From Microbulbifer sp. VAAF005 (GTDB lineage Bacteria; Pseudomonadota; Gammaproteobacteria; Pseudomonadales; Cellvibrionaceae): DNA of 64,000 bases. Numbering within the stretch: position 1 is the stretch's first letter; every line of letters starts with the position of its first letter. Shown piece by piece: positions 1 through 64,000 of this stretch. A program made the position numbers and the translations under genes. The notes beneath the pieces were generated by a model. The model ran no database searches and was not told the origin of the DNA. It saw only the letters and a program-made list of their open reading frames with translations. Location: the NCBI RefSeq assembly GCF_030012985.1, contig NZ_CP120233.1, forward strand, positions 4,583,001 to 4,647,000, in the 5' to 3' direction.

Positions 1-316
1 CTTTTGTACCAATCTTAAGCCTTTTATGGTGATACTCACGGCGCTCTTCACTTAATATCCACATACTGGCAAAGCCTTCATTAGGAATATTACCTGGAGT
101 AGTATCTCTTATGACTCTGCCATTTTCATCAAGAATCTCTGGCCAGATCATGTGTATACCTTCAACTTGCGGATCATCCCCGTCATAAAGAAAATCCACT
201 CTCATTCCTTGTCCCGGCTTGGCATTTTTATTCTCTTCAGATAAGTCTATCTTGTACTTGACTACAAAATCCGGATTTCTTCCAGATCTTTCTTCATAAG
301 GTATATGTACTTTCAT
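1..316 (-). CDS. Hypothetical cassette protein, 3' end outside window
   Basis: Open from an ATG at 314-316 down to the left window edge, giving at least 105 residues starting MKVHIPYEERSGRNPDF, with no stop. The visible part is hydrophilic, without signal peptide or membrane segment, and contains HMIWPEILDENGRVI. I do not recognise the family. It starts a few bases after the core of the attC-like site at 323-395, as cassette genes do, and it reads in the same direction as the other cassettes. The true C-terminus cannot be judged. Confidence 0.7.
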   Translation of the reverse strand, partial: MKVHIPYEERSGRNPDFVVKYKIDLSEENKNAKPGQGMRVDFLYDGDDPQVEGIHMIWPEILDENGRVIRDTTPGNIPNEGFASMWILSEERREYHHKRLKIGTK

Positions 317-322
317 ATACGG

Positions 323-395
323 TGCTAACACGAAGTTGTGGGGCGCCGTAGGCGTCCCTGGCAGTTTGCTGCCGAACGCCGACGTCTTGTTATGC
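323..395 (-). other. attC-like cassette recombination site
   Basis: On the + strand the site begins with TGCTAAC and ends with GTTATGC, with palindromic DNA between (GGGGCGCC, GGCAGTTTGCTGCC). This is the layout of an attC following the minus-strand MAPEG cassette. Confidence 0.75.
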
Positions 396-404
396 CCACT
401 GGTT

Positions 405-836
405 TTATTGCATGAATGTGATTCGCACAGCGTTCACTGTTAAGGCTAATAATGGAATGTTTGATAGAGCAAATATTAAAAACCTGATTTCAATTTTGTT
501 AAAAGTTACTTGCACAATACTATGAATTACTCGAATACCGACATATGTCCATGCCAGAATAAAATTTATGCCATCTCCTGCGCCAAGGACTGCAAGTGAT
601 ATTGCCAAAGCATAGAAAATAGTTGGTTGCTCCATGAGATGATTATAATTATCAGCTTTCCAACGAACATGGGGAGGCAGGGTTGACATTTGCTCTCCGC
701 GAGGAGCATTCGGATCAAGCTTTAATTTAGCTTTCTTCACTGCAGGCAATCGTGTTGCGTACATCCACAACCACATAACCATTGACCAACATATCAAGGC
801 AATTACAGGCTGAATTATTTGGGCACTTTCAATCAT
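405..836 (-). CDS. MAPEG family membrane protein
   Basis: 143 residues with four predicted hydrophobic helices. It starts with MIESAQIIQPVIALICWSMV, followed by a charged loop, the conserved-looking NYNHLMEQPTIFYALA stretch, and a C-terminal pair of helices around RVIHSIVQVTFNKIEIRF. Length and the N-x-x-E-x-P pattern fit the MAPEG superfamily (membrane-associated proteins in eicosanoid and glutathione metabolism). Bacterial members are mostly uncharacterised, so no substrate can be named. It is the single gene of a cassette; the attC-like site follows its stop directly. Its hydrophobic composition matches the many small membrane proteins in this array. Confidence 0.8.
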   Translation of the reverse strand: MIESAQIIQPVIALICWSMVMWLWMYATRLPAVKKAKLKLDPNAPRGEQMSTLPPHVRWKADNYNHLMEQPTIFYALAISLAVLGAGDGINFILAWTYVGIRVIHSIVQVTFNKIEIRFLIFALSNIPLLALTVNAVRITFMQ

Positions 837-892
837 TCGTTGATTCCTTTTTATTATTTACTGATGTTAGAGAGCTGAACAGAGCATAATGA

Positions 893-953
893 CCATAACA
901 GGAGCAGCTGGAGCGTTGGTCGTCCCGTGTAAGGCTGCAGGCCCAACGCCAAG
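893..953 (-). other. attC-like site (degenerate)
   Basis: Starts CCATAAC and contains the complementary blocks GAGCGTTGG and CCCAACGCC. The second core, next to the stop of the following gene, is poorly conserved, so the boundary is approximate. Confidence 0.55.
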
Positions 954-1367
954 CTAAGCAGCGCCGTTTACGACCTCTTTGCTTGAGCACCTGGCTAGCC
1001 TTCTAAGATGGAAATCAGCACCATAGTAGAAAAGTGGTGGTGCTAGAAAACCAGATAGTAAAATATACCAAAACGGTACTTCACGAGCAGGAAAGAGAGC
1101 TAATACTAATATTATTAAAGAGACGATAATCGGATTAAGTAATTTGCCTTTTCGGGATATTTTGGAGATTATAAAGCCTGACCAGAGATAGCTAAAGGCA
1201 CATGCAAAAACCAAGATAACAAGCTCTTCGGTAGTGTATGGAGCATTGTATGGTTGAGAGCCAAACAGCATAATTTTAATAAATGTCGAGATTACGGCGA
1301 TAACGAAAACACCGAGTAGCCCAAGAAATCCACCGACGAAAATTCCTTTTAAATCTATATTTTTCAT
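954..1367 (-). CDS. Small polytopic membrane protein, unknown function
   Basis: 137 residues when started at MKNIDLKGIFVGGF. The upstream ATG that would add 8 residues is less likely, because an AGGAG ribosome-binding site sits 5 bases before the chosen ATG. About four hydrophobic helices are visible: residues near 8-30, 50-70, 75-95 and 98-115. The stop TAG at 954 abuts the next attC-like site. No family recognised. As with other cassette genes, expression from a distant cassette promoter is possible, but the good ribosome site argues that it is translated on its own. Confidence 0.7.
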   Translation of the reverse strand: MKNIDLKGIFVGGFLGLLGVFVIAVISTFIKIMLFGSQPYNAPYTTEELVILVFACAFSYLWSGFIISKISRKGKLLNPIIVSLIILVLALFPAREVPFWYILLSGFLAPPLFYYGADFHLRRLARCSSKEVVNGAA

Positions 1368-1385
1368 AAAACTCCTATAGGAAGC

Positions 1386-1452
1386 TAGCAACCATATAAA
1401 AGGCGGAGCGTCAACTACGTTAGGCGCAACGTGGTGGAGCGACTTTTAATGT
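1386..1452 (-). other. attC-like site (weak)
   Basis: Runs from TAGCAAC to a TTAATGT-like end near the stop of the VOC gene, with an internal inverted pair ACGTT/AACGT. Cores are degenerate; it is called mainly from its position between two cassette genes. Confidence 0.45.
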
Positions 1453-1466
1453 GCTTTGTATGTGTT

Positions 1467-1838
1467 TTACTCATTAATTACACAAAACCCATTACCAAAA
1501 GGATCTGAGAAATATGCAATAGTACCCCAGTCACCTCTTTCTCCGCCTTCATGCTTTCCGCCTAGTTTAACAATTCGCTTAACTATTTCATCTACGTTTT
1601 CAGCTAGAAAGTCAATATGAACGGGGGTCCAATGACGAGAATAATTTCGCTCAACTGTCTCGGTGGGGACTGCTACTGATCTAGCCCCTTTCTCTTGTAG
1701 ATAAATATCACAGTTCTCTACTGAAATCACTGACATTCCACCTTGATCTCTTAGTTTTTTACAACCAAGAGCTTCTATATAAAAATTCTCAGCTTGTTTA
1801 ATATTAGAAACATCAATACTTACAGAGAGCTTTATCAA
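1467..1838 (-). CDS. VOC (glyoxalase/bleomycin-resistance fold) family protein
   Basis: 123 residues covering one full VOC module. The N-terminal strand is IKLSVSIDVSNIKQAENFYIEALG, and the C-terminal half has HIDFLAENVDEIVKRI followed by YFSDPFGNGFCVIN, the typical D-P-x-G-N ending. VOC proteins bind a metal through paired H/E residues. Here H74-like (PVHIDFL) is present, but other ligands cannot be assigned with certainty. Substrate unknown: family members include glyoxalases, dioxygenases and antibiotic-binding proteins, and VOC genes are frequent integron cassettes. It is a single-gene cassette flanked by attC-like sites. Confidence 0.85.
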   Translation of the reverse strand: MIKLSVSIDVSNIKQAENFYIEALGCKKLRDQGGMSVISVENCDIYLQEKGARSVAVPTETVERNYSRHWTPVHIDFLAENVDEIVKRIVKLGGKHEGGERGDWGTIAYFSDPFGNGFCVINE

Positions 1839-1875
1839 AATATATCCTCTTTTATTGATTTATGAGAAATGACGG

Positions 1876-1962
1876 CCACAACAGTGGCGACCAATACTGG
1901 CTACGTTTTGTACAAAAATGGGAGCGCAGCGACCTGCACATAACTGCTTGTGCTTGCTAGAC
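1876..1962 (-). other. attC-like site
   Basis: From CCACAAC to GCTAGAC, with a GGGAGCGCAGCGACC block shared with the long attC at 21296-21439. The second core differs from GTTRRRY at one base. Confidence 0.6.
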
Positions 1963-1990
1963 TGATGCACTCTAAACGGATCAGAAGAAG

Positions 1991-2317
1991 TTACGTCTCT
2001 ACTTTAAATAAAACTGGAATTCTATGCAGCCCTTCACTTGGATTTGGCAGCCATGTAGATAGGTAATAATTTGAATGCTTTGCCAAGCATTTTGCATAAG
2101 CGCGTAATTCTTTAGGATTAATGTCCTCTGGTTTAGCATCAATCAATCTTCCATTCTTCGCAATAGTGAGAACCATTACAAAGCTGCCTTCAATATTTCC
2201 CTCTCCTAAATACTCCACATGAGGCGTGCAAAAACCGATCGAAGTAGCTGCCGCAGTGGAGATCTCTGTTAAGAGGATAGCCAGAAACATTACTTTAAAT
2301 ATATTGTGAATCATCAA
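1991..2317 (-). CDS. Small secreted protein of unknown function
   Basis: 108 residues with an N-terminal signal peptide (hydrophobic FKVMFLAILLTEI, then small residues STAAA). The mature part contains GSFVMVLTIAKNGRLIDA and ends in HRIPVLFKVET. This pattern faintly resembles a TonB C-terminal-type beta-alpha-beta fold, but it is too weak to assign. Two cysteines (CTPHVE and AKCLAK) could form a disulfide. Likely periplasmic. It is a single-gene cassette; two adjacent ATG codons make the start uncertain by one residue. Confidence 0.65.
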   Translation of the reverse strand: MMIHNIFKVMFLAILLTEISTAAATSIGFCTPHVEYLGEGNIEGSFVMVLTIAKNGRLIDAKPEDINPKELRAYAKCLAKHSNYYLSTWLPNPSEGLHRIPVLFKVET

Positions 2318-2321
2318 ATAA

Positions 2322-2420
2322 GTCCAACGCCTTGCTAATGAGCAGCCGAAGTAACGCGCAGGCTATCCTGTGGAGGCCGCGCTTTTCGCGGTCGGAACGA
2401 AATTGAGTAACTTGTTATCA
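2322..2420 (-). other. attC-like site
   Basis: Starts GTCCAAC and ends GTTATCA. The stop codon of the next gene (TCA on + strand, 2418-2420) lies inside the final core. The centre carries a CCGCGCTTTTCGCGG hairpin. Confidence 0.7.
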
Positions 2421-2732
2421 TCTTTTACCACGTAACTTTGCCCTTAACGCTCGTACACCTACAGGCTTTAAAGCACAGTACTTTGCAAACAGTAACTCGC
2501 CCAGAAATGGGACTAAGCTCAGTACTATACCGAACACAACCCAACTCTTACTGGCCAAACCCAATATAATAGCCAGTATTGGAATAATGGCGCCTATAAA
2601 TGCGAGTACCCATTTTGACAACGAAGTGTACTCGTACTGAAAGAAGCACTTTTCACAGTGCATGCGGTTTGAAAAAGACAGCATTCTGACTTTTACCGCT
2701 TGCTTTCCACATTGTGGGCACTTTCTTATCAT
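2418..2732 (-). CDS. Zinc-ribbon membrane protein, unknown function
   Basis: 104 residues. The N-terminus has a four-cysteine zinc ribbon, CPQC near residue 5 and CEKC near residue 26, followed by two close hydrophobic helices (WVLAFIGAIIPILAIILGL and VFGIVLSLVPFLGELLF) and a basic tail ending RAKLRGKR. A cytoplasmic zinc ribbon anchored by two helices is a common bacterial architecture without known reaction. Single-gene cassette; the stop sits in the attC core. Confidence 0.7.
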   Translation of the reverse strand: MIRKCPQCGKQAVKVRMLSFSNRMHCEKCFFQYEYTSLSKWVLAFIGAIIPILAIILGLASKSWVVFGIVLSLVPFLGELLFAKYCALKPVGVRALRAKLRGKR

Positions 2733-2735
2733 GGC

Positions 2736-2825
2736 TTACAACGCCAAGCTTCGTGACTGCTGTGAAGCGGATGCGTATCAGTGGCTCCAGCCACGGTAGT
2801 GCCGAACAAGAGTGCTTTGCTATGC
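2736..2825 (-). other. attC-like site
   Basis: From TTACAAC to GCTATGC, with complementary blocks around GTGGCTCCAGCCAC. It follows the decayed cassette gene at 2835-3125. Confidence 0.6.
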
Positions 2826-2834
2826 ATTTTCCGG

Positions 2835-3125
2835 TCAATCAGAAAAAAATCCCCATTCAATATCTGCTGCATTTAGGTAAAAACTCCAATTACCTCTCGG
2901 CAGTCTTTTGGAAGCAAAGCCAATAATAGGCAATGGATATTCAAGCAAGTCTTCTCCATTAGTTAAATCCTGCTCATATCGTTCTTGAATATTAGCAATT
3001 TTAAAGGATTTTCATTCTTTATGATTATATGCAGGAGAAATAGTGATAATCGAGGTTTTGCCGTTTTTTTTATCACGATACAAGATTATGAGCTACATTA
3101 CCTCCTAATGCAAATTCTTCGATTT
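2835..3125 (-). pseudogene. Decayed cassette gene
   Basis: The minus strand holds a coding-like reading frame that is no longer intact. Read from the right, IEEFALGGNVAHNLV is followed, after a frame change near a run of eight A, by RDKKNGKTSIITISPAY. Then comes NHKE, an in-frame TGA (about 3012-3014), KSFKIANIQERYEQDL, and an open tail ending GFFSD before the TGA at 2835-2837. No ATG precedes it. It lies between two attC-like sites, so it is a cassette gene inactivated by a frameshift and a stop. Family not recognised. Confidence 0.55.
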
Positions 3126-3132
3126 TTGATAG

Positions 3133-3177
3133 CACTAACGTGTTGCTCAGTTGCGGCCTGAATGGAGCTTGTATTGT
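3133..3177 (-). other. Probable short or truncated attC site
   Basis: CACTAAC at 3133-3139 and a GTATTGT-like end. Only about 45 bp, with little palindrome, so it may be a remnant at the left border of the Rhs-bearing insertion. Confidence 0.35.
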
Positions 3178-3202
3178 GCTAATGTTTTCTAGCACAATAC
3201 AA
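3169..3202. repeat. Perfect 13-bp inverted repeat (hairpin)
   Basis: TTGTATTGTGCTA and its exact complement TAGCACAATACAA enclose the 8-base loop ATGTTTTC. There is no T-run after it, so it is not a typical terminator. It marks the start of the AT-rich non-coding stretch before the Rhs locus and could be a mobile-element end. Confidence 0.7.
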
Positions 3203-4089
3203 ACGGAGTGTAGGATGTCAATTGTAGTAATTCGTTATGGCATTTTTGATGGATGGGGGAATTGGAATTCTAACTTAGCTAAATGCATGTTTGTGCGAAT
3301 TTTCTGAATATCTGTTCCCAAGTGATTTCCAGGATTGTAAGGAATATAAATTCTCTTTGTATTTGTGAAGAATGTCAGATTGGCGGAATGTAGATGGCAT
3401 TATGGCGCCATTGCAGATTTAATATACGCCTCAAGATACTTATCTCCGGCCGTATATCTCTATTTAACAAAAATTCAACTATTAAGTAAAAATATCTTTG
3501 AATTACTAGGTTAGAGAAAAAACTGCAATCTATCTGTTTTGTGGAGGTGGTCTTGAGGCGCTTATTCCTGGTGGTTGTGGATCATTTATTTTTTAAAACT
3601 CTTTGAAATTCAATAAATATTTTGTAGAGCGTTAGCGTCCAAGGATAAATGCCTTAAGGCATTTAGCTTGTGGGAGGGGTAATACTTAAGTGTCAATCTT
3701 GGCTGAAAAATTCAAATCTAAGTGTTATAAGCTGTAATTAAATGGCTGCAGATTTTCTTTGCGTTTTCATGACTATCGACATTGAATTTAGAATAGTGTT
3801 TACTAGATTCTCCATAGGCGATTTCAGATAAATTTTAAAGTGAAGGGCCAGGCTCTCTCAGTTACCGCCTATGGTTTAAATGTTTTTTTGTAGTATTTTT
3901 AATTAATAGGTTTATTTAAACGTCAATTGCTTTTAATCTCCTGTCAGTATCTATAAGTAAAAACTGATCGGGAAAGCTGTAGTGTTTGGCGCTTAAATTA
4001 CCTTTTATCTTAAAAAATTTTCCGCAGTATTAAGAAGGCTTTTTGTTAAAAAATGGGCAGGCCTGTGCCTGTATATATCACAAATATTA
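3203..4089. other. AT-rich stretch without a recognisable gene
   Basis: No convincing coding frame on either strand. A 31-codon frame starts at about 3215 (MSIVVIRYGIFDGWGNW) after GGAGTGTAGG but has no recognisable product. A perfect 18-bp palindrome, AAATGCCTTAAGGCATTT, lies at 3647-3664. The low GC content differs from the housekeeping half of the window. The promoter of the 4102 gene probably lies in the last 100-200 bases, but I cannot pick convincing boxes. Confidence 0.5.
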
Positions 4090-4101
4090 ATGGGAACTAA
4101 C

Positions 4102-4497
4102 ATGGCTACAAACACTTACATCTATAAATCCTACGCAGATGGTGAGTCAGACAGCGATACTTTGTGGGGGCAGGTACAAAATAGCCTTAATAGCTTAAGC
4201 CAGAATGGTCGCGATTCGGTAAAAATCGCAAGTTCAAACGAACATGGCGGCAATTGCCGGAGTGTCATTATTTACACAGACGACGCGGCACCCGCTGGCT
4301 CAGTTGATACATTGTCACAGACTTGGAATTACGAAACCTTCAACGATTCAGACGGATATAGCACAATGTATCAAAATGCCGTCAATTTTCTGAATGAAAC
4401 CCTTAATTCCGTACAGGCATACTACTCACGACTGTCTATGATCGACGCCAAGAGTCACTCAGCACACCTCGTTGTTTGGTACCGGGAAGGTGCATAA
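4102..4497 (+). CDS. Small hypothetical protein upstream of Rhs
   Basis: 131 residues starting MATNTYIYKSYADGESD. The ATG at 4102 is preferred over the one at 4090, because GGGAA lies just upstream of it. Hydrophilic, no signal peptide or membrane helix. The sequence suggests a small alpha/beta domain (SVKIASSNEHGGNCRSVIIYTDD, then a helical YQNAVNFLNETLNSVQAYYSRL). No family recognised. It precedes the Rhs gene by 216 bp on the same strand, so it may be co-transcribed and act as a partner, adaptor or delivery factor for the Rhs protein. This is inference from position only. Confidence 0.6.
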   Translation: MATNTYIYKSYADGESDSDTLWGQVQNSLNSLSQNGRDSVKIASSNEHGGNCRSVIIYTDDAAPAGSVDTLSQTWNYETFNDSDGYSTMYQNAVNFLNETLNSVQAYYSRLSMIDAKSHSAHLVVWYREGA

Positions 4498-4713
4498 ACA
4501 GTATTATTATATTTTCGGAATTCATTGATGGCTCATAGTCGTCATCTCTTTTTACACCAATGCAAACAATTAGCCAGCCTGTGCTCGCGCGCCATAAGAG
4601 CGTAGCTCTAAAGTCGAAGTGAGCAGCTGTCAGGCTGTAGGATAAGGCGTGTGGAGATAACAAGACACAGTTAATCTGTTTGCGTAGCTTTTATATTTAT
4701 ATAAGGTGAGCAC

Positions 4714-7700
4714 GTGTCAAACTTCGACCAGATGGCAAACTTTTCTAGTTCTACCAATATCGCTAGCACCTCCACTGGCTCTAACTCATCCTCTGTCGCC
4801 AAAAATTATGCGAAGAATTTCCTTACCCAAGTCAATCCCCGTACTGGTTTACTCAGCGTTACGATTCCATCGCCACCTCTAAAAGGGATTCTCTCGATGG
4901 ATGTGAATCTCGGGATCACATACGCGCAGGAGACCGTAGGTTCCTATGAACAATTGTTTGGTCTACCTGTAGGATGGTCCTATTCGTTAAGTTACATTAA
5001 TGATGGGATCTTGACTCTCAACGGTAGCCAAACCTATGTTTTGAGTCCGGAAAGTCCTTCTGGCTTGCAGTATTACTACCAGAAAAATCTTGAAATGACG
5101 CAGTATAGTCCAGGGCAGTACCCTAATTTGCCCTATGCCCCAAGTACCCCTTACGCATACCTGCTGACCTTTTTGGACGGCCATCATCAGTATTTCGATG
5201 TCCAGGAGAAATTGATCTGTTGGGATGACAAAAATGGAAACCATCTGCTTTTTACCTATGATTCAAGCGATGCTTCCATTACACAAGCGAAGCTTATCAG
5301 TGTTACTGATGCATACGGACAAAACCTATCGATTTCACTCAGTAGTGACTCCATCGACGTGATTTACCCAAGATCCGATGCCAACCCTAACCCGATCACC
5401 TATTCTTACCAGCTACTTGAGGGCGCACTGGTTTCCTACATTGACCCTATGGGCTTGACCACGCACTTTATTTACAACGGAGGTCTTATAAATAGCAAGC
5501 TCCTCTCGAACGTCAACTATCCCAATAAAGTCAGCTCGACGTTTGACTACAGTACAATCTACTACAAAGATAGTTCTGGACAACAAGAGCAACAAGATGT
5601 CGTGAGCAAGGTGATCAACACCTATGAAGAAGAAACCCGTAGCACAACCTATAATTATCACCCTGAGCAAAGTGGTCCAGATGGCCACAATTATCTTGGA
5701 AACCCTACGTATGAGGTCGCATCTACAACATCAGATGCTTTATTTCAAAGTAATGACAATAATTACAGGTATTACACCACGATCAACAATAACAAAACGT
5801 TGGTTGTTAATCAGTACAACAATCTGCACCTTCTTCTAAAGTCGACCACTTTCACAGCAAATGGAAGCGAACGCATCCAAGAAATAGCGTACACTTATGT
5901 TGGTGAAACGGACGGCGACTTCCCCTACAACCAGCTCGATCCGAATTATCAACTGATTGCAGAAAAGCTAAGCACCTTCTACAACGAGCAAGAAGACACC
6001 AGACCCGCTAAAATTATTCGCAGCTACACAGACAATGGTCAAATTGCCTCTATCGAAGAGTACGAACAGGTAGAGGGTGAATTACAGCTCGTCAAAAAGG
6101 GAGAGGTTGAATACGATATCAGTTTTGGTATGCCCACTTCCGTTAAGGTATACGACTACAAACCTAGAGGAGTACTTAGTCAAACACCAGAGATTATAAG
6201 AACGGACAATAAGCTTTCAGATGATAAGAAGCACATCCTCACATCCACCCGCGGGACTGAATTGAGTGGCCTATTAAATCCACTACTCGTGACCTCTGTT
6301 GAGTATGACACTGCTGGCCGTCCCAGTTCCTCCACGCGTACCTGGGGTTCAGCAGCACCAGGTCATTCTGGAATTGTGAAAACCAACACGACCTTCGAAA
6401 ATATTCTTGACTCTACCGCACACACATTGACGCATGCCACAACCGATTTCTTTGGCAATACCTCTAATGAGGTTTACGATTTATGTACTGGTTTCCCAAT
6501 CTCAACCAGCAACGCCGTGGGTGCGATCACTACGTATAACTATGACCTCGCTGAAGCAACCGTAATACGCACTGACCCTATGGGAAACACCACAACATGG
6601 AGCTACGATCTTACCAATAACATAATGCGAAAGCTCGATGCCAACGGTTACGAACAGAAGTACTACTACAACGGGTTTGGGCAACTTATCCAGCAAAGTG
6701 ATTATCCTGTGAAGGGTGGGGCAGAGCGAACCTTAACGACGAATACTTATGATCAGCTGGGGCGTCTCAGCGTACAATTGGGTATTCTAGGCGAAGCATC
6801 AAAAGTCACATTCGCCTATAACGCACGCAGCCAATTAGCCTCTAAGACTGATGCCCTGGGCAATATATCGGGATACGAATATGATTCGGTAGCTTGCACG
6901 AAAGCAAGCTCTTTTAATTCGTTGAAGTCAACTGAAGTCACTTACGGTCCTGAGAAGTCTGGCGGCCCACTTCTTAGTAAATTCAAAAAAAGAGCTAAAA
7001 AAGAATATAAACAAAGACTTGTCGCTTCGGCTAAAAAGTTCGATAGGCACAATGCTAATCAGTACGCCTGCGCTACACGCTTGTGGAACGCTTTTCAACT
7101 CAATGTACAGACCAGTATTGGGGATCAGCAGACTCCTCAACAGTTTTCTCTAGCGAGATCCTACAATATCCTCCAAAGCCCCACCCAGTATTGTCTCGGT
7201 GGTGCAAATCTCAAGCGCACACTAGTGGCCTCGCGAGATCTAAATGGGAATATGCTTCAGAGCACTTGTACACTTGAAGGTGAAGGTACGCCTCAGACAG
7301 AAGCGTCGTCAAATCGTAGTTACAATGAACTCGGGGAATTCACACAAGAAGCCACACTGACGGAACAGGCTCGAAAATATTCTTATGATGCGGTAGGAAA
7401 TAGGACTCAGATCACCCAGTTTAATGGATCACAGGTAAACAGCACCTATGATTTAAACAAGCGAGTCTCTTCTCATTCGTACACCGAGAATGGCTCGAGC
7501 ATTGAAATTCATTATGAATACGATGGTGTCGGGCAGCGCACTTCCATCGAGCGCTTCGTGGATGGGGAAAGCGATGCACTGCTCAGCTACACCTACACGC
7601 TTGATGGCAATATTTCTTCAATAAGCTATCCAGACGGGAAAACAGTTTCATGGAACTACGATGTCAATACGGGCCTTCTGACTTCATCCATTGATGCGCT

Positions 7701-9390
7701 CGGGCATCAGTGCAGCTATTCCTACGATAGTTATGGTCGGCTCGCTAAAATTGCTCGGGACGATGGCTCTATTTCCGTGGGGATCACCTATATCACCCAG
7801 GATATCGATAAAGCTAATGTGGGAAAAATAGCCTCGGTGAGCTATTCAAATGGGGTCAAGCTCGCTTACACCTATAACGGTTATGGGCGCCCCCAACAAA
7901 TCATCGCTACCAGTACGGGTGAAGGCGAGCCGATTACCCTTACCTACAGCTACGATGCAACGACCTCATTCGTAACCGCCATTAGCTACCGACACCCTGG
8001 GGGCTCAAGTGCACTCAACCGCGATGTTTCATTCGTATATGATGATGTCGGACAAGTCATTGGGGAGTCATCTGTAGACCCACAAGGCAACCCACTCGAG
8101 ACCGTATCTTATAGCTATGATGCGCTAGCCAATATCAAAACTTGCACCCGCTCACTGCCTTCTTCTGAAAGTGCGGAGACAAATTACACCTACGACGCCG
8201 ATAACCGGCTAAATTCCATCAGCGTGGCTGGCGCCCAAGATCAGGCTTTGAGCTACGACGAAAACAACAATCTGATTAAAGATGAAAATGGCAATAGCTA
8301 CCAATACAATGCATTGAATCAACTCACACAATTCACCTCAAGTGACGGCGAGAATACGACCTACACCTATTATCCCAATGGGCTGCGTGCAACGAAGCAA
8401 ACCGGTGATGAAGAAATCATTCACTATTATTACGACAACGCCAGCAATGCCAATATCATCAATGAAGTTCAGGGGGATTCAGAGGCCAGCTACATAATAT
8501 CAGCATCGTCGCGACTCGCTCGTTTGCTGGAGAAAGACTCGTCATCTGAACTCCAGTCTTATCTACTCGATAGACAAAATGTTCTTCTGACTTTCGGTAA
8601 TTCAGGTTCTATCAGTAGCGAGTATGTCTATGACGTATATGGCAACTGTAGGTCATCCCAGAGCGGAAGCATTGCTGACAATCCATTTGCTTATTGTGGA
8701 GAATATGCCGACTCAGAATCGAGCTTGCTCTATCTGAGGGCCCGGTACTACGCGGCGCAACGGATGAGGTTTGTGAGTCGAGATAGCTTCCTGGTTATGA
8801 ACCCTTACAGCTATGCCGATGGGAACCCTGTCATGAAGCAAGATCCTTCTGGGCATCTTTCAACCGCAGCAAAGATTGGTATCGGCGTGGGCTCAGCTGT
8901 CGGTGCAACCATCTTAGGATATGGCGCGTGGAGTGCCTGGTCACGCATGGCACGTGAGAATATTCCTCAAGGTGAGCAGCCGCCAGAAGTAGAGGGGTTG
9001 GATGGTATTGTTCCTGATCATGGCAATATCGGTGCTCCTCCAAATGATGGCAATATTGACGCTCCTCCAAATATTGAAGCTTTTGGGTACGCGAATTCAC
9101 CAGACCAAATATTTGATTATTTGAAGCGGGAGGGGGAGGGGTTTGATTCAGACTCAGTTGTCTCTATTGAAAGGGATGAGGGCGGGCAATATTGGTACGA
9201 AGCTTGGAGGCCCAGACCCAATGACAATCAAGATATTCTGGATGGCGCTGAAGCACTCCCGGATGTGGATCAGTTGACATTTCGGACACTCCCTCGAGGT
9301 ATAAATACAAAGCGAGCTAACCGCAATAAAGATGAGGAGGTATTCGGAGATGAAGAAGAAATGGTGGAGCTAGGAGCATTGATGATGTAG
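4714..9390 (+). CDS. Rhs/YD-repeat protein with variable C-terminal tail
   Basis: 1558 residues from a GTG start preceded by AAGGTGAG. No signal peptide is visible. Many YD-type repeats (NYTYDADNRLNS, YEYDGVGQRTS, SYDSYGRLAKI) run from about residue 160 to 1310 and would form the hollow Rhs beta-cocoon. The Rhs core ends with LLYLRARYYAAQRMRFVSRD, NPYSYADGNPV and DPSGH at about residues 1335-1381. A glycine-rich hydrophobic segment (about 1386-1410) and an acidic tail of about 150 residues follow. In this family the segment after DPxG is usually the toxin. This tail has no motif I recognise, and no immunity gene follows directly. A lysine-rich insert (KFKKRAKKEYKQRL, near residue 757) interrupts the repeats. 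No PAAR domain is seen. It reads against the cassettes and sits inside the cassette array, so it was probably acquired separately. Confidence 0.85.
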   Translation: MSNFDQMANFSSSTNIASTSTGSNSSSVAKNYAKNFLTQVNPRTGLLSVTIPSPPLKGILSMDVNLGITYAQETVGSYEQLFGLPVGWSYSLSYINDGILTLNGSQTYVLSPESPSGLQYYYQKNLEMTQYSPGQYPNLPYAPSTPYAYLLTFLDGHHQYFDVQEKLICWDDKNGNHLLFTYDSSDASITQAKLISVTDAYGQNLSISLSSDSIDVIYPRSDANPNPITYSYQLLEGALVSYIDPMGLTTHFIYNGGLINSKLLSNVNYPNKVSSTFDYSTIYYKDSSGQQEQQDVVSKVINTYEEETRSTTYNYHPEQSGPDGHNYLGNPTYEVASTTSDALFQSNDNNYRYYTTINNNKTLVVNQYNNLHLLLKSTTFTANGSERIQEIAYTYVGETDGDFPYNQLDPNYQLIAEKLSTFYNEQEDTRPAKIIRSYTDNGQIASIEEYEQVEGELQLVKKGEVEYDISFGMPTSVKVYDYKPRGVLSQTPEIIRTDNKLSDDKKHILTSTRGTELSGLLNPLLVTSVEYDTAGRPSSSTRTWGSAAPGHSGIVKTNTTFENILDSTAHTLTHATTDFFGNTSNEVYDLCTGFPISTSNAVGAITTYNYDLAEATVIRTDPMGNTTTWSYDLTNNIMRKLDANGYEQKYYYNGFGQLIQQSDYPVKGGAERTLTTNTYDQLGRLSVQLGILGEASKVTFAYNARSQLASKTDALGNISGYEYDSVACTKASSFNSLKSTEVTYGPEKSGGPLLSKFKKRAKKEYKQRLVASAKKFDRHNANQYACATRLWNAFQLNVQTSIGDQQTPQQFSLARSYNILQSPTQYCLGGANLKRTLVASRDLNGNMLQSTCTLEGEGTPQTEASSNRSYNELGEFTQEATLTEQARKYSYDAVGNRTQITQFNGSQVNSTYDLNKRVSSHSYTENGSSIEIHYEYDGVGQRTSIERFVDGESDALLSYTYTLDGNISSISYPDGKTVSWNYDVNTGLLTSSIDALGHQCSYSYDSYGRLAKIARDDGSISVGITYITQDIDKANVGKIASVSYSNGVKLAYTYNGYGRPQQIIATSTGEGEPITLTYSYDATTSFVTAISYRHPGGSSALNRDVSFVYDDVGQVIGESSVDPQGNPLETVSYSYDALANIKTCTRSLPSSESAETNYTYDADNRLNSISVAGAQDQALSYDENNNLIKDENGNSYQYNALNQLTQFTSSDGENTTYTYYPNGLRATKQTGDEEIIHYYYDNASNANIINEVQGDSEASYIISASSRLARLLEKDSSSELQSYLLDRQNVLLTFGNSGSISSEYVYDVYGNCRSSQSGSIADNPFAYCGEYADSESSLLYLRARYYAAQRMRFVSRDSFLVMNPYSYADGNPVMKQDPSGHLSTAAKIGIGVGSAVGATILGYGAWSAWSRMARENIPQGEQPPEVEGLDGIVPDHGNIGAPPNDGNIDAPPNIEAFGYANSPDQIFDYLKREGEGFDSDSVVSIERDEGGQYWYEAWRPRPNDNQDILDGAEALPDVDQLTFRTLPRGINTKRANRNKDEEVFGDEEEMVELGALMM

Positions 9391-9440
9391 GAGAAGTTGA
9401 ACCTATAGAAATAACGGATAGGTTTAAATTGCATTCCTGA

Positions 9441-9490
9441 GTGTAGAGCACGACTTTACCATTGTGTAATGGAAAAATTGTGCTCTACAC
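9441..9490. repeat. Nested hairpin downstream of Rhs
   Basis: GTGTAGAGCAC at 9441-9451 pairs perfectly with GTGCTCTACAC at 9480-9490. Inside lies a second stem, CCATT/AATGG, with a GTGT loop. It lies 50 bp after the Rhs stop and just before a REP-type transposase remnant. It may be a transcription-ending structure or a REP-like element recognised by that transposase; there is no T-run to favour the first. Confidence 0.6.
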
Positions 9491-10415
9491 TTATTCATAT
9501 CCAGAAGATAGATTATGTAAAATTTTTTGTGTATCTGCCCGCCCATTTGCAAATTGATGCAATCTATCATTGTCAATTGGTTGCCAAGCTCCGCAATGCT
9601 TTCGGGGCGCAAATTTCGTCAATCAACTTCAGAGCTCTCAAAATATATTGGTATTTCTATTTCGCGAATACTTAAAGCAACTTGCAGAGGTAATTACCCG
9701 TTGGGAGAAGCTGTTTCGGGCTCCCTCTCTGGCTCTGCGCTATCTCAAAGGCGATACCCTCGATCAATGTGAGCTGGAAAAACTAAAAGAAGTCACCGCT
9801 ATATGGCGGGAGCGCTTAACAGGTATCAGTTAGTTTATGCGCTGTTTAAATGAGTCTATCGCCCGGCAAGCTAATGTTGAAGACGAGTGTACAGGCCGTT
9901 TTTGGGAGGGGCGATTTAAGTCGCAGGCTTTACTGGATGAAAAAGCCCTCGCCGCTTGTATGGCCTATGTAGACCTAAACCCTATCCGTGCTAATATTGC
10001 CAAAACGCCTGAAGACTCTGATTACACTTCTATTCAACTGCATATTCGTTCTGCAATCACCGCTGAGCAATCCAAAAGTTTACTGCCGTTTGTGGGAGAT
10101 GAGCGTTTAAATATGCCAAAAGGTTTACCTTTTCAGCTGGGCCACTATTTGGAGTTGGTGGATTGAAGTGGTCGGCATCTAGATCCCAGAAAGCGCGGCG
10201 CTATCGCTGAAAATACCCCTCCCATACTTGAGCGCCTGGGTATTTCACCTGAGCACTGGCTTTACCTCAACCGAAATTTTGAAAGACGATTTAAAGGTTT
10301 AGTAGGGTCGGTTGAAGCAGTACGGAAAGCGTGTATTTTATTGAATAAACGCTGGGCCCACGGTGTGCATGATTGCCAAAATTTTCTCTCTTACCCTTCA
10401 TCTCAACTCAATTGA
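9491..10415 (+). pseudogene. Decayed REP-associated (Y1/IS200-like) transposase
   Basis: Fragments of a REP-associated tyrosine transposase occur in several frames. IYHCQLVAKLRNAFG (near 9560) looks like a degraded form of the family start. The region that should carry the HUH motif is missing. KQLAEVITRWEKLF and WRERLTGIS lead to an in-frame TAG at about 9831. Next come FMRCLNESIARQANVEDECTG, RFWEGRFKSQALLDEKALA and AYVDLNPIRANIA. A TGA at 10164 replaces the expected Trp of VDWSGR. The frame then continues open as GRHLDPRKRGAIAEN to a final TGA at 10413-10415. With the catalytic part lost and two internal stops it is not functional. Confidence 0.85.
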
Positions 10416-10416
10416 A

Positions 10417-10629
10417 TCATTTTTTATCCCGCCGATCGATCCCCGTTCGCCCTGTGTGCTGAAAGCCCTGGACACCAAAAATAGACAAAATACTCTGCAC
10501 AATTGTGCCTCGATGCTCCTCTGGTGAGCATGGCTTTTTATTTTTGCCGATTTCTTCCTCTCCCACATGATTCATGGATGTCCTATTTGTGTTGTCACGA
10601 GGAAAGAATGCCGTACTTTCTTCAACCAA
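10417..10629 (-). CDS. Doubtful small cassette ORF (TTG start)
   Basis: 70 codons from a TTG with the ribosome-site-like AGATAGGAA just before it. Its first residues, MVEESTAFFPR, match MVGGSAVFFPR of the ORF starting at 23014, and both follow the same 220-bp repeat. The rest is unlike anything known. It may be a real variable protein or a chance frame in a non-coding cassette. Confidence 0.25.
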   Translation of the reverse strand: MVEESTAFFPRDNTNRTSMNHVGEEEIGKNKKPCSPEEHRGTIVQSILSIFGVQGFQHTGRTGIDRRDKK

Positions 10630-10816
10630 TTCCTATCTTACTGGCACTCTGCGAAATTGCAGCGGACTACCCCTTTTTCAGTACTTAAGCGAACACTCTA
10701 GGAGCGAAATTGCCTGAATAACAATCAGTACAATTGCTCAATACCGAGTGCTATGTATTGGCACTAAAGCTTCAGTTACTACGAAAAACCAATAAAGCCG
10801 ACCACCACAATAACGA
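10597..10816 (-). repeat. 220-bp cassette-leader repeat, copy A
   Basis: Alignable by eye to 22982-23203 over its whole length, at about three quarters identity. The best-kept blocks are CAACCAATTCCTA, GCGAACACTCTAGGAGCGAAA and CCACAATAACG. It directly abuts an attC start (CAATAAC), so it forms the 5' part of a cassette that lacks a convincing gene. Confidence 0.75.
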
Positions 10817-10900
10817 CTATAACTGGGGAGCTTGGAGTACAGCGCAGGCCATCCCATGAAGGGTTAAAAGCCCGTAGCAACCTGCTTGTATTCGTTATGT
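10808..10900 (-). other. attC-like site
   Basis: CAATAAC to GTTATGT. The stop of the following minus-strand gene (10895-10897) lies within the final core. Confidence 0.7.
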
Positions 10901-11359
10901 ATGCCGCACCCCACGAAGCTCAAATATACCGAACCAAAAGAGACCTACACTAATAGAAAACGACAAAATTAAATTCAAAATTAGTTTTTCTTTTTCCTCA
11001 ACACCAGAAATCAACTGCCTGTTATCGTAGTAAGCTCCAACTATGTACTGGTCTTTATCGATCTTTGACGTGTAGTATTCCAGTTCTAGCTCATCCCCAA
11101 CTTGAAGGTCGTCAAAAATATCTTTAGAAGAGTTTGAATACTTGAATTCTAGGTCTTCAATGATAATGGTGTGTAGATAATCACCTTTTCCAACATATCT
11201 AGTTTTAATTCTTTCAAGCAAGCCAACCTGGGTAAAAACTCCTTCCCTCTGAGGAAAATCGCTATAAAGGTAGTATCCTGAGGCAAGTGCAAACACCGAA
11301 AGTACAAGTGCAGTATATCCAACCAATTTTGACTTACTATCTAATCGCTCAATCTTCAT
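10895..11359 (-). CDS. Membrane protein with DUF3592-like extracytoplasmic domain
   Basis: 154 residues when started at MKIERLDSKSKL. Longer readings run into the neighbouring attC site and are rejected. One helix lies near residues 14-32 (LVGYTALVLSVFALASGYYL) and another near the C-terminus (LILNLILSFSISVGLFWFGIF). Between them is a soluble domain with YLHTIIIEDLEFKY and DLQVGDELELEYYTSKID. Two helices flanking a small beta domain that contains a V-G-D-x-x-x-V/L-x-Y pattern resemble DUF3592-type proteins, but I am not certain. Single-gene cassette. Confidence 0.6.
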   Translation of the reverse strand: MKIERLDSKSKLVGYTALVLSVFALASGYYLYSDFPQREGVFTQVGLLERIKTRYVGKGDYLHTIIIEDLEFKYSNSSKDIFDDLQVGDELELEYYTSKIDKDQYIVGAYYDNRQLISGVEEKEKLILNLILSFSISVGLFWFGIFELRGVRHT

Positions 11360-11361
11360 AT

Positions 11362-11451
11362 ACATAACGCTGAATGAATGCGCCGTGTTGCTGCGAAGCA
11401 GCGCTTTTAGCGGTCCAGCCCAAAGGGTGATTATTGCACGCTTTGTTAAGC
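11362..11451 (-). other. attC-like site
   Basis: ACATAAC to GTTAAGC, with GCTGCGAAGCAGC and a GCGGTCCAGCCC block shared with the site at 18040-18129. Confidence 0.75.
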
Positions 11452-11456
11452 ATTTA

Positions 11457-11720
11457 TTACGCCGTAACCGAGAATATTGCAACATAAACTAAAAGTAACT
11501 GACCTAGCCATGCAGGCCATTTTGAAAAATGAAGAAGCATGATGCCAGCGGCTGTTAATGACGACCCGAAGACAATGCCGTATAAAGCGTATAGTCCCTC
11601 GGCTACCCCGCATCCATCTGTAAATAGGAAGCAAGTATAACTATGGATATGCGCCAACACAGATACAAGAATTAGAATGAATCCTGCCACAATTTCAAAT
11701 TTGGAAATAATTAATTTCAT
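11457..11720 (-). CDS. Small membrane protein, unknown function
   Basis: 87 residues from the ATG at 11720 (MKLIISKFEIVAG); a GTG three codons upstream is an alternative. Three hydrophobic helices are seen: FEIVAGFILILVSVLAHI, LYALYGIVFGSSLTAAGIMLL and WLGQLLLVYVAIFSV. Two cysteines lie in the first loop (TCFLFTDGCG). No family recognised. Cassette gene whose upstream boundary is the 17-bp attC scar at 11739-11755. Confidence 0.6.
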   Translation of the reverse strand: MKLIISKFEIVAGFILILVSVLAHIHSYTCFLFTDGCGVAEGLYALYGIVFGSSLTAAGIMLLHFSKWPAWLGQLLLVYVAIFSVTA

Positions 11721-11738
11721 ATTTGCCACAGCTTTATT

Positions 11739-11755
11739 GCCTAACCTTGTTAGCC
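11739..11755 (-). other. Minimal attC scar
   Basis: GCCTAAC followed after CTT by GTTAGCC. Both core sites are present, but the whole palindromic centre is missing. It separates two cassette genes that are otherwise only about 30 bp apart. Confidence 0.6.
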
Positions 11756-12166
11756 ATTTTCCATTTTTTCCTTCGAATGCTTATATATATGGTAAATGCT
11801 ATATGCGATCATAAAAAACCATATAATGATGTTATCAAAGCGATCTTTGTAGAGCGCCCTTAATGCCATGGCAGAACAAATACCGACCATGACTGCATCA
11901 ATGGTGAGCAATAAGGCTGCTATAGTTTTCTTCGCTTTGTCGCCATGTGCAGATTGATATCTTTCTACCAGACGATTGATTACAAGCGATGTTGTGTAAA
12001 AGCCTAAAAATATAATGGCGATATATCCAAGGAACACCCGCCCCTCTACAGAGATATTGGAAATCCCCTGCAAAAATAGAAAAGTAACGTAGGAAAAGAT
12101 GGCCAGCATTATGAGCCTGCCACTTCCTCTTACAAATTCTTGTCTAGATATATTTTTCATGATCAT
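11750..12166 (-). CDS. Membrane protein, four helices, unknown function
   Basis: 138 residues from MIMKNISRQEFVRG; the ATG two codons later is equally possible. Upstream codons lie in attC DNA and are excluded. Four hydrophobic helices are visible: LIMLAIFSYVTFLFLQ, FLGYIAIIFLGFYTTSLVI, IAALLLTIDAVMVGICSAMAL and IIIWFFMIAYSIYHIY. The tail HKHSKEKMENG-like end is charged. No family recognised. The stop codon overlaps the minimal attC scar. Confidence 0.65.
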   Translation of the reverse strand: MIMKNISRQEFVRGSGRLIMLAIFSYVTFLFLQGISNISVEGRVFLGYIAIIFLGFYTTSLVINRLVERYQSAHGDKAKKTIAALLLTIDAVMVGICSAMALRALYKDRFDNIIIWFFMIAYSIYHIYKHSKEKMENG

Positions 12167-12168
12167 CT

Positions 12169-12261
12169 GGCTAACGCCACAATAACCGAGCGGAGCCAAG
12201 CGTGGTATTGTGAGCAAAGCGAACCACGCTTAGCGGAGTCCGGTTGATTGTTTTGTTAAAT
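12169..12261 (-). other. attC-like site
   Basis: GGCTAAC to GTTAAAT, with complementary blocks AAGCGTGGT and ACCACGCTT in the middle. Confidence 0.7.
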
Positions 12262-12379
12262 TTAGTGGGCAAACTCTACTTTACCTTTGTAAAGAACAGG
12301 TCTAGACATCCACCGAACAAAAAGCATAAGCCGCCAACCCTATTAGGTATGATTCATGGGTGTCCTATTTGTGTTTCAG

Positions 12380-12575
12380 ATATACGTAATGTCGCTGGTC
12401 CTGCGGCAATTTGGCCGATCCACATCGAAGCAATACTTAAGTAGCTTGGCGGCGACATTGATATTCCCCTCTACGGGCTGGCTATATCGAAAGCCTTTGC
12501 CGTTTTTCGCTTTAATATGCTCCTGTTACATCTGCGGAACTCCTCCGTATACGCCTGAGTTCTCTTCTTGCCCAT
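12380..12575 (-). pseudogene. IS3-family transposase remnant
   Basis: The minus strand starts with MGKKRTQAYTEEFRR, the typical beginning of an IS3 OrfA, then loses the frame. A second frame reads PVEGNINVAAKLLKYCFDVD and ends in TSDITYI before a stop. This matches the OrfB segment preceding the first catalytic Asp of IS3-family transposases. Most of both genes is missing. The inverted ACACCT/AGGTGT at 12600-12621 and the TGTCTACC just beyond may be part of an old element end. Confidence 0.65.
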
Positions 12576-12653
12576 GATGCACCTTCGTGTTAGGCCTACA
12601 CCTAACTATATAAGGTGTCTACCAAACGTGGGTAAGTCTTGCCTATAATGTCT

Positions 12654-12739
12654 GCATAACCAGCTTACGAAATATTACGGTCAGTTTTTATGCCTCAATA
12701 TTTTACTATCTGCATTGATGGAGTTTTAAGATGTTACAG
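12654..12739 (-). other. Possible attC site of the ATPase cassette
   Basis: GCATAAC at 12654-12660 and GTTACAG at 12733-12739, the latter containing the stop of the ATPase gene as in other cassettes. Outer bases pair (TAACCAGCTT with AAGATGTTA). The centre is AT-rich and unlike the other sites, so confidence is moderate. Confidence 0.45.
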
Positions 12740-14374
12740 GTCGGGGGTATGCCGTTTTAATTCTTGAATAATATCATCTTTTCGAGAGCTATTTATGTAG
12801 CGTAAAACTAGCCCAGGATACTTCCCGTTAGCCAAACCCAACACTCCTGACACTCTGGAAGAAAGACTTTTTCTATTGAAAGACTTAAGAACACTAGCAT
12901 AATCATTTGCTTCAATATGCAATGTGAAATCCCTGTGATACCGCTGATAGATTTCATCTATGTCTATAGACGTAAATACTGAATCCAACTGCTTTGATAT
13001 GTCATCCACTCCCTTTGATGTGTCATTAAATATGTTTAATCGAAACTTAATATCAAATGAAACTTTCTTAGATACTTGACTAGTCAATTCCTTCTGGAAC
13101 TCGGTAAAGACAAATTTTTTAACTTTTTCAAAAATCTCAGTTGGATCCAACTCAAGGCTAACTGCAACGTATTTAATTAAGCCTTCGACACATAGTAGAT
13201 TTTCCACTTCAGCAACATCAATAGTTTCGATTCCATGTGCTTTTAACGACTTCAGCTCTTCCTCTGTCCTGTAATCCCTATCTATCAGCCCCCTTACTTC
13301 TAAATGGTGTAACGAGGGAATAGATTTTAAGGCTTTTGTCGCCTCAATGACCTTTACACAGCTTCCCCTTGGTATAACTAAGTAGTCAGAATAAATAGCT
13401 TGATATATCTTATGGTCGTAACAGTTCTTTTCACCTTCAACAAACAATATCGGCTTCCGGCTACCAATTATTTCTAAGATGCTATCTTCATTTAATTCTT
13501 CATTGCAGGGAACTTCCTCCCAAAACCAAGACTCTCCGTCAAACGAACGCAGCCAAATTTTTGAATTAGTATCTCGATTCGCTGCAAAGTTTAAATCATG
13601 AGTTAAGTACACAAAGCAGCAATCATCTCGAAGTGACTCGATTTTGTCCCATAAGCAAGTTTGAAGAGACCTATGAATGTGTATCTCAGGCTCATCGATA
13701 ACAACCACTGAGTTTTTTGGCGCTAGCAAACACTGACCTAAAAGATAGAAAACTATTCTTTCGCCATCACTCATTTCTGATGCAGAGTATTCTTCACCAT
13801 CAATAGTTGTGGTTATAAACTTATTACTTAAAAGCTCTATCTTACGATGTGGAAATAACTCGTGCCAGGATTCTCTAAGAATGTCTAGCGAAGAGGCTGG
13901 AAGCTTAACACCTCGTTTCGACGTCTTAACCTTTTCAACATATTCTCTATTTCTTCTTTCCTCTTCTGCATATAGAAATCCCAATACAGAGTCAAAGTCC
14001 CACGACATTCCAGTAACAGGTTCGTCACCCCAGCGACCATACTTTGGATCTTTCTTCGCCTTACGCTTATTAGAAGAGTTTCCATACAAAAAACCGCTCT
14101 CTGCCTCTTCGTAGCTCATCGGCCAAACTTCTGATTCCATTTGGGCAATTCTTTGCGCTGAAATACGATGAACAAATTTGTCATCTAGTTGATTATACTC
14201 GATCCAATGCCCTAGGCGGCTTTTTCCAGAGCCATTAGCTCCAACTATAACCATCGAGCGCACATCATTAACGGCAACTTCTGTATTTGAATCACCACTT
14301 GATGGTAATAATATTGAAAACGTTTCCACTGCAATAGAGATCCTTTTTGTCTTACGCTTGCATTTGTGGCCCAC
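12734..14374 (-). CDS. OLD/PARIS-like ATPase fused to DUF4435 nuclease-type domain
   Basis: 546 residues. The N-terminal half is an ABC-type AAA domain. It has Walker A GANGSGKS at 45-52, the signature MSDGERIVFYLL near 200, Walker B VVVIDEPEIHIH near 222-233 and the switch His in YLTHDL near 256. From about residue 306 a DUF4435/TOPRIM-like domain follows. It has the acidic motif ILFVEGEKNCYD, LIDRDYRTEEE (D-x-D type) and IDVAEVENLL. AAA15 plus DUF4435 is the composition of the PARIS anti-phage system (AriA and AriB, also known fused), where the DUF4435 part is the toxic nuclease. Function here is inferred. The GTG start is uncertain, since the preceding bases form a GCCCAC/GTGGGC hairpin. 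It is the largest gene in the cassette array and appears bounded by attC-like sites. Confidence 0.8.
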   Translation of the reverse strand: MGHKCKRKTKRISIAVETFSILLPSSGDSNTEVAVNDVRSMVIVGANGSGKSRLGHWIEYNQLDDKFVHRISAQRIAQMESEVWPMSYEEAESGFLYGNSSNKRKAKKDPKYGRWGDEPVTGMSWDFDSVLGFLYAEEERRNREYVEKVKTSKRGVKLPASSLDILRESWHELFPHRKIELLSNKFITTTIDGEEYSASEMSDGERIVFYLLGQCLLAPKNSVVVIDEPEIHIHRSLQTCLWDKIESLRDDCCFVYLTHDLNFAANRDTNSKIWLRSFDGESWFWEEVPCNEELNEDSILEIIGSRKPILFVEGEKNCYDHKIYQAIYSDYLVIPRGSCVKVIEATKALKSIPSLHHLEVRGLIDRDYRTEEELKSLKAHGIETIDVAEVENLLCVEGLIKYVAVSLELDPTEIFEKVKKFVFTEFQKELTSQVSKKVSFDIKFRLNIFNDTSKGVDDISKQLDSVFTSIDIDEIYQRYHRDFTLHIEANDYASVLKSFNRKSLSSRVSGVLGLANGKYPGLVLRYINSSRKDDIIQELKRHTPDL

Positions 14375-14420
14375 GTTTTTTGTGGGCTTTATTAATTGCC
14401 TTGGTGTCTTTGCGGTTGCA

Positions 14421-14515
14421 CATCAACTTTGTTGCAACCATTTTTAAAATCTAGCTTGGAGTAAAACTCGTCCAAAACCTGTAGGTCAGCTTTTCAAAGT
14501 GGACGATTTGTCAAA
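14421..14515 (-). other. Possible attC-like site
   Basis: CATCAAC to GTCAAAA, the second including the stop of the fragment at 14510. Internal pairs are CGTCCA/TGGACG and GGTTGCA/TGCAACC. Cores are non-standard; the GTCAA form also occurs at 21867. Confidence 0.4.
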
Positions 14516-14642
14516 ACGAACCTATTTGCCCGTGTATTACTCCTAGCTCACCAGTGCGTTTTTTTACTACGACTTTAGCTAGTTTCAATTTTAACACAGT
14601 GATTTTACCGTCATTTAGGGTAACTTCAAATTTTAATCGCCT
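14510..14642 (-). pseudogene. Short cassette gene fragment
   Basis: 43 codons open on the minus strand, RRLKFEVTLNDGKITVL and VVVKKRTGELGVIHG to a TGA at 14510-14512. Composition looks like real protein, but no start codon precedes the conserved part and the upstream side is an attC site. It is probably a truncated small cassette gene, or one using an unusual start. Family not recognised. Confidence 0.4.
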
Positions 14643-14647
14643 TTATA

Positions 14648-14698
14648 AAGAAAACGCCTCAAGCAGCCGATGCGTCAGCGGTCGGCTAGATTTATTTG
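14648..14698 (-). other. attC site interrupted by a group II intron
   Basis: The left part of the attC (AAAACGCC through AGCCGATGCGTCAGCGGTCGGCT) ends ATTTG at 14698. The intron follows, and the rest of the core resumes at 15406 (TTATAC). Joining both sides restores GTTATAC, a normal core containing the stop codon of the 15406 gene. Confidence 0.75.
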
Positions 14699-15405
14699 GT
14701 ACGCCCAGCATGGGCGTGAACTAATGGGGTGAAAGTCCCCTGTAGGAAGATCACCGTTTAATGGACTTCATTAAATGCTAACTACTAGCGAATGGCAACT
14801 GCAACACCGTGAGGTCTTGTGGGGAGGAAGCCGCTAGCAAAACTACGAGCTGACGGACAGAAACATCATATAAGGCTTAGCCTGGAGGCGAGGTGGCCAA
14901 GAACACCGAAGCCATGTGATCTAACGGGTAGAGTAAATGATGCAGTTGTGTAGTGAAAGTTCACGTTCTTATCTGGGGAGATCTGTTTAACTTGCCGCTG
15001 TGAAGATGTCAGGGTGGCCGCTGACTCATAAATAGGCCCAGCCCGCTAGCCACCATCGCGGGGGATAGAAAAAAATGGTGGAACACAGCAGCGCTCCGCT
15101 CAGTAATGAGTAGGGTGATTAAACAGAAGTCAGCAGACGGCATAGTAGCCAAATGCCAAGATTAATACCTTGGACAGGGTGAAGGCCTGAACCTAAAACC
15201 ACGAGTTGAAAGACAGGGCTAGCCTACTGATATGTTTCCAGTCGGTTAAAGTTGATGTAGCGCACTGCCATGACACTCAACTCAAATGAAGATCTGCTCG
15301 ATACTATCGTTGGGTAGAGATTCATTACGGATAGGAACCGCCCATTGCGGACCCGCATGATGGGTGGTGTGGGGGCCGGTAGCTAAAAACTACCGGCTAC
15401 CCGAT
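14699..15405 (+). mobile_element. Group IIC-type intron lacking its reverse-transcriptase gene
   Basis: 707 bp. It begins GTACGCCCAGCATGGGCGTG, is nearly identical to the first 590 bp and the last 95 bp of the intron at 18448-20363, and ends CTACCCGAT. Domain V (GAACCGCCCATTGCGGACCC onward, about 15334-15376) and the domain VI hairpin (CCGGTAGCTAAAAACTACCGG) are intact. The reverse-transcriptase ORF is deleted from just after its first 10-11 codons to its last few, leaving a 15-codon frame from ATG 15270. The RNA could still fold, and splicing or mobility would need a protein supplied in trans. It is inserted in an attC core and faces opposite to the cassettes. Confidence 0.85.
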
Positions 15406-15795
15406 TTATACGAAAACTGGTTGCTGGTTTGCATATCCCCATACCCTGTAACACCCATTTTCTAAGGAGTATGGGATATTGTACTTTTTCAGAACAGTTG
15501 CTATAAAGCCACTGAAGTCAGTAATTCTATCACTTAAAAGATTGCCCCTTCGCTCTCTTTTGAATGGGTCAATATCCATCCACTCGATACAGTTAGATTG
15601 ACCATAACGAACCCATTCCCAATCAAGCAGCGAAAACCCAGGCATTGCCTCTAAGTCTCGTAGATATTTAAGCCTTACTTGAGGCTCGAAATCACTGTTA
15701 CTTGTAATGGCATTAGCGAGTTCTCGCCACTTTGTTTTGTTCATATACGAAACAAGGCGCCGCTCTTCAATAAATTTTAGTGTTTCTTCGTTCAT
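15406..15795 (-). CDS. Hypothetical cassette protein, possibly DUF6678-like
   Basis: 129 residues, soluble, no signal peptide. It contains YMNKTKWRELANAITSNSDF near residue 17, VRLKYLRDLEAMPGFSLLDWEW, and C-terminal YSLENGCYRVWGYA. The N-K-T-K-W-R-E-L start is reminiscent of DUF6678 proteins; this is from memory and uncertain. The first 17 residues may be extra, if translation begins at MNKTKW. Its stop codon is the first triplet after the intron, that is, part of the interrupted attC core. The IS4-type element is inserted just upstream of it, 22 bp before the start codon. Confidence 0.6.
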   Translation of the reverse strand: MNEETLKFIEERRLVSYMNKTKWRELANAITSNSDFEPQVRLKYLRDLEAMPGFSLLDWEWVRYGQSNCIEWMDIDPFKRERRGNLLSDRITDFSGFIATVLKKYNIPYSLENGCYRVWGYANQQPVFV

Positions 15796-15816
15796 TGCCT
15801 ACGTATAACGCCTGCC

Positions 15817-17290
15817 CTGTGTTTTATACACATTATTTAAGTCCACTTAGAGTTTCTGCTGCCTCTATATAATGAAGTAGCTTGGTGTATCCCTGCCAAA
15901 CGGTTTTAACTCCTGGCTCGCCATCCCCTTTACGCCCCAAAAAACCTCCTAAACCTGCCAACATACGGGTTATCTCCCTCATACTTGGGGGTTCATTTGG
16001 TGGAGTAGTTTTATCTCGCATCATCCATATCATACGCCATTCTTTTTCAGAGTAGGCACTTGTACACGGTGCGTCAGGAACTCTTCGTGCATGCGTAGTT
16101 ATCGAATGTAGCCGCCATCCAATAATCATATAGATCGCAATGCAGTTCAACATGCGCTGCTCTGTTCTAAAACGGTTACTTTCTATCTGGCATCCGCCTT
16201 TCACCACCCGAAAATAGGTTTCAATTTCCCACCGGCTTCGATACCACTCAATGATGACCCTTGCCTGCTTAAAGTCTTCAACTGGAAGATCAGTTAACAG
16301 CATCCACTCAATGCCTTTTTCACCCTCTGGTGGGTTTAATTCTTTAGCCAATACAGCATAGAGAGAAAGTGGTCGTTTAGATTTTCCTTTCCCAAGTAGC
16401 CGTATCTCAGTAGTGGATACACTGACTTTGGCTTTTCTTCCAGATTCACCATTCCGTTTGGGAATATCTACCGTGTATAGACCAACAGATTTCTGCTCAT
16501 TCATATGATCCCAAAGCAAAACCGTTTCTTCTCCATCGAGCTCTAAAGTGCGATTGGCCTTAGCTCGAACGATATAGCTCGCCCGCCGCTGTTCACTTTG
16601 ATCTTCAGCCAGTTGAAACCACTCATGAATATCACCCTCTCTATCAGCAATACTCACAATTGTACTTTCAGGGCAGCGCTCCTGTATCTGACAAGCCGTT
16701 TCGTAATGGTCTAGCCAGCGTCGACTCTCCTTATTCTTTATCGACTTGGTATAACGGGAATTAGAGCTTGATTCCTTGTCTCTCTGCCACATACTACCCT
16801 CAACAACACCCAAGTTAACTCTTGATGGCGTTATAGCGATGGAGGTGTGCAAGAGTTGCTGATTGGTCTCTTTCCGCCTAAGTGTTCCCATCTCTTTACT
16901 TTCTAAGTCAGTGGCAAAATTTAGAAAGGTGGTATCTTGAGGGATAAGAACAACGGGCTGCGCCTTGATTCTCTCAAGAGTTGCCGATTTATGGCCGCTC
17001 ATAATAGAATCAAAATTGACTTTATCATTTTCGATAAAGCGATAAGCTGCAAACGTTTCTGCCCAAGTTTTGTTTGCACAGGGAATGCTATTCTTTGGAT
17101 CTGAACTTAAACTACTAAGAATATTGGACAAGCGCTTATTCAAACGTGTATCACCCATAACCTGATTTTTTACTTCCTCCATGACCCAGCCCTGCATAAT
17201 TATCCAATCAAATCTGTAATTCATGCCAGGTCAAACTGTAACTTATTGATTTACATAATAAAACCGGAAAAACTTGTGTATAAAACTTAG
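15817..17290 (-). mobile_element. IS4-family insertion sequence
   Basis: 1474 bp. Terminal inverted repeats read CTGTGTTTTATACACA on the left and CTAAGTTTTATACACA on the right (complement). The flanks carry the 8-bp direct repeat CGCCTGCC at 15809-15816 and 17291-17298. The target was an attC site, whose two halves can be rejoined. It carries one transposase gene filling nearly all of the element. The intact reading frame and precise duplication indicate a relatively recent insertion. Confidence 0.9.
15833..17224 (-). CDS. IS4-family transposase
   Basis: 463 residues, intact. The N-terminal DNA-binding part is WVMEEVKNQVMGDTRLNKRL and AETFAAYRFIENDKV. The DDE catalytic domain has a first Asp in LIPQDTTFLNF, a second in IVSIADREGDIHEW, and the Y-(2)-R-(3)-E-(6)-K signature in YRSRWEIETYFRVVK. 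This is the Tn5/IS50-like branch of the IS4 family. Translation may start at MNYRF or a few codons later (MQGWVMEE). It catalyses cut-and-paste transposition of the surrounding element, reads in the same direction as the cassette genes, and fills the element to within 70 bp of each end. Confidence 0.93.
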   Translation of the reverse strand: MNYRFDWIIMQGWVMEEVKNQVMGDTRLNKRLSNILSSLSSDPKNSIPCANKTWAETFAAYRFIENDKVNFDSIMSGHKSATLERIKAQPVVLIPQDTTFLNFATDLESKEMGTLRRKETNQQLLHTSIAITPSRVNLGVVEGSMWQRDKESSSNSRYTKSIKNKESRRWLDHYETACQIQERCPESTIVSIADREGDIHEWFQLAEDQSEQRRASYIVRAKANRTLELDGEETVLLWDHMNEQKSVGLYTVDIPKRNGESGRKAKVSVSTTEIRLLGKGKSKRPLSLYAVLAKELNPPEGEKGIEWMLLTDLPVEDFKQARVIIEWYRSRWEIETYFRVVKGGCQIESNRFRTEQRMLNCIAIYMIIGWRLHSITTHARRVPDAPCTSAYSEKEWRMIWMMRDKTTPPNEPPSMREITRMLAGLGGFLGRKGDGEPGVKTVWQGYTKLLHYIEAAETLSGLK

Positions 17291-17605
17291 CGCCTGCCGC
17301 ACAGGCGAGCAACTTGTTGCGAGTCCAGCGCACGAAGTGCGCGATTGTGCCGGCACTTGTATGGTGTTTTTACCGTAGTACTTGTATAAAACAAAGCATG
17401 TAGCTAAAAACACCAAGATTTGTATGCAGTAGTAAATATAGAAATCTGGAAATGCCCAGATAATTACAAGCACCATTGCAAATGAAAGGCTGAGTATAAA
17501 ACCCGCCTGTATCTTAAACAGCCGGTTACTGCCGCCTGCTATAAACATAGAGTATGCAAGCAGCAATAACTGTACGACCAAAAATATTACTAACCCGCCA
17601 CCCAT
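17243..17605 (-). CDS. Small membrane protein with attC/IS-encoded tail
   Basis: 120 codons. The first 80 form three hydrophobic helices (LVIFLVVQLLLLAYSMFI, AGFILSLSFAMVLVIIWAF, YCIQILVFLATCFVLY). The remaining 40 residues read through the attC site (VPAQSRTSCAGLATSCSPVRQA), and the last 16 come from the IS4-element end. Other cassette genes stop inside the attC core, whereas this one does not. Its present C-terminus is therefore partly an accident of the insertion. No family recognised. Confidence 0.55.
   Translation of the reverse strand: MGGGLVIFLVVQLLLLAYSMFIAGGSNRLFKIQAGFILSLSFAMVLVIIWAFPDFYIYYCIQILVFLATCFVLYKYYGKNTIQVPAQSRTSCAGLATSCSPVRQALSFIHKFFRFYYVNQ
17291..17365 (-). other. attC site split by the IS4 element
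   Basis: The left stub, GTATAACGCCTGCC (15803-15816), and this right part rejoin across the 8-bp duplication into one attC with GCAACTTGTTGC and GCGCACGAAGTGCGC palindromes and a GTATGGT-like end. Confidence 0.7.
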
Positions 17606-17615
17606 TCGATTTGAC

Positions 17616-17693
17616 GCCTAACGCCGAGCGCACGGGCGAACAAACCAGCGGTTTGTGAGTCCAGCGCAGCGGCCGTGGCGCGTTTTGTTAACT
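17616..17693 (-). other. attC-like site
   Basis: GCCTAAC to GTTAACT, with AAACCAGCGGTTT and CAGCGCAGCGG palindromic parts. The next gene's stop (17688-17690) lies within the core. Confidence 0.75.
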
Positions 17694-18032
17694 GTTGCTA
17701 ATAACATGACAAACTTTCTCATTAAAAAATAGATACTTTCCTTGTTTTTCAAAGTGAGTATTTTCAGACCACCACTTTGCAGCATCAGGGTTACTTTCAT
17801 TGAGCAGATTTATAGCAACACACCCCTCTACAAGATAACCAATTTCTCCTTGAGTGTTGCCACTAAGTAGTTTCCACAACTGGCCAAGTATAGTTTTTGG
17901 CCCACTGACAACTCCCACGGTTCGGCAGTTCTGTAGGCCTTCTTTAGCAAGTGGCAACTCAATACCCACCCAACTTTTACGTATCTCTAGAGGGGCTTCG
18001 CCTTGTGGAACTTCTACTATTCTTACTTTCAT
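17688..18032 (-). CDS. Conserved-looking hypothetical cassette protein
   Basis: 114 residues starting MKVRIVEVPQGEAPLEIRKS, then WVGIELPLAKEGL and YLVEGCVAINLLNESNPDAA, ending HVISNS. Soluble, no signal peptide. I recall similar MKVRIVEVPxGEAP proteins as recurrent small genes on mobile DNA, but no function is known to me. The C-terminal WWSENTHFEKQGKYLFF looks like a small beta domain. Single-gene cassette with the stop in the attC core and a normal attC upstream. Confidence 0.7.
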   Translation of the reverse strand: MKVRIVEVPQGEAPLEIRKSWVGIELPLAKEGLQNCRTVGVVSGPKTILGQLWKLLSGNTQGEIGYLVEGCVAINLLNESNPDAAKWWSENTHFEKQGKYLFFNEKVCHVISNS

Positions 18033-18039
18033 TTTAAAC

Positions 18040-18129
18040 AGTTAACGCCTTTGTAACGGGCCGTGTTGTGGCGAAGCCACGCTTTTAGCGGTCCAGCCCG
18101 AAGGGCGATCGTTGACAAGCTTGTTAGGT
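18040..18129 (-). other. attC-like site
   Basis: AGTTAAC to GTTAGGT. The centre contains GTGGCGAAGCCAC and CAGCCCGAAGGGCG and shares GCTTTTAGCGGTCCAGCCC with the site at 11362-11451. Confidence 0.8.
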
Positions 18130-18149
18130 GTTTTTACTTGGCACATTCT

Positions 18150-18356
18150 CTATTTAAACCTCGGAGCACAAAATTGGCATAATCCACGATCATCCAAATC
18201 CATTTCAGGAAACATATTCTCAAAATTCACCTTTGGAATATTATCTGGAGTTTCTGGATCCCTGCCGTACTGGCCACAGGCAGCACACTGCCTTATCCAT
18301 TTCCTAGTTCTCGGATCTTTCAGGCACCACTCTTGAGTCTTAGTCTCAGTTCTCAT
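18150..18356 (-). CDS. Small four-cysteine (zinc-binding) protein
   Basis: 68 residues from the ATG at 18356 (MRTETKTQEWCLKDP); a GTG two codons upstream lies at the attC edge. It contains CAACGQYG and CQFC pairs separated by about 35 residues, a likely treble-clef or ribbon zinc site, plus a further cysteine in EWCLKD. Charged and soluble, with MFPEMDLDDRG near the end. No enzyme motif. Its attC is the one carrying the full-length intron's left neighbour, so the two sit in adjacent cassettes. Confidence 0.6.
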   Translation of the reverse strand: MRTETKTQEWCLKDPRTRKWIRQCAACGQYGRDPETPDNIPKVNFENMFPEMDLDDRGLCQFCAPRFK

Positions 18357-18360
18357 GGAC

Positions 18361-18447
18361 ACCTAACGCCTCAATAAAGGGCCGGAACGCAGCGGCGAAG
18401 CCGCGGAGTGGAGGTCCAGCCCCGTAGGGGCATCTTTGATTGATTTG
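18361..18447 (-). other. attC site interrupted by the full-length group II intron
   Basis: ACCTAAC through AGCGGCGAAGCCGC and CAGCCCCGTAGGGGC to GATTTG at 18447. The intron follows and the core resumes at 20364 (TTATAT). Rejoined, it reads GTTATAT, with the stop codon of the 20364 gene inside. Confidence 0.75.
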
Positions 18448-20363
18448 GTACGCCCAGCATGGGCGTGAACTAATGGGGTGAAAGTCCCCTGTAGGAAGAT
18501 CACCGTTTAATGGACTTCATTAAATGCTAACTACTAGCGAATGGCAACTGCAACACCGTGAGGTCTTGTGGGGAGGAAGCCGCTAGCAAAACTACGAGCT
18601 GACGGACAGAAACATCATATAAGGCTTAGCCTGGAGGCGAGGTGGCCAAGAACACCGAAGCCATGTGATCTAACGGGTAGAGTAAATGATGCAGTTGTGT
18701 AGTGAAAGTTCACGTTCTTATCTGGGGAGATCTGTTCAACCTACTGCTGTAAAGCTGTCAGCGTGGCCGCTGACTCATAAGTAGGCTCAGCCCGCTAGCC
18801 ACTATCGCGGGGGTAAACAAAATTGGTGGAACACAGCAGCGCCTTGGTCAGTAATGATCAAGGTGATTAAACAGAAGTCAGCCGACGGCATAGTAGCCTA
18901 ATGCCAAGATTAATACCTTGGATACGGTGAAGGCCTGAACCCAAAATCCACGAGTTAAAAGACAGGGCTAGCTTACGGATATGTTGCCAGCCGGATATAA
19001 AATTGACGTAGCGCACTGCCATGACACTCAACTCAAATGAAAATCTGCTTGAAGCCATCCTCAGCAAAGAAAATCTTAATGCTGCATGGAAACACGTGCG
19101 AAGCAACAAAGGTGCCGCAGGCATTGACGGGATTACTGTCGATAATTTTGTGCAGCACTTCAAGGCAGTTGGCGACGAGCTCATCGAGACCATTCGACAG
19201 GGTCATTACCAGCCGCTTCCCGTCAGGCGCGTCTACATTCGCAAGCCAGATGGTGGCCAGCGTGGTCTCGGGATACCTACGATCTTTGATCGTGTTATTC
19301 AGCAGGCTATCGCCCAAATCATCGGTCCCTGTTTCGATAAAACCTTTTCGGAGTTCAGCTATGGATTCCGCCCAAAGCGATCACAGCATCATGCGGTGAA
19401 AAAGCTGCGAAAGTATATCGAGGGAGGGAAACGAATAGCAGTGGATGTCGATTTATCCAAATTCTTCGACCGGGTAAATCATGATTTCCTCATGAGTTTA
19501 CTTGGCCAAAGAATCAGCGATAAGCGCGTACTCAAACTGATCGCAAACTACTTGCGTGCAGGAAGTGTAGAAGATGGATGCTGGAAAGCCTGTCATGAGG
19601 GGGTGCCACAAGGTGGCCCTTTATCGCCGCTGCTCTCCAACATTGTACTCCACTTGCTCGACAAAGAGCTGGAAAAACGCCGACACAATTTCGTCCGCTA
19701 TGCGGACGATTTTGTGATTGTGGTTTCCTCTAAACGCGCGGGTGAACGGGTTATGGCGAGTATTAAACGCTTTGTTGAGCGCAAGCTTAAGCTCAAAGTT
19801 AACGATACTAAAAGCCAAGTGGTTCCTGTCAGCCGTTGTAAGTTCCTAGGCTTCTCTTTTCGGGGGCAAAGCTTGTCTGGCATGATAAGTCCCTGCTCCA
19901 ATTTAAATACCGCGTCCGACAGATTACAGGGCGATCTCGTGGTATCTCTATGGAAAAGAAACTGAAAGAACTTACCGTATACCTCCGTGGTTGGATCAAC
20001 TATTTTGGAATAGCGCAAGGCTATCAAAAATGTATCGATCTAGACTGCTGGATACGACGGCGATTAAGAATGAGCTATTGGAAGAATTGGCGCAGAGTGA
20101 GAACGAAAGTTCGAAATTTACTGCGTATGGGTGTGAGTGAATCGCTGGCAGTTACCTGCGGCTCGTCCGGTAAAAGTTACTGGCGAAGCGCAAAAACTGA
20201 GGGTATTCATATTGCGCTCAATAATGAGTTCTTCGAAGGGATGGGTTTGATTTCATTGCGAGATCGTTGGGTAGAGATTCATTACGGATAGGGAACCGCC
20301 CATTGCGGACCCGCACGATGGGTGGTGTGGGGGCCGGTAGTTAGAAACTACCGGCTACCCGAT
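18448..20363 (+). mobile_element. Group IIC (attC-type) intron, full length
   Basis: 1916 bp, starting GTACGCCC and ending CCGAT. About 570 bp of domain I-IV ribozyme sequence precede the reverse-transcriptase gene. Domain V (about 20294-20334, GAACCGCCCATTGCGGACCC and GATGGGTGGTGTGGGGGC) and domain VI (CCGGTAGTTAGAAACTACCGG) follow it. The short intron-encoded protein without endonuclease domain, the domain V form, and insertion in an attC in the direction opposite to the cassette genes all fit the known IIC-attC lineage. The five bases before both intron copies are ATTTG, presumably the intron-binding site. Confidence 0.88.
19021..20291 (+). pseudogene. ltrA: Group II intron reverse transcriptase/maturase with frameshift
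   Basis: Two frames together encode a 423-residue LtrA-like protein. The first (19021 to about 19866) has RT fingers and palm, with RYADDFVIVVSS as the catalytic motif and IAVDVDLSKFFDRVNHD as the other Asp motif. It then runs off into a wrong frame ending at 19965. The second frame supplies KLVWHDKSLLQFKYRVRQITG, the maturase X domain (LRGWINYFGIAQGYQ) and the tail GLISLRDRWVEIHYG. One G is missing from a G run at 19862-19866; six G would restore FRGAKLVW. There is no endonuclease domain, as in class C. It could be a true mutation, a sequencing error, or slippage at the run. Confidence 0.88.
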
Positions 20364-20855
20364 TTATATTTTGTAATTTAGCCAACGAAGAACACCCAAC
20401 CAAAAAGCACCATTAATGAGTGCTTCTGGTTCGTTTTTCTTAAGCCAAGCCACAAAGCTATCTACGTATTGGCTAGGTATATTGTTCTTTATATAAGCTT
20501 GATCGTCTATATCTACAGCTCCATTAATACACTCTTGAAACAGATGTAATGACTGAGAAAGCTTCAAGAGATTTGTTGCCATAAAGTCCTGCTCTCCATC
20601 CCTCAAGCGAACCACAACAAAGTTACCATTTATACATATAGGGTAATCGTCACGATCAGAGCCGATAGCATAAAGAATTTCATTCTCGTAGTTGATCGCC
20701 GGCAACCAGGTTTCTTCATCGCCGAAATACATATTTGGCGCACACCAGTTCGGCAACCCAACTTCTGACATAAAAGCTATAGCTTCGTCATCAAGTCCGA
20801 TATCGGACAGCCTTGATTTTGGATATTTAGAATATGAGTCAAATAGTTCGTTCAT
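20364..20855 (-). CDS. SUKH-type immunity-like protein
   Basis: 163 residues, soluble and acidic. The order LSDIGLDDEAIAFMSEVGLP, NMYFGDEETWLPAI, LYAIGSDRDDYPICINGNFVV, DFMATNLLKLSQSLHLFQECI matches the SUKH-4-like pattern: aim helix, G-L-P, I-G-x-D, P-I-C-x-D/N-G, then F-x-x-x-S/N-L-x-x-F. SUKH proteins neutralise diverse nuclease and polymorphic toxins. No toxin lies in the same cassette, so it may be an orphan immunity gene. Its stop codon immediately follows the group II intron and lies inside the interrupted attC core. Confidence 0.6.
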   Translation of the reverse strand: MNELFDSYSKYPKSRLSDIGLDDEAIAFMSEVGLPNWCAPNMYFGDEETWLPAINYENEILYAIGSDRDDYPICINGNFVVVRLRDGEQDFMATNLLKLSQSLHLFQECINGAVDIDDQAYIKNNIPSQYVDSFVAWLKKNEPEALINGAFWLGVLRWLNYKI

Positions 20856-20865
20856 CGCTCAAAAA

Positions 20866-20946
20866 ATATAACGTCGCCATAAAAGGCGAGAAACTTGTTG
20901 CGAGTCCAGCGCGTGAAACGCGCAATTTTTCATGGCCTTGTTAAGG
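20866..20946 (-). other. attC-like site
   Basis: ATATAAC to GTTAAGG, with GAGAAACTTGTTGCGAGTCC shared in part with 17291-17365 and a GCGCGTGAAACGCGC hairpin. Confidence 0.75.
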
Positions 20947-20951
20947 CCGTA

Positions 20952-21278
20952 TTACCTCATACAAGCACTATTTGTCAGCCATAAAAACGGCCCAAACAAA
21001 TCACCAAAAGCCCAGTAAATAGTACCAAACACTGATGAAATATAAATTGCGTGATGAGTCCACTGCTCAAGCGTTGTCCCATTTGAGAGTACAGCATTGA
21101 ACGTGTCTGGATTTGCATAGGCATAACCTTGCATTAATACAGCCAAACCAACAAGCAGGCCACCAAACCTTGGAGACCAGCAGGCCTCTGAATTAATACC
21201 CTCAGCAAATGTCGAGGCGCCTAAAACAAAAACATTTAGGATAATTATCAAAATTATTGGCCAAAGTCTAAATAACAC
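20952..21278 (-). CDS. Small membrane protein, unknown function
   Basis: 108 residues with an N-terminal helix or uncleaved signal (LWPIILIIILNVFVLGAS), a second helix (FGGLLVGLAVLMQGYAYA) and a third near the end (AIYISSVFGTIYWAFGDLFG). Cysteine residues occur at SEACWSP and near the end, SACMR. No family recognised. Single-gene cassette between two good attC sites. Confidence 0.65.
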   Translation of the reverse strand: MLFRLWPIILIIILNVFVLGASTFAEGINSEACWSPRFGGLLVGLAVLMQGYAYANPDTFNAVLSNGTTLEQWTHHAIYISSVFGTIYWAFGDLFGPFLWLTNSACMR

Positions 21279-21295
21279 CTAATTTCCTTCTAGTG

Positions 21296-21439
21296 CCTTA
21301 ACGCCCGCAACAGGGGCGACCAATGCTATGCACATTTTGTGCGAAACTGGGAGCGCAGCGACCCGCACAAAATGTGCATAGCGTTGGGCGTCCCGCGGAG
21401 GCCCGAAGGGCCGGAGCATACTGCTTGCGTTTGTTAGGA
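21296..21439 (-). other. Long attC site (144 bp)
   Basis: CCTTAAC to GTTAGGA. Long complementary arms are CTATGCACATTTTGTGCG and CGCACAAAATGTGCATAG, plus GCCCGAAGGGC. It is the longest site here, in the size range of chromosomal-integron repeats. Confidence 0.85.
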
Positions 21440-21769
21440 ATTTTCTCGAATCGGAGTTTTTGAGATAAAACCGCAGTACTCTCCAATTGCCCTCTCTTGA
21501 TTTTTGCCTTTAGTTTTTCTGACATTTTCGAGCAAAATGTAACCCATATAGATGGACTGGAGATCTGCAACTCGAAATATATCAGTATATCCACCGGCTT
21601 TAAGGTTCGCTGAAAGCTCATCAATGGCAATTTGAGCACTTCTCTTGCTGAAATCGCTCGCTCCCCAGCGAGCATTTGGGTTTAAAACGCTCCACTCTAT
21701 AGATGGGCATAGCTCTTCAGCAGCTGAGCTGTACGATAGTAAAAAAAGAAGAAAAATAGCTGCTCTCAT
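21434..21769 (-). CDS. Small secreted protein, unknown function
   Basis: 111 residues from MRAAIFLLFLLSYSSAAEEL, a clear signal peptide (cleavage probably after SSAA). The longer frame extends into attC DNA and is rejected. The mature part contains SVLNPNARWGASDFSKRSAQ and a helical QIAIDELSANLKAGG, with VADLQSIYMGYILLENVRKT. Two cysteines (EELCPS, GEYCGF) could pair in the periplasm. No family recognised. Its stop overlaps the attC end. Confidence 0.65.
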   Translation of the reverse strand: MRAAIFLLFLLSYSSAAEELCPSIEWSVLNPNARWGASDFSKRSAQIAIDELSANLKAGGYTDIFRVADLQSIYMGYILLENVRKTKGKNQERAIGEYCGFISKTPIRENS

Positions 21770-21774
21770 ATTAT

Positions 21775-21873
21775 TCCTAACGCCGCAAACAGCGGTCGAA
21801 GTAAAGTGGCGCAGCTTTTGCGCAAGCAAAAGGTGTGACGCTTTGCGGCGTCCGCTGCTTTGCCTTGTCAACT
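21775..21873 (-). other. attC-like site
   Basis: TCCTAAC to GTCAACT, with CTTTTGCGCAAGCAAAAG in the middle and GCGGTCGAAG/GCGTCCGC parts. The second core has C in place of T at its third base. Confidence 0.7.
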
Positions 21874-21877
21874 GTGC

Positions 21878-22303
21878 TCACAGGATTACTATTTCGCCAT
21901 TTTCTTTGATACCACATGGCCACATTCCTCGTTTAAAGAGGTGAAGTATCTCCGTCCACTTCCCAATCTGGTTGGAAGCATTCTCGTGTGCAGCCTGCCT
22001 TACGCAGAACAGAGCTGCACCTTTAAAACTCTCAGTATAATCATGCGGGCCATCTATCAAAAGGTGGCGTTTTTCCTTCACTTTTCGAAGTGAGGTGAGC
22101 GCGACTTTGTATAATTTCGAAGCTAGTTCTTTGGCACTATCTTTGTCTATATCAGTGACAGTAACTGGAAAAGGATTTGTATCATCTCGACTAGTTGGCA
22201 GCCAATCCCAGCGGTAGTCTGTATCCAATACAGAGCTGACAGGCTGAGCTTCAACAAGCCAGTCTATTTCCTCGATCATTTTTAAGAAGTCTGAACTTTC
22301 CAT
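21878..22303 (-). CDS. Hypothetical cassette protein
   Basis: 141 residues, soluble, no signal peptide. It begins MESSDFLKMIEEIDWLVEAQ, with a helical middle KELASKLYKVALTSLRKVKEK, HLLIDGPHDYTESFKGAALF and a C-terminal MWPCGIKENGEIVIL. Unknown family; an alpha/beta fold is likely. The start ATG is four bases from the attC core, so translation may depend on an upstream transcript. Single-gene cassette. Confidence 0.6.
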   Translation of the reverse strand: MESSDFLKMIEEIDWLVEAQPVSSVLDTDYRWDWLPTSRDDTNPFPVTVTDIDKDSAKELASKLYKVALTSLRKVKEKRHLLIDGPHDYTESFKGAALFCVRQAAHENASNQIGKWTEILHLFKRGMWPCGIKENGEIVIL

Positions 22304-22306
22304 GAC

Positions 22307-22399
22307 AGTTAACGCTCGGCTTTGGGGCGGACTTGTAGCTGCGGAGCAGCGGAAAGGCCGTCCCAGCCCCGCAGGGGCGACAACAGCCGCTTGTTATGC
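22307..22399 (-). other. attC-like site
   Basis: AGTTAAC to GTTATGC, with GCTGCGGAGCAGC and CAGCCCCGCAGGGGC elements. Confidence 0.8.
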
Positions 22400-22400
22400 A

Positions 22401-22820
22401 TTACTTCCACTTTGGCAAAATTACGTTGTCAGGGTAGTCAGGCGATGTTGTTGACATTCCCCAATAGTAAACGAACGAAACAGGCTCACTTTGATTCTGT
22501 AAGTGGCCAACGACAAACCAATGCTGAAACTTGAATAAATTTAATCTTTTTACCTCAACGATATCAGTGACTACGACTGAATCGCCTTGTTTGAGCGTTG
22601 CTACAGTATCACCGATGTAGCACTTGTCATTCTTATTCTGCCAGACAATCTCATTTTGGATTGACATTCCCGCTCTGGGAGCTCTACTACAAATGAGGCC
22701 ATCGCTAGTAAGTATTTTAGTGCCCAGCATATTCTGAAACCGAGCTTCAGAACCCAACCTGTCGACGCTAGTGCAACCTAAAGGCAAGAGACAGAACACA
22801 ATAATTTTCAATTTACTCAT
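22401..22820 (-). CDS. Small lipoprotein, unknown function
   Basis: 139 residues. The signal region MSKLKIIVFCLLPLGCTS has a lipobox (LPLGC), so the protein is probably lipid-modified at Cys16 and membrane-anchored. The mature domain has a beta-rich look: KCYIGDTVATLKQGDSVVVT, DIVEVKRLN, QHWFVVGHL. It resembles an SH3-like or OB-like module in general pattern only. No family named. Single-gene cassette. Confidence 0.65.
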   Translation of the reverse strand: MSKLKIIVFCLLPLGCTSVDRLGSEARFQNMLGTKILTSDGLICSRAPRAGMSIQNEIVWQNKNDKCYIGDTVATLKQGDSVVVTDIVEVKRLNLFKFQHWFVVGHLQNQSEPVSFVYYWGMSTTSPDYPDNVILPKWK

Positions 22821-23014
22821 AGATGCATAACGCCGCTAGCAAGGGCAGCCGAAGCAACGCGTAGGCTGTCCAGCCCAACCCCGAAGGGGTTGGGCTGGAC
22901 AGCCTGGTTATGGCTGGCGCGCTCGGGACCGACTACTAGCACTTTGCCAGCCACAGTTTGGCTGGCCACTGCCCAATATTTACGAGGGAAGAACACAGCA
23001 CTTCCCCCAACCAA
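22817..23014 (-). CDS. Doubtful small cassette ORF (TTG start)
   Basis: A TTG start after AGGTAGGAA gives MVGGSAVFFPRKYWAVASQ and then VAGKVLVVGPERASHNQ. It runs through the whole attC site to a stop near the next gene. The portion before the attC is about 38 residues. The paralogous start in the 10417-10629 ORF supports either a real leader peptide or simple duplication of non-coding DNA. Confidence 0.25.
   Translation of the reverse strand: MVGGSAVFFPRKYWAVASQTVAGKVLVVGPERASHNQAVQPNPFGVGLDSLRVASAALASGVMHL
22825..22913 (-). other. attC-like site with perfect 18-bp stem
   Basis: GCATAAC to GTTATGG. Bases 22865-22882 and 22886-22903 are exact complements around a GAA loop (GCTGTCCAGCCCAACCCC arm). 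This is a far longer perfect stem than in neighbouring sites. Confidence 0.8.
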
Positions 23015-23203
23015 TTCCTACCTTATTGGCACTCCACGAAATTGCACCGGGCTGCCTCTTTTTACAACAACCGAGCGAACACTCTAGGAGCGAAACTACT
23101 TGAATAGCAATCAGTAAAATTGCTCAACACTGAATGCTATTTAGTGGCACTAAGCTTTCAGTTGCCACGTAAAATCAATAAAACTGACCGCCACAATAAC
23201 GCC
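22982..23203 (-). repeat. 220-bp cassette-leader repeat, copy B
   Basis: Counterpart of 10597-10816. The conserved core GCGAACACTCTAGGAGCGAAA is at about 23080-23100. It forms the 5' part of a cassette with no convincing gene and abuts the attC at 23194. Confidence 0.75.
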
Positions 23204-23289
23204 CACAGCAGGGGCGGCTGAAGCGAAGCGTAGGCCGTCCCGCAGAGGCCCCTATAGGGGCCGACGCTAACTGCCTGTGATTGTTAGCA
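23194..23289 (-). other. attC-like site
   Basis: CAATAAC to GTTAGCA, with GGCCCCTATAGGGGCC, a perfect 16-bp palindrome, in the centre. Confidence 0.8.
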
Positions 23290-23295
23290 TGTTCA

Positions 23296-23724
23296 CTATT
23301 TGACTTCAATATCATGACTTTCCCAACTTTCAAAGTGGTTAAACCAACTAAGGATGAAAGAGCCACTAGGAGATTTTTTTACAAAGTAGCCAATTCCTTT
23401 GCCTGGCTGTTTGTAAAGGTTTACCTCACATGAGTACTCTGAAGCTCGGACATATTGTGGCGATAACGACTTTAGCACTTCTGGGATATCCTCATGCATT
23501 AAAGTGCGCTCTTCTCCATCCTTTATTAACTTCGAGCACTCATTAATTATTTGCTCGTGCTCGATACTGCCATGTTTGCTCAGAAGTTCTTTAGCCTCGC
23601 CGATTGAGTTAATAGAGTTTATATCCCACAACCAGACAAACCCTATAGTTAAGAATATAAGGATTGCTGAAACTCCAATTGCTCCAAGAAACAGCCAATG
23701 CAGTATTCTATATAAAAATTTCAT
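23296..23724 (-). CDS. Membrane-anchored hypothetical protein
   Basis: 142 residues with one strong N-terminal helix (residues about 8-32, WLFLGAIGVSAILIFLTIGF) and a soluble remainder outside the cytoplasm. The soluble part has a helical stretch, AKELLSKHGSIEHEQIINEC, then LKSLSPQYVRASEYSCEVNL and a beta-like GIGYFVKKSPSGSFILSWF. Unknown family. Single-gene cassette with good attC sites on both sides. Confidence 0.65.
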   Translation of the reverse strand: MKFLYRILHWLFLGAIGVSAILIFLTIGFVWLWDINSINSIGEAKELLSKHGSIEHEQIINECSKLIKDGEERTLMHEDIPEVLKSLSPQYVRASEYSCEVNLYKQPGKGIGYFVKKSPSGSFILSWFNHFESWESHDIEVK

Positions 23725-23734
23725 ATTTACTGAA

Positions 23735-23839
23735 TGCTAACGCCTGCATCACCAGCCGGAGGTAATTGGAGGCTTTTTTGCAGCTCTACCGCAAAAAAGG
23801 TGCAAATTGCCGGAGGTCGGGTGCATGCCCTGGTTATGT
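23735..23839 (-). other. attC-like site
   Basis: TGCTAAC to GTTATGT, with complementary arms CTTTTTTGCAG.../CGCAAAAAAGG and CCGGAGGTAATTGGAGG blocks. Confidence 0.75.
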
Positions 23840-24346
23840 TTATTTCTCGTTCCATGCTAACCCCAATTGGGCTACCACTACAAAATCACTAAATTCTACA
23901 AAGAATAAAATGTACTCATCACCGTCATCATCAAGAAATCTTAAAATCGTATGTTCTTGACTAATAAATCTATTCCAAGGGCCATCTTCTTGGTCTGATG
24001 TTGAGATAAGACCATAATACTCAATTAGATTCCAATCTAAATTATCCAAAGCCCTAGTTTTGGTATCCGATATTTTCTTATAAATATGATCGATGAATAA
24101 TTGATAAGTAGTTTTGTAATCAGATTGTCTTTGTTCTATGAGTTTTCCAAACTCACCAATACTTTTTATTGTGTCTTCGACAATAGAGTTTAAACCAGTA
24201 TTCTTTTCGACAAGTGTTGCACTAAATATCCTTTTCGGATAGCCGATCACACACCTTAATGCATTGAGGAAGCCATTCAACTCAATTACTGCAGGCTCTG
24301 CTCTATGAATTTCAAGATTATTTGTTTTAATGGAACGACCTCTCAA
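23840..24346 (-). CDS. Hypothetical cassette protein with uncertain start
   Basis: About 168 residues, soluble. No ATG or GTG lies between the upstream attC and the conserved-looking coding part. Candidates are the TTG at 24346 (LRGRSIKTNN) and an ATT at 24331, which has GAGAGG seven bases upstream. ATT is a rare start codon. The body has VIELNGFLNALRCVIGYPKR, DTIKSIGEFGKLIEQRQSDY and a C-terminal beta part YILFFVEFSDFVVVAQLGL. Family not recognised. Longer frames enter attC DNA. Confidence 0.55.
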   Translation of the reverse strand: MRGRSIKTNNLEIHRAEPAVIELNGFLNALRCVIGYPKRIFSATLVEKNTGLNSIVEDTIKSIGEFGKLIEQRQSDYKTTYQLFIDHIYKKISDTKTRALDNLDWNLIEYYGLISTSDQEDGPWNRFISQEHTILRFLDDDGDEYILFFVEFSDFVVVAQLGLAWNEK

Positions 24347-24349
24347 AAA

Positions 24350-24462
24350 ACTTAACGCCAAGCTAAACGGCACAAAAAGTTGTGGTAAAGTGAAATGTGC
24401 CATGGCTTTTTGTGTCCGGTGGAGCACCAACGATGCAGAACGAATTTGAACGCCTTGTTATG
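24350..24462 (-). other. attC-like site
   Basis: ACTTAAC to GTTATGT, 113 bp. CGGCACAAAAAG pairs with CTTTTTGTGTCCG. Confidence 0.75.
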
Positions 24463-24466
24463 TATA

Positions 24467-24877
24467 TTAAGCTGAATAATTTTGATAAACCAAAAATACT
24501 AACGCACCTGCTAGAAAAACCCATGAAATATACTTACTAAAAATACCTTCTGCAGTTTGAATGCTAACTTCTAAGAGTTTTTTAGAAGTGTTACTTGGGC
24601 TAAGCATAGGGATAGAAACAAATACACTTTCATTTGGCTTAACTAATGAAAGACTTCCATCTGAATCACACCCTATAAACTCGCCCTGAGCATCATAGTA
24701 AGAAAGATTGCAGTCAACAAAGGATAGAGCTTTTCCTCCTATGTTTTTTAGCTCAATCTGCACATCTTTTTCATATATAGTTTTTCCCTCTTCGGTTACT
24801 CCGCGAACAGGTTTAATTGCCATACCACACACTTTTATCTCAGGTGGTAATTTTTTAATCTCGATATCTTTAATCAT
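24467..24877 (-). CDS. Tail-anchored beta-sandwich-like protein
   Basis: 136 residues. The soluble part (1-110) has an alternating beta pattern: KVCGMAIKPVRGVTEEGKTI, VQIELKNIGGKALSFVDCNL, ESVFVSIPMLSP. This resembles the FxLYD/Ig-like domains that handle an N-terminal cytoplasmic or periplasmic module, but no signal peptide is seen. One helix near the C-terminus (YISWVFLAGALVFLVYQNY) would anchor it in the membrane with the body in the cytoplasm. Function unknown. Single-gene cassette. Confidence 0.6.
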   Translation of the reverse strand: MIKDIEIKKLPPEIKVCGMAIKPVRGVTEEGKTIYEKDVQIELKNIGGKALSFVDCNLSYYDAQGEFIGCDSDGSLSLVKPNESVFVSIPMLSPSNTSKKLLEVSIQTAEGIFSKYISWVFLAGALVFLVYQNYSA

Positions 24878-24883
24878 GGTGAT

Positions 24884-24961
24884 GCATAACGCCGCCAGCA
24901 GGGGACGAAAAACCAGAGCGAAGCGGCGGTTTTTTGTTCCCTCTGGCTGGCCTTGTTAGGA
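24884..24961 (-). other. attC-like site
   Basis: GCATAAC to GTTAGGA, 78 bp, with CCAGCAGGGGACGAAAAACC and GGTTTTTTGTTCCCTCTGGCTGG forming the long imperfect arms. Confidence 0.8.
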
Positions 24962-25342
24962 GTATTTGATTTGATGCTGTTCATTTCCAGCTACCTCGAC
25001 CATGCTCTTAAATACCCAACGGTACTCAGACTCAAAACCTACCATAAACCGTTTGAGATTGCTCAATAGGGTGATGGCCTCCTGCCAGGATATGCTGGCC
25101 TTGTGCTTCTCTGTTTTCGGTGAAGATATGCCTGTTATTGGACTTACATACTCACTTTTTATGTATGACTCTATTGAGGCCGACTTATAAAATTTGAAGC
25201 CATCAGTCTCATCACTGGCATAATTATCAATGGTAAATATTAGTTCGTGCTGCGTACCTTCAGTGTCTCGAAAAGATGCACTCAAAGATCCACCGTCACG
25301 ATAGACATCAAGTGATAACAACTCAGATACTTCGGGAGTCAT
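24956..25342 (-). CDS. Hypothetical cassette protein
   Basis: 128 residues from MTPEVSELLSLDVYRDGG; the start is supported by TTAGGAG seven bases before the ATG. The longer frame is attC-derived. Soluble. Beta-like regions are SLSASFRDTEGTQHELIF and FYKSASIESYIKSEY, followed by a helical ISWQEAITLLSNLKRFMVGF. Family not recognised. The ribosome site overlaps the upstream attC core, a neat way for a cassette to carry its own translation start. Confidence 0.65.
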   Translation of the reverse strand: MTPEVSELLSLDVYRDGGSLSASFRDTEGTQHELIFTIDNYASDETDGFKFYKSASIESYIKSEYVSPITGISSPKTEKHKASISWQEAITLLSNLKRFMVGFESEYRWVFKSMVEVAGNEQHQIKYS

Positions 25343-25348
25343 CTTTAC

Positions 25349-25408
25349 TCCTAACGCCGTTAGCACCGGAGCAGCGTCAGCTGATTCCGGTGCCTGACCT
25401 GGTTATGT
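25349..25408 (-). other. Short attC-like site (60 bp)
   Basis: TCCTAAC to GTTATGT. GCACCGGAGCAGC pairs imperfectly with GATTCCGGTGC. Typical of the short attC class. Confidence 0.8.
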
Positions 25409-25411
25409 GTT

Positions 25412-25777
25412 TTACTTGAGCAATACACTTTTTAGTTGCTCCTCGTCCTCGCCATATTCTTTTACGAGATATTCTACTAACTCTAGAACACTAGCTCCAA
25501 TACGATTAATGGAATTAAGATCATCTATGTCGTAGGTGATAAAAACTGGACTGCCGTTTTCTAAATAGAACCCCGTAATACTGTAATCACTCTCCCAAAT
25601 AGGAATAACATCGATACCTTGAGGAGAAAAGTCTTCGTTTTCTAGCGAATATTTTAAGGGCGTGAATCTATACTCCAAATCTTCGTGAACGAATTCACCG
25701 TTCATAAGATTATGAATGGCATCAGGGAATTCCAGGTTTTTGATTTCTTTATCTCTTTTCTCTCCGATGATTATCAT
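25412..25777 (-). CDS. Acidic hypothetical protein, first visible cassette
   Basis: 121 residues, strongly acidic, soluble. It begins MIIIGEKRDKEIKNLEFPD, has FTPLKYSLENEDFSPQG, VIPIWESDYSITGFYLENG and FITYDIDDLNSINRIGASVL, and ends with EYGEDEEQLKSVLL. The middle (P-I-W, G-F-Y, G-S-P-V-F) suggests a SUKH/Imm-type small immunity fold, but this is weak. It is the right-most cassette, closest to where attI would be expected. A GTTATGT-like core lies just upstream at about 25791-25797. Confidence 0.55.
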   Translation of the reverse strand: MIIIGEKRDKEIKNLEFPDAIHNLMNGEFVHEDLEYRFTPLKYSLENEDFSPQGIDVIPIWESDYSITGFYLENGSPVFITYDIDDLNSINRIGASVLELVEYLVKEYGEDEEQLKSVLLK

Positions 25778-26138
25778 CTGACCTATTCCTTACACATAAC
25801 AGTTATATAGTAATCATTCTGATCACTATTATCCTGATTACTATCCTGGAATCAATCTTACGCCTTGGCTAAAAAATGTTATTCAAATCAAAAGATTATT
25901 TGCTTTTATGTCAGTCGTACCAAATGTAAAAATGATCACTTTGACTACTATCCCCAAAAAAGACTACCTTTGTAACTCATTGTATTTCATCAAATTTTTT
26001 CCTGATAAAGCTATTCTGCAAAAATAACAGTCAAGATGATCAAAAATACCCCTGTATGCCCATTAATTGTTAGCGACCGTTAGTGCAGATAGGGCTGGGA
26101 TTGAGCAACAGCTATGGCCTGGGTATTTCAAATGTATA
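25778..26138. other. AT-rich end of the array, no integrase; possible attI side
   Basis: Contains a core-like ACATAAC (25791-25797) but no palindromic attC arms next to it, as expected for attI or a degenerate last site. Near-repeats CTGATCACTATTATC and CTGATTACTATC lie at about 25820-25850. On the minus strand TTGACT (about 26030) followed by TTTAT-like bases could be a cassette promoter, but this is weak. No coding frame resembling IntI exists here or up to 26744. Confidence 0.45.
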
Positions 26139-26390
26139 GAGCCGCTGAATAATTTCATGATACTTCTGGCTAACCGGGCGTTTCACAATCAAGATGCGGT
26201 TCGACGGAAATGTCTGGACCGTTACAACGTCGTGGTGCAGGTTGCTAATAACTCTACAAGCGTCGAAGGGTGTGTCTTGAAGGCGATAGCTGCTGCATTA
26301 CGGGGTTTGCAAAGCATTAGGTCCATTTGCATCGAGTTGCGCTTACTACTTATAGCCTTCAAGGTGCGCATAGAATGAGTGGCTCCGTTG
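26139..26390 (+). repeat. Diverged copy of the 265-bp TIR element
   Basis: GAGCCGCTGAATAATTTCAT, then CTTCTGGC, TTCACAATCAAGATGCGG, AATGTCTGGACC and later GAAGGCGATAGCTGCTGCAT through TATAGCCTTCAAGG. These follow the same order as the element at 45554-45818 (read on its minus strand). Ends are worn, so the right border is approximate. A short + strand frame inside it (26067-26378) is not a gene. Confidence 0.7.
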
Positions 26391-26744
26391 CGATTGCCTT
26401 GCGTTATAGATTGCCTTGAGCATTTACGTTTCAGGGTTTGTATCAATTAACGTTCCTGATGGGGAGTAGGGCTATTCCGGGGCTGTTTAATCCACTTACG
26501 AATACCTCCCTAGAATGGTTAAAAGCCTCCGTTTTATCAGTTTATTTAAAGAATAATCTTTAGGTGTGACTTATCGGCCGAGGGGCTTTTTGCGTAAGGT
26601 AGTCAAGAGTATCTAATTGGCTTCCCTCTCTCAGGCCGCGGCTGCCTGACTTATAAGTCTACAGCCCAAAATGGTCAGTTCCGTTTATGACTAGTTCCGA
26701 TACCGTCCAATCCATACACTGGTAGTCAGAAACGAGAGAGACTT
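26391..26744. other. Intergenic region before the repair operon
   Basis: No gene seen. The last 30 bases hold a GAGAGA ribosome-binding site for the ATG at 26745. I see no clear Ada-box or promoter pair. Confidence 0.5.
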
Positions 26745-28211
26745 ATGAAGATTGATGCAGCAGTTTGCTCCAGTGCGCGATTGGCCCGAGACCGGCGCTT
26801 TGATGGGCGCTTCTATACCGCAGTGAAAACAACCGGCATTTTCTGCCGCCCGATCTGTCCCGCTCGGCCACCGCTGGAGCGCAATGTCACTTATTTCGAG
26901 ACTGCGGCGGAGGCGGCCAATGCGGGCTTTAGGCCTTGTCTGCGCTGTCGCCCCGATTCTGCGCCGGGCAGTCCAGCTTGGGGATTGGTTTCGACCACCG
27001 TACAGCGCGCTTTAAAACTGATGCGCAGTGAACGCGAGCCTCAATCTGTGGAGCGGCTTGCAGAGCGTCTCGGGGTCAGCAGCCGCTATTTACGCCGTCT
27101 GTTCTCTGAACACCTGGGGGTAAGTCCCTTAGCGGTTTGGCAAACCGAGCGGGCACTGTTTGCTTTTCGTTTACTGCGAGATACGGACCTGCCTATTGCT
27201 GAAATAGCCTACGAGTCCGGTTTTAACAGCTTGAGACGCTTTAACGGCGTATTCAAACAGATCTACAAACGCACCCCATCCGAGGTGCGCAGGGAGGGAC
27301 ACGCAGTGCGCGCGGAGAAGGCGAGTGCCACACGGGTGCGGTTGTACCTGGATTACCGCCCGCCATTAGATTGGCAACAACTCCTGGCTTTCTTGGGAAC
27401 TCGCGCTTTGGCGGGGGTAGAGCAGGTGGAGGGGGAGGTCTATTCACGCAGTTTCGAGCTGGATGCCTGTCGCGGCGTGATGGAGGTTTCTCATGATCCG
27501 GAACGCAATCGCCTGGTAGTGGAGATATTTGGCCAGGAAGGTGGGGCAGGGTTATATCTACTGAACCAGCGCCTGCGCCGGTTGTTTGATCTGGATGCGG
27601 ATATTGAAGAGATCCAGACGGTATTAAATGAAGATCCACTGCTGGCGGATCAGTTGGCGAAGAATCCGGGCCTGCGCTTGCCCGGTGCCTGGGACCCATT
27701 CGAATATGCACTGCGGGCGATTCTCGGTCAGCAGATCAGTGTCGCGGCGGCGACCACTATTGCCGGACGTATCGTGGCCCGCTACGGGGAGTCTTTTGTG
27801 GACGATGCTGGCAGAGAGCGGTTTTTATTCCCAACGGCGGAGCGTCTCGCTGAGGCGGACTTTGCCGATCTGGGCTTGACCCGGGCTCGGATGAAAACCC
27901 TGCAGGAGTTTGTCGCCGCAACTTTGGATGGCCGTGTGAGTTTTGCCGATCAGTCCCTGGAGGATTGGTGCAATCAAGCCACGGCACGGCCGGGTATTGG
28001 CGATTGGACGGCGCATTATATTGCTATGCGTGGCCTGTCGATGCCGGATGCTTTCCCCGCGTCGGATTTGGGTATTCTGCAAGCCCTGGGCAGTGATGGC
28101 GAAAAGGCAAAACCCAAGCAGGCCCTGGAGCGGGCAGAGCAGTGGCGGCCCTGGCGGGCATATGGAGCCATTTTGTTGTGGCAGTCCCTGAAATCTGGAG
28201 AGAAAAAATGA
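26745..28211 (+). CDS. alkA: Ada-AlkA type DNA-3-methyladenine glycosylase II
   Basis: 488 residues in three parts. Residues 1-80 are an Ada N-terminal zinc/methyl-acceptor domain with Cys residues in GIFCRPICPARPP and RPCLRCRPDS. Residues 85-190 are an AraC-type helix-turn-helix domain (ERLGVSSRYLRRLFSEHLGV, IAYESGFNSLRRFNGVFK). Residues 200-485 are an AlkA glycosylase with the helix-hairpin-helix RPGIGDWTAHYIAMRG and the catalytic Asp in FPASDLG. It removes alkylated purines from DNA, and the Ada part probably senses methylphosphotriesters and regulates the operon. The next gene, ogt, overlaps its stop (ATGA). Such Ada-AlkA fusions are known in many gammaproteobacteria. Confidence 0.93.
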   Translation: MKIDAAVCSSARLARDRRFDGRFYTAVKTTGIFCRPICPARPPLERNVTYFETAAEAANAGFRPCLRCRPDSAPGSPAWGLVSTTVQRALKLMRSEREPQSVERLAERLGVSSRYLRRLFSEHLGVSPLAVWQTERALFAFRLLRDTDLPIAEIAYESGFNSLRRFNGVFKQIYKRTPSEVRREGHAVRAEKASATRVRLYLDYRPPLDWQQLLAFLGTRALAGVEQVEGEVYSRSFELDACRGVMEVSHDPERNRLVVEIFGQEGGAGLYLLNQRLRRLFDLDADIEEIQTVLNEDPLLADQLAKNPGLRLPGAWDPFEYALRAILGQQISVAAATTIAGRIVARYGESFVDDAGRERFLFPTAERLAEADFADLGLTRARMKTLQEFVAATLDGRVSFADQSLEDWCNQATARPGIGDWTAHYIAMRGLSMPDAFPASDLGILQALGSDGEKAKPKQALERAEQWRPWRAYGAILLWQSLKSGEKK

Positions 28212-28729
28212 TTGTCTATGAGAGTTACACCACGGAATTGGGGGATGTTGCCATCGCGGCCTGCGAGCAAGAGGGAGAGGGTCTCTCCCGAGGTATAGTT
28301 GCACTCCAGTTTTATGACGATGAACGACCATTGCGTTTGGGGGCCGGTTGGCAGCGGGGCGCCTCGGAGCTGACAGATTTGGCCGCCCAGCAGTTGCGGG
28401 AATATATCGCTGGCCAGCGCAAAAGCTTTGATTTGCCTCTGGCGCCAAAGGGTACTGAATTTCAGTGCCGAGTTTGGGATGCGCTGTTGCAAATTCCCTT
28501 TGGCGAAACCCGCAGTTACAGCCAGCAAGCCCAGTGGCTGGGCCAGCCCCGCGCTATCCGTGCAGTGGCGCGGGCCAATGGTGCGAACCCGATTGCCATC
28601 GTTATTCCCTGCCACCGTGTAATCGGAGCTAATGGCAGCCTTACCGGCTACGCCGGCGGCCTGTCTTTGAAAGCGCGCTTGCTCACTCTTGAGGGTGCCA
28701 ACTTTGTTCAGCAGGGCGAGCTGCTCTAG
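28208..28729 (+). CDS. ogt: Methylated-DNA--protein-cysteine methyltransferase
   Basis: 173 residues from the ATG at 28208, which overlaps the alkA stop by four bases. C-terminal half: FQCRVWDALLQIPFGETRSY, ARANGANPIAIVIPCHRVIG with the acceptor Cys in PCHRV, and GYAGGLSLKARLLTLE. It transfers the methyl group of O6-methylguanine to its own cysteine in a single turnover. The N-terminal part is the usual small ribonuclease-like domain. It forms an alkylation-repair operon with the Ada-AlkA protein. A longer in-frame start at 28142 lies inside alkA and lacks a ribosome site. Confidence 0.93.
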   Translation: MIVYESYTTELGDVAIAACEQEGEGLSRGIVALQFYDDERPLRLGAGWQRGASELTDLAAQQLREYIAGQRKSFDLPLAPKGTEFQCRVWDALLQIPFGETRSYSQQAQWLGQPRAIRAVARANGANPIAIVIPCHRVIGANGSLTGYAGGLSLKARLLTLEGANFVQQGELL

Positions 28730-28827
28730 CGGGTAATATTGGGAAAAGCGCAATCATCTCTCCCTAGCCACGGCCTCTTTGGCGCGAGATAATAAGCGGT
28801 TCATAATCATATCGAGCTGGAGGCCAA

Positions 28828-29364
28828 ATGCTGTACAGATTGGGGGATAAACAGCCACAACTGGAAGGTGAGGGCCACTATATTGCGCCCGGTGCCCATG
28901 TGATTGGAGATGTGCGTATGCTTGCGCACAGCTCCGTATGGTTTAACGCGGTGGTGCGCGGCGACTGTGCGCCGATCACTATCGGTGAATACAGCAACGT
29001 ACAGGATGGCTCGGTTCTGCATGCCGATGTGGGTGTGCCATTAACCATCGGTACCGGTGTCACCGTAGGCCATAAAGTGATGCTGCACGGCTGTGACATT
29101 GGTGATTACAGCCTGATTGGTATCAATGCCGTGATCTTAAACCGGGCCAAAATCGGCAAGTGCTGTATCATTGGCGCCAATGCGTTGGTGACCGAGGGCA
29201 CAGAAATTCCCGATTACTCTATGGTGCTGGGCTCTCCCGGCAAGGTAGTAAAATCTCTCGATCCCGCCACCTACGAGCTGCTCAAAGCCAGCAGCGATCA
29301 CTATGCGGCCAACGGCAAACATTTCGCCAGTGAATTGGTCCCGCTTGAGGCTAAAGATGTCTGA
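28828..29364 (+). CDS. yrdA: Gamma-carbonic-anhydrase-like hexapeptide-repeat protein
   Basis: 178 residues forming a left-handed beta-helix: repeated hexapeptides such as [46 protein letters not shown], and VITLR-like turns. Metal-ligand histidines are seen in [17 protein letters not shown]. This is the YrdA/PaaY family; some members bind zinc, and activity as carbonic anhydrase is not proven for most. The start ATG is preceded by GGAGG (AGCTGGAGGCCAA). It overlaps the next gene by eight bases. Confidence 0.9.
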
Positions 29365-29572
29365 ACAACCGGTAAAAACCGTGCAGCCGAAAGAGCGCCC
29401 GGTTAAATCCCCCTGTATCTCCGTATGTGCCCTGAATGAGCAGGACCTGTGCGAGGGCTGTTTTCGCAGTGGAAACGAAATCAGCCGCTGGGGCTCCATG
29501 GATAACGATGAGCGCCGTGCAGTGTTAAAGCTCTGCACCGAGCGCGCGCGGCAAATGGGCCGAATCTGGTAA
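29357..29572 (+). CDS. DUF1289 family small protein
   Basis: 71 residues from [19 protein letters not shown]. Cysteine pattern C-x3-C (CISVC) and C-x2-C (CEGC) in [20 protein letters not shown] is the DUF1289 (YdhL) signature, probably binding zinc or iron. Function unknown; in many proteobacteria it sits near housekeeping genes. Translation is coupled to yrdA (start inside its last codons). The frame upstream of this ATG belongs to the yrdA region. Confidence 0.88.
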
Positions 29573-29630
29573 ACAATCGATAGCGCTTTGTCGGGGCCGG
29601 GCCTCGCAGGGCCCGGAACTAAATGCGACT

Positions 29631-32600
29631 ATGACCCAACCCTTTGTCCACCTAAGAATTCACTCAGAATTTTCCCTGATCGATGGCCTGGTAAGAATCA
29701 AGCCGGCCATCGCCCGCGCCCAGGAGCTGGAAATGCCAGCCCTGGCGATTACCGACCAGTGCAACCTTTACGGGCAGATCAAATTCTACCGGGCCTGTTT
29801 GGGCTCCGGTATCAAGCCGATTACCGCAGCGGATTTTTGGCTCAGCGAAGGCGGCGAGGGCAAGCCAACGCTGATCACGCTCTATGCGATGAACGCCGAT
29901 GGTTACCGCAATATTACCGAGCTGATTTCCCGGGCCTGGATGGAAGGCCAGTACCACGGTAACGCCTATATCAAACGCGAATGGGTTAAAGAGTACAGCG
30001 AAGGGGTGCTGATGCTGTCTGGTGCCAAGTACGGCGATGTGGGCCGTGCCTTGGTAGCGGGGCGCCGCGCCCAGGCAGAGGAGCTGGCACGGGAGTGGGC
30101 AGAGTTATTTCCCGGCCGCTACTACCTGGAATTACAGCGCACTGGTCGCGCCGGCGATGAGGACTACCTGCACTCGGCGGTGAAGTTGGCCCAGAATCTG
30201 AACTTGCCCGTGGTAGCCACTAACGACGTGCGCTTTATGGGCGAGAGCGAGTTCGAGGCCCACGAGGTGCGCGTCTGTATCCATGAAGGCCGCGCTCTCG
30301 ATGACCCCCGCCGCGAACGCCGCTACTCCGCGCAGCAGTATTTCCGCACACCGGAAGAAATGTGGGAGCTGTTTGGCGATATCCCCGAAGCCCTGGAAAA
30401 CACCGTGGAGATCGCCAAGCGCTGCTCCGCACCGATCCAGCTGGGTAAGTACTTCCTGCCGGAATACCCGATTCCCGAGGGTATGACCGAAGACCAGTTC
30501 TTCGAAAAGGTCTCCTATGAAGGTATGGAGCGGCGTCTCGCCACCATCCTCGACAAATCCGCTGCGGACTATGCCGAGCGCCGCCAGGTCTACGAAGACC
30601 GCCTGCGCTTTGAACTGGATATCATTATCCAGATGGGATTCCCCGGTTACTTCCTGATCGTAATGGACTTTATCCAGTGGGCCAAAGACCACGATATCCC
30701 GGTGGGCCCGGGGCGGGGTTCCGGTGCCGGCTCCCTGGTGGCCTACTCGCTGGATATTACCGATCTGGACCCGCTGCAATACGATCTGCTGTTCGAACGA
30801 TTCCTGAACCCGGAGCGGGTGTCGATGCCCGACTTCGATATCGACTTCTGTATGGAGAAGCGCGACCGGGTAATTGGCTACGTTGCGGATAACTATGGCC
30901 GCCAAGCGGTGAGCCAGATTATTACCTTCGGAACCATGGCCGCGAAGGCGGTGGTGCGAGACGTGGCGCGGGTGCAGGGCAAGTCCTACGGCCTCGCCGA
31001 CAAGCTGTCCAAAATGATTCCCCCCGATGTGGGCATGACCCTGCAAAAGGCCTTCGACCAGGAAGAGATCCTGCGGGAATTCCTCGACCACGACGATGAG
31101 GGCCAGGAAATCTGGGAGATGGCCCTGCAACTCGAAGGGGTCTCCCGTAACGTGGGCAAGCACGCCGGTGGTGTGGTTATCGCCCCCACCAAGCTCACCG
31201 ACTTTGCGCCGCTCTACTGTGACGAGACCGGCGCGGGTCTGGTAACCCAGTTCGACAAAAACGATGTGGAAGATGCGGGCCTGGTGAAGTTTGACTTCCT
31301 CGGCCTGCGGACGCTGACCATCATCGATTGGGCCAAGCGCATGGTGGACGAGACCCGTGCGCGCGTGGGTGAGGAACCCCTGGATATTGCCGCGCTGCCG
31401 CTGGACGATGAAGAAACCTTCAAAATGCTCAAACGGGCAGAGACCACGGCGGTATTCCAGCTGGAATCCAGGGGTATGAAGGACCTGATCAAGCGCCTAC
31501 AGCCGGACAACCTGGAAGATATGATCGCCCTGGTGGCCCTGTTCCGTCCGGGTCCGCTGCAATCGGGCATGGTTGATGACTTTATTAACCGTAAGCACGG
31601 TCGCGCCCAGGTGGCCTATCCGGATGCCAAATACCAGCATGAAAAACTGCAACCGATCCTGGAGCCCACTTACGGGGTTATTGTTTACCAGGAACAGGTG
31701 ATGCAGATCGCCCAGGAGTTGGCGGGCTATACCCTCGGTGGCGCCGACCTGTTGCGACGGGCGATGGGTAAAAAGAAACCGGAGGAAATGGCCAAACAGA
31801 GGGCCACTTTTGAAAATGGGGCAAAAGAGCAAGGAATTGACCCCGAACTTGCGATTAAGATCTTCGACCTGGTAGAGAAGTTCGCAGGCTATGGTTTTAA
31901 CAAATCGCACTCTGCGGCTTACGCACTGGTGTCATACCAGACCGCTTGGCTGAAAGCGCACTATCCCGCCCAGTTTATGGCGGCGACCATGTCTTCGGAT
32001 ATGGATAAGACCGATAAGGTGGTGACCTTTATCGAAGAGTGCCGAGCCATGGAGCTGGTGCTGGTGCCGCCGGATGTGAATCTGGGCAGCTTCCAGTTCT
32101 CGGTGGATATCGACAATCGCATTATCTACGGTCTCGGTGCGATTAAGGGCCTGGGTGAAGGTCCGATTGAAAATATTATTGCGGCGCGGGAAGAGGGTGG
32201 TCCCTTTACCGATTTGTTCGATTTCTGCTCGCGGGTTGACCCGCGCAAGGTGAACAAGCGCGCGCTGGAGGCACTGGTGCGCTCTGGGGCACTGGACAGC
32301 ATAGGCCCGGATACCAATGGTGCCGACGGCTTGGATTATTCCCGCGCTGTGCTGTTTAACGCGCTGGATGAAGCGGTAAAAGCGGCGGAACAGCAAAAGG
32401 CCAATGCCAATGCGGGCATGATGGACCTGTTTGGCGAAGTGGTGCCCCAGGCATCGGAAGGCGATGTGTACGAGGATTTCCGCCGCACACGCTGCTGGAG
32501 TATCCGCGAGCGCCTGGAAGGCGAAAAGAATACCCTGGGTCTGTATCTAACCGGGCACCCGATTGACGAGTATGCCGGTGAGTTACAACACCTGGTGAAG

Positions 32601-33149
32601 GCGCGAATCGCCGATTTGAAACCCGGCCGGGAATCGCAAAAAGTTGCGGGCCTGGTTGTGGCGATGCGGGTAATGAAAACAAAACGCGGTGATTCCATGG
32701 CTATTGTTACCCTGGATGACCGCAGTGGCCGTATTGAAGCGGCCATGTTCAGCGAGGCCTTTGGCGAACATCGAGACAAGTTGGCCAAAGATGCTCTGCT
32801 GGTATTGGATGGACCGGTTGCCACTGACGATTACAGCGGCGGCCTGAAGATGACAGTAAACAGCGTTTCCACGCTCGATGAGTTGCGCCAGAGCCGGGTG
32901 ACCGGGGTGCGCTTGCGAGTGGATAGCGGCAGTGTGGCACCGGGGCTGGCCAAGCGGCTGGCCGCTTGCCTGCAACCCTATACCGGTGGTCAGTGCGGGG
33001 TCAGCCTTGAGGTTTCCCGCCACGATGCCCGGGGCTTGTACCGACTGCCGCCGCAGTGGAACGTAGAACCAAACGACCAGATGGTCCAGTCCCTCAGGGA
33101 ACTGTTGGGACGTGAGCAGGTGGCGCTTCAATACGCACAACGGCGTTAA
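29631..33149 (+). CDS. dnaE: DNA polymerase III alpha subunit
   Basis: 1172 residues, normal length for DnaE1. The PHP domain starts at FVHLRIHSEFSLIDG. The palm has GRGSGAGSLVAYSLDITDLD and the catalytic MPDFDIDFCMEKRD near residues 398-411, with the third Asp in the QFDKNDVEDAGLVKFD region. The helix-hairpin-helix and OB-fold regions follow (GLVVAMRVMKTKRGDSMAIV). It ends with a tau-binding C-terminus. It is the replicative polymerase. The start ATG lies after a weak ribosome site (GGGCCCGGAAC). It precedes accA on the same strand, the order usual in Pseudomonas relatives. Confidence 0.97.
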   Translation: MTQPFVHLRIHSEFSLIDGLVRIKPAIARAQELEMPALAITDQCNLYGQIKFYRACLGSGIKPITAADFWLSEGGEGKPTLITLYAMNADGYRNITELISRAWMEGQYHGNAYIKREWVKEYSEGVLMLSGAKYGDVGRALVAGRRAQAEELAREWAELFPGRYYLELQRTGRAGDEDYLHSAVKLAQNLNLPVVATNDVRFMGESEFEAHEVRVCIHEGRALDDPRRERRYSAQQYFRTPEEMWELFGDIPEALENTVEIAKRCSAPIQLGKYFLPEYPIPEGMTEDQFFEKVSYEGMERRLATILDKSAADYAERRQVYEDRLRFELDIIIQMGFPGYFLIVMDFIQWAKDHDIPVGPGRGSGAGSLVAYSLDITDLDPLQYDLLFERFLNPERVSMPDFDIDFCMEKRDRVIGYVADNYGRQAVSQIITFGTMAAKAVVRDVARVQGKSYGLADKLSKMIPPDVGMTLQKAFDQEEILREFLDHDDEGQEIWEMALQLEGVSRNVGKHAGGVVIAPTKLTDFAPLYCDETGAGLVTQFDKNDVEDAGLVKFDFLGLRTLTIIDWAKRMVDETRARVGEEPLDIAALPLDDEETFKMLKRAETTAVFQLESRGMKDLIKRLQPDNLEDMIALVALFRPGPLQSGMVDDFINRKHGRAQVAYPDAKYQHEKLQPILEPTYGVIVYQEQVMQIAQELAGYTLGGADLLRRAMGKKKPEEMAKQRATFENGAKEQGIDPELAIKIFDLVEKFAGYGFNKSHSAAYALVSYQTAWLKAHYPAQFMAATMSSDMDKTDKVVTFIEECRAMELVLVPPDVNLGSFQFSVDIDNRIIYGLGAIKGLGEGPIENIIAAREEGGPFTDLFDFCSRVDPRKVNKRALEALVRSGALDSIGPDTNGADGLDYSRAVLFNALDEAVKAAEQQKANANAGMMDLFGEVVPQASEGDVYEDFRRTRCWSIRERLEGEKNTLGLYLTGHPIDEYAGELQHLVKARIADLKPGRESQKVAGLVVAMRVMKTKRGDSMAIVTLDDRSGRIEAAMFSEAFGEHRDKLAKDALLVLDGPVATDDYSGGLKMTVNSVSTLDELRQSRVTGVRLRVDSGSVAPGLAKRLAACLQPYTGGQCGVSLEVSRHDARGLYRLPPQWNVEPNDQMVQSLRELLGREQVALQYAQRR

Positions 33150-33242
33150 AATCTACCGGGCTCGACTGGCTGGTTCTGTACAGTTAAGCTATGCCGCTGT
33201 GATAGCCCGGTGGTAACAAAAAGAGTTAAAGGCGCAGATTTC

Positions 33243-34199
33243 ATGAATTTTAATTTTCTCGAGTTTGAGCAGCCAATTGCAGAGCTGGAAGGCAAGATAA
33301 AAGAGCTGCAGCTTGTGGGTGATGACAACGAGCTGAATATCGCCGATGAAGTTACCCGGTTGCGGGAGAAGAGTAGAACTTTGACCGAGTCCATCTACTC
33401 CGACCTGAGCCCATGGCAGGTCGTACAGGTAGCCCGCCATCCGCAACGTCCCTATTCAAAAGACTATATCGAGCGTTTGTTTACCGATTGGGATGAGCTG
33501 CACGGCGACCGCCACTTTGGTGATGACAAGGCGATTATCGCCGGTATCGCGCGCTTAAATGGCAAGCCGGTAGCGGTGATTGGTGAAGAGAAAGGCCGCT
33601 CTGTAAACGAGAAGGTTGCGCGCAACTTTGGTATGCCGAAGCCGGAGGGTTACCGCAAAGCCCTGCGTGTTATGGAAATGGCCGAGCGCTTTAAAATGCC
33701 GGTGCTGACCCTGATCGACACCCCGGGAGCCTATCCGGGTATCGACAGTGAAGAGCGCGGTATCAGTGAAGCCATCGCCCAGAACCTGGCAGTGATGTCC
33801 CGCCTGCGCACGCCGATTATTTGTACCGTGATTGGTGAAGGTTCCTCCGGTGGTGCACTGGCGATCGGTGTGGGTGACCAGCTGAACATGCTGCAGTACT
33901 CCACCTACTTTGTGATTTCCCCTGAGGGTTGCGCCAACATTATCTGGAAAACTGTTGAGAAAGCGCCTTTGGCCGCTGAGGCGATGGGGGTGACCTCCAG
34001 CGTGTTGGAAGAGTTGGGTATTGTGGATGAAACCATCCCCGAACCTCTCGGTGGCGCTCACCGCGATCCAGATGCAATGGCCAATAACCTCAAAGACCGT
34101 CTCAGCGAGCAGCTGGACCAGCTGAGCAGCATCCCCATTGATGAGCTGCTGGAGAAGCGCTATCAGCGCCTGATGAGCTACGGCAATATCGTTTCCTAA
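33243..34199 (+). CDS. accA: Acetyl-CoA carboxylase carboxyltransferase subunit alpha
   Basis: 318 residues from [20 protein letters not shown], matching the usual family length. An in-frame start 33 bases upstream is unlikely. Crotonase-like carboxyltransferase motifs are [37 protein letters not shown], and [15 protein letters not shown]. With AccD it transfers CO2 from carboxybiotin to acetyl-CoA, the first step of fatty-acid synthesis. In relatives it is followed by tilS. Here 16 kb of sugar-use genes intervene. Confidence 0.97.
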
Positions 34200-34214
34200 G
34201 CTGCTTTTTTGCTT

Positions 34215-34239
34215 TAGGGAGTTGTTCGGAGGCTCCCTA
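34215..34239. repeat. TA-flanked end remnant of the 265-bp element, possible terminator
   Basis: GAGTTGTTCGGAGGCTCCC matches the element end GAGTTATTCAGAGGCTCCC at 17 of 19 positions and is bounded by TA on both sides. GGGAG/CTCCC can also form a stem just after accA, so it may act as its terminator. Confidence 0.5.
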
Positions 34240-34753
34240 GATCCTTTCCTGCCGCGCCAAGTGTATAAAAGTATTGCCCTTGTGTGCGGTTGGTGTTTCC
34301 TTCCTGGTCCCTTCTTTCCCTGCTCATAGATACTTGCGCTTGTGTGTCATTTTCCGCGCGATTGAGTTTTCATTTCGCTGTCCCTCTGCCTGAAAAAAAA
34401 CCACTATTTACAGAGCTGCCTTGTGGTCAGTCTCCTCTATGTGGCTAGGTTATTGGACTCCCGGGAAGTCTTAGAAGGAAATAAAGTACTCAAACAGGTT
34501 GATCTACTCTTTCGATGGAGGCCGTTGAGAAAGCGGTTCAGCTGGCCCGATAGCAGACAGTCTGAAGCTTGGCGGCCGCTGTATGTCCACGCTGCCCCCA
34601 TTTTGAACCCCCTTATCGAAAAGGCCTCTGAGACGGCGCTGCCTCCATGATAGAAAGTACCAACAATAAAGATTGGTGCAAAAGGCACAGGTTTGCCCGG
34701 CTGAAAATATCGACCGGTGAAGCCTGTGAGCTGAAGTCTCAGGATTAATAATT
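34240..34753. other. Intergenic region before the first sugar permease
   Basis: No gene supported; short frames are not conserved-looking. It must contain the permease promoter, but I cannot assign boxes. AGGATTAATAATT just before 34754 supplies a weak ribosome site. Confidence 0.45.
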
Positions 34754-36016
34754 ATGGCAATAATGCAGAGTAATACAGCAACGGATGCTGCGCAGATACC
34801 GACGGGTGACCAGTCGGGGCACAGGTTTGCCCTGGTGGCGCTGACCTCACTATTTTTTATGTGGGGATTTATCACCTGCCTGAATGATATTTTGATTCCC
34901 TACTTGAAAGGGATTTTCGAGCTGAACTATGCCCAGGCAATGCTGGTGCAGTTCTGCTTTTTTGGTGCTTATTTCCTGGTTTCCCTGCCTGCCGGTGCCC
35001 TGGTCAGTAAAATTGGTTATCAGAAAGGGATTGTGACTGGCTTAAGTATTTCGGTGGTTGGCTGTTTGCTGTTTATCCCCGCTGAAAGAATGGAAGTTTA
35101 TGCACTGTTCCTCGGTGCTCTGTTTATTCTGGCTTCCGGTATTACTATTTTACAGGTTTCCGCCAACCCTTATGTGACAGCACTGGGCGATGAGCGCACG
35201 GCGCCCAGCCGCCTGACCCTGACCCAAGGTTTTAACTCCCTGGGTACCACTATCGCCCCTCAATTTGGTGCATTGCTGATTTTACCCGCTGCCGGCGTTG
35301 CAGCGGGTGCTGCCAGCGCTGCGGTTATTGAAGTTCCCTACCTGATCCTGGCGTCCGCGCTGGCGATCCTGGCTATCGTCTTCGCATTTTTGAATTTGCC
35401 AAAAATTGTCAGCAGCGCAACCTCCGCTGCAGCTTCCAATGCCGAAGCCGCTTCCGCCTGGAGCTACCGCCACTTGGTATTGGGTGCGATCGCTATTTTT
35501 GTCTACGTGGGTGCTGAAGTCTCTATCGGCAGCTTCCTGGTGAACTTTATCGCTGAGGATTCCATCGCCGGCTTGGAAGAGTCTGAAGCTGCCTTCTATA
35601 TCTCCCTGTATTGGGGTGGCGCTATGGTCGGTCGCTTTGCCGGCGCTTTAATTATGCGCTTTATCTCTGCTGGCAAAGTGCTCGCAATCTGCTCTATCGG
35701 CTCCTGTGTACTGTTGTTGATTACTGTTACGGGTAGCGGCTATCTGGCGATGTGGGCGGTACTGGCTGTGGGTCTGTGCAACTCTATTATGTTCCCGACT
35801 ATCTTTAGTTTGGCTCTGGCCAAGCTGGGCCCATCGACCAGTCAGGGCTCCGGAATCTTATGCCTGGCCATTGTAGGCGGTGCCATTGTGCCGTTGTTGC
35901 AGGGGCTTCTGGCTGACCAGATTGGTATCCAATTGGCGTTCGTTCTGCCGATCTTCTGTTACCTCTATATTCTCTACTACGGTCTCTCTGGACACCGTAC
36001 AGATAAACGCGCTTAA
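34754..36016 (+). CDS. FucP-type sugar:H+ symporter (MFS)
   Basis: 420 residues with 12 hydrophobic helices. Family signatures are [20 protein letters not shown] in helix 1, [20 protein letters not shown] with [15 protein letters not shown] in the middle, and [20 protein letters not shown] near helix 10. This is the FucP/GluP (fucose, glucose/galactose) branch of the major facilitator family, an inner-membrane proton-coupled sugar importer. The exact sugar cannot be read from the sequence. It is closely similar to the second permease at 38701, suggesting gene duplication with divided substrate or regulation. The LytS/LytTR pair lies between them. Confidence 0.9.
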
Positions 36017-36045
36017 GTTTCTTTTCTTCTCTTCTGAGCTCGTTT

Positions 36046-36071
36046 GCCGGCATTTTTATGCCGGCTTTTTT
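36046..36071 (+). terminator. Rho-independent terminator
   Basis: GCCGGCAT, loop TTTT, ATGCCGGC, then six T. A strong stem 30 bp after the permease stop. It probably also limits the convergent regulator transcript. Confidence 0.9.
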
Positions 36072-36163
36072 GTGTCCGGAATAAATGGTCAATTTGAAAT
36101 GTTTTGAATGGTGGGGGAAGAGGGGGTACCGGCGATCCCTGCCAGTTTTAGAGAGGTTGGGGG

Positions 36164-37006
36164 TTAGGAAGCTTGGGGGGCAGTTAGATCAGACTGTTTG
36201 TTGGAATCGAGAAACTCTTTAATCGGTAAGCGATAGTTGCGGCTTACTTTCAGCTTTGCACCGCTGCTCAGGGTGAGAAAGTACTCGCCCTTGGTCAAAA
36301 CCTTGATATGTACAATAAAGTTCAGGTTAACCAGTGTGGATCTGTGGATGCGTTTAAAAGTGTCCGGGCAGAGTTGTTTTTGCAGGTCTTTAATAGTGCT
36401 GCGCATTACATGGGTTTCCCCTTTGGCATGCACACACATATAGTCACCCGCCGCATCGATCCACTCGATATCCGGTTGGTTAACCATTGTGATACTGCCT
36501 CGGTCTTTAATGGCGAGACGCTGGGTTGCTGCTGCAGCGGTACTCTCTCCACTTGAGGCTTTGCTGGCACTGCTTTCAAAAGATCGCATCAGGCGATTTT
36601 TCTCTTCCTGATGACCATCCTCTCCTTTGGATAACATCTGTGCCTGGCGCTGTCGGGCGCGGTCGAGGGCGGTTTCCAGTCGGCGCGGGTCCAGTGGCTT
36701 GAGCACATAGTCAACCGCGTGGACTTCAAAAGCCTTAAGGGCGTATTGGTCGTAGGCTGTGGCAAAGATTACTAAGGGCATGGTGTCAGCCTGCAGGTTG
36801 CGCACCACATCAAAACCGTTCATTCCGGGCATCTGCACATCGAGAATGAGTAGGTCCGGGTTGTGCTCTGAAACTGCTTGGACAGCTTCCCGGCCATTGC
36901 GACAACAGGCGAGAATATCCAGGTCCTTGCGTTCTTCGAGCATACTTTTAAGTAGCCGTAAAGCCAGGGGCTCGTCGTCCACCAGTACGACGCTGAGCTT
37001 GCTCAT
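36164..37006 (-). CDS. LytTR-type response regulator
   Basis: 280 residues. Receiver domain 1-120: VVLVDDEPLA, phospho-acceptor Asp in LLILDVQMPGMNGFD, Thr in FATAYDQYA, Lys in YVLKPLDPRR. A variable linker (120-165, rich in Ser/Ala) follows, and then a LytTR DNA-binding domain (165-270: IEWIDAAGDYMCVHAKGE, FKRIHRSTLVNLNFI, LSSGAKLKVSRNYR). Phosphorylated by the adjacent LytS-type kinase, whose gene overlaps it by four bases. Likely targets are the flanking sugar permease genes; this is inferred from position. AlgR/LytR-type regulators bind direct repeats, not identified here. Confidence 0.92.
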   Translation of the reverse strand: MSKLSVVLVDDEPLALRLLKSMLEERKDLDILACCRNGREAVQAVSEHNPDLLILDVQMPGMNGFDVVRNLQADTMPLVIFATAYDQYALKAFEVHAVDYVLKPLDPRRLETALDRARQRQAQMLSKGEDGHQEEKNRLMRSFESSASKASSGESTAAAATQRLAIKDRGSITMVNQPDIEWIDAAGDYMCVHAKGETHVMRSTIKDLQKQLCPDTFKRIHRSTLVNLNFIVHIKVLTKGEYFLTLSSGAKLKVSRNYRLPIKEFLDSNKQSDLTAPQAS

Positions 37007-38436
37007 TGAACTTCTCCCTGTGTCAGGTGGGTTGATGGGTTGGAAATTTCCAGTGGAATATTGATGAGTACTTGCATACCGCCATCAGAGTTTTTGTTTT
37101 GTTCTATTTTGAAATCTTGTGGGTAGAGCGTCGACAGGCGTTCGCGTACGTTTTTGAGGCCCACTCCCGTTGAGGAGGACTCCGGGTCACATTCGCTGGC
37201 AAAGTGATCTGGGCAGCCGGTGTCATAGACTTCCAGTACCAGGCGATCATCGGTGTTGTGAGCGTGGATGCCGATAGTGCCCCCCATTTCGTTGGGGGCT
37301 ATGGCATATTTCACCGAGTTTTCTACCAGTGGTTGCAGCAACATGCTGGGCACTTGTGCGCGGCGTACGGTTTCATCGATCGACAGGTCTACGGACAACC
37401 TGTCGGCAAAGCGGGTTTTTTCAATCTCCAAATAAAGCAATACCGCCTCGATCTCTCGTTCAAGCTCAACTTTCTGCATGGGGTCTTCTTTTAGGGAGAG
37501 CCTTAAAAAATCACTGAGACGCACAACCATTTCCCTCGCTTCATCAGCTTGCTGGAATCGAATTAGGGCGTTAATGGAATTGAGCGTATTGAAGAGAAAG
37601 TGGGGGTTGAGCTGGTAGCGCAACATTTTTAGTTGCGCTTCATTGGCGATGGCCTCTGCTTGGAGTCTGCGGAGTTGCTCCCGTTCATGTACTGCTGCGA
37701 CCTCCAGCATTTTTTTGTGCTCTTCATTGAGTAGGAAGTGATATTTTACCCCGCAGTAGAGGGCGCTCCAGAATAAAAATACAAATAAAGAAGCGTAATA
37801 CCAGCCGCCGAACTCAGACCAGATAGAGTGTTCACCACTGAGGCGTATATAGGCCTCCATACGAACCAGGGTCCATATTCCGGAAATAACAGCGACAGCC
37901 AGAAGGTAGATCACGGTGCGGAAAGCGAGTTCTGATTCCCAGGCGACATCAAAAATCGGTTTTAGAAACAGGGATAATAAAAATGCAATAGCGCACTGGA
38001 ATACTGTATTGACTGGCTCGAAGTGTGGCCACTCAGTAGGGGAGTGCCACAGGGTCAGTGAAAGAAAAGTGACCAGTAGTATGCCAACCCAGCTGACCAG
38101 CTGCAGTTTCCAAAACCAGCGGGTCGACTGAATATCAGTGTTTGGTCTCGTATCTAGACGGGTCGAGTACTGCATGATGTCCCGCGTATTTAGTATTGTG
38201 AAAAGGACGGGATAGACGCTCATCGTCGCGTTCATTATTATCTGCCGAATATTACCCTGCAGAAACGTGACCCGCCAGAGGTGATAGCGCCACACTTCCG
38301 GCTCACCCTTGAGAAAGTCCTTTTTATCTGATTTCGGGGTGAATAGTCGAGTAATTTTCGGCAATCTCGATTCAGAAGACAACACTCCTCTCTTTTTTAA
38401 AAGTGATTTAATCGGCCCGGACTCCTCCAGTTCCAA
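37003..38436 (-). CDS. LytS-type membrane sensor histidine kinase
   Basis: 477 codons. The first 60-80 residues are hydrophilic and doubtful. Better starts are MNATMSVYP or MQYSTRLDTRPN, about 75-90 residues in. Four hydrophobic helices follow (LVSWVGILLVTFLSLTLW, VFQCAIAFLLSLFL, TVIYLLAVAVISGIWTL, YASLFVFLFWSALYCG). A coiled coil leads to the His_kinase domain with LRYQLNPHFLFNTLNSINAL (phospho-His in NPHFLFN), LLQPLVENSVKYAI (N box) and STGVGLKNVRERL (G box). It autophosphorylates and signals to the downstream LytTR regulator. No extracytoplasmic sensor domain is visible, so the signal may come through the helices or a partner permease. Confidence 0.88.
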   Translation of the reverse strand: MELEESGPIKSLLKKRGVLSSESRLPKITRLFTPKSDKKDFLKGEPEVWRYHLWRVTFLQGNIRQIIMNATMSVYPVLFTILNTRDIMQYSTRLDTRPNTDIQSTRWFWKLQLVSWVGILLVTFLSLTLWHSPTEWPHFEPVNTVFQCAIAFLLSLFLKPIFDVAWESELAFRTVIYLLAVAVISGIWTLVRMEAYIRLSGEHSIWSEFGGWYYASLFVFLFWSALYCGVKYHFLLNEEHKKMLEVAAVHEREQLRRLQAEAIANEAQLKMLRYQLNPHFLFNTLNSINALIRFQQADEAREMVVRLSDFLRLSLKEDPMQKVELEREIEAVLLYLEIEKTRFADRLSVDLSIDETVRRAQVPSMLLQPLVENSVKYAIAPNEMGGTIGIHAHNTDDRLVLEVYDTGCPDHFASECDPESSSTGVGLKNVRERLSTLYPQDFKIEQNKNSDGGMQVLINIPLEISNPSTHLTQGEVQ

Positions 38437-38700
38437 CGATCAGTGGTACACCGGTTTATTCAGCTGGCTACTAATAGATTGTCTACCTGGTCAAAAATGG
38501 TAATTTGAAATTTGGTTGAGTGGATAGGTAGTTGTCGTTAAGTGTGGTAAAAATGTACAGGGCCTTTTACGGCTTGAATGAATCCACAGTCGCAGGAGCG
38601 ATACTGACTTCTGCCAATAAATATGTGGTGGCGGAAAAAGTTCCGGGTGAATGGACCAGCCGCTGGTAAGAAATAGTTTAGATTTGGGGATCGGTTTCCG

Positions 38701-40032
38701 ATGAGCCAGATGTTGCCCGAACCGGGGTTCTCCTCGAGCGAGATGGCTAAATATGATACTGATACCCGTGCCGAAGTAGCGGCCGGCGTCGCCCCGCGCT
38801 ATATCAATTTAATTGCACTTACGTCCCTATTTCTGATTTGGGGATTTATTACCGGCCTGAACGATGTGCTGGTTCCGCACTTAAAAAATGTTTTTGAGCT
38901 GAGTTACACCAAAGCTGTCTTGGTGCAGTTTTACTTTTTTGCTGCTTACTTCCTGGTATCTGTGCCGGCAGGTATGCTGTTGAGGCGGGTTGGCTATCAG
39001 CTTGGGCTGGTGCTCGGGCTTTTGGTGGCCTGTGCAGGTTGCCTGGTCTTTATTCCCGCTGCCCGCCTGCAAATCTACGAAGTCTTCTTGCTGGGGCTGT
39101 TTGTCCTTGCCTCTGGTATTACTCTGCTGCAGGTTTCCGCAAATCCCTATGTTATTGCGCTGGGAAGTGCTCGCACGGCGCCCAGTCGATTGAATTTAAC
39201 CCAGGCTTTTAACTCCCTGGGAACTACCTTGGCACCGGTGATTGGTGGCGCAGTTTTCTTTGCGGGACTCACTATTACCGCCGACCCGGATACAGCGGCA
39301 AGCATTATTGAGTTCAGGGCCCGGGAAGCGGCTTTAGTTGAGACCCCGTATTTCTGGTTAGCAGTGCTTCTACTGGTGATGGTCGCTTTCTTCTCCTGGA
39401 TCAGGTTGCCGGCTATTCCCGAGCACCAACAGGGTGGTGGAGCGGATGGTCACGATGTGTTTTCTCTGTGGCGCTTCCCCCGCTTAACCCTGGGGGCTGT
39501 AGGTATTTTTGCCTATGTGGGTGCAGAGGTGGCTATTGGCAGTTTCCTGGTGAGTTTCTTTGGTGAACCATCAGTGGCAAAGATGGCTCCTTTTGAAGCG
39601 TCAAAGTATGTCTCTTATTACTGGGGCGGAGCGATGATCGGGCGCTTTGCCGGGGCTTTTTTGTTGCGCTTTGTTTCTGCGGGTAAAACACTGGCGGTTT
39701 GTGGCCTGGGTTCGGTGGTGCTTATTGCAATCGCGATGATGACGTCAGGCCCGATCGCGGTCTGGTCCATAGTTGCAGTGGGCCTGTGCAACTCGATTAT
39801 GTTCCCGACTATATTCAGCCTGGCCTTGCGTGGGCTAGGCAAGCATACCAGTCAGGGTAGTGGTGTCCTGTGTATGGCAATTGTCGGCGGTGCAATTATT
39901 CCTCTATTCCAGGGGATGCTGGCTGATAGTGCCGGTATCCAGTATTCATTTTTGGTACCTCTGGTGTGTTACTGCTACATCGTTTATTACGGCGCTTTTT
40001 CACGAACCCTGCGCGGTAGCGCGGTGGAGTAG
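38701..40032 (+). CDS. FucP-type sugar:H+ symporter (MFS), second copy
   Basis: 443 residues, 12 helices. Same signatures as the first copy: [77 protein letters not shown]. The N-terminus is about 20 residues longer; an internal ATG at codon 15 is an alternative start. An expanded loop after helix 6 (TADPDTAASIIEFRAREAAL) distinguishes it. It is transcribed divergently from the kinase gene across a 264-bp gap and probably regulated by that pair. It likely imports the sugar released by the GH3 enzyme encoded next. Confidence 0.9.
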   Translation: MSQMLPEPGFSSSEMAKYDTDTRAEVAAGVAPRYINLIALTSLFLIWGFITGLNDVLVPHLKNVFELSYTKAVLVQFYFFAAYFLVSVPAGMLLRRVGYQLGLVLGLLVACAGCLVFIPAARLQIYEVFLLGLFVLASGITLLQVSANPYVIALGSARTAPSRLNLTQAFNSLGTTLAPVIGGAVFFAGLTITADPDTAASIIEFRAREAALVETPYFWLAVLLLVMVAFFSWIRLPAIPEHQQGGGADGHDVFSLWRFPRLTLGAVGIFAYVGAEVAIGSFLVSFFGEPSVAKMAPFEASKYVSYYWGGAMIGRFAGAFLLRFVSAGKTLAVCGLGSVVLIAIAMMTSGPIAVWSIVAVGLCNSIMFPTIFSLALRGLGKHTSQGSGVLCMAIVGGAIIPLFQGMLADSAGIQYSFLVPLVCYCYIVYYGAFSRTLRGSAVE

Positions 40033-40417
40033 AACCTTCATTTATCCTTTCCGCCTTGTCTGTGATTTGGACCAGCCCATCGGATTTCTATTGGCCTATA
40101 GAGACAAGTACTGCAATTTGTTGCCATTGCGAACTGTGCCCACAGGGTGGCTATGACTTGGTTTTATGGCTGTTTGGTGAATGTGGCATCAGTAGAGCTT
40201 GATTCCGACGAGAGCTGGATTTGGAGGTAATCTCTACTATTTCGGTTCAGTGGAAGCAGACCGTGCAGATCTGTTTGTGCAGCTGATGCGCGGCATAATA
40301 AATAAGGCGATAGTTGAAGCGTGCTGGTCGCATAGCTTTGGGAGTATTTTCCAAAGGTTAGCCGTTCGCTACTTGTAGAGCCAGTTAACAAGCGTGGAAT
40401 AATTTTGGGAGTTATTC
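40033..40417. other. Intergenic region before the GH3 gene
   Basis: No gene seen. GGGAG lies 7-8 bases before the GTG at 40418. A possible -10 (AATAAT at about 40399) has only a poor -35 (TTGTAG at about 40373, spacing too long). Confidence 0.4.
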
Positions 40418-43009
40418 GTGAATTTTAGTAAGCGATTTTCGCTGGGCTTTGTGCTCTGTGCCTCTGTGCTCGCCGGGTGTCACTCCGAGAGCCAACAAAC
40501 TGAGCCAAAAGCCGATAAAGCGCAGGCTGACACCGGCACCAGTGCCGCCGAGGGCATCGACAACTGGCCTGAACTCAAGCCAGCCTTACCACGCGATGAA
40601 AAGCTGGAAGCCCAAATCACTGAAATCATGTCCCGCATGTCTCTGGAAGAGAAAGTGGGTCAGATGATCCAGGCGGAAATCCGCAGCGTTACTCCTGAAG
40701 ATGTGAAGACCTATCACCTGGGTTCCGTATTGAATGGTGGTGGCGCCTTCCCGAACAACGATAAGTTTGCCACGCCGCAAGACTGGTTGGCCCTGTCTGA
40801 CGCCTTCTTTAAGGCTTCTATGGACACTTCCGATGGCGGTGTTGCGATTCCCCTGATCTGGGGTTCCGATGCGGTTCACGGCCACAACAATGTGATCGGT
40901 GCGACCCTGTTCCCGCATAATATTGGTCTGGGTGCCGCCCAAGACCCGGAGCTGATTGAGCGTATTGGCAGCGCCACCGCCCGCGAAGTGGCAGTGACCG
41001 GTATCGATTGGACTTTCGCTCCCACCGTCGCGGTAGTGCGCGATGACCGCTGGGGCAGAACTTACGAGAGCTATTCCGAAGATCCCAAGATTGTTGCGGA
41101 TTATGCCGAGGCAATGGTGAAGGGGCTCCAGGGCGAAAAATCCAGCGCTGAATTCCTGCGCGGCGAAAACCTGGTTGCCACTGCCAAGCACTTTGTCGGT
41201 GACGGTGGTACGAATCGAGGAATTGACCGAGGTGATAATGCGGTTCCGGAAAAAGAACTGGCAGAGGTCCATGCGGCGGGTTACCTGACATCTCTGCCGG
41301 TAGGCGTACAGACCGTTATGGCTTCATTCAATAGCTGGAACGGTGAAAAACTCCACGGCCACAAATATCTTCTGACCACTGTTTTGAAAGAGCGCCTCGG
41401 TTTTGATGGCTTTGTGGTGGGCGACTGGAATGGCCACGGTTTCGTGCCCGGTTGCACCGTAGAGAGCTGTGCAGCGGCGATTAATGCCGGCCTTGATATG
41501 TTTATGGTGCCGGCGGACTGGAAAGCCCTGTACAACAACACCCTGGCCCAGGCCAAGAGCGGTGAAATCGGTGCGGAGCGTATCGATGATGCCGTTCGCC
41601 GTATCCTGCGAGTGAAGATCCGTGCAGGTCTGTTTGACCGCAATATGCCGCTGGCAGGCAAAGACGGCATCTTGGGCAACCCGGAGCACCGCGCAATCGC
41701 GCGTGAAGCGGTACGTAAATCCCTGGTATTGCTGAAAAACAACGACAAGCTGCTGCCATTGGCTGCGGACCAGAATATTCTGGTTGCCGGCGATGGTGCG
41801 GATAACCTGTCCAAGCAGAGTGGTGGTTGGACGATTTCCTGGCAGGGTACTGGCAACACACGCGCAGATTTCCCTGGTGCGACTTCCATCTTTGAAGGTA
41901 TTTCATCGGCGGTTAAAGCCGCTGGCGGTGAAGCGGTATTGAGTGCGGATGGCAGTTTCTCAGATGCGACTTTTGCCAATGGTAAGGCGCCCAAGGTTGC
42001 AATTGTTGTATTTGGTGAAGAGCCCTATGCAGAGTGGCACGGCGATATTACCAACCTGGAATACCAGCGCGGTAACAAGAAGGATTTGGCGCTGCTGAAA
42101 AAACTGCGCGAGCAGGGTGTTCAGGTAGTGAGCGTTTTCCTTTCAGGCCGTCCTCTCTGGATTAACAGTGAATTGAATGCATCCGATGCCTTTGTTGCTG
42201 CCTGGCTGCCTGGCTCTGAAGGTGCTGGTGTTGCAGATGTGCTGATTAAAGGCGCCGATGGGGAAGCCCGTTACGACTTTACTGGCAAGCTGCCATTCAG
42301 CTGGCCAATGCACAGCTATCAGAATGTCCTGAATCCTTACCACGACAATTACGAGCCATTGTTTGAGTTGGGCTATGGCCTGGCTGCTGAACAGGAATCC
42401 CTGGTGAGCAACGAATTGCCGGAGACCAGTGAATCCAGTGCCGGTGGCGGTTTGGAAGAAGCCTGGCTGTTGGTATCCCGCCCGCAGGCTCCCTGGGTGT
42501 TGAATATTGCTGAAGCTGGGGCAGAGGTTGTACCTGTACACGGTAACTTCGCGGTTAGCGGAGACGATAAGAACATCACTGTCAGCTCCATCGATATGTC
42601 TTCCCAGGAAGATGCGCGACTGATTACCTGGAAAGGTCTGCGTCCTGGCGCAGTTCAGTTGTCTGCTGAATATATGCAGGACCTGAATGTCTACCTGGAA
42701 GAGAAGTCTGCGCTGACACTGAATATCCGTGTCGATCAGCCAATTGAAAAGCCGGTGGTGGCCACCATGAACTGTGGTGATGGCTGTTCTGCCAAGGTAC
42801 CGCTGGAGTCTGCGCTGAAATCCATGGAACAGAAAAGCTGGACCCGGGTTTCTGTAGATCTGCAGTGTTTTGTAAAAGCCGGTGCGGATTTCGGCAAGGT
42901 CTTTAGTGCCTTTGGTCTGGAGAGTGAAGCTCCGATGGCTATTGCGGTTGCCAACGTTAAGTTGACCCCGGAAGCTGGAGTATCTGCTGATATTCGTTGT
43001 GACGGTTAA
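40418..43009 (+). CDS. bglX: GH3 family beta-glucosidase, outer-membrane lipoprotein
   Basis: 863 residues from GTG. The signal peptide is lipoprotein type: LGFVLCASVLAGCHS, lipobox LAGC at about residue 21, followed by a low-complexity linker. The GH3 N-terminal barrel starts near MSRMSLEEKVGQMIQAE and includes WGSDAVHGHNNVIGATLFPH, and AKHFVGDGGTNRGID. The nucleophile Asp is in GFVVGDWNGHG near residue 330. The second GH3 domain has VLLKNNDKLLPL and GFVVVFGEEPYAE-like motifs. A C-terminal extra domain (about 680-863) with six cysteines resembles ExoP-type exo-glucanases of marine bacteria. It hydrolyses beta-glucosides or beta-glucan oligomers from the non-reducing end at the cell surface or periplasm. 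The symbol is by family resemblance. Confidence 0.9.
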   Translation: MNFSKRFSLGFVLCASVLAGCHSESQQTEPKADKAQADTGTSAAEGIDNWPELKPALPRDEKLEAQITEIMSRMSLEEKVGQMIQAEIRSVTPEDVKTYHLGSVLNGGGAFPNNDKFATPQDWLALSDAFFKASMDTSDGGVAIPLIWGSDAVHGHNNVIGATLFPHNIGLGAAQDPELIERIGSATAREVAVTGIDWTFAPTVAVVRDDRWGRTYESYSEDPKIVADYAEAMVKGLQGEKSSAEFLRGENLVATAKHFVGDGGTNRGIDRGDNAVPEKELAEVHAAGYLTSLPVGVQTVMASFNSWNGEKLHGHKYLLTTVLKERLGFDGFVVGDWNGHGFVPGCTVESCAAAINAGLDMFMVPADWKALYNNTLAQAKSGEIGAERIDDAVRRILRVKIRAGLFDRNMPLAGKDGILGNPEHRAIAREAVRKSLVLLKNNDKLLPLAADQNILVAGDGADNLSKQSGGWTISWQGTGNTRADFPGATSIFEGISSAVKAAGGEAVLSADGSFSDATFANGKAPKVAIVVFGEEPYAEWHGDITNLEYQRGNKKDLALLKKLREQGVQVVSVFLSGRPLWINSELNASDAFVAAWLPGSEGAGVADVLIKGADGEARYDFTGKLPFSWPMHSYQNVLNPYHDNYEPLFELGYGLAAEQESLVSNELPETSESSAGGGLEEAWLLVSRPQAPWVLNIAEAGAEVVPVHGNFAVSGDDKNITVSSIDMSSQEDARLITWKGLRPGAVQLSAEYMQDLNVYLEEKSALTLNIRVDQPIEKPVVATMNCGDGCSAKVPLESALKSMEQKSWTRVSVDLQCFVKAGADFGKVFSAFGLESEAPMAIAVANVKLTPEAGVSADIRCDG

Positions 43010-43045
43010 GTTACAACACACTTAAAGGGCTAATTACCCTCAGTT

Positions 43046-43077
43046 CTAACCGGAGCCTGTTTTTTGGTTCCGGTTAG
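43046..43077 (+). terminator. Hairpin after the GH3 gene
   Basis: CTAACCGGAGCC and GGTTCCGGTTAG form a 9-bp perfect stem with extension, loop TGTTTTTT. No T-run follows, so it may work as an RNA end stabiliser rather than a classic terminator. Confidence 0.55.
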
Positions 43078-43807
43078 TGGCTGAAACAATTTGTTCTCAC
43101 AGGAACGGTGCCAGTGTGATGTTCTATCCCGTTGGCACTTCTTTGCCCGCCAATCTCTTCTTTCCAGATATTACTATTTCTTTTATCTCATAAATTTTCT
43201 GCTGGGGTGGAAGGAAAGAATACACTTCACTCGAGACTCGCTGTGAATACAACTCTGTAAGCTCCTAATCGGCATCCATGCCTCATAGGGTCCTATTTCC
43301 TTCTCCATTTTTAGTATATTGGGTAGCGTTATCCCACGATAAATCTACCTCTCCTGATTTTTGTTATTTCACGCCTTCATAGTATTACTTGTCACAAAAT
43401 TATTGCCGCTATTGGTGCTGTATTGAGTTGTCAGGCACTGCAAACGTGCAAACGAATAAATAATTCAATAAATTTTATTTTCTAATCTTATTTAAATTTT
43501 GGAGTGGGGTAGGCTTTGCGCAGATTCCATTTTCTCGGGAACAGAAAGGTAATTAATTTGAAATGAAGCTGCCATTCCTCACTGGTTAGTATGGCTTCGC
43601 TCTCAAAATTAGGGCTCTTGGATAGTTGGCATTCTTATTGCTGGTTATTTTTCGAGTGTTTACTTTTCAGACCTGGCCTTCCATTGAATTATGGCGGTTA
43701 TGGTGGGTTGGTTCCCTATTTGATTTTTGTGCATTTTGAGGTCCTCGGTCATGGTAGTGCCGGGGGTGGTGCGGATAAATTAACTTGAAATGGAGTTGGA
43801 GGAACTA
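43078..43807. other. Long AT-rich intergenic region
   Basis: No gene supported; the frame at 43591-43788 lacks recognisable features. The last bases give the strong ribosome site TTGGAGGAACTA for the hydrolase at 43808. Confidence 0.5.
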
Positions 43808-44557
43808 ATGGCACCTTGTCATATCGTTTTTTTACCTGGACTTTTCGCGCGTGGGTGGATTTGGAATCAGGTTGCAGATGCTTGCCGGCAGCAGGGACAT
43901 AAAATAACTGTTATCGAGCCATCTATCCCCGAGGTTTTTATGGGTAAGTTGGATTCGGCGCACGAAATGATTAGAGAGTGTCTCCAGTTAAATGGAGATA
44001 TGGAGAATAATATTCTCGTCGGCAATTCGATGAGTGGGCTTATTACGTTAGATTTTGCCGCAAAATATCCTGAACTGGTGGCTGGGGTGGTTATTAGTGG
44101 AGCTCCGGGGCTTGAGGAATTGGAGGCAGGAGTTTCCCTTTCTGATTTACGCGGGGCGGTACCTGGAGCAGCAAATATACTTTGTGAGCGGGTCTTCCGA
44201 GATATTAACCGCCTGCCGAAACCGGACTACGAAAAGGGCGTCGCCGATATCAATACTATTTTCTCCACCAACGAAACGTTTAAGTCGGTAGTTAAATGGC
44301 TGAATATAAGTAGGAAGTATGATGTTCATAGCAGTCTGAAGAAAGTGAGATGCCCGATCAAGTTAATATGGGGAGACTTCGATCAAATAACACCGGCTGA
44401 ATCCTGGCGGTTGCTGGCTTCCCAGAATGATAATTTGGATTATTGTGAAGTGTATGATTGCGGGCACAGTCCTATGCTGGAAAAGCCTGAAGAATTTTAT
44501 CAGCTTCTCTCTGGGTATCTTCTTGGTATAAACAGGCCCTTGGCGCGGACTGCTTGA
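43808..44557 (+). CDS. Alpha/beta hydrolase
   Basis: 249 residues from MAPCHIVFLPGLFARGWIW; this ATG follows GGAGG at ideal spacing, so an upstream start at 43790 is rejected. Single hydrolase domain. The oxyanion part is FLPGLFARG, the nucleophile Ser is in VGNSMSGLI (residue about 78), the acid Asp in WGDFDQITP, and the His in CGHSPMLEKPEEF. The order fits an esterase or C-C hydrolase. No signal peptide, so it acts in the cytoplasm. Substrate unknown; its place in the sugar island suggests deacylation of plant or algal compounds, but that is speculation. It converges on the minus-strand operon at the hairpin 44580-44632. Confidence 0.85.
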   Translation: MAPCHIVFLPGLFARGWIWNQVADACRQQGHKITVIEPSIPEVFMGKLDSAHEMIRECLQLNGDMENNILVGNSMSGLITLDFAAKYPELVAGVVISGAPGLEELEAGVSLSDLRGAVPGAANILCERVFRDINRLPKPDYEKGVADINTIFSTNETFKSVVKWLNISRKYDVHSSLKKVRCPIKLIWGDFDQITPAESWRLLASQNDNLDYCEVYDCGHSPMLEKPEEFYQLLSGYLLGINRPLARTA

Positions 44558-44579
44558 TGACAAGCATTTCCCGGGTGGC

Positions 44580-44632
44580 TCGAGATACATAGCTATGACA
44601 GAAGTTGCGCTTGTCATAGCTATGTATCTCGA
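44580..44632. terminator. Bidirectional hairpin, perfect 21-bp stem
   Basis: TCGAGATACATAGCTATGACA and its exact complement enclose the 11-base loop GAAGTTGCGCT. It lies between convergent genes and would fold on either transcript. Confidence 0.8.
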
Positions 44633-44650
44633 AGGCTGTTATTAATGTTC

Positions 44651-44672
44651 TCTCGAAGTTTTTTCTTCGAGA
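44651..44672 (-). terminator. Second small hairpin between convergent genes
   Basis: TCTCGAAG, loop TTTTTT, CTTCGAGA. Perfect 8-bp stem just after the stop of the minus-strand operon; the loop is A-rich on that strand. Confidence 0.5.
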
Positions 44673-44686
44673 AGATATTCGGGTCG

Positions 44687-45358
44687 TTAGGTTCCCTGCA
44701 TATAGTCTGTAATTGTTTTTTCCTCAAAGTTAATATCAGAAAACAAAGCTTGTACTTTGGGGCCTGTAGGTGATTGGGCGAGAAAACCAATCCTGGTGGG
44801 CTTGGAGGTCTGCAGGGAAAATGATCGAAGGTATGACCAGTGTCTGCTATCCTCTGAGTGATAAAAGAAGTATGTAGTTCCTTTCCTTGCAATTTTTAGA
44901 TGGCTGTATTCCCTCTGGGTTTCTACATGGTAGGCATCGTCACCACCTTTATAAACGACGGTAGACGCTATGCCATTTTTGCCAGAATTAAACCTCTCAA
45001 GTAGAAGTTTTGCCCAGTTTCCCTCGTCTGCATAAACAATTAAAGCGGCTCCATCAAAGTTTTTCTCAAGGTCTACAGAGACTTTTGCGGAAAAAATAAA
45101 GTCAGTTTTCGGTGCGAAAAGTAACCTTGGGGCATTGTCTATTTGATAAGAGTTGTCGGCATTGGTGAATAAATCGCTGCCTTTTGTGGCGGTGATGGTG
45201 ATTTTTGAAGGTGCGATACTTGGTTCTTGAATGGTGTGCTGTTTTTCCAGCGGATAAGGAATTCTTAAATAGTCGTAAGTTTCTGGGGCGGCTGTCATTG
45301 CTATGCAATTGCTGGCTTGAAGTATCAAAGTCAATAGGGCGGGGAATAGGTATTTCAT
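44687..45358 (-). CDS. DUF1349-like secreted beta-sandwich protein
   Basis: 223 residues with signal peptide (MKYLFPALLTLILQASNCIA). The mature domain is a concanavalin-like jelly roll: FTNADNSYQIDNAPRLLF, FIFSAKVSVDLEKNFDGAAL, WAKLLLERFNSGKNGIAS, SHLKIARKGTTYFFYHSEDS, KPTRIGFLAQSPTG. This is the DUF1349 pattern, related to the folds of 3-keto-glycoside hydrolases (DUF1080) often linked to glucoside-3-dehydrogenases. It is the last gene of the operon and overlaps the isomerase gene by four bases. A role in binding or cleaving the oxidised sugar is plausible but unproven. Confidence 0.75.
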   Translation of the reverse strand: MKYLFPALLTLILQASNCIAMTAAPETYDYLRIPYPLEKQHTIQEPSIAPSKITITATKGSDLFTNADNSYQIDNAPRLLFAPKTDFIFSAKVSVDLEKNFDGAALIVYADEGNWAKLLLERFNSGKNGIASTVVYKGGDDAYHVETQREYSHLKIARKGTTYFFYHSEDSRHWSYLRSFSLQTSKPTRIGFLAQSPTGPKVQALFSDINFEEKTITDYMQGT

Positions 45359-46530
45359 GATTTTATATCCTTTCTAGTGGACATATACGATGAAAGGTAT
45401 TGCTGAAGATTTGCTTTTGATTTTATAAGCGCCTCTATTGTTTCCATACCCTTTGGCGCAGTCTCCTGCTCAAGAATAATCCACTGGCTGCCGCCGACTT
45501 CGATACTGGCCTCAATAATTGAAGGCCAATCTATTAGATCCATGCCGATTATAGGGAGCCTCTGAATAACTCCGTAATGCCTCTGCGGGCCTTGAAGGCT
45601 GCAGATGTTAGGCGCAGCTCGCCGCGAATGGCCGTAGCCCTTTGCAAGAGCTGCAACGCAGCAGCTGTAGCCTTCAAGGCCCGCCCTTCGGGGCTTGCAG
45701 AGCGATTCACACTCCGCGTTGCAACTTCTTGAAAGGTCTAGACATTCCTGCGAAGCCGCGCCTTGATTGTGAACCGCTTTGCAAGCCAGAGGTATCACGG
45801 AGTTATTCAGAGGCTCCCTAGCTTTATTGTTAATATTCTCATCAGGAACCCAGGATTTAAAGTGAGTGGTATAGGTTCGCCCCGGATATCGTTTTAGATA
45901 GTTGATAGGATCTTTGCCTGCCGCAGAAATCCAGCCGATGTCTAACTGCAAAATGAAATTGTCATCAGTAGACTGGGATATATAGTCCCAGAAAGTTGTG
46001 TTTTGGTAAGTGGAAAATTCTTTATCGTGATTATGAAATCCAATTTTCAAACCGTACTTGGAAAGAACGGATTGCGCACTGCGAAGCTGCGATATTAACT
46101 TGTCTACCCCGTTAGGGTCCCAGCTTCTCGGGTCCCAGCCAACAATTAGGTATTCGGCACCCAGGGTCTGGTAATAAGTGGCCGTTGCATCAATTGATTC
46201 CGGGAGCAGCTGGGTAATAGAAACGTGTGCACCGCTCACTTTTAGCTTTAATTGCTCCAGTAGAGAGCGGAGTTCCTTTGGCTTTTCTTTGTACGGACCT
46301 AGTTCCGTAGCCAGTTCTATCGCATTAAAACCTGCTGCTTTTAGTCTTTTTAGGGTGCCTGAAAAGTCCCGGTTTAACTCATGGCGAACAGACCATAGTT
46401 GAACCCCGAGTTGGGGTTCAATTTTCTCAGTAGCCATATTCACTTCAATTGCGACTGATTTTAAGGTGGGTAAAGTTGTCAAGAGAAGAGCTGTAAACAG
46501 ATTGCGATATAAACTTCGTAGGCTTATCAC
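45355..46530 (-). CDS. Sugar isomerase/epimerase-like protein carrying an in-frame element insertion
   Basis: 391 codons. Signal-like N-terminus (LFTALLLTTLPTLKSVA), then an AP-endonuclease-2/xylose-isomerase-like TIM barrel: GVQLWSVRHELNRDF, AGFNAIELATELG, AHVSITQLLPESID, YGLKIGFHNHDKEF with metal His, ILQLDIGWISAAGKDP, YTTHFKSWVPDE. At about residue 238 the barrel is cut by 89 residues encoded by the 265-bp TIR element (REPLNNSVIPLACKA and on). It then resumes IGMDLIDWPSIIEASIEVGG and WIILEQET. Element plus TA duplication is 267 bp, so the frame is kept and no stop arises. The insertion sits near the last barrel strands and probably impairs folding. Family members act on 3-keto-sugars or related substrates in the periplasm. 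Confidence 0.85.
   Translation of the reverse strand: MISLRSLYRNLFTALLLTTLPTLKSVAIEVNMATEKIEPQLGVQLWSVRHELNRDFSGTLKRLKAAGFNAIELATELGPYKEKPKELRSLLEQLKLKVSGAHVSITQLLPESIDATATYYQTLGAEYLIVGWDPRSWDPNGVDKLISQLRSAQSVLSKYGLKIGFHNHDKEFSTYQNTTFWDYISQSTDDNFILQLDIGWISAAGKDPINYLKRYPGRTYTTHFKSWVPDENINNKAREPLNNSVIPLACKAVHNQGAASQECLDLSRSCNAECESLCKPRRAGLEGYSCCVAALAKGYGHSRRAAPNICSLQGPQRHYGVIQRLPIIGMDLIDWPSIIEASIEVGGSQWIILEQETAPKGMETIEALIKSKANLQQYLSSYMSTRKDIKS
45554..45818 (-). mobile_element. 265-bp non-autonomous TIR element (MITE)
   Basis: Ends are GGGAGCCTCTGAATAACTCCGT and its complement, flanked by TA on both sides. No transposase. Internal complementary blocks include GGGCCTTGAAGGCTGCAG and CTGTAGCCTTCAAGGCCC. 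Copies or parts also occur at 26139-26390, 49075-49168 and 34217-34237. TA duplication suggests mobilisation by an IS630/Tc1-like or similar transposase elsewhere in the genome. Confidence 0.85.
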
Positions 46531-46532
46531 TT

Positions 46533-48269
46533 TTATAATCTCCCCGCAGAAAGTTCGCTGGCTGCATAGTTTGCGGCTCGAGCAGTTAATGCCATAAAAG
46601 TTAGAGAGGGGTTTTGAACTGCTGAAGAGGCGAAGCAGGAGCCATCGGTTACAAAAAGGTTGGGTATATCGTGCGATTGGTTGTGCCCATTTAAAACTGA
46701 GTTGGTTTTATCACTACCCATTCGTGCTGTGCCTACCTCATGGATGGCACTTCCAGGGGGATATTTATCACTAGTGACTTGTCCACTGACTTCATTTAGC
46801 CCCAAATTCTTAAGCATAGCTTGCATGGTCTCACAGGCATCCTCCATCATTAGGCGCTCATTTTCAGACCATTGGCAATTGATATGTAGTTGCGGGATTC
46901 CCCACTTATCTTTTTGGGTGGAGTGGAGGCTGACCTGGTTTTCGTGCCTCGGTAACATCTCTCCCTGTGCACCAATCCAAAATCCCCAGCGCCCAGGTTG
47001 TTGCAGTTTTTCTTTGAAAGATTTTCCAATCCCCTCGGAAGCAGCCATTGTCCGCCAGTCCTGCCGATAGGCGCTTCCTGAAATCTGGTAGCCGCGCTTG
47101 TAGTGTTTTCGGTAAAGTTCGGGGCGATATTGGAAATTGGGAATCAGGATGCCGGTTGGTCTCCACCCGGAGAAGTACTCATCTTCATAACCATCAATAA
47201 AGCCGTGGGCTGAGGCATTGTAATTGTGATCCATAAGGTAGTGGCCCAGTACACCAGAGCTGTTGGCGAGCCCCTTGGGGAAATGCTTGTTGGCTGAGTT
47301 GAGGAGTATTTGGGTTGAGCCCAATGTGGATGCGCAGAGGAAAACGATTCGGCCAAAATACTCTCGTTGTTGCAGGGTTTCGCTGTCGATTACCCTTACG
47401 CCAGCTACTCGGTTCTTTTGCGAGTTGTAAATAAGGCTGTGTACCACGCTATTACTGGCAATTTGTAGTTTGCCGGTTCTCATTGCGGCTGGCATGGTGG
47501 CGCTTTGTGTCGAAAAGTAGCCGCCGAATGAGCAGCCTCGTTGGCACTGGTTACGAGCCTGGCAGTTGTATCGGCCTAGGGCTACCTGTTCCCGGTTTGG
47601 CTTGGTCAGGTGAGCAGCTCTTCCAATAATGAAATGTTTATCACTGTACTGCTTTTCAAACTTGGACTTGATGTCTTGTTCACACTGGTACATCTCAAAT
47701 GGTGGTTGGTATTCGGAGTCTGGCAGCTGCTCAATATTGTCCGTATTGCCACTGATTCCGGCAAAGCGTTCGACTTTGCTGTACCAGGGTGCAATATCCT
47801 TGTAGCGAATGGGCCAATTAACTCCTACGCCATCACGTTTGTTTGCGAGAAAGTCGTGGTTACTAAATCGATATGACTGCCGGAACCAGAGAAGGCTTTT
47901 GCCCCCTACTTGATTGCCGCGAATCCAGGTAAAGTCTGAGCCGGGCTCTGTGGAGTAGGGTTGTTCGTTGTCATTACAGAAAAAATGCTTGGTGCTTTCA
48001 TTGAGAAAAATACTACGACTTTGTATCGGATAGGTTTCTTTTTTCTCTTTCAGGTTCATTTTAGTACGGAGTGGGAATTCCCAAGGTCCCTTGTTTTCTG
48101 TGGGGTAGTCCTGACCGTGTTTTACCATCCGGCCCCGATCTATCATCAGGGTATTTAATCCCCGTTCGGTTAGTTCTTTTGCTGCCCAGCCGCCGCTAAT
48201 ACCTGACCCTATAACGATTGCGTCAAATATCTGGCTTTCTTTTTGGATCAATAATTCATCATTTTGCAT
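46533..48269 (-). CDS. GMC oxidoreductase, glucoside-3-dehydrogenase-like FAD subunit
   Basis: 578 residues. Rossmann FAD motif AIVIGSGISGGWAAKELTER near residue 18. NQVGGKSLLWFRQSYR fits the FAD/substrate region. A cysteine cluster, CQARNQCQRGC, is followed by SFGGYFSTQSATM. The C-terminal GMC part has HEVGTARMGSDK and NPSLTFMALTARAANYAA. This architecture matches FAD subunits of gluconate, sorbitol and glucoside-3-dehydrogenase complexes, which oxidise sugars or glycosides in the periplasm. No own signal; export by hitchhiking with the Tat-signal small subunit encoded 11 bp upstream is typical. The isomerase gene starts 2 bp downstream. Confidence 0.9.
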   Translation of the reverse strand: MQNDELLIQKESQIFDAIVIGSGISGGWAAKELTERGLNTLMIDRGRMVKHGQDYPTENKGPWEFPLRTKMNLKEKKETYPIQSRSIFLNESTKHFFCNDNEQPYSTEPGSDFTWIRGNQVGGKSLLWFRQSYRFSNHDFLANKRDGVGVNWPIRYKDIAPWYSKVERFAGISGNTDNIEQLPDSEYQPPFEMYQCEQDIKSKFEKQYSDKHFIIGRAAHLTKPNREQVALGRYNCQARNQCQRGCSFGGYFSTQSATMPAAMRTGKLQIASNSVVHSLIYNSQKNRVAGVRVIDSETLQQREYFGRIVFLCASTLGSTQILLNSANKHFPKGLANSSGVLGHYLMDHNYNASAHGFIDGYEDEYFSGWRPTGILIPNFQYRPELYRKHYKRGYQISGSAYRQDWRTMAASEGIGKSFKEKLQQPGRWGFWIGAQGEMLPRHENQVSLHSTQKDKWGIPQLHINCQWSENERLMMEDACETMQAMLKNLGLNEVSGQVTSDKYPPGSAIHEVGTARMGSDKTNSVLNGHNQSHDIPNLFVTDGSCFASSAVQNPSLTFMALTARAANYAASELSAGRL

Positions 48270-48280
48270 AGTGCTTTCCT

Positions 48281-48874
48281 TTAAATACGTGGCAGTGAAC
48301 CCCAGGCCTTCCCGGTTTGATCCAATGGAACTGAACCTTTGAATCCACCGGGAATTGCTTGGTAAGCAAGCTCACGAGTGGCTCCGGTAAAGCTGGTGTA
48401 GTAGCCAAGGCACACCAGAAATTTAAGATTCCTGAAATCTTGCTGTAAGTCTGGGTTAAAGGGGGCTATTCCGGTGTCGAGTGATTCGAGTAGAGCAACC
48501 GATTGTTCTGGGGCAAGATGAATAAAGGGGTGTCCATACCGGGTGGTGGCACGCTCATCCAACTCATGTAAGAGCTTTTTGGTTTTTAGCTGGGTCTGCT
48601 CTTCTATGCTGTCAGTTAAATAGTGATCGACAAATAAATGGCACTCTGTTTCAGCTGCGCCGGGAGTATCCGTTGCGGGTATCAGGTAGGAGCAGATTTT
48701 GTGCAGGGTGGTGAGTTGTTCAATAGAGAAAAGCCGTGCCCGGTAGGCGTCAGTTCTTCGCGATTTGAAAAAATTATCTGCTGCCGCAAGAGCTTGCTGC
48801 TCTGTGCAGGTTAGGGCCAGAGAGGTCCCGCCCACAGTGGCCAGTCCTTGAATAAATTTCCGACGGTTTATCAT
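48281..48874 (-). CDS. Gluconate 2-dehydrogenase subunit 3-like protein (Tat-exported)
   Basis: 197 residues. The N-terminal twin-arginine signal is INRRKFIQGLATVGGTSLAL. The domain after residue 45 matches gluconate 2-dehydrogenase subunit 3: FSIEQLTTLHKICSYLIPATDTPGA, FVDHYLTDS, TRYGHPFIHLAPEQ, CLGYYTSFTGATRELAYQ with the usual G-Y-Y/T-S pattern. It likely escorts the GMC subunit through the Tat system and forms the periplasmic dehydrogenase. First gene of the four-gene operon. Its promoter must lie in the 317-bp gap shared with the araC-type gene, part of which is taken up by a TIR element copy. Confidence 0.9.
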   Translation of the reverse strand: MINRRKFIQGLATVGGTSLALTCTEQQALAAADNFFKSRRTDAYRARLFSIEQLTTLHKICSYLIPATDTPGAAETECHLFVDHYLTDSIEEQTQLKTKKLLHELDERATTRYGHPFIHLAPEQSVALLESLDTGIAPFNPDLQQDFRNLKFLVCLGYYTSFTGATRELAYQAIPGGFKGSVPLDQTGKAWGSLPRI

Positions 48875-49074
48875 CCCGGTCTCCTCTTGTTGCTTGAAGA
48901 GTTAGTTCTTTTCTAGTGAATTGATACTGGTAGGGAGATTTTGTCTTGGGGGCCTCAGCTCGTCGTCTTGATTTGTGGTGATACCCACATCTGGACGTAC
49001 AAATTCAGGTATTACCTAAAGCTTTACCCCTTATTTGGGCGGGCTGATGGTGGTTTAGTGGTAATATCTTTCTA

Positions 49075-49168
49075 GGGAGCCTCTGAATAACTCCGTGATA
49101 CTTCTGGCATGCAGAGCGGTTCACAATCAAGGCGCGGCTTCGCAGGAATGTCTAGACCTTTCAAGAAG
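49075..49168 (+). repeat. Truncated copy of the 265-bp TIR element
   Basis: GGGAGCCTCTGAATAACTCC preceded by TA, then GTGATACTTCTGGC, GGTTCACAATCAAGGCGCGG, AATGTCTAGACCTTTCAAGAAG. This is the first 94 bp of the element; the right end is absent. It lies 23 bp before the AraC-type start codon, so it probably forms part of that gene's promoter or leader. The rest of the 48875-49191 gap shows nothing recognisable. Confidence 0.8.
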
Positions 49169-49191
49169 GTAGAAGGGCTATTTGAGTATCA

Positions 49192-50421
49192 ATGGACGCT
49201 TTACTATTCAATTTCCACGATATTGTTCTGATAATGACCAGTTATCAGTGCGCTCTTTTTGCACTGTTGTTGTTAGTGATTCGTCGCGAGCGGCGTTTCA
49301 GCAACACCTTGTTGGCGCTATTTCTGTTCTCACAAGCCGCTATTCCCCTGGATATCCTGATTAATTTTGGTGAAGGTTTCCGCAGTTGGTCCATTGAGAC
49401 TTCCCCGAACTTGTTCTTTGTATTTGGCGCAGCCTACTGGTTAGAAGGTCCCCTGTTACTTTGGTATACCCGCTCCTTAACTCGCGAGGGGTTTAGGATT
49501 TCCAGGCGAGACCTTTGGTACCTGCTGCCTTTTTTACTGGCAGTCGTGTTTGAATATTTCTCCTACTGGCAATTTGATAGCGAAACCAAGACAGCCATGC
49601 TGCGTGGGGAGAATTTAACTACTGGCTCAATGTTCGATCACTTGTTGGGATTGGCTCGTGAATCGCTTCGGGTACTTTTCGGTGTTTTGTGTCTTTTTGA
49701 GGTGCGTCGATGCCGCAGGCAGATTCGAGATAATCATTCCAGTATTGAGAAAATTGACCTGACTTGGCTGTTGGTGTTGATCTGGGGCTTCTTGCTGGTT
49801 CGTATTTGGGCTCTGATGATTAACCTGGCGGTAGGGTTGGCGCAGGAGTGGCAGCTCCAGTTGGATATTGGAGCGATGGGGCTGTTTAGTAACTACGCCG
49901 TATTTGTTTTGGTTAGTGCCATGATCTTCTTTAGTCTCAGTTACTCCTCAATGTTTGAGGGCGATGGGCATAAAGTGGAGAAGTCCGGGGAAGATGTAAG
50001 TTCTGACCAGGAACAGGATGCTAATGGGGAGCCTGAGATTGATCTGGAGTTGGCAGCCCAAATTGAAAATTATATGCGGGAAGAAAAGCCTTACTTGGTT
50101 CCAGCCCTTACCCTAGAGCAGTTGTCAGGGCAGTTACAGGTATCACGCAGGTTGCTTTCACAGACGATTAATCGTCATTTTCAGTGCAACTTCTTCGAAT
50201 TTGTAAACCGTTACCGTATAGATGAGGCAAAACGGATGTTGCGGGAGCCGCAAAATGCGGGGCTCACCGTGATGGAGGTAATGTTGTCCTCGGGCTTTAA
50301 TACCAAGGCTACATTTAACTCCTTTTTTAAGAAAATGGTGGGTATGACGCCGACCGAGTACCGCCGGCTTAATTGCGAAGCCAGGGCTGGCAGTGAGAAG
50401 GGTGCTATAGAGCCCAACTAA
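49192..50421 (+). CDS. Membrane-bound AraC-family transcription regulator
   Basis: 409 residues. The N-terminal half has six to seven hydrophobic helices (IVLIMTSYQCALFALLLLVI, LLALFLFSQAAIPLDILI, LWYLLPFLLAVVFEYFSYW, LTWLLVLIWGFLLVRIWAL, YAVFVLVSAMIFFSLSYSS). An acidic linker follows, then an AraC DNA-binding domain: LTLEQLSGQLQVSRRLLSQT, FFEFVNRYRIDEAKRML, VMLSSGFNTKATFNSFFKKM, TPTEYRRLN. Such proteins sense sugars or envelope signals and regulate neighbouring catabolic genes. Likely targets are the divergent dehydrogenase operon and the GH3 locus. The start ATG follows a weak AAGAAGG, which derives from the TIR element remnant. Confidence 0.88.
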   Translation: MDALLFNFHDIVLIMTSYQCALFALLLLVIRRERRFSNTLLALFLFSQAAIPLDILINFGEGFRSWSIETSPNLFFVFGAAYWLEGPLLLWYTRSLTREGFRISRRDLWYLLPFLLAVVFEYFSYWQFDSETKTAMLRGENLTTGSMFDHLLGLARESLRVLFGVLCLFEVRRCRRQIRDNHSSIEKIDLTWLLVLIWGFLLVRIWALMINLAVGLAQEWQLQLDIGAMGLFSNYAVFVLVSAMIFFSLSYSSMFEGDGHKVEKSGEDVSSDQEQDANGEPEIDLELAAQIENYMREEKPYLVPALTLEQLSGQLQVSRRLLSQTINRHFQCNFFEFVNRYRIDEAKRMLREPQNAGLTVMEVMLSSGFNTKATFNSFFKKMVGMTPTEYRRLNCEARAGSEKGAIEPN

Positions 50422-50468
50422 AGGGCTCTAGCCGCCTTTGCTGGGTTTGGCAGTATACTTTTGAAAAT

Positions 50469-51800
50469 TTGATTCTGGCTCGACCCCTTGTGAAACCCGT
50501 AGACCGCCCTGAAAAACTCCCAACTCTGATAAAGGGGTTGCTAAAGTCCCACCCTGCCAGCGGCCAGCTGTGGGTGGGGTTTTCTGGTGGTCTGGACTCC
50601 ACTGTTCTCCTGCACCTTCTGGTAACTTGCCAGGTTCCCGTGCGTGCGCTTCATATTCACCATGGCCTGAATGCAAATGCGGACATTTGGCTGGCTCACT
50701 GTAAAGAGTTTGCTGAAAATCTGGCGGTACCCTTTACAGCCATCCAGGTTACTGTTGATTACAAAGATGGCGGATTGGAGCAGGGGGCTCGCCGGGCGAG
50801 ATATGCGGCCTTCAATCAGGTGATGTCCGAAGGTGATCAAATTCTGCTCGGTCACCACGCGGACGACCAAGCTGAGACTTTCCTGCTGCGCTTAATGCGG
50901 GGCGCGGGCGTGTTGGGATTGGCCAGTATGTCCGAGAGTCGAACTATCGGAGATGGTAAGTACTTACTGCGCCCTCTGCTCGGAGCGGGGCGAAAAGAGC
51001 TAGAACAGTGGGCTGAGGCTCACGGATTGAGCTGGATTGAAGATGACAGCAATGCGGATGAGGCCCTGGAGCGTAATTTTTTGCGGCATCGAGTTGTGCC
51101 ACTGCTCAACCAGCGTTGGGGAGTGAGTCGCCAGATCGCTCGGGCAGCGGAGAACCTGAGGGAGTCTGCAGACTTGCTGTCTGAGTTGGCACTTGCTGAC
51201 CTGGAGGAGGCTGATTTAAAGGTGGAGCGATTTGGCGAAAGTCTGGCCCTGCCTCGCTTCTTCAGCTTTAGCGAGGGGCGCCGTAAAAACATTATGCGGC
51301 ATTGGGTATTGCGCCAAGGGGGGCAGCCGCCAGAGTCGGCCCTATTAAATCAGGCGCTTTTCCAGGTGACTCATGCGGCAGAGGATGCACAGCCTGAAGT
51401 TAATTTGGGCGGTTGTGTGGTACGGCGTTTTCGGAATCGCCTTTACCTGACCCCTGAGCTGGCGCCAATTGCCAATAACTCCGATAAAAGTTGGCACTGG
51501 GATGGCCGCTCTAATCTGGCTCTGCCAGCGGGTGGCATTCTTCGGCCCTCGTCGGATTGGCCAGTGGACGATTATAGAGTGTGTTATCGGAGAGGAGGGG
51601 AGCGTGCGCACCCGGTAAATCGCTCCAGGTCACAAACGCTTAAGAAGCTCTTGCAGGAGTGGGCCCTTGAGCCCTGGCTCAGGGATCGTGTCCCATTGGT
51701 ATTTTTGGGGGATGATCTGGTGGCTGTCGCGGGGCTCTTTTCATGTAAAGCAGGCTGCGCCATCCCGGATGAACCACCCGGCTGGCGGTTTTTCGATTGA
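50469..51800 (+). CDS. tilS: tRNA(Ile)-lysidine synthase
   Basis: 443 codons. PP-loop ATP-binding motif SGGLDSTVLLHLL at residues 39-51, then LHIHHGLNANADIW, HHADDQAETFLLRLMRGAG, RPLLGAGRKELEQWA and WIEDDSNADEALERNFLRH. The C-terminal TilS domain ends with CKAGCAIPDEPPGWRFFD. It converts C34 of the AUA-reading tRNA-Ile to lysidine, essential for decoding. Start uncertain: the first codon is TTG, and the GTG at 50490 is an alternative. In relatives it directly follows accA. Confidence 0.95.
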   Translation: MILARPLVKPVDRPEKLPTLIKGLLKSHPASGQLWVGFSGGLDSTVLLHLLVTCQVPVRALHIHHGLNANADIWLAHCKEFAENLAVPFTAIQVTVDYKDGGLEQGARRARYAAFNQVMSEGDQILLGHHADDQAETFLLRLMRGAGVLGLASMSESRTIGDGKYLLRPLLGAGRKELEQWAEAHGLSWIEDDSNADEALERNFLRHRVVPLLNQRWGVSRQIARAAENLRESADLLSELALADLEEADLKVERFGESLALPRFFSFSEGRRKNIMRHWVLRQGGQPPESALLNQALFQVTHAAEDAQPEVNLGGCVVRRFRNRLYLTPELAPIANNSDKSWHWDGRSNLALPAGGILRPSSDWPVDDYRVCYRRGGERAHPVNRSRSQTLKKLLQEWALEPWLRDRVPLVFLGDDLVAVAGLFSCKAGCAIPDEPPGWRFFD

Positions 51801-51913
51801 GTGTTAAGGGGGTTTCTGCTACCCTGGCGCCCCGTCTAAAAGGCACCGGGAGAAGCTGGATTATCCGCCCGGGCCAGCCCTGTAAGCTCGACATTCATCG
51901 AGCGCTCAACTGA

Positions 51914-53560
<1,647 letters not shown>

Positions 53561-53597
53561 TCAGTAATCCGCCCCCGGTCTCTGTGACTGGGGGTGA

Positions 53598-54461
<864 letters not shown>

Positions 54462-54476
54462 AAAAGAGATACTTTT

Positions 54477-54497
54477 GCGCGCCCTGATTGGGCGCGC
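54477..54497 (+). terminator. Hairpin after kdsA
   Basis: GCGCGCCC, loop TGATT, GGGCGCGC: a perfect 8-bp GC stem 15 bp after the stop. Without a following T-run its strength as terminator is uncertain. Confidence 0.5.
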
Positions 54498-54604
54498 GGC
54501 ACTTTCCCCTCTGCTATTTGGCCTGAGCGCTGTAGCAAAAAGTGCGTAAAGTCTGATTTACGAAAACCTATTTTCAGTAAGTACCAATACGGAGCCCATT
54601 GTAA

Positions 54605-55891
<1,287 letters not shown>

Positions 55892-55914
55892 TCCATTATT
55901 TGAATTAGCGTGCA

Positions 55915-55952
55915 AGTACTACAAAGAAGGGCCAGCCCCTCTTTGTAGTACT
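55915..55952 (+). terminator. Hairpin between eno and ftsB
   Basis: AGTACTACAAAGAAGGG pairs with CCCCTCTTTGTAGTACT (one mismatch), loop CCAG. A strong 17-bp stem; no T-run, so it may attenuate or process rather than stop transcription. Confidence 0.6.
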
Positions 55953-55986
55953 ATAAATACGAACAAGCGAAATATCGTAATCTCGT

Positions 55987-56274
55987 ATGAAATGGCTGCT
56001 GGCAATACTCACCATTATGCTCCTCGCCACCCAGTACCGACTTTGGGTTGGTGAAGGTAGTCTCGCCGAAGTTACCCGTCTCAAGCGTCAATTAGCCCAA
56101 CAGCAAGAAAAAAATATCGCGCTGGTGCGGGAAAACCGTCAACTGTTCAGGGAAGTCCGCAGTTTGAAAGTTGGAACTGATGGTGTGGAAGCGAAAGCCC
56201 GTTATGACCTGGGACTGATCAAGGAAGGGGAAACACTGTTTATCTTCCTGGATAAGGAAGAGGCTGAAAATTGA
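55987..56274 (+). CDS. ftsB: Cell division protein FtsB
   Basis: 95 residues. A single N-terminal membrane helix (WLLAILTIMLLATQYRLW), then a coiled coil (EVTRLKRQLAQQQEKNIALV, ENRQLFREVRSLK) and the DivIC-type end GVEAKARYDLGLIKEGETLF. It bridges FtsL and FtsQ in the divisome. The next gene, ispD, starts inside its stop codon. Confidence 0.93.
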   Translation: MKWLLAILTIMLLATQYRLWVGEGSLAEVTRLKRQLAQQQEKNIALVRENRQLFREVRSLKVGTDGVEAKARYDLGLIKEGETLFIFLDKEEAEN

Positions 56275-56990
56275 TTAAGGATTATTGGGTCATTGTACCC
56301 GCTGCCGGCGTTGGCAAACGTATGGGGGCTGATCGCCCGAAACAGTACCTGCCATTGCTCGGGCGACCACTGCTATCCCTGACTTTAAAAAATATTCTTG
56401 GGTGGCCAGGCTTGGCCGGCGTTGTAGTATCACTATCGGAGCAGGATACCTACTTCCCTCACCTGAAAGAAGCAAACCACCCCTTGGTACACACCGTCAT
56501 TGGTGGAGCTGAGAGAGCAGACTCTGTTCAGTCCGCTCTGGATTTCCTGGCGGAGCGAGAAAGCGGCGATACTCCGGTTTTAGTCCACGATGCTGCACGA
56601 CCCTGTGTGTCTGAGCGCGATATCTGCGCTTTACTCAGTGACGAAGTCTCACCGATGGCACTTTTGGCGCGCCCCGCAAGCGACACATTAAAGCGCAGTC
56701 ATGTGACTGGCGGTGTAGCCTGTGTGGAAGAAACGGTTGACCGCGAAAGTATTTGGTTGGCGCAAACCCCGCAACGGGCCCCTCTCAGTACTCTGCACTC
56801 ATGCCTTGGTAAAGCCCTGGAACAGGGGGTTGCTGTAACCGATGAAGCCAGTGCACTGGAGTTTTTTGGCCATTCACCGCAATTGGTTGCGGGTGATAGT
56901 GACAATATTAAAGTGACGCACCCCGCCGATATCATAATTGCAGAAACTATTTTACGTCTGCGCTACTCCCCGACTGAGGATAAGCGATAG
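56271..56990 (+). CDS. ispD: 2-C-methyl-D-erythritol 4-phosphate cytidylyltransferase
   Basis: 239 residues. It starts with TTG overlapping the ftsB stop by four bases. Motifs: [20 protein letters not shown] (CTP-binding), [78 protein letters not shown]. Third step of the MEP isoprenoid pathway; coupled to ispF, which follows with a one-base overlap. Confidence 0.96.
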
Positions 56991-57475
56991 TGAGTTTTCG
57001 AATAGGCCAGGGCTTTGATGTGCACGCATTTGGCCCCGGTGATCATGTAGTGCTCGGAGGAGTACAAATCCCCTATGGGTATGGTTTGGTAGCTCATTCT
57101 GACGGGGATGTTTTACTGCACGCCCTCTCGGATGCCTTACTGGGTGCTCTGGCCCTGGGAGATATTGGTAAACACTTTCCCGATAACGATGAACAATTTG
57201 CCGGAGCGGATAGCAGAAACCTGCTTCGACATGTTGTTGGGTTAATCGATGATAAAGGGTATCGCCTGGTTAATGCGGATATGACGTTGATTGCCCAGGC
57301 CCCCAAAATGGCTCCGCATATCGATGGAATGCGAGTCAATATTGCCGCTGACTGTGGTGTTGATTGCGATGCGATCAGTGTCAAAGCAACCACTACAGAA
57401 AAGCTTGGATTTACTGGTCGCGGTGAGGGTATCGCCGCGCAAGCTACTGTTTTATTAGAGCGCAAAGATGTCTGA
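56990..57475 (+). CDS. ispF: 2-C-methyl-D-erythritol 2,4-cyclodiphosphate synthase
   Basis: 161 residues from GTG. Motifs: [20 protein letters not shown] with zinc ligands Asp and His, [57 protein letters not shown]. It forms the cyclic diphosphate intermediate of the MEP pathway. Its stop overlaps the truD start by eight bases, so the whole ftsB-ispD-ispF-truD run is translationally coupled. Confidence 0.96.
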
Positions 57476-58430
57476 AGTTTGGAACCTGGATTGGCCCCGA
57501 GCGCTTGGGGGTGCGGTAATTTCTGGTGATTTTCGCACAGAACCAGAAGATTTTATTGTCGATGAATTGGCTATGCCGCCGGCTGATAAAGATGGTGAGC
57601 ATGTTTACTTACAGGTTAAAAAGCGCGGGGCAAATACTGCCTGGGTTGCCAAAGAGTTGGCGAAGTTAGCCGGGGTGCAAAGCAGAGATGTCAGCTTTTA
57701 TGGCTTGAAAGACCGACATGCTGTTACCACTCAATGGTTCAGTGTATGGCTCGGACAAAAGCCAGAAGCAGACTGGTCGCAAATAAACAGCGATGAGATT
57801 TCATTGCTCCAGGCCTTCCGGGGACCACGCAAGTTGCGTCGCGGCGAACATATGGGGAATCGCTTCAAGATTCGGCTGCGCAATGTAGAAGGTGATCGGG
57901 ACAAAGCAGAAGAAGTACTTCAGCTGATTCCCAAAGGGGTGCCCAATTACTTCGGTGAACAGCGCTTTGGGATTGATGGCAATAACCTTAGCTTGGCAAA
58001 AAACTTAGCTGAAGAAGACGGTCGCTGCCGCAAAAGCGAAAAGGCCTTCGCCATGTCTGCTGCCCGTAGCTGGCTGTTCAACCAGGTTTTGGCTGAGCGA
58101 GTCAACACCGGAACCTGGCAGAGCCCCCTCGTTGGAGAGCCTGAAGATTACCCAACCGGGCCTCTTTGGGGGCGTGGCAGAAACCTGTCAACGGATGCCC
58201 TGGGGCAGTTGGAAGAGCAAGTGTTGTCTCCGTGGCAGCCTTGGTGCAACTGGCTGGAGCACTGCGGTCTTAGCCAGGAGCGCCGGGCCATGATTTTATC
58301 CCCGGAGGCATTTCGCTATGAGTGGGAAGGTGATCATTTAATCGTCGAATTTGCCTTGCCACCGGGTACTTTTGCTACGGCTTTGCTACGGGAGATAGCT
58401 CAGCTGGTCAATGTTAAACAGTGCACATAA
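57468..58430 (+). CDS. truD: tRNA pseudouridine(13) synthase
   Basis: 320 residues. Motifs: [17 protein letters not shown], the catalytic region [18 protein letters not shown] with the conserved Asp, [53 protein letters not shown]. It isomerises U13 in tRNA-Glu. A little shorter than the E. coli enzyme (349), mainly in the TRUD insertion. In most relatives surE follows and overlaps it; here pcm follows directly. Confidence 0.95.
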
Positions 58431-58484
58431 AATTTGTATTTAGGTGACTGGCACTGTTGCACAAATCATGGACAAGAAAAGAAT

Positions 58485-59156
58485 ATGGATCGCTTGAGAC
58501 AAGAAGGTCTGGGGATGACTTCCCAGCGAACCCGTAATCGCTTGATCCAGCGATTACGGGAAGAGGGGATATCCAACGAGGAGGTACTGGATGTAATGGC
58601 ATCTACACCTCGACACCTCTTTTTGGATGAGGCCCTGGCTATTCGGGCTTATGAAGATACTGCTTTGCCCATAGGGTATGGCCAAACTATTTCCCAGCCA
58701 TACATTGTCGCCCGTATGACTGAACTCTTACTGAGTAGAGCCAAGTCTCTACACCGGGTTCTGGAAGTGGGTACGGGCTCTGGCTACCAAACGGCCATTC
58801 TTGCTCGTTTGGTCGAACAACTTTATTCCGTCGAGCGTGTCGAACCTCTATTGGAAACCGCTCGCCATCGGTTGGGGGAGCTGGGTTATAGCAATGTAGA
58901 GTATAAGCTCAGCAGTGGGGGCTTTGGTTGGAAAGAAGAGGGTCCTTACGATGCTATCCTGGCTGCAGCAGCACCTGCAATGATTCCTGATGAGCTGCGA
59001 GAACAGCTGGCTCCCAATGGAGTTTTGGTAATTCCGGTGGGGGCTGAGCAGCAATACCTGACGATGGTGACTCGTCGTGAGGATAGTAATAAGTTTGATG
59101 TGGAAAAGTTGGAAGCGGTACGTTTCGTGCCTTTACTCGGTGGCGTGGTTCGATGA
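58485..59156 (+). CDS. pcm: Protein-L-isoaspartate O-methyltransferase
   Basis: 223 residues from [20 protein letters not shown]; the ATG at 58515 (MTSQRTR) is also possible, and codons upstream to 58434 look non-genic. Motifs: [40 protein letters not shown]-binding [30 protein letters not shown], ending [11 protein letters not shown]. It repairs isoaspartyl residues. The usual preceding surE gene is absent; only 54 bp separate it from truD. It overlaps the PopT gene by four bases. Confidence 0.94.
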
Positions 59157-60115
59157 GATTTACTGAGGTTCTAAAAAGTCGCTACCCCGGAGTACTTCTG
59201 CGGGGAATGGCAATGGGGGCTGCCGATGTGGTGCCCGGTGTTTCCGGGGGAACTATTGCCTTTATTACCGGCATCTACCAGGAGCTTTTGGACTCCCTCA
59301 GTCGAATAGGCCCGCATTGTATTACAGTGTGGCGGAAGGAGGGGTTTCTATCCACTTGGCGCTATATTAATGGGAGCTTTCTTCTCTCTCTTTTCCTTGG
59401 GGTATTGTTGAGCGTTTTTAGCTTGGCCCACCTGATTAGTGGCTTACTGCAAAATTATCCAATTGTTGTGTGGTCTTTCTTTTTCGGTTTGGTTCTCGCC
59501 TCAATTGTTCCCATCGTGAGAAATATCCCCCGGTGGTCGCCATCTGTTTTGGTTTTTCTCGCACTGGGTATTGCGCTTGCAGTAACAGTGAGCGAGATGC
59601 GGCCTTCGGAGATACCGGCAACTCCACTTACACTGTTTTTATCAGGTGCTTTGGCGATATGTGCGATGGCACTGCCGGGAATTTCCGGCGCTTTCCTGCT
59701 GTTATTAATTGGGATATACCCCAAGGTTTTAGCTGCAGTTCATGAACTCCAAATTTTAAACCTATTGTGCTTTGCGGCAGGGGCGGCAATAGGGCTGATG
59801 CTCTTCAGCCGCTTGTTGTCTTGGCTGATGCACAAATATGTAGCCAGGACATTGGCATTTCTTGCCGGGGTTTTGTTGGGTAGTTTGAAGATTATTTGGC
59901 CCTGGAAACTGCCAATGTCCGGGGAAATTGAAGCATCAAGCAAATTGGCCCCTTTGCTATCCAACACTTCTCCGCTAACTTATGTCGAGCAAACCGGCGA
60001 CAGTGCTCATTTGGGGGGCGCAATTGTTGCGGCTCTAGTGGCAGCGCTCTTAGTTCTCGCTGTAGACTTCTTTGGCAAGGTGCACAGAGAGAAGTCTTGC
60101 GCCACTCCGCAATAA
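59153..60115 (+). CDS. popT: DUF368 membrane protein, PopT-type undecaprenyl-phosphate transporter
   Basis: 320 residues with about nine hydrophobic helices. The DUF368 signature is visible: [20 protein letters not shown] near residue 17 and the related repeat [20 protein letters not shown] near 182, two copies of the P-G-[VI]-S-G motif. DUF368 proteins (PopT) recycle undecaprenyl phosphate across the inner membrane for cell-wall and surface-polymer synthesis. This function is established for some family members and inferred here. It overlaps pcm (ATGA) and so belongs to the same transcript. Confidence 0.88.
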
Positions 60116-60228
60116 GATCTGGAAAATCTCGGTATGGCAGCGTTTTATCAAACTTTTCCAGAGATTTTTGGAGCTTTTCTTTAGACACTTTTTCCATAAA
60201 TGCCGTGGTCTGATGTAAAAAGAGAATA

Positions 60229-61071
60229 ATGGAATGTCATCTTTTGCAACCTCTTGAGCGCCGATGTTGGCGGAACAAACTCCCTAAAATCGGTCATTGT
60301 TTGTGGGGGGTGTTTAAAATATTAGGCTTGCTGGTTCTACTGCAGGCCGTTTCCTCCTGTTCCAGCCATAAGGCTCCCTCAAGCTCCCTACGCCAGCCCC
60401 CGAGTATCAAAATTACCCACCACACGGTTGGTAAAGGGGATACCCTCTATTCGATAGCCTGGCGTTACGGCAAGGATTTTCGCCAATTGGCGGCGATAAA
60501 TGGTATCCGCTCCCCTTATCAAATATATCCTGGGCAGAGAATAAGGCTGGCGGGCTCAGTGCCAACCAAGAGCACCGCTAGTACGCAAAAGAAGCAAAAA
60601 GCGCCAGTCGCAAAAGCTAATCCTAAAACAACACAAACGACCACTGCTAAAAAATCTTTAACATCAAGCCCAAAGCGCCAATCAACAGCATCTCGCCGGA
60701 GCGGATCGGTCAACTGGCGCTGGCCCGCCAAGGGGAAAGTGATTAGTCACTTCCGCTCTGGGGACCCATTGCGTAAGGGAGTTGATATCGCGGGTGAAAA
60801 GGGTGAGTCTGTACTGGCAGCGGCTGATGGCACCGTGATCTACGCAGGAAGCGCCTTGAGAGGTTATGGAAAGCTGCTGATCGTCAAGCACAACGAGGTT
60901 TACCTCAGTGCCTATGCACACAATCACCGGTTGCTCGTAAAGGAGGGCAGCAGGGTAAAGGCGGGGCAAAGGATAGCGGAACTGGGTTCGAGTGGTACCG
61001 ACCGCAACAAGCTCCACTTTGAGATTCGCAAAAACGGTCAGCCAGTAGACCCTCTTGCCTACTTACCGTAA
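60229..61071 (+). CDS. nlpD: NlpD-like murein hydrolase activator lipoprotein
   Basis: 280 codons. A hydrophobic signal (FKILGLLVLLQAVSSCSS) has a lipobox-like VSSC at about residue 44. The start may be internal, since the first 25 residues are hydrophilic. The LysM domain is HHTVGKGDTLYSIAWRYGKD and IYPGQRIRLAG. A Lys/Thr/Ser-rich linker leads to an M23 domain, WRWPAKGKVISHFRSGDP, KGVDIAGEKGESVLAAADGT, SAYAHNHRLLV and LHFEIRKNGQPVDPL. The first metal His is missing (RKGVDIAG), as in NlpD, which does not cut murein itself but activates amidases such as AmiC at the septum. It directly precedes rpoS, the conserved arrangement; an rpoS promoter is known to lie inside nlpD in E. coli. Confidence 0.93.
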   Translation: MECHLLQPLERRCWRNKLPKIGHCLWGVFKILGLLVLLQAVSSCSSHKAPSSSLRQPPSIKITHHTVGKGDTLYSIAWRYGKDFRQLAAINGIRSPYQIYPGQRIRLAGSVPTKSTASTQKKQKAPVAKANPKTTQTTTAKKSLTSSPKRQSTASRRSGSVNWRWPAKGKVISHFRSGDPLRKGVDIAGEKGESVLAAADGTVIYAGSALRGYGKLLIVKHNEVYLSAYAHNHRLLVKEGSRVKAGQRIAELGSSGTDRNKLHFEIRKNGQPVDPLAYLP

Positions 61072-61270
61072 GTTCACGGCCGCAGTAAAGCTCTGCAAAT
61101 AAAAATGGACTTTTAACTAGTACCACTTGAGGTAGTCACTGTAATCGTGGCCATCCCAGGGTCAGCCGATTCAGTGGCTGTCGCCACATACCTGCGGCAT
61201 TGATAGTTGTGTTATCAATGTCCGAGTGTGTTGTGCGGCTGAAATTGGCAAAGTACAAGGAGCAGGGGAA

Positions 61271-62317
61271 ATGGAAGCACAACGGCAAGACCAGTCTTTG
61301 GCTGGCCAGGCAGAAGACTTTCCTCCTGAGTTAGACGTTGAAAATGATGAGCAGAAATTAGGTTCAACTGAAGCAGGTGTTAGTCGCACGCGGAAATCTG
61401 CGGCTAAAAAGAGTTCCGCACCCTCCCAGGCAGAGAAAAGTAGAGTTTGTAGATTGGATGGCGATGGCCATTTGCAGAAAAATCTCGACGCTACTCAACT
61501 CTATCTCAATGAAATTGGATTCTCCCCCTTATTGACCGCAGAAGAAGAGGTGTATTACGCGCGCAAGGCTTTGCGTGGAGATGCTGCGGCAAGAAAACGA
61601 ATGATCGAGAGCAATCTTCGCCTTGTTGTAAAGATTGCTCGCCGCTACGTTAGCCGAGGTTTGGCACTGCTGGACCTTATTGAGGAAGGCAATCTGGGCC
61701 TGATTCGAGCAGTTGAGAAGTTTGATCCAGAGAGAGGTTTTCGCTTTTCCACTTACGCCACCTGGTGGATACGTCAGACGATAGAACGGGCCATAATGAA
61801 TCAGACCCGGACCATACGCCTGCCCATCCATGTCGTGAAAGAGTTAAACGTGTACTTGCGTGCATCTCGAGAGTTGGCGCAAAAGCTGGATCACGAGCCA
61901 TCCGCAGAAGAAATTGCCACCCTCCTTGAGAAGCCAGTCGAAGATGTCGAGCGTATGCTGGGGCTCAATGAGCGGGTTACTTCTGTAGATACTCCCATTG
62001 GGCCCTCTTCTGAGAAGACCTTGGTAGATACCATCCCCGATCAGCAGGAATCTGACCCAGCAGAGCTTTTACAGGACAGGGACCTTTTTGACAGCATCAA
62101 CCGCTGGTTGGGAGAGTTACCTGACAAGCAGTGTGAAGTGGTCTCTAGGCGGTTTGGTTTGCGCGGTTTTGAAGCGAGCACCCTGGAAGAAGTAGGGCGT
62201 GAAATCGGTCTCACCAGGGAGCGGGTCAGGCAGATACAGGTGGATGCACTGAAACGTTTAAGAGAGGTTATGGAGAAGCAGGGGCTCGACGGGCATTCAC
62301 TATTTGGTAATTTGTAG
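61271..62317 (+). CDS. rpoS: RNA polymerase sigma factor RpoS
   Basis: 348 residues from [13 protein letters not shown], preceded by AGGAGCAGGGG. An upstream ATG at 61226 has no ribosome site. Region 1.2: [20 protein letters not shown]. Region 2: [57 protein letters not shown]. Region 3 and 4 follow, ending [29 protein letters not shown]. It is the stationary-phase and general-stress sigma factor. The N-terminal 80 residues are longer and more charged than in E. coli, as in Pseudomonas-type RpoS. Confidence 0.95.
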
Positions 62318-62332
62318 CCTCTTCTCCTTTAT

Positions 62333-62369
62333 AAAACCCCACCGCCGATTTCTGGCTGTGGGGTTTTTT
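62333..62369 (+). terminator. Rho-independent terminator of rpoS
   Basis: AAAACCCCAC and GTGGGGTTTT flank a 15-base loop and run into TTTTTTAT. Sixteen bases after the rpoS stop. Confidence 0.92.
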
Positions 62370-62409
62370 ATCGCGTCTACATGCTGAGCGGAAGTCTTCG
62401 GGCTACGAG

Positions 62410-62736
62410 TTACTTCCTGACCCAGCGTCCCAGGTTGTCCTGGTAGTATTCTCCAGGTGATAAGCGTGCTTCCAACTTTTCAGCGGCGCGTGTTGCCACC
62501 TGGGCTATATCAATTTTATTGCGTTCAGCGATTCGAGCGTAAGCAGCTTTTCGCTTGGCATTCACTTCTTTGACCAGTTTTTCCAGTTCTGGTGAGCTGG
62601 CATCTACTATAGCGATGTATCCGCTATTGGCTTCACCAACCAGGCCCTTACTTTTGGCTTCATTTAGGGAAATTGCCATTGCAGGCAGGGCGATTAATAA
62701 GCTCAGTGCCAAAAAGGCTTTCATTAATGTCTTCAT
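62410..62736 (-). CDS. ydbL: YdbL family (DUF1318) periplasmic protein
   Basis: 108 residues from MKTLMKAFLALSLLIALPAMA, a clear signal peptide. A longer frame overlaps ynbE and is rejected. The mature part has LNEAKSKGLVGEANSGYIAI and LVKEVNAKRKAAYARIAERN, then QVATRAAEKLEARLSPGEYY. This is the DUF1318 pattern. YdbL works with YnbE and YdbH in lipid transport between the membranes. The start lies 10 bp after the ynbE stop, with GGAGG upstream. Confidence 0.9.
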   Translation of the reverse strand: MKTLMKAFLALSLLIALPAMAISLNEAKSKGLVGEANSGYIAIVDASSPELEKLVKEVNAKRKAAYARIAERNKIDIAQVATRAAEKLEARLSPGEYYQDNLGRWVRK

Positions 62737-62746
62737 ATTTGCCTCC

Positions 62747-62941
62747 TTAGAAAATCCCTTCCTTGTCTTCAAACAGGTTGTCCAGGTCCTTGTCGACCTT
62801 GACCCGAATTTCATGCTCAATTTTCACATTCAGGTTTACTGTAATTGGCTCACTGGGAGCCTTTACCGCTACAGTAGGTGTACACCCTGTAGCAACCATA
62901 GCGTATAGCAGCCCCATAGGAATCAGTCGGCTGGCTTTCAT
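62747..62941 (-). CDS. ynbE: YnbE family small lipoprotein
   Basis: 64 residues. The lipoprotein signal MKASRLIPMGLLYAMVATGC has lipobox VATGC, with modification at Cys20. The mature part is VKAPSEPITVNLNVKIEHEI followed by RVKVDKDLDNLFEDKE. This is the YnbE pattern: an outer-membrane lipoprotein that pairs with the C-terminus of YdbH to complete the lipid-conducting bridge. It is translated from an ATG after GAGGAGTGTCAG. Confidence 0.9.
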   Translation of the reverse strand: MKASRLIPMGLLYAMVATGCTPTVAVKAPSEPITVNLNVKIEHEIRVKVDKDLDNLFEDKEGIF

Positions 62942-63122
62942 CTGACACTCCTCACAGTACCTCTTTGGTACCCTTTTACTTTTTGTACCTAGCCCGTGTT
63001 ACCTGCCTGGTTCAGCAGGTGAGTTGGATGCCGGCAGACCCAAGTATTTTATTGAGTCAACCTTAACCGGTAATGAACCAAGCAGGCTTCTACATACCAA
63101 TAAAGGCTACTTCACTCCTGAC

Positions 63123-64000
63123 CTATTGGTCCAGCTGCTTTTCCAGGGTTTCAGTCAAATCACGACTGGCTTGCAATGAGCGCAACATGTCTGGGATATT
63201 GTTTTCAAGGTTCAGGTTGATCACCAGGTCTCGATCAGAATCGATAGCCTCACTTCGACCAACCAGCTTTAGCTGTAGTTGGAGATCTCCGCTGGCTGGA
63301 TAGTCTATGCTGCCTTCCAGTGTTTGAAACTCATAATCTTCCAGTGCATTGGCTATCAACTTAAGTTGTGGGTTGCTTGCCAGCATCTGCGGAGAAAAGG
63401 CTCCGTAGTAGCGCAAGCGTCCGCCTGGAGCTTCACCCTGAAGGTGGCCGGCTTCCACAGTGATACCCTCAGGCCCCGTTACAATGGGGATTTCCAAGTT
63501 AATTAGCCCGCTGGCCTCAAAGTTCTCTGAGTCCGTCTCCTGTGCTAAAGCCTCTAGAGAAATACCTTGTGCATGTACAATGCTTTTTCGAGTCTCTTCC
63601 GCGAGACTCCAAATAAGGGCTGATGAAGTAACCTTGCCTTGCAAAAAATCAGCAGAAAAATTATGCAATGTAATATCTTTCTGTTTATCCAGTTGCAGTG
63701 ATAACTGGACATTTTTCACTGGTAAGCCCGCGTTAATAGATTCTATCGATAGTGGGTATGGTGTAGGTGTGATCCAGTGCCCATCTTCGTTTTCTACTTT
63801 TAGATCTCCACTGATTCCGGTGGCAAAACTATCTTTATAGGTTGCTGCAATATCGTCCAATGAAACATGGATACTATCTTTGGACTGGGAGGGCAAAGAC
63901 ACAGAACCACCGGCAGAAAGTCTGCCGGAGACGATATTGAGGGGAAGGCCCTGGATCGTATCGTTTAGAGAGCGATCCGTACTAAAGGTAACTTCAGGAA
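63123..64000 (-). CDS. ydbH: YdbH-like intermembrane phospholipid transport protein, partial
   Basis: Open from the right window edge to a TAG at 63123-63125, 292 visible codons of the C-terminal part; the start lies outside. An internal GTG at 63902 is not the true start, because coding continues upstream (LNDTIQGLPLNIVSGRLSAG). The dicarboxylate/AsmA-like beta pattern is visible: VQLSLQLDKQKDITLHNFSA, GLINLEIPIVTGPEGITVEA, GRLRYYGAFSPQ, DYEFQTLEGSIDYPASGDL, and an ending with a helical DLTETLEKQLDQ. YdbH-type proteins form a hydrophobic groove spanning the periplasm, redundant with TamB and YhdP in E. coli. A 181-bp gap separates it from ynbE. Confidence 0.88.
   Translation of the reverse strand, partial: PEVTFSTDRSLNDTIQGLPLNIVSGRLSAGGSVSLPSQSKDSIHVSLDDIAATYKDSFATGISGDLKVENEDGHWITPTPYPLSIESINAGLPVKNVQLSLQLDKQKDITLHNFSADFLQGKVTSSALIWSLAEETRKSIVHAQGISLEALAQETDSENFEASGLINLEIPIVTGPEGITVEAGHLQGEAPGGRLRYYGAFSPQMLASNPQLKLIANALEDYEFQTLEGSIDYPASGDLQLQLKLVGRSEAIDSDRDLVINLNLENNIPDMLRSLQASRDLTETLEKQLDQ

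Follow-up and report, generated by a model that had tools for sequence, protein, structure and literature searches.

The minus-strand gene at 12734-14374 of the window (the whole analysed stretch of 64,000 nucleotides, C1:4583001-4647000 of a 5.4-Mb genome in a single contig) raises two questions, namely whether its product is a PARIS-type defence system in one chain, and whether the gene is or was an integron cassette. The reading that we favour with fair, though far from full, confidence is that of a fused PARIS-type abortive-infection protein (AriAB) whose gene probably arrived as or inside an integron cassette and now sits, its own sites decayed or lost, in a portion of the array without integrase.

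Regarding the first question, Pfam DUF4435 and AAA_21 matched the protein with 78.7 and 42.1 bits, respectively (cut-off 27 for both), and AAA_15 reached 31.1 bits, short of its cut-off of 32.1. The PADLOC model AriAB gave 526.8 bits (E 1.7e-158), with residues 18-543 on model positions 28-564 of 570; the separate models gave 59.3 bits (AriB) and 55.4 bits (AriA), and the models ATPase-Toprim_I-B and GajA gave 43.8 and 29.7 bits. Fusion models have been built from AAA_15 or AAA_21 plus DUF4435 (excerpts of Rousset 2022, PMC9122126), and by this definition, with both domains in one protein at cut-offs of 32, 27, and 27, the window protein is a fused PARIS through AAA_21 and DUF4435. The DUF4435 match is the single one across this genome. 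The ATPase-DUF4435 make-up and the PARIS composition in one chain, both proposed in the first-pass annotation, thus hold far above chance. This composition is already known, as AriA-AriB fusions have been described: 5.2% of genomes have ariAB, either as a gene pair or fused into one gene (PMC9122126, in excerpt), and AriA and AriB are fused in some cases (PMC12409363, in excerpt). The window protein resembles the fused AriAB of PADLOC (PDLC02982) in its near full-length match, domain order, and size class, with no difference in composition; what differs is the setting of the window copy in a decayed integron array.

The ORF list of the window contains the gene as an intact minus-strand ORF of 546 codons from GTG 14374, which agrees with the length and motifs quoted in the first-pass annotation. 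In the alignment, the start of the relatives falls near codon 16 of this ORF, at GTG 14329, and ahead of this codon there is an AAGGA-like site (preceding letters AAAAAGGATCTCTATTGCA) that we read as a Shine-Dalgarno site. As the relatives start there and these letters precede, the true product is likely the protein of 531 aa rather than that of 546 aa. A terminator-like hairpin on the plus strand at 14368-14388 (0.5 expected by chance) extends across the listed GTG and is a further weak argument for the start at 14329. The features of the gene are:

12734..14374, minus strand: fused AriAB ORF as listed; likely coding sequence 12734-14329, 531 aa (domains and start by alignment)
14219..14242, minus strand: Walker A GANGSGKS, residues 30-37 of the 531-aa form (motif in sequence)
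13760..13771, minus strand: ABC signature SDGE, residues 187-190 (alignment and sequence)
13685..13708, minus strand: Walker B VVVIDEPE, residues 208-215 (alignment and sequence)
13430..13444, minus strand: putative Toprim glutamate motif FVEGE (E298 invariant in 14 rows)
13274..13285, minus strand: putative Toprim IDRD (D350 and D352 invariant in 14 rows)

We take GANGSGKS to be the Walker A motif on established grounds, and E-G plus DxD is the Toprim pattern. In an alignment of 14 fused proteins (A3, in which one broken copy is represented by its open part), invariant positions are, among others, G30, N32, G35, K36, S187-E190, D212, P214, E215, and H244 (H-loop) in the ATPase half and E298, G299, D305, D350, D352, and E376 in the second half. 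The Walker A and B motifs and the Toprim acidic residues are intact in the window protein, and about 50 residues separate the last ATPase motif (THD, 243-245) from the putative Toprim glutamate (298). In split AriB, the Toprim mutant E26A was inactive (PMC12409363, in excerpt), and E298 of the window protein would correspond to this E26.

For the second question, we used an attC covariance model trained on 15 sites, 12 from the window and three from near the integrase. At E<=1, it found 20 sites in the window (12 training sites and eight others), all on the minus strand, with scores of 31-65 bits for 16 sites and 16.5-24.6 bits for four; a first attC scan without trained weights had given no signal above the control part of the window. 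These 20 sites bear out that the AriAB gene sits inside an integron-type cassette array, on the strand of the array. Genome-wide, at least 69 attC sites were found at E<=0.1 (150 of 1189 candidates scored), and those listed form nine groups at a 20-kb gap, two of which are single sites. The genome search gave one integron integrase over the cut-off, at C1:1629262 with 417 bits, and no integrase gene beside the window array. As this sole integrase is about 3 Mb distant, the window array is a CALIN (cluster of attC sites lacking integrase). Across the chromosome, attC sites occur dispersed on both strands against a single integrase above the cut-off, a picture that the break-up of a large integron would give. 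A note of caution is that same-strand attC sites around a gene are no proof of a still-movable cassette. The surroundings of AriAB comprise the following features:

12169..12261, minus strand: nearest recognisable attC downstream (49.0 bits, training site)
12377..12648, minus strand: IS remnant with internal deletion (IS3-like by our reading)
12641..12739, minus strand: expected place of the cassette's own attC, with no recognisable site (scans, folding, shuffles)
14649..14700, minus strand: 5' attC remnant, degenerate and intron-split, with right core GTTTTCT (11.3 bits)
14699..15409, plus strand: group II intron, 711 nt (boundaries by eye; no ORF of at least 50 aa inside)
15406..15795, minus strand: neighbouring gene DUF6678 (stop codon overlaps the intron end; overlap by eye)
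15833..17224, minus strand: Tn5-type transposase gene, DDE_Tnp_1 and Tn5 dimerisation domain (domain search)
17285..17364, minus strand: nearest recognisable unsplit attC upstream (39.2 bits, not in the training set)

The first-pass annotation had placed attC-like sites on both sides of the gene and its stop codon in a core. We scanned 12500-14800 with the covariance model with filters off, and the 3' flank was not recognisable as attC, the best match (12608-12670, minus strand) having 5.7 bits and the proposed lower boundary stretch (12654-12739, plus strand) 3.0 bits. By a second attC score, likewise trained on sites of the window, the 3' flank (12590-12760) reached 11.1, which was equalled or beaten in 35% of 432 control windows from 27-64 kb (median 9.7, highest 27.8). 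A wider 3' stretch reached 15.8 (control 95% point 15.9) by signal from letters within the IS remnant. Single-strand folding of the 3' flank was no better than that of shuffles (z 0.98; 166 of 200 shuffles equalled or surpassed it); as one of three true attC sites folded likewise stood out (z -3.62) and two did not (-0.46 and -0.72), folding alone is not decisive. An attC formed by CTGTAAC at the stop and GTTATGC was rejected with scores of -5.4 and 0.8 and a stem of -1.5. CTGTAAC was also considered together with ATTATAG at the end of the IS, where five core positions and one G-T form pairs; with the two cores fixed, the stem score was attained in 991 of 5000 shuffles. What is left of the stop in a core is the weak CTGTAAC at the stop codon, and of the two flanking sites a degenerate, intron-split 5' candidate, inside a genuine array.

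The IS remnant starts 85 nt beyond the AriAB stop. Directly beside the same IS end, attC-core letters are found in three other copies (L035, L037, and L038). The attC of L037 was confirmed by the model (29.5 bits, E 0.014); no attC at E<=0.1 was found beside the IS end of L035 and L038, where the cores were read by eye. It is plausible that an attC was formerly present at the 3' flank of AriAB, and the element, IS3-like in our reading, may prefer attC sites.

On the 5' side, the best match in the filters-off scan was the remnant at 14649-14700 (E 0.1 in 2.3 kb), and no match up to E=10 was found over 14395-14648, where the upper boundary proposed in the first-pass annotation falls. With the intron flanks joined, the 5' site scored 19.7 (control 99% point 19.6), although its left core was displaced. 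The intron at 14699-15409 would, judging by where and in which orientation it lies, be of the IIC-attC type. As IIC-attC introns insert antisense at attC sites (Leon and Roy 2009, cited in excerpts of PMC7923331), the 5' remnant was probably once an attC, and its position would assign it to the DUF6678 gene. Among the 35 listed intron 5' ends, eight lie within 25 bases of a detected opposite-strand attC, and the other 27, including that of the intron at 14699-15409, have no such attC at E<=0.1. Within the AriAB leader of about 320 nt, an apparent 3' remnant of a small ORF was seen by eye at 14497-14640 on the minus strand.

Like the introns described in the excerpts of PMC7923331, this one would lie antisense at an attC in a cluster without integrase; the junction letters in the window are short of the full TTGT/T consensus, and a further difference is the number of group II intron matches in one genome, at least 53 (40 of 72 candidates scored), many of them pieces. 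At least 35 reach the 5' end, and most matches share their regions with the attC clusters; this is a heavy load for one genome. Besides the copy at 14699-15409, the window contains one at about 18448-20367. By eye, the genes beside both introns seem to take their stop codons from the intron 3' end (15406-15408 and 20364-20366), which would fit an intron that had joined a gene to an attC, an idea of cassette formation cited in PMC7923331. The gene at 20364-20855 has a weak match to SUKH-4 immunity proteins (22.2 bits, cut-off 25.5).

With flanks of this kind, AriAB could also never have been a cassette, IS and transposon traffic having brought in a gene that merely sits among attC sites. We consider this doubtful. 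The missing recognisable 3' attC, the IS remnant on one side, the intron and the Tn5-type transposase on the other, and the long distance from the 5' remnant to the likely start (about 320 nt) would all suit such an origin, but AriAB lies on the same strand as the cassettes, the same IS end adjoins attC-core letters in the three other copies including the confirmed one, and the relatives described in the following include a clean cassette and two further full-length copies of the same genus among attC sites.

The clean cassette is that of Pseudoalteromonas piscicida (L032), whose fused AriAB is 40.8% identical over 98% and matches the AriAB model with 518 bits. The replicon (1.3 Mb, listed as a plasmid) carries an integron integrase of 460 bits; six attC sites were detected after it, and the fused AriAB comes next. 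The listed AriAB start is 26 nt after the upstream attC (5888-5992, 40.2 bits), compared with the 320 nt in the window, and the stop codon is inside the attC at 7615-7669 (28.3 bits; filters-off E of 1.4e-6 over 301 bases). By its sequence, this gene is a textbook integron cassette, which shows that integrons can carry a fused AriAB as a genuine cassette. The P. piscicida locus has both an integrase and attC sites that are recognisable, and offers a system to test integron mobilisation of a tRNase-type defence.

In the family of the window genome, four of 144 genomes, the window genome included, match the AriAB model at E<=1e-25. The fused AriABs of G104 and G093, both of the same genus, are divergent and each among attC sites. 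In G104 (180 bits), attC sites are found 217 nt upstream (26.7 bits) and 936 nt downstream (31.4 bits), and in G093 (159 bits), a weak site (14.7 bits, E 0.025) precedes the gene by 4 nt and another lies 1.3 kb downstream (20.8 bits). In G024, AriAB is split between two frames, and no attC at E<=1 was found in the 5.2-kb contig. L011, at 54% the closest relative found, is not in a clean cassette: neither gene end has an attC, and a single good site lies 2.7 kb upstream. With default filters, no attC at E<=1 was found in 24 of 27 relative loci. The attC count among these loci is a lower bound, as longer flanks (4-kb L018) or the scan with filters off (downstream site of L032) revealed more. In any case, integrons are not the general setting of the fused AriAB.

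On a tree of 20 rows, the labels of the four integron-borne AriABs require four changes, and well-supported branches force at least three; the changes may be gains or losses, and shuffled labels take a similar number (mean 3.8). The position of G093, a very long branch, is unsure. The fact that the integron-borne copies do not group suits repeated capture without proving it. L017, L018, L025, L026, L032, and L058 are in the tree and outside A3. Outside both are L046 (start and length as in L045), L048 and L049 (longer, with extended N-termini), and L053 and L054 (short matches); L016, L019-L024, and L027-L031 (partial or distant matches) were left unaligned.

Another reading is that AriAB is a silent relic, intact yet unexpressed in a dead array. 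The integrase is not beside the array, the flanks of AriAB are weak as attC, and the one promoter-like match upstream of the gene compares with 1.1 expected by chance; the 546-codon open frame with its intact key motifs speaks against this reading, and we regard the relic as unlikely and infer that the gene is expressed.

Integrons are known to carry phage-defence cassettes (Darracq 2025, Getz 2025, and Kieffer 2025, as treated in excerpts of PMC12409362 and PMC12444791). The window likewise has a predicted defence gene in an attC array, but this array is without integrase and the gene's own attC sites are weak or absent. In the excerpt of PMC12409362, integron defence genes are described as streamlined, with systems of more than two genes absent. 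A one-gene PARIS would fit this description, yet fused genes outside integrons are about the same size. Our search, which did not extend to the 2025 primary papers on integron defence cassettes, found no paper on PARIS in integrons among those listed and none treating DUF4435 together with the integron; one review covers PARIS, AriAB, and integron in separate contexts.

The favoured reading as a fused PARIS-type AriAB implies kinship with the split system of E. coli, in which an AriA hexamer carries up to three AriB, and triggers such as Ocr lead to release of AriB, which dimerises and cuts tRNA (PMC11455837, PMC12409363, both in excerpt). No phage challenge of a fused AriAB appears in the literature excerpts covered. 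Both systems combine an ABC ATPase with a DUF4435/Toprim part with Glu and DxD motifs. The ATPase half matched split AriA in a profile comparison with a probability of 90.7% (E 1.2e-6), and against solved structures its profile scored higher with a retron ATPase than with solved AriA (49.8 vs 40.4 bits). For the Toprim half, hhalign against a single split AriB gave a probability of 1.5% (E 0.034, 32 columns around the IEN motif), and its profile found no AriB among the solved chains at E<=1. The single window protein had no match below E 0.07 among the solved structures. As direct comparisons with AriB are weak or empty, it is the family models, DUF4435 and AriB, that carry the kinship of the second half. 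It is very unlikely that PARIS applies by name only and that this is an OLD- or retron-like ATPase-Toprim protein with a Toprim half acting on DNA (like OLD or GajA), as the retron Ec83 and Ec78 ATPases that outscore solved AriA, the matching GajA chains, the weak alignment to split AriB, and the roughly 200 residues that the ATPase lacks relative to a split AriA are set against a near full-length AriAB score far above those of ATPase-Toprim_I-B and GajA and against the clear match to DUF4435, the AriB family.

In the published model, AriB leaves the AriA hexamer and pairs as an active dimer, which a covalent AriAB cannot do. The window protein is one chain with a fixed 1:1 ratio of the halves, and as there is also little linker room, release of the effector is impossible without proteolysis. 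We therefore propose activation in place. The ABC-type half would assemble and keep the Toprim half inactive until a phage protein alters the ATPase; in split PARIS, the triggers are DNA-mimic anti-restriction proteins. By a rearrangement inside the assembly, with the effector still tethered, the Toprim half might then cleave host RNA, probably tRNA if the target of split PARIS can be transferred to the fused protein by analogy, and growth of the infected cell would halt. A covalent AriAB is thus a natural test of what the PARIS switch needs.

As to size, the first-pass annotation had suggested a distinct subtype because the fusion is smaller than typical AriA and AriB together. In the window protein, 157 residues separate the start of Walker A (30) from the signature serine (187), and this spacing is 151-161 in four other fused proteins and 362 (32 and 394) in the split AriA of Paraburkholderia sabiae. 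In solved AriA (464 aa), the stretch 309-430 aligns to profile positions 132-249. Judged by motif spacing, the window fusion is small because its ATPase has about 200 residues fewer than one split AriA. The other 18 unbroken fused relatives in the tree set (viral contigs, plasmid, and genomes), integron-borne or not, have 523-573 aa, as has the window protein; the remaining tree row is the 452-aa open part of a frame-broken copy, and two longer viral ORFs, with 593 and 646 aa when the start is chosen mechanically, were outside the tree set. As fused relatives outside integrons are of similar size, small size is no mark of a distinct subtype, and this part of the annotation was rejected, the more so as such fusions were reported in 2022 and the AriAB model fits. 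The short ATPase is, as far as these alignments go, a property of the fused group.

More broadly, fused PARIS could be a recurrent integron cargo that was captured several times, is switched on while tethered, and has a short ATPase without the long insert, a tentative generalisation to which we give somewhat less than an even chance. On a plasmid of Paraburkholderia sabiae (L058, 432400-436900), a split PARIS pair adjoins a fused AriAB on one strand.
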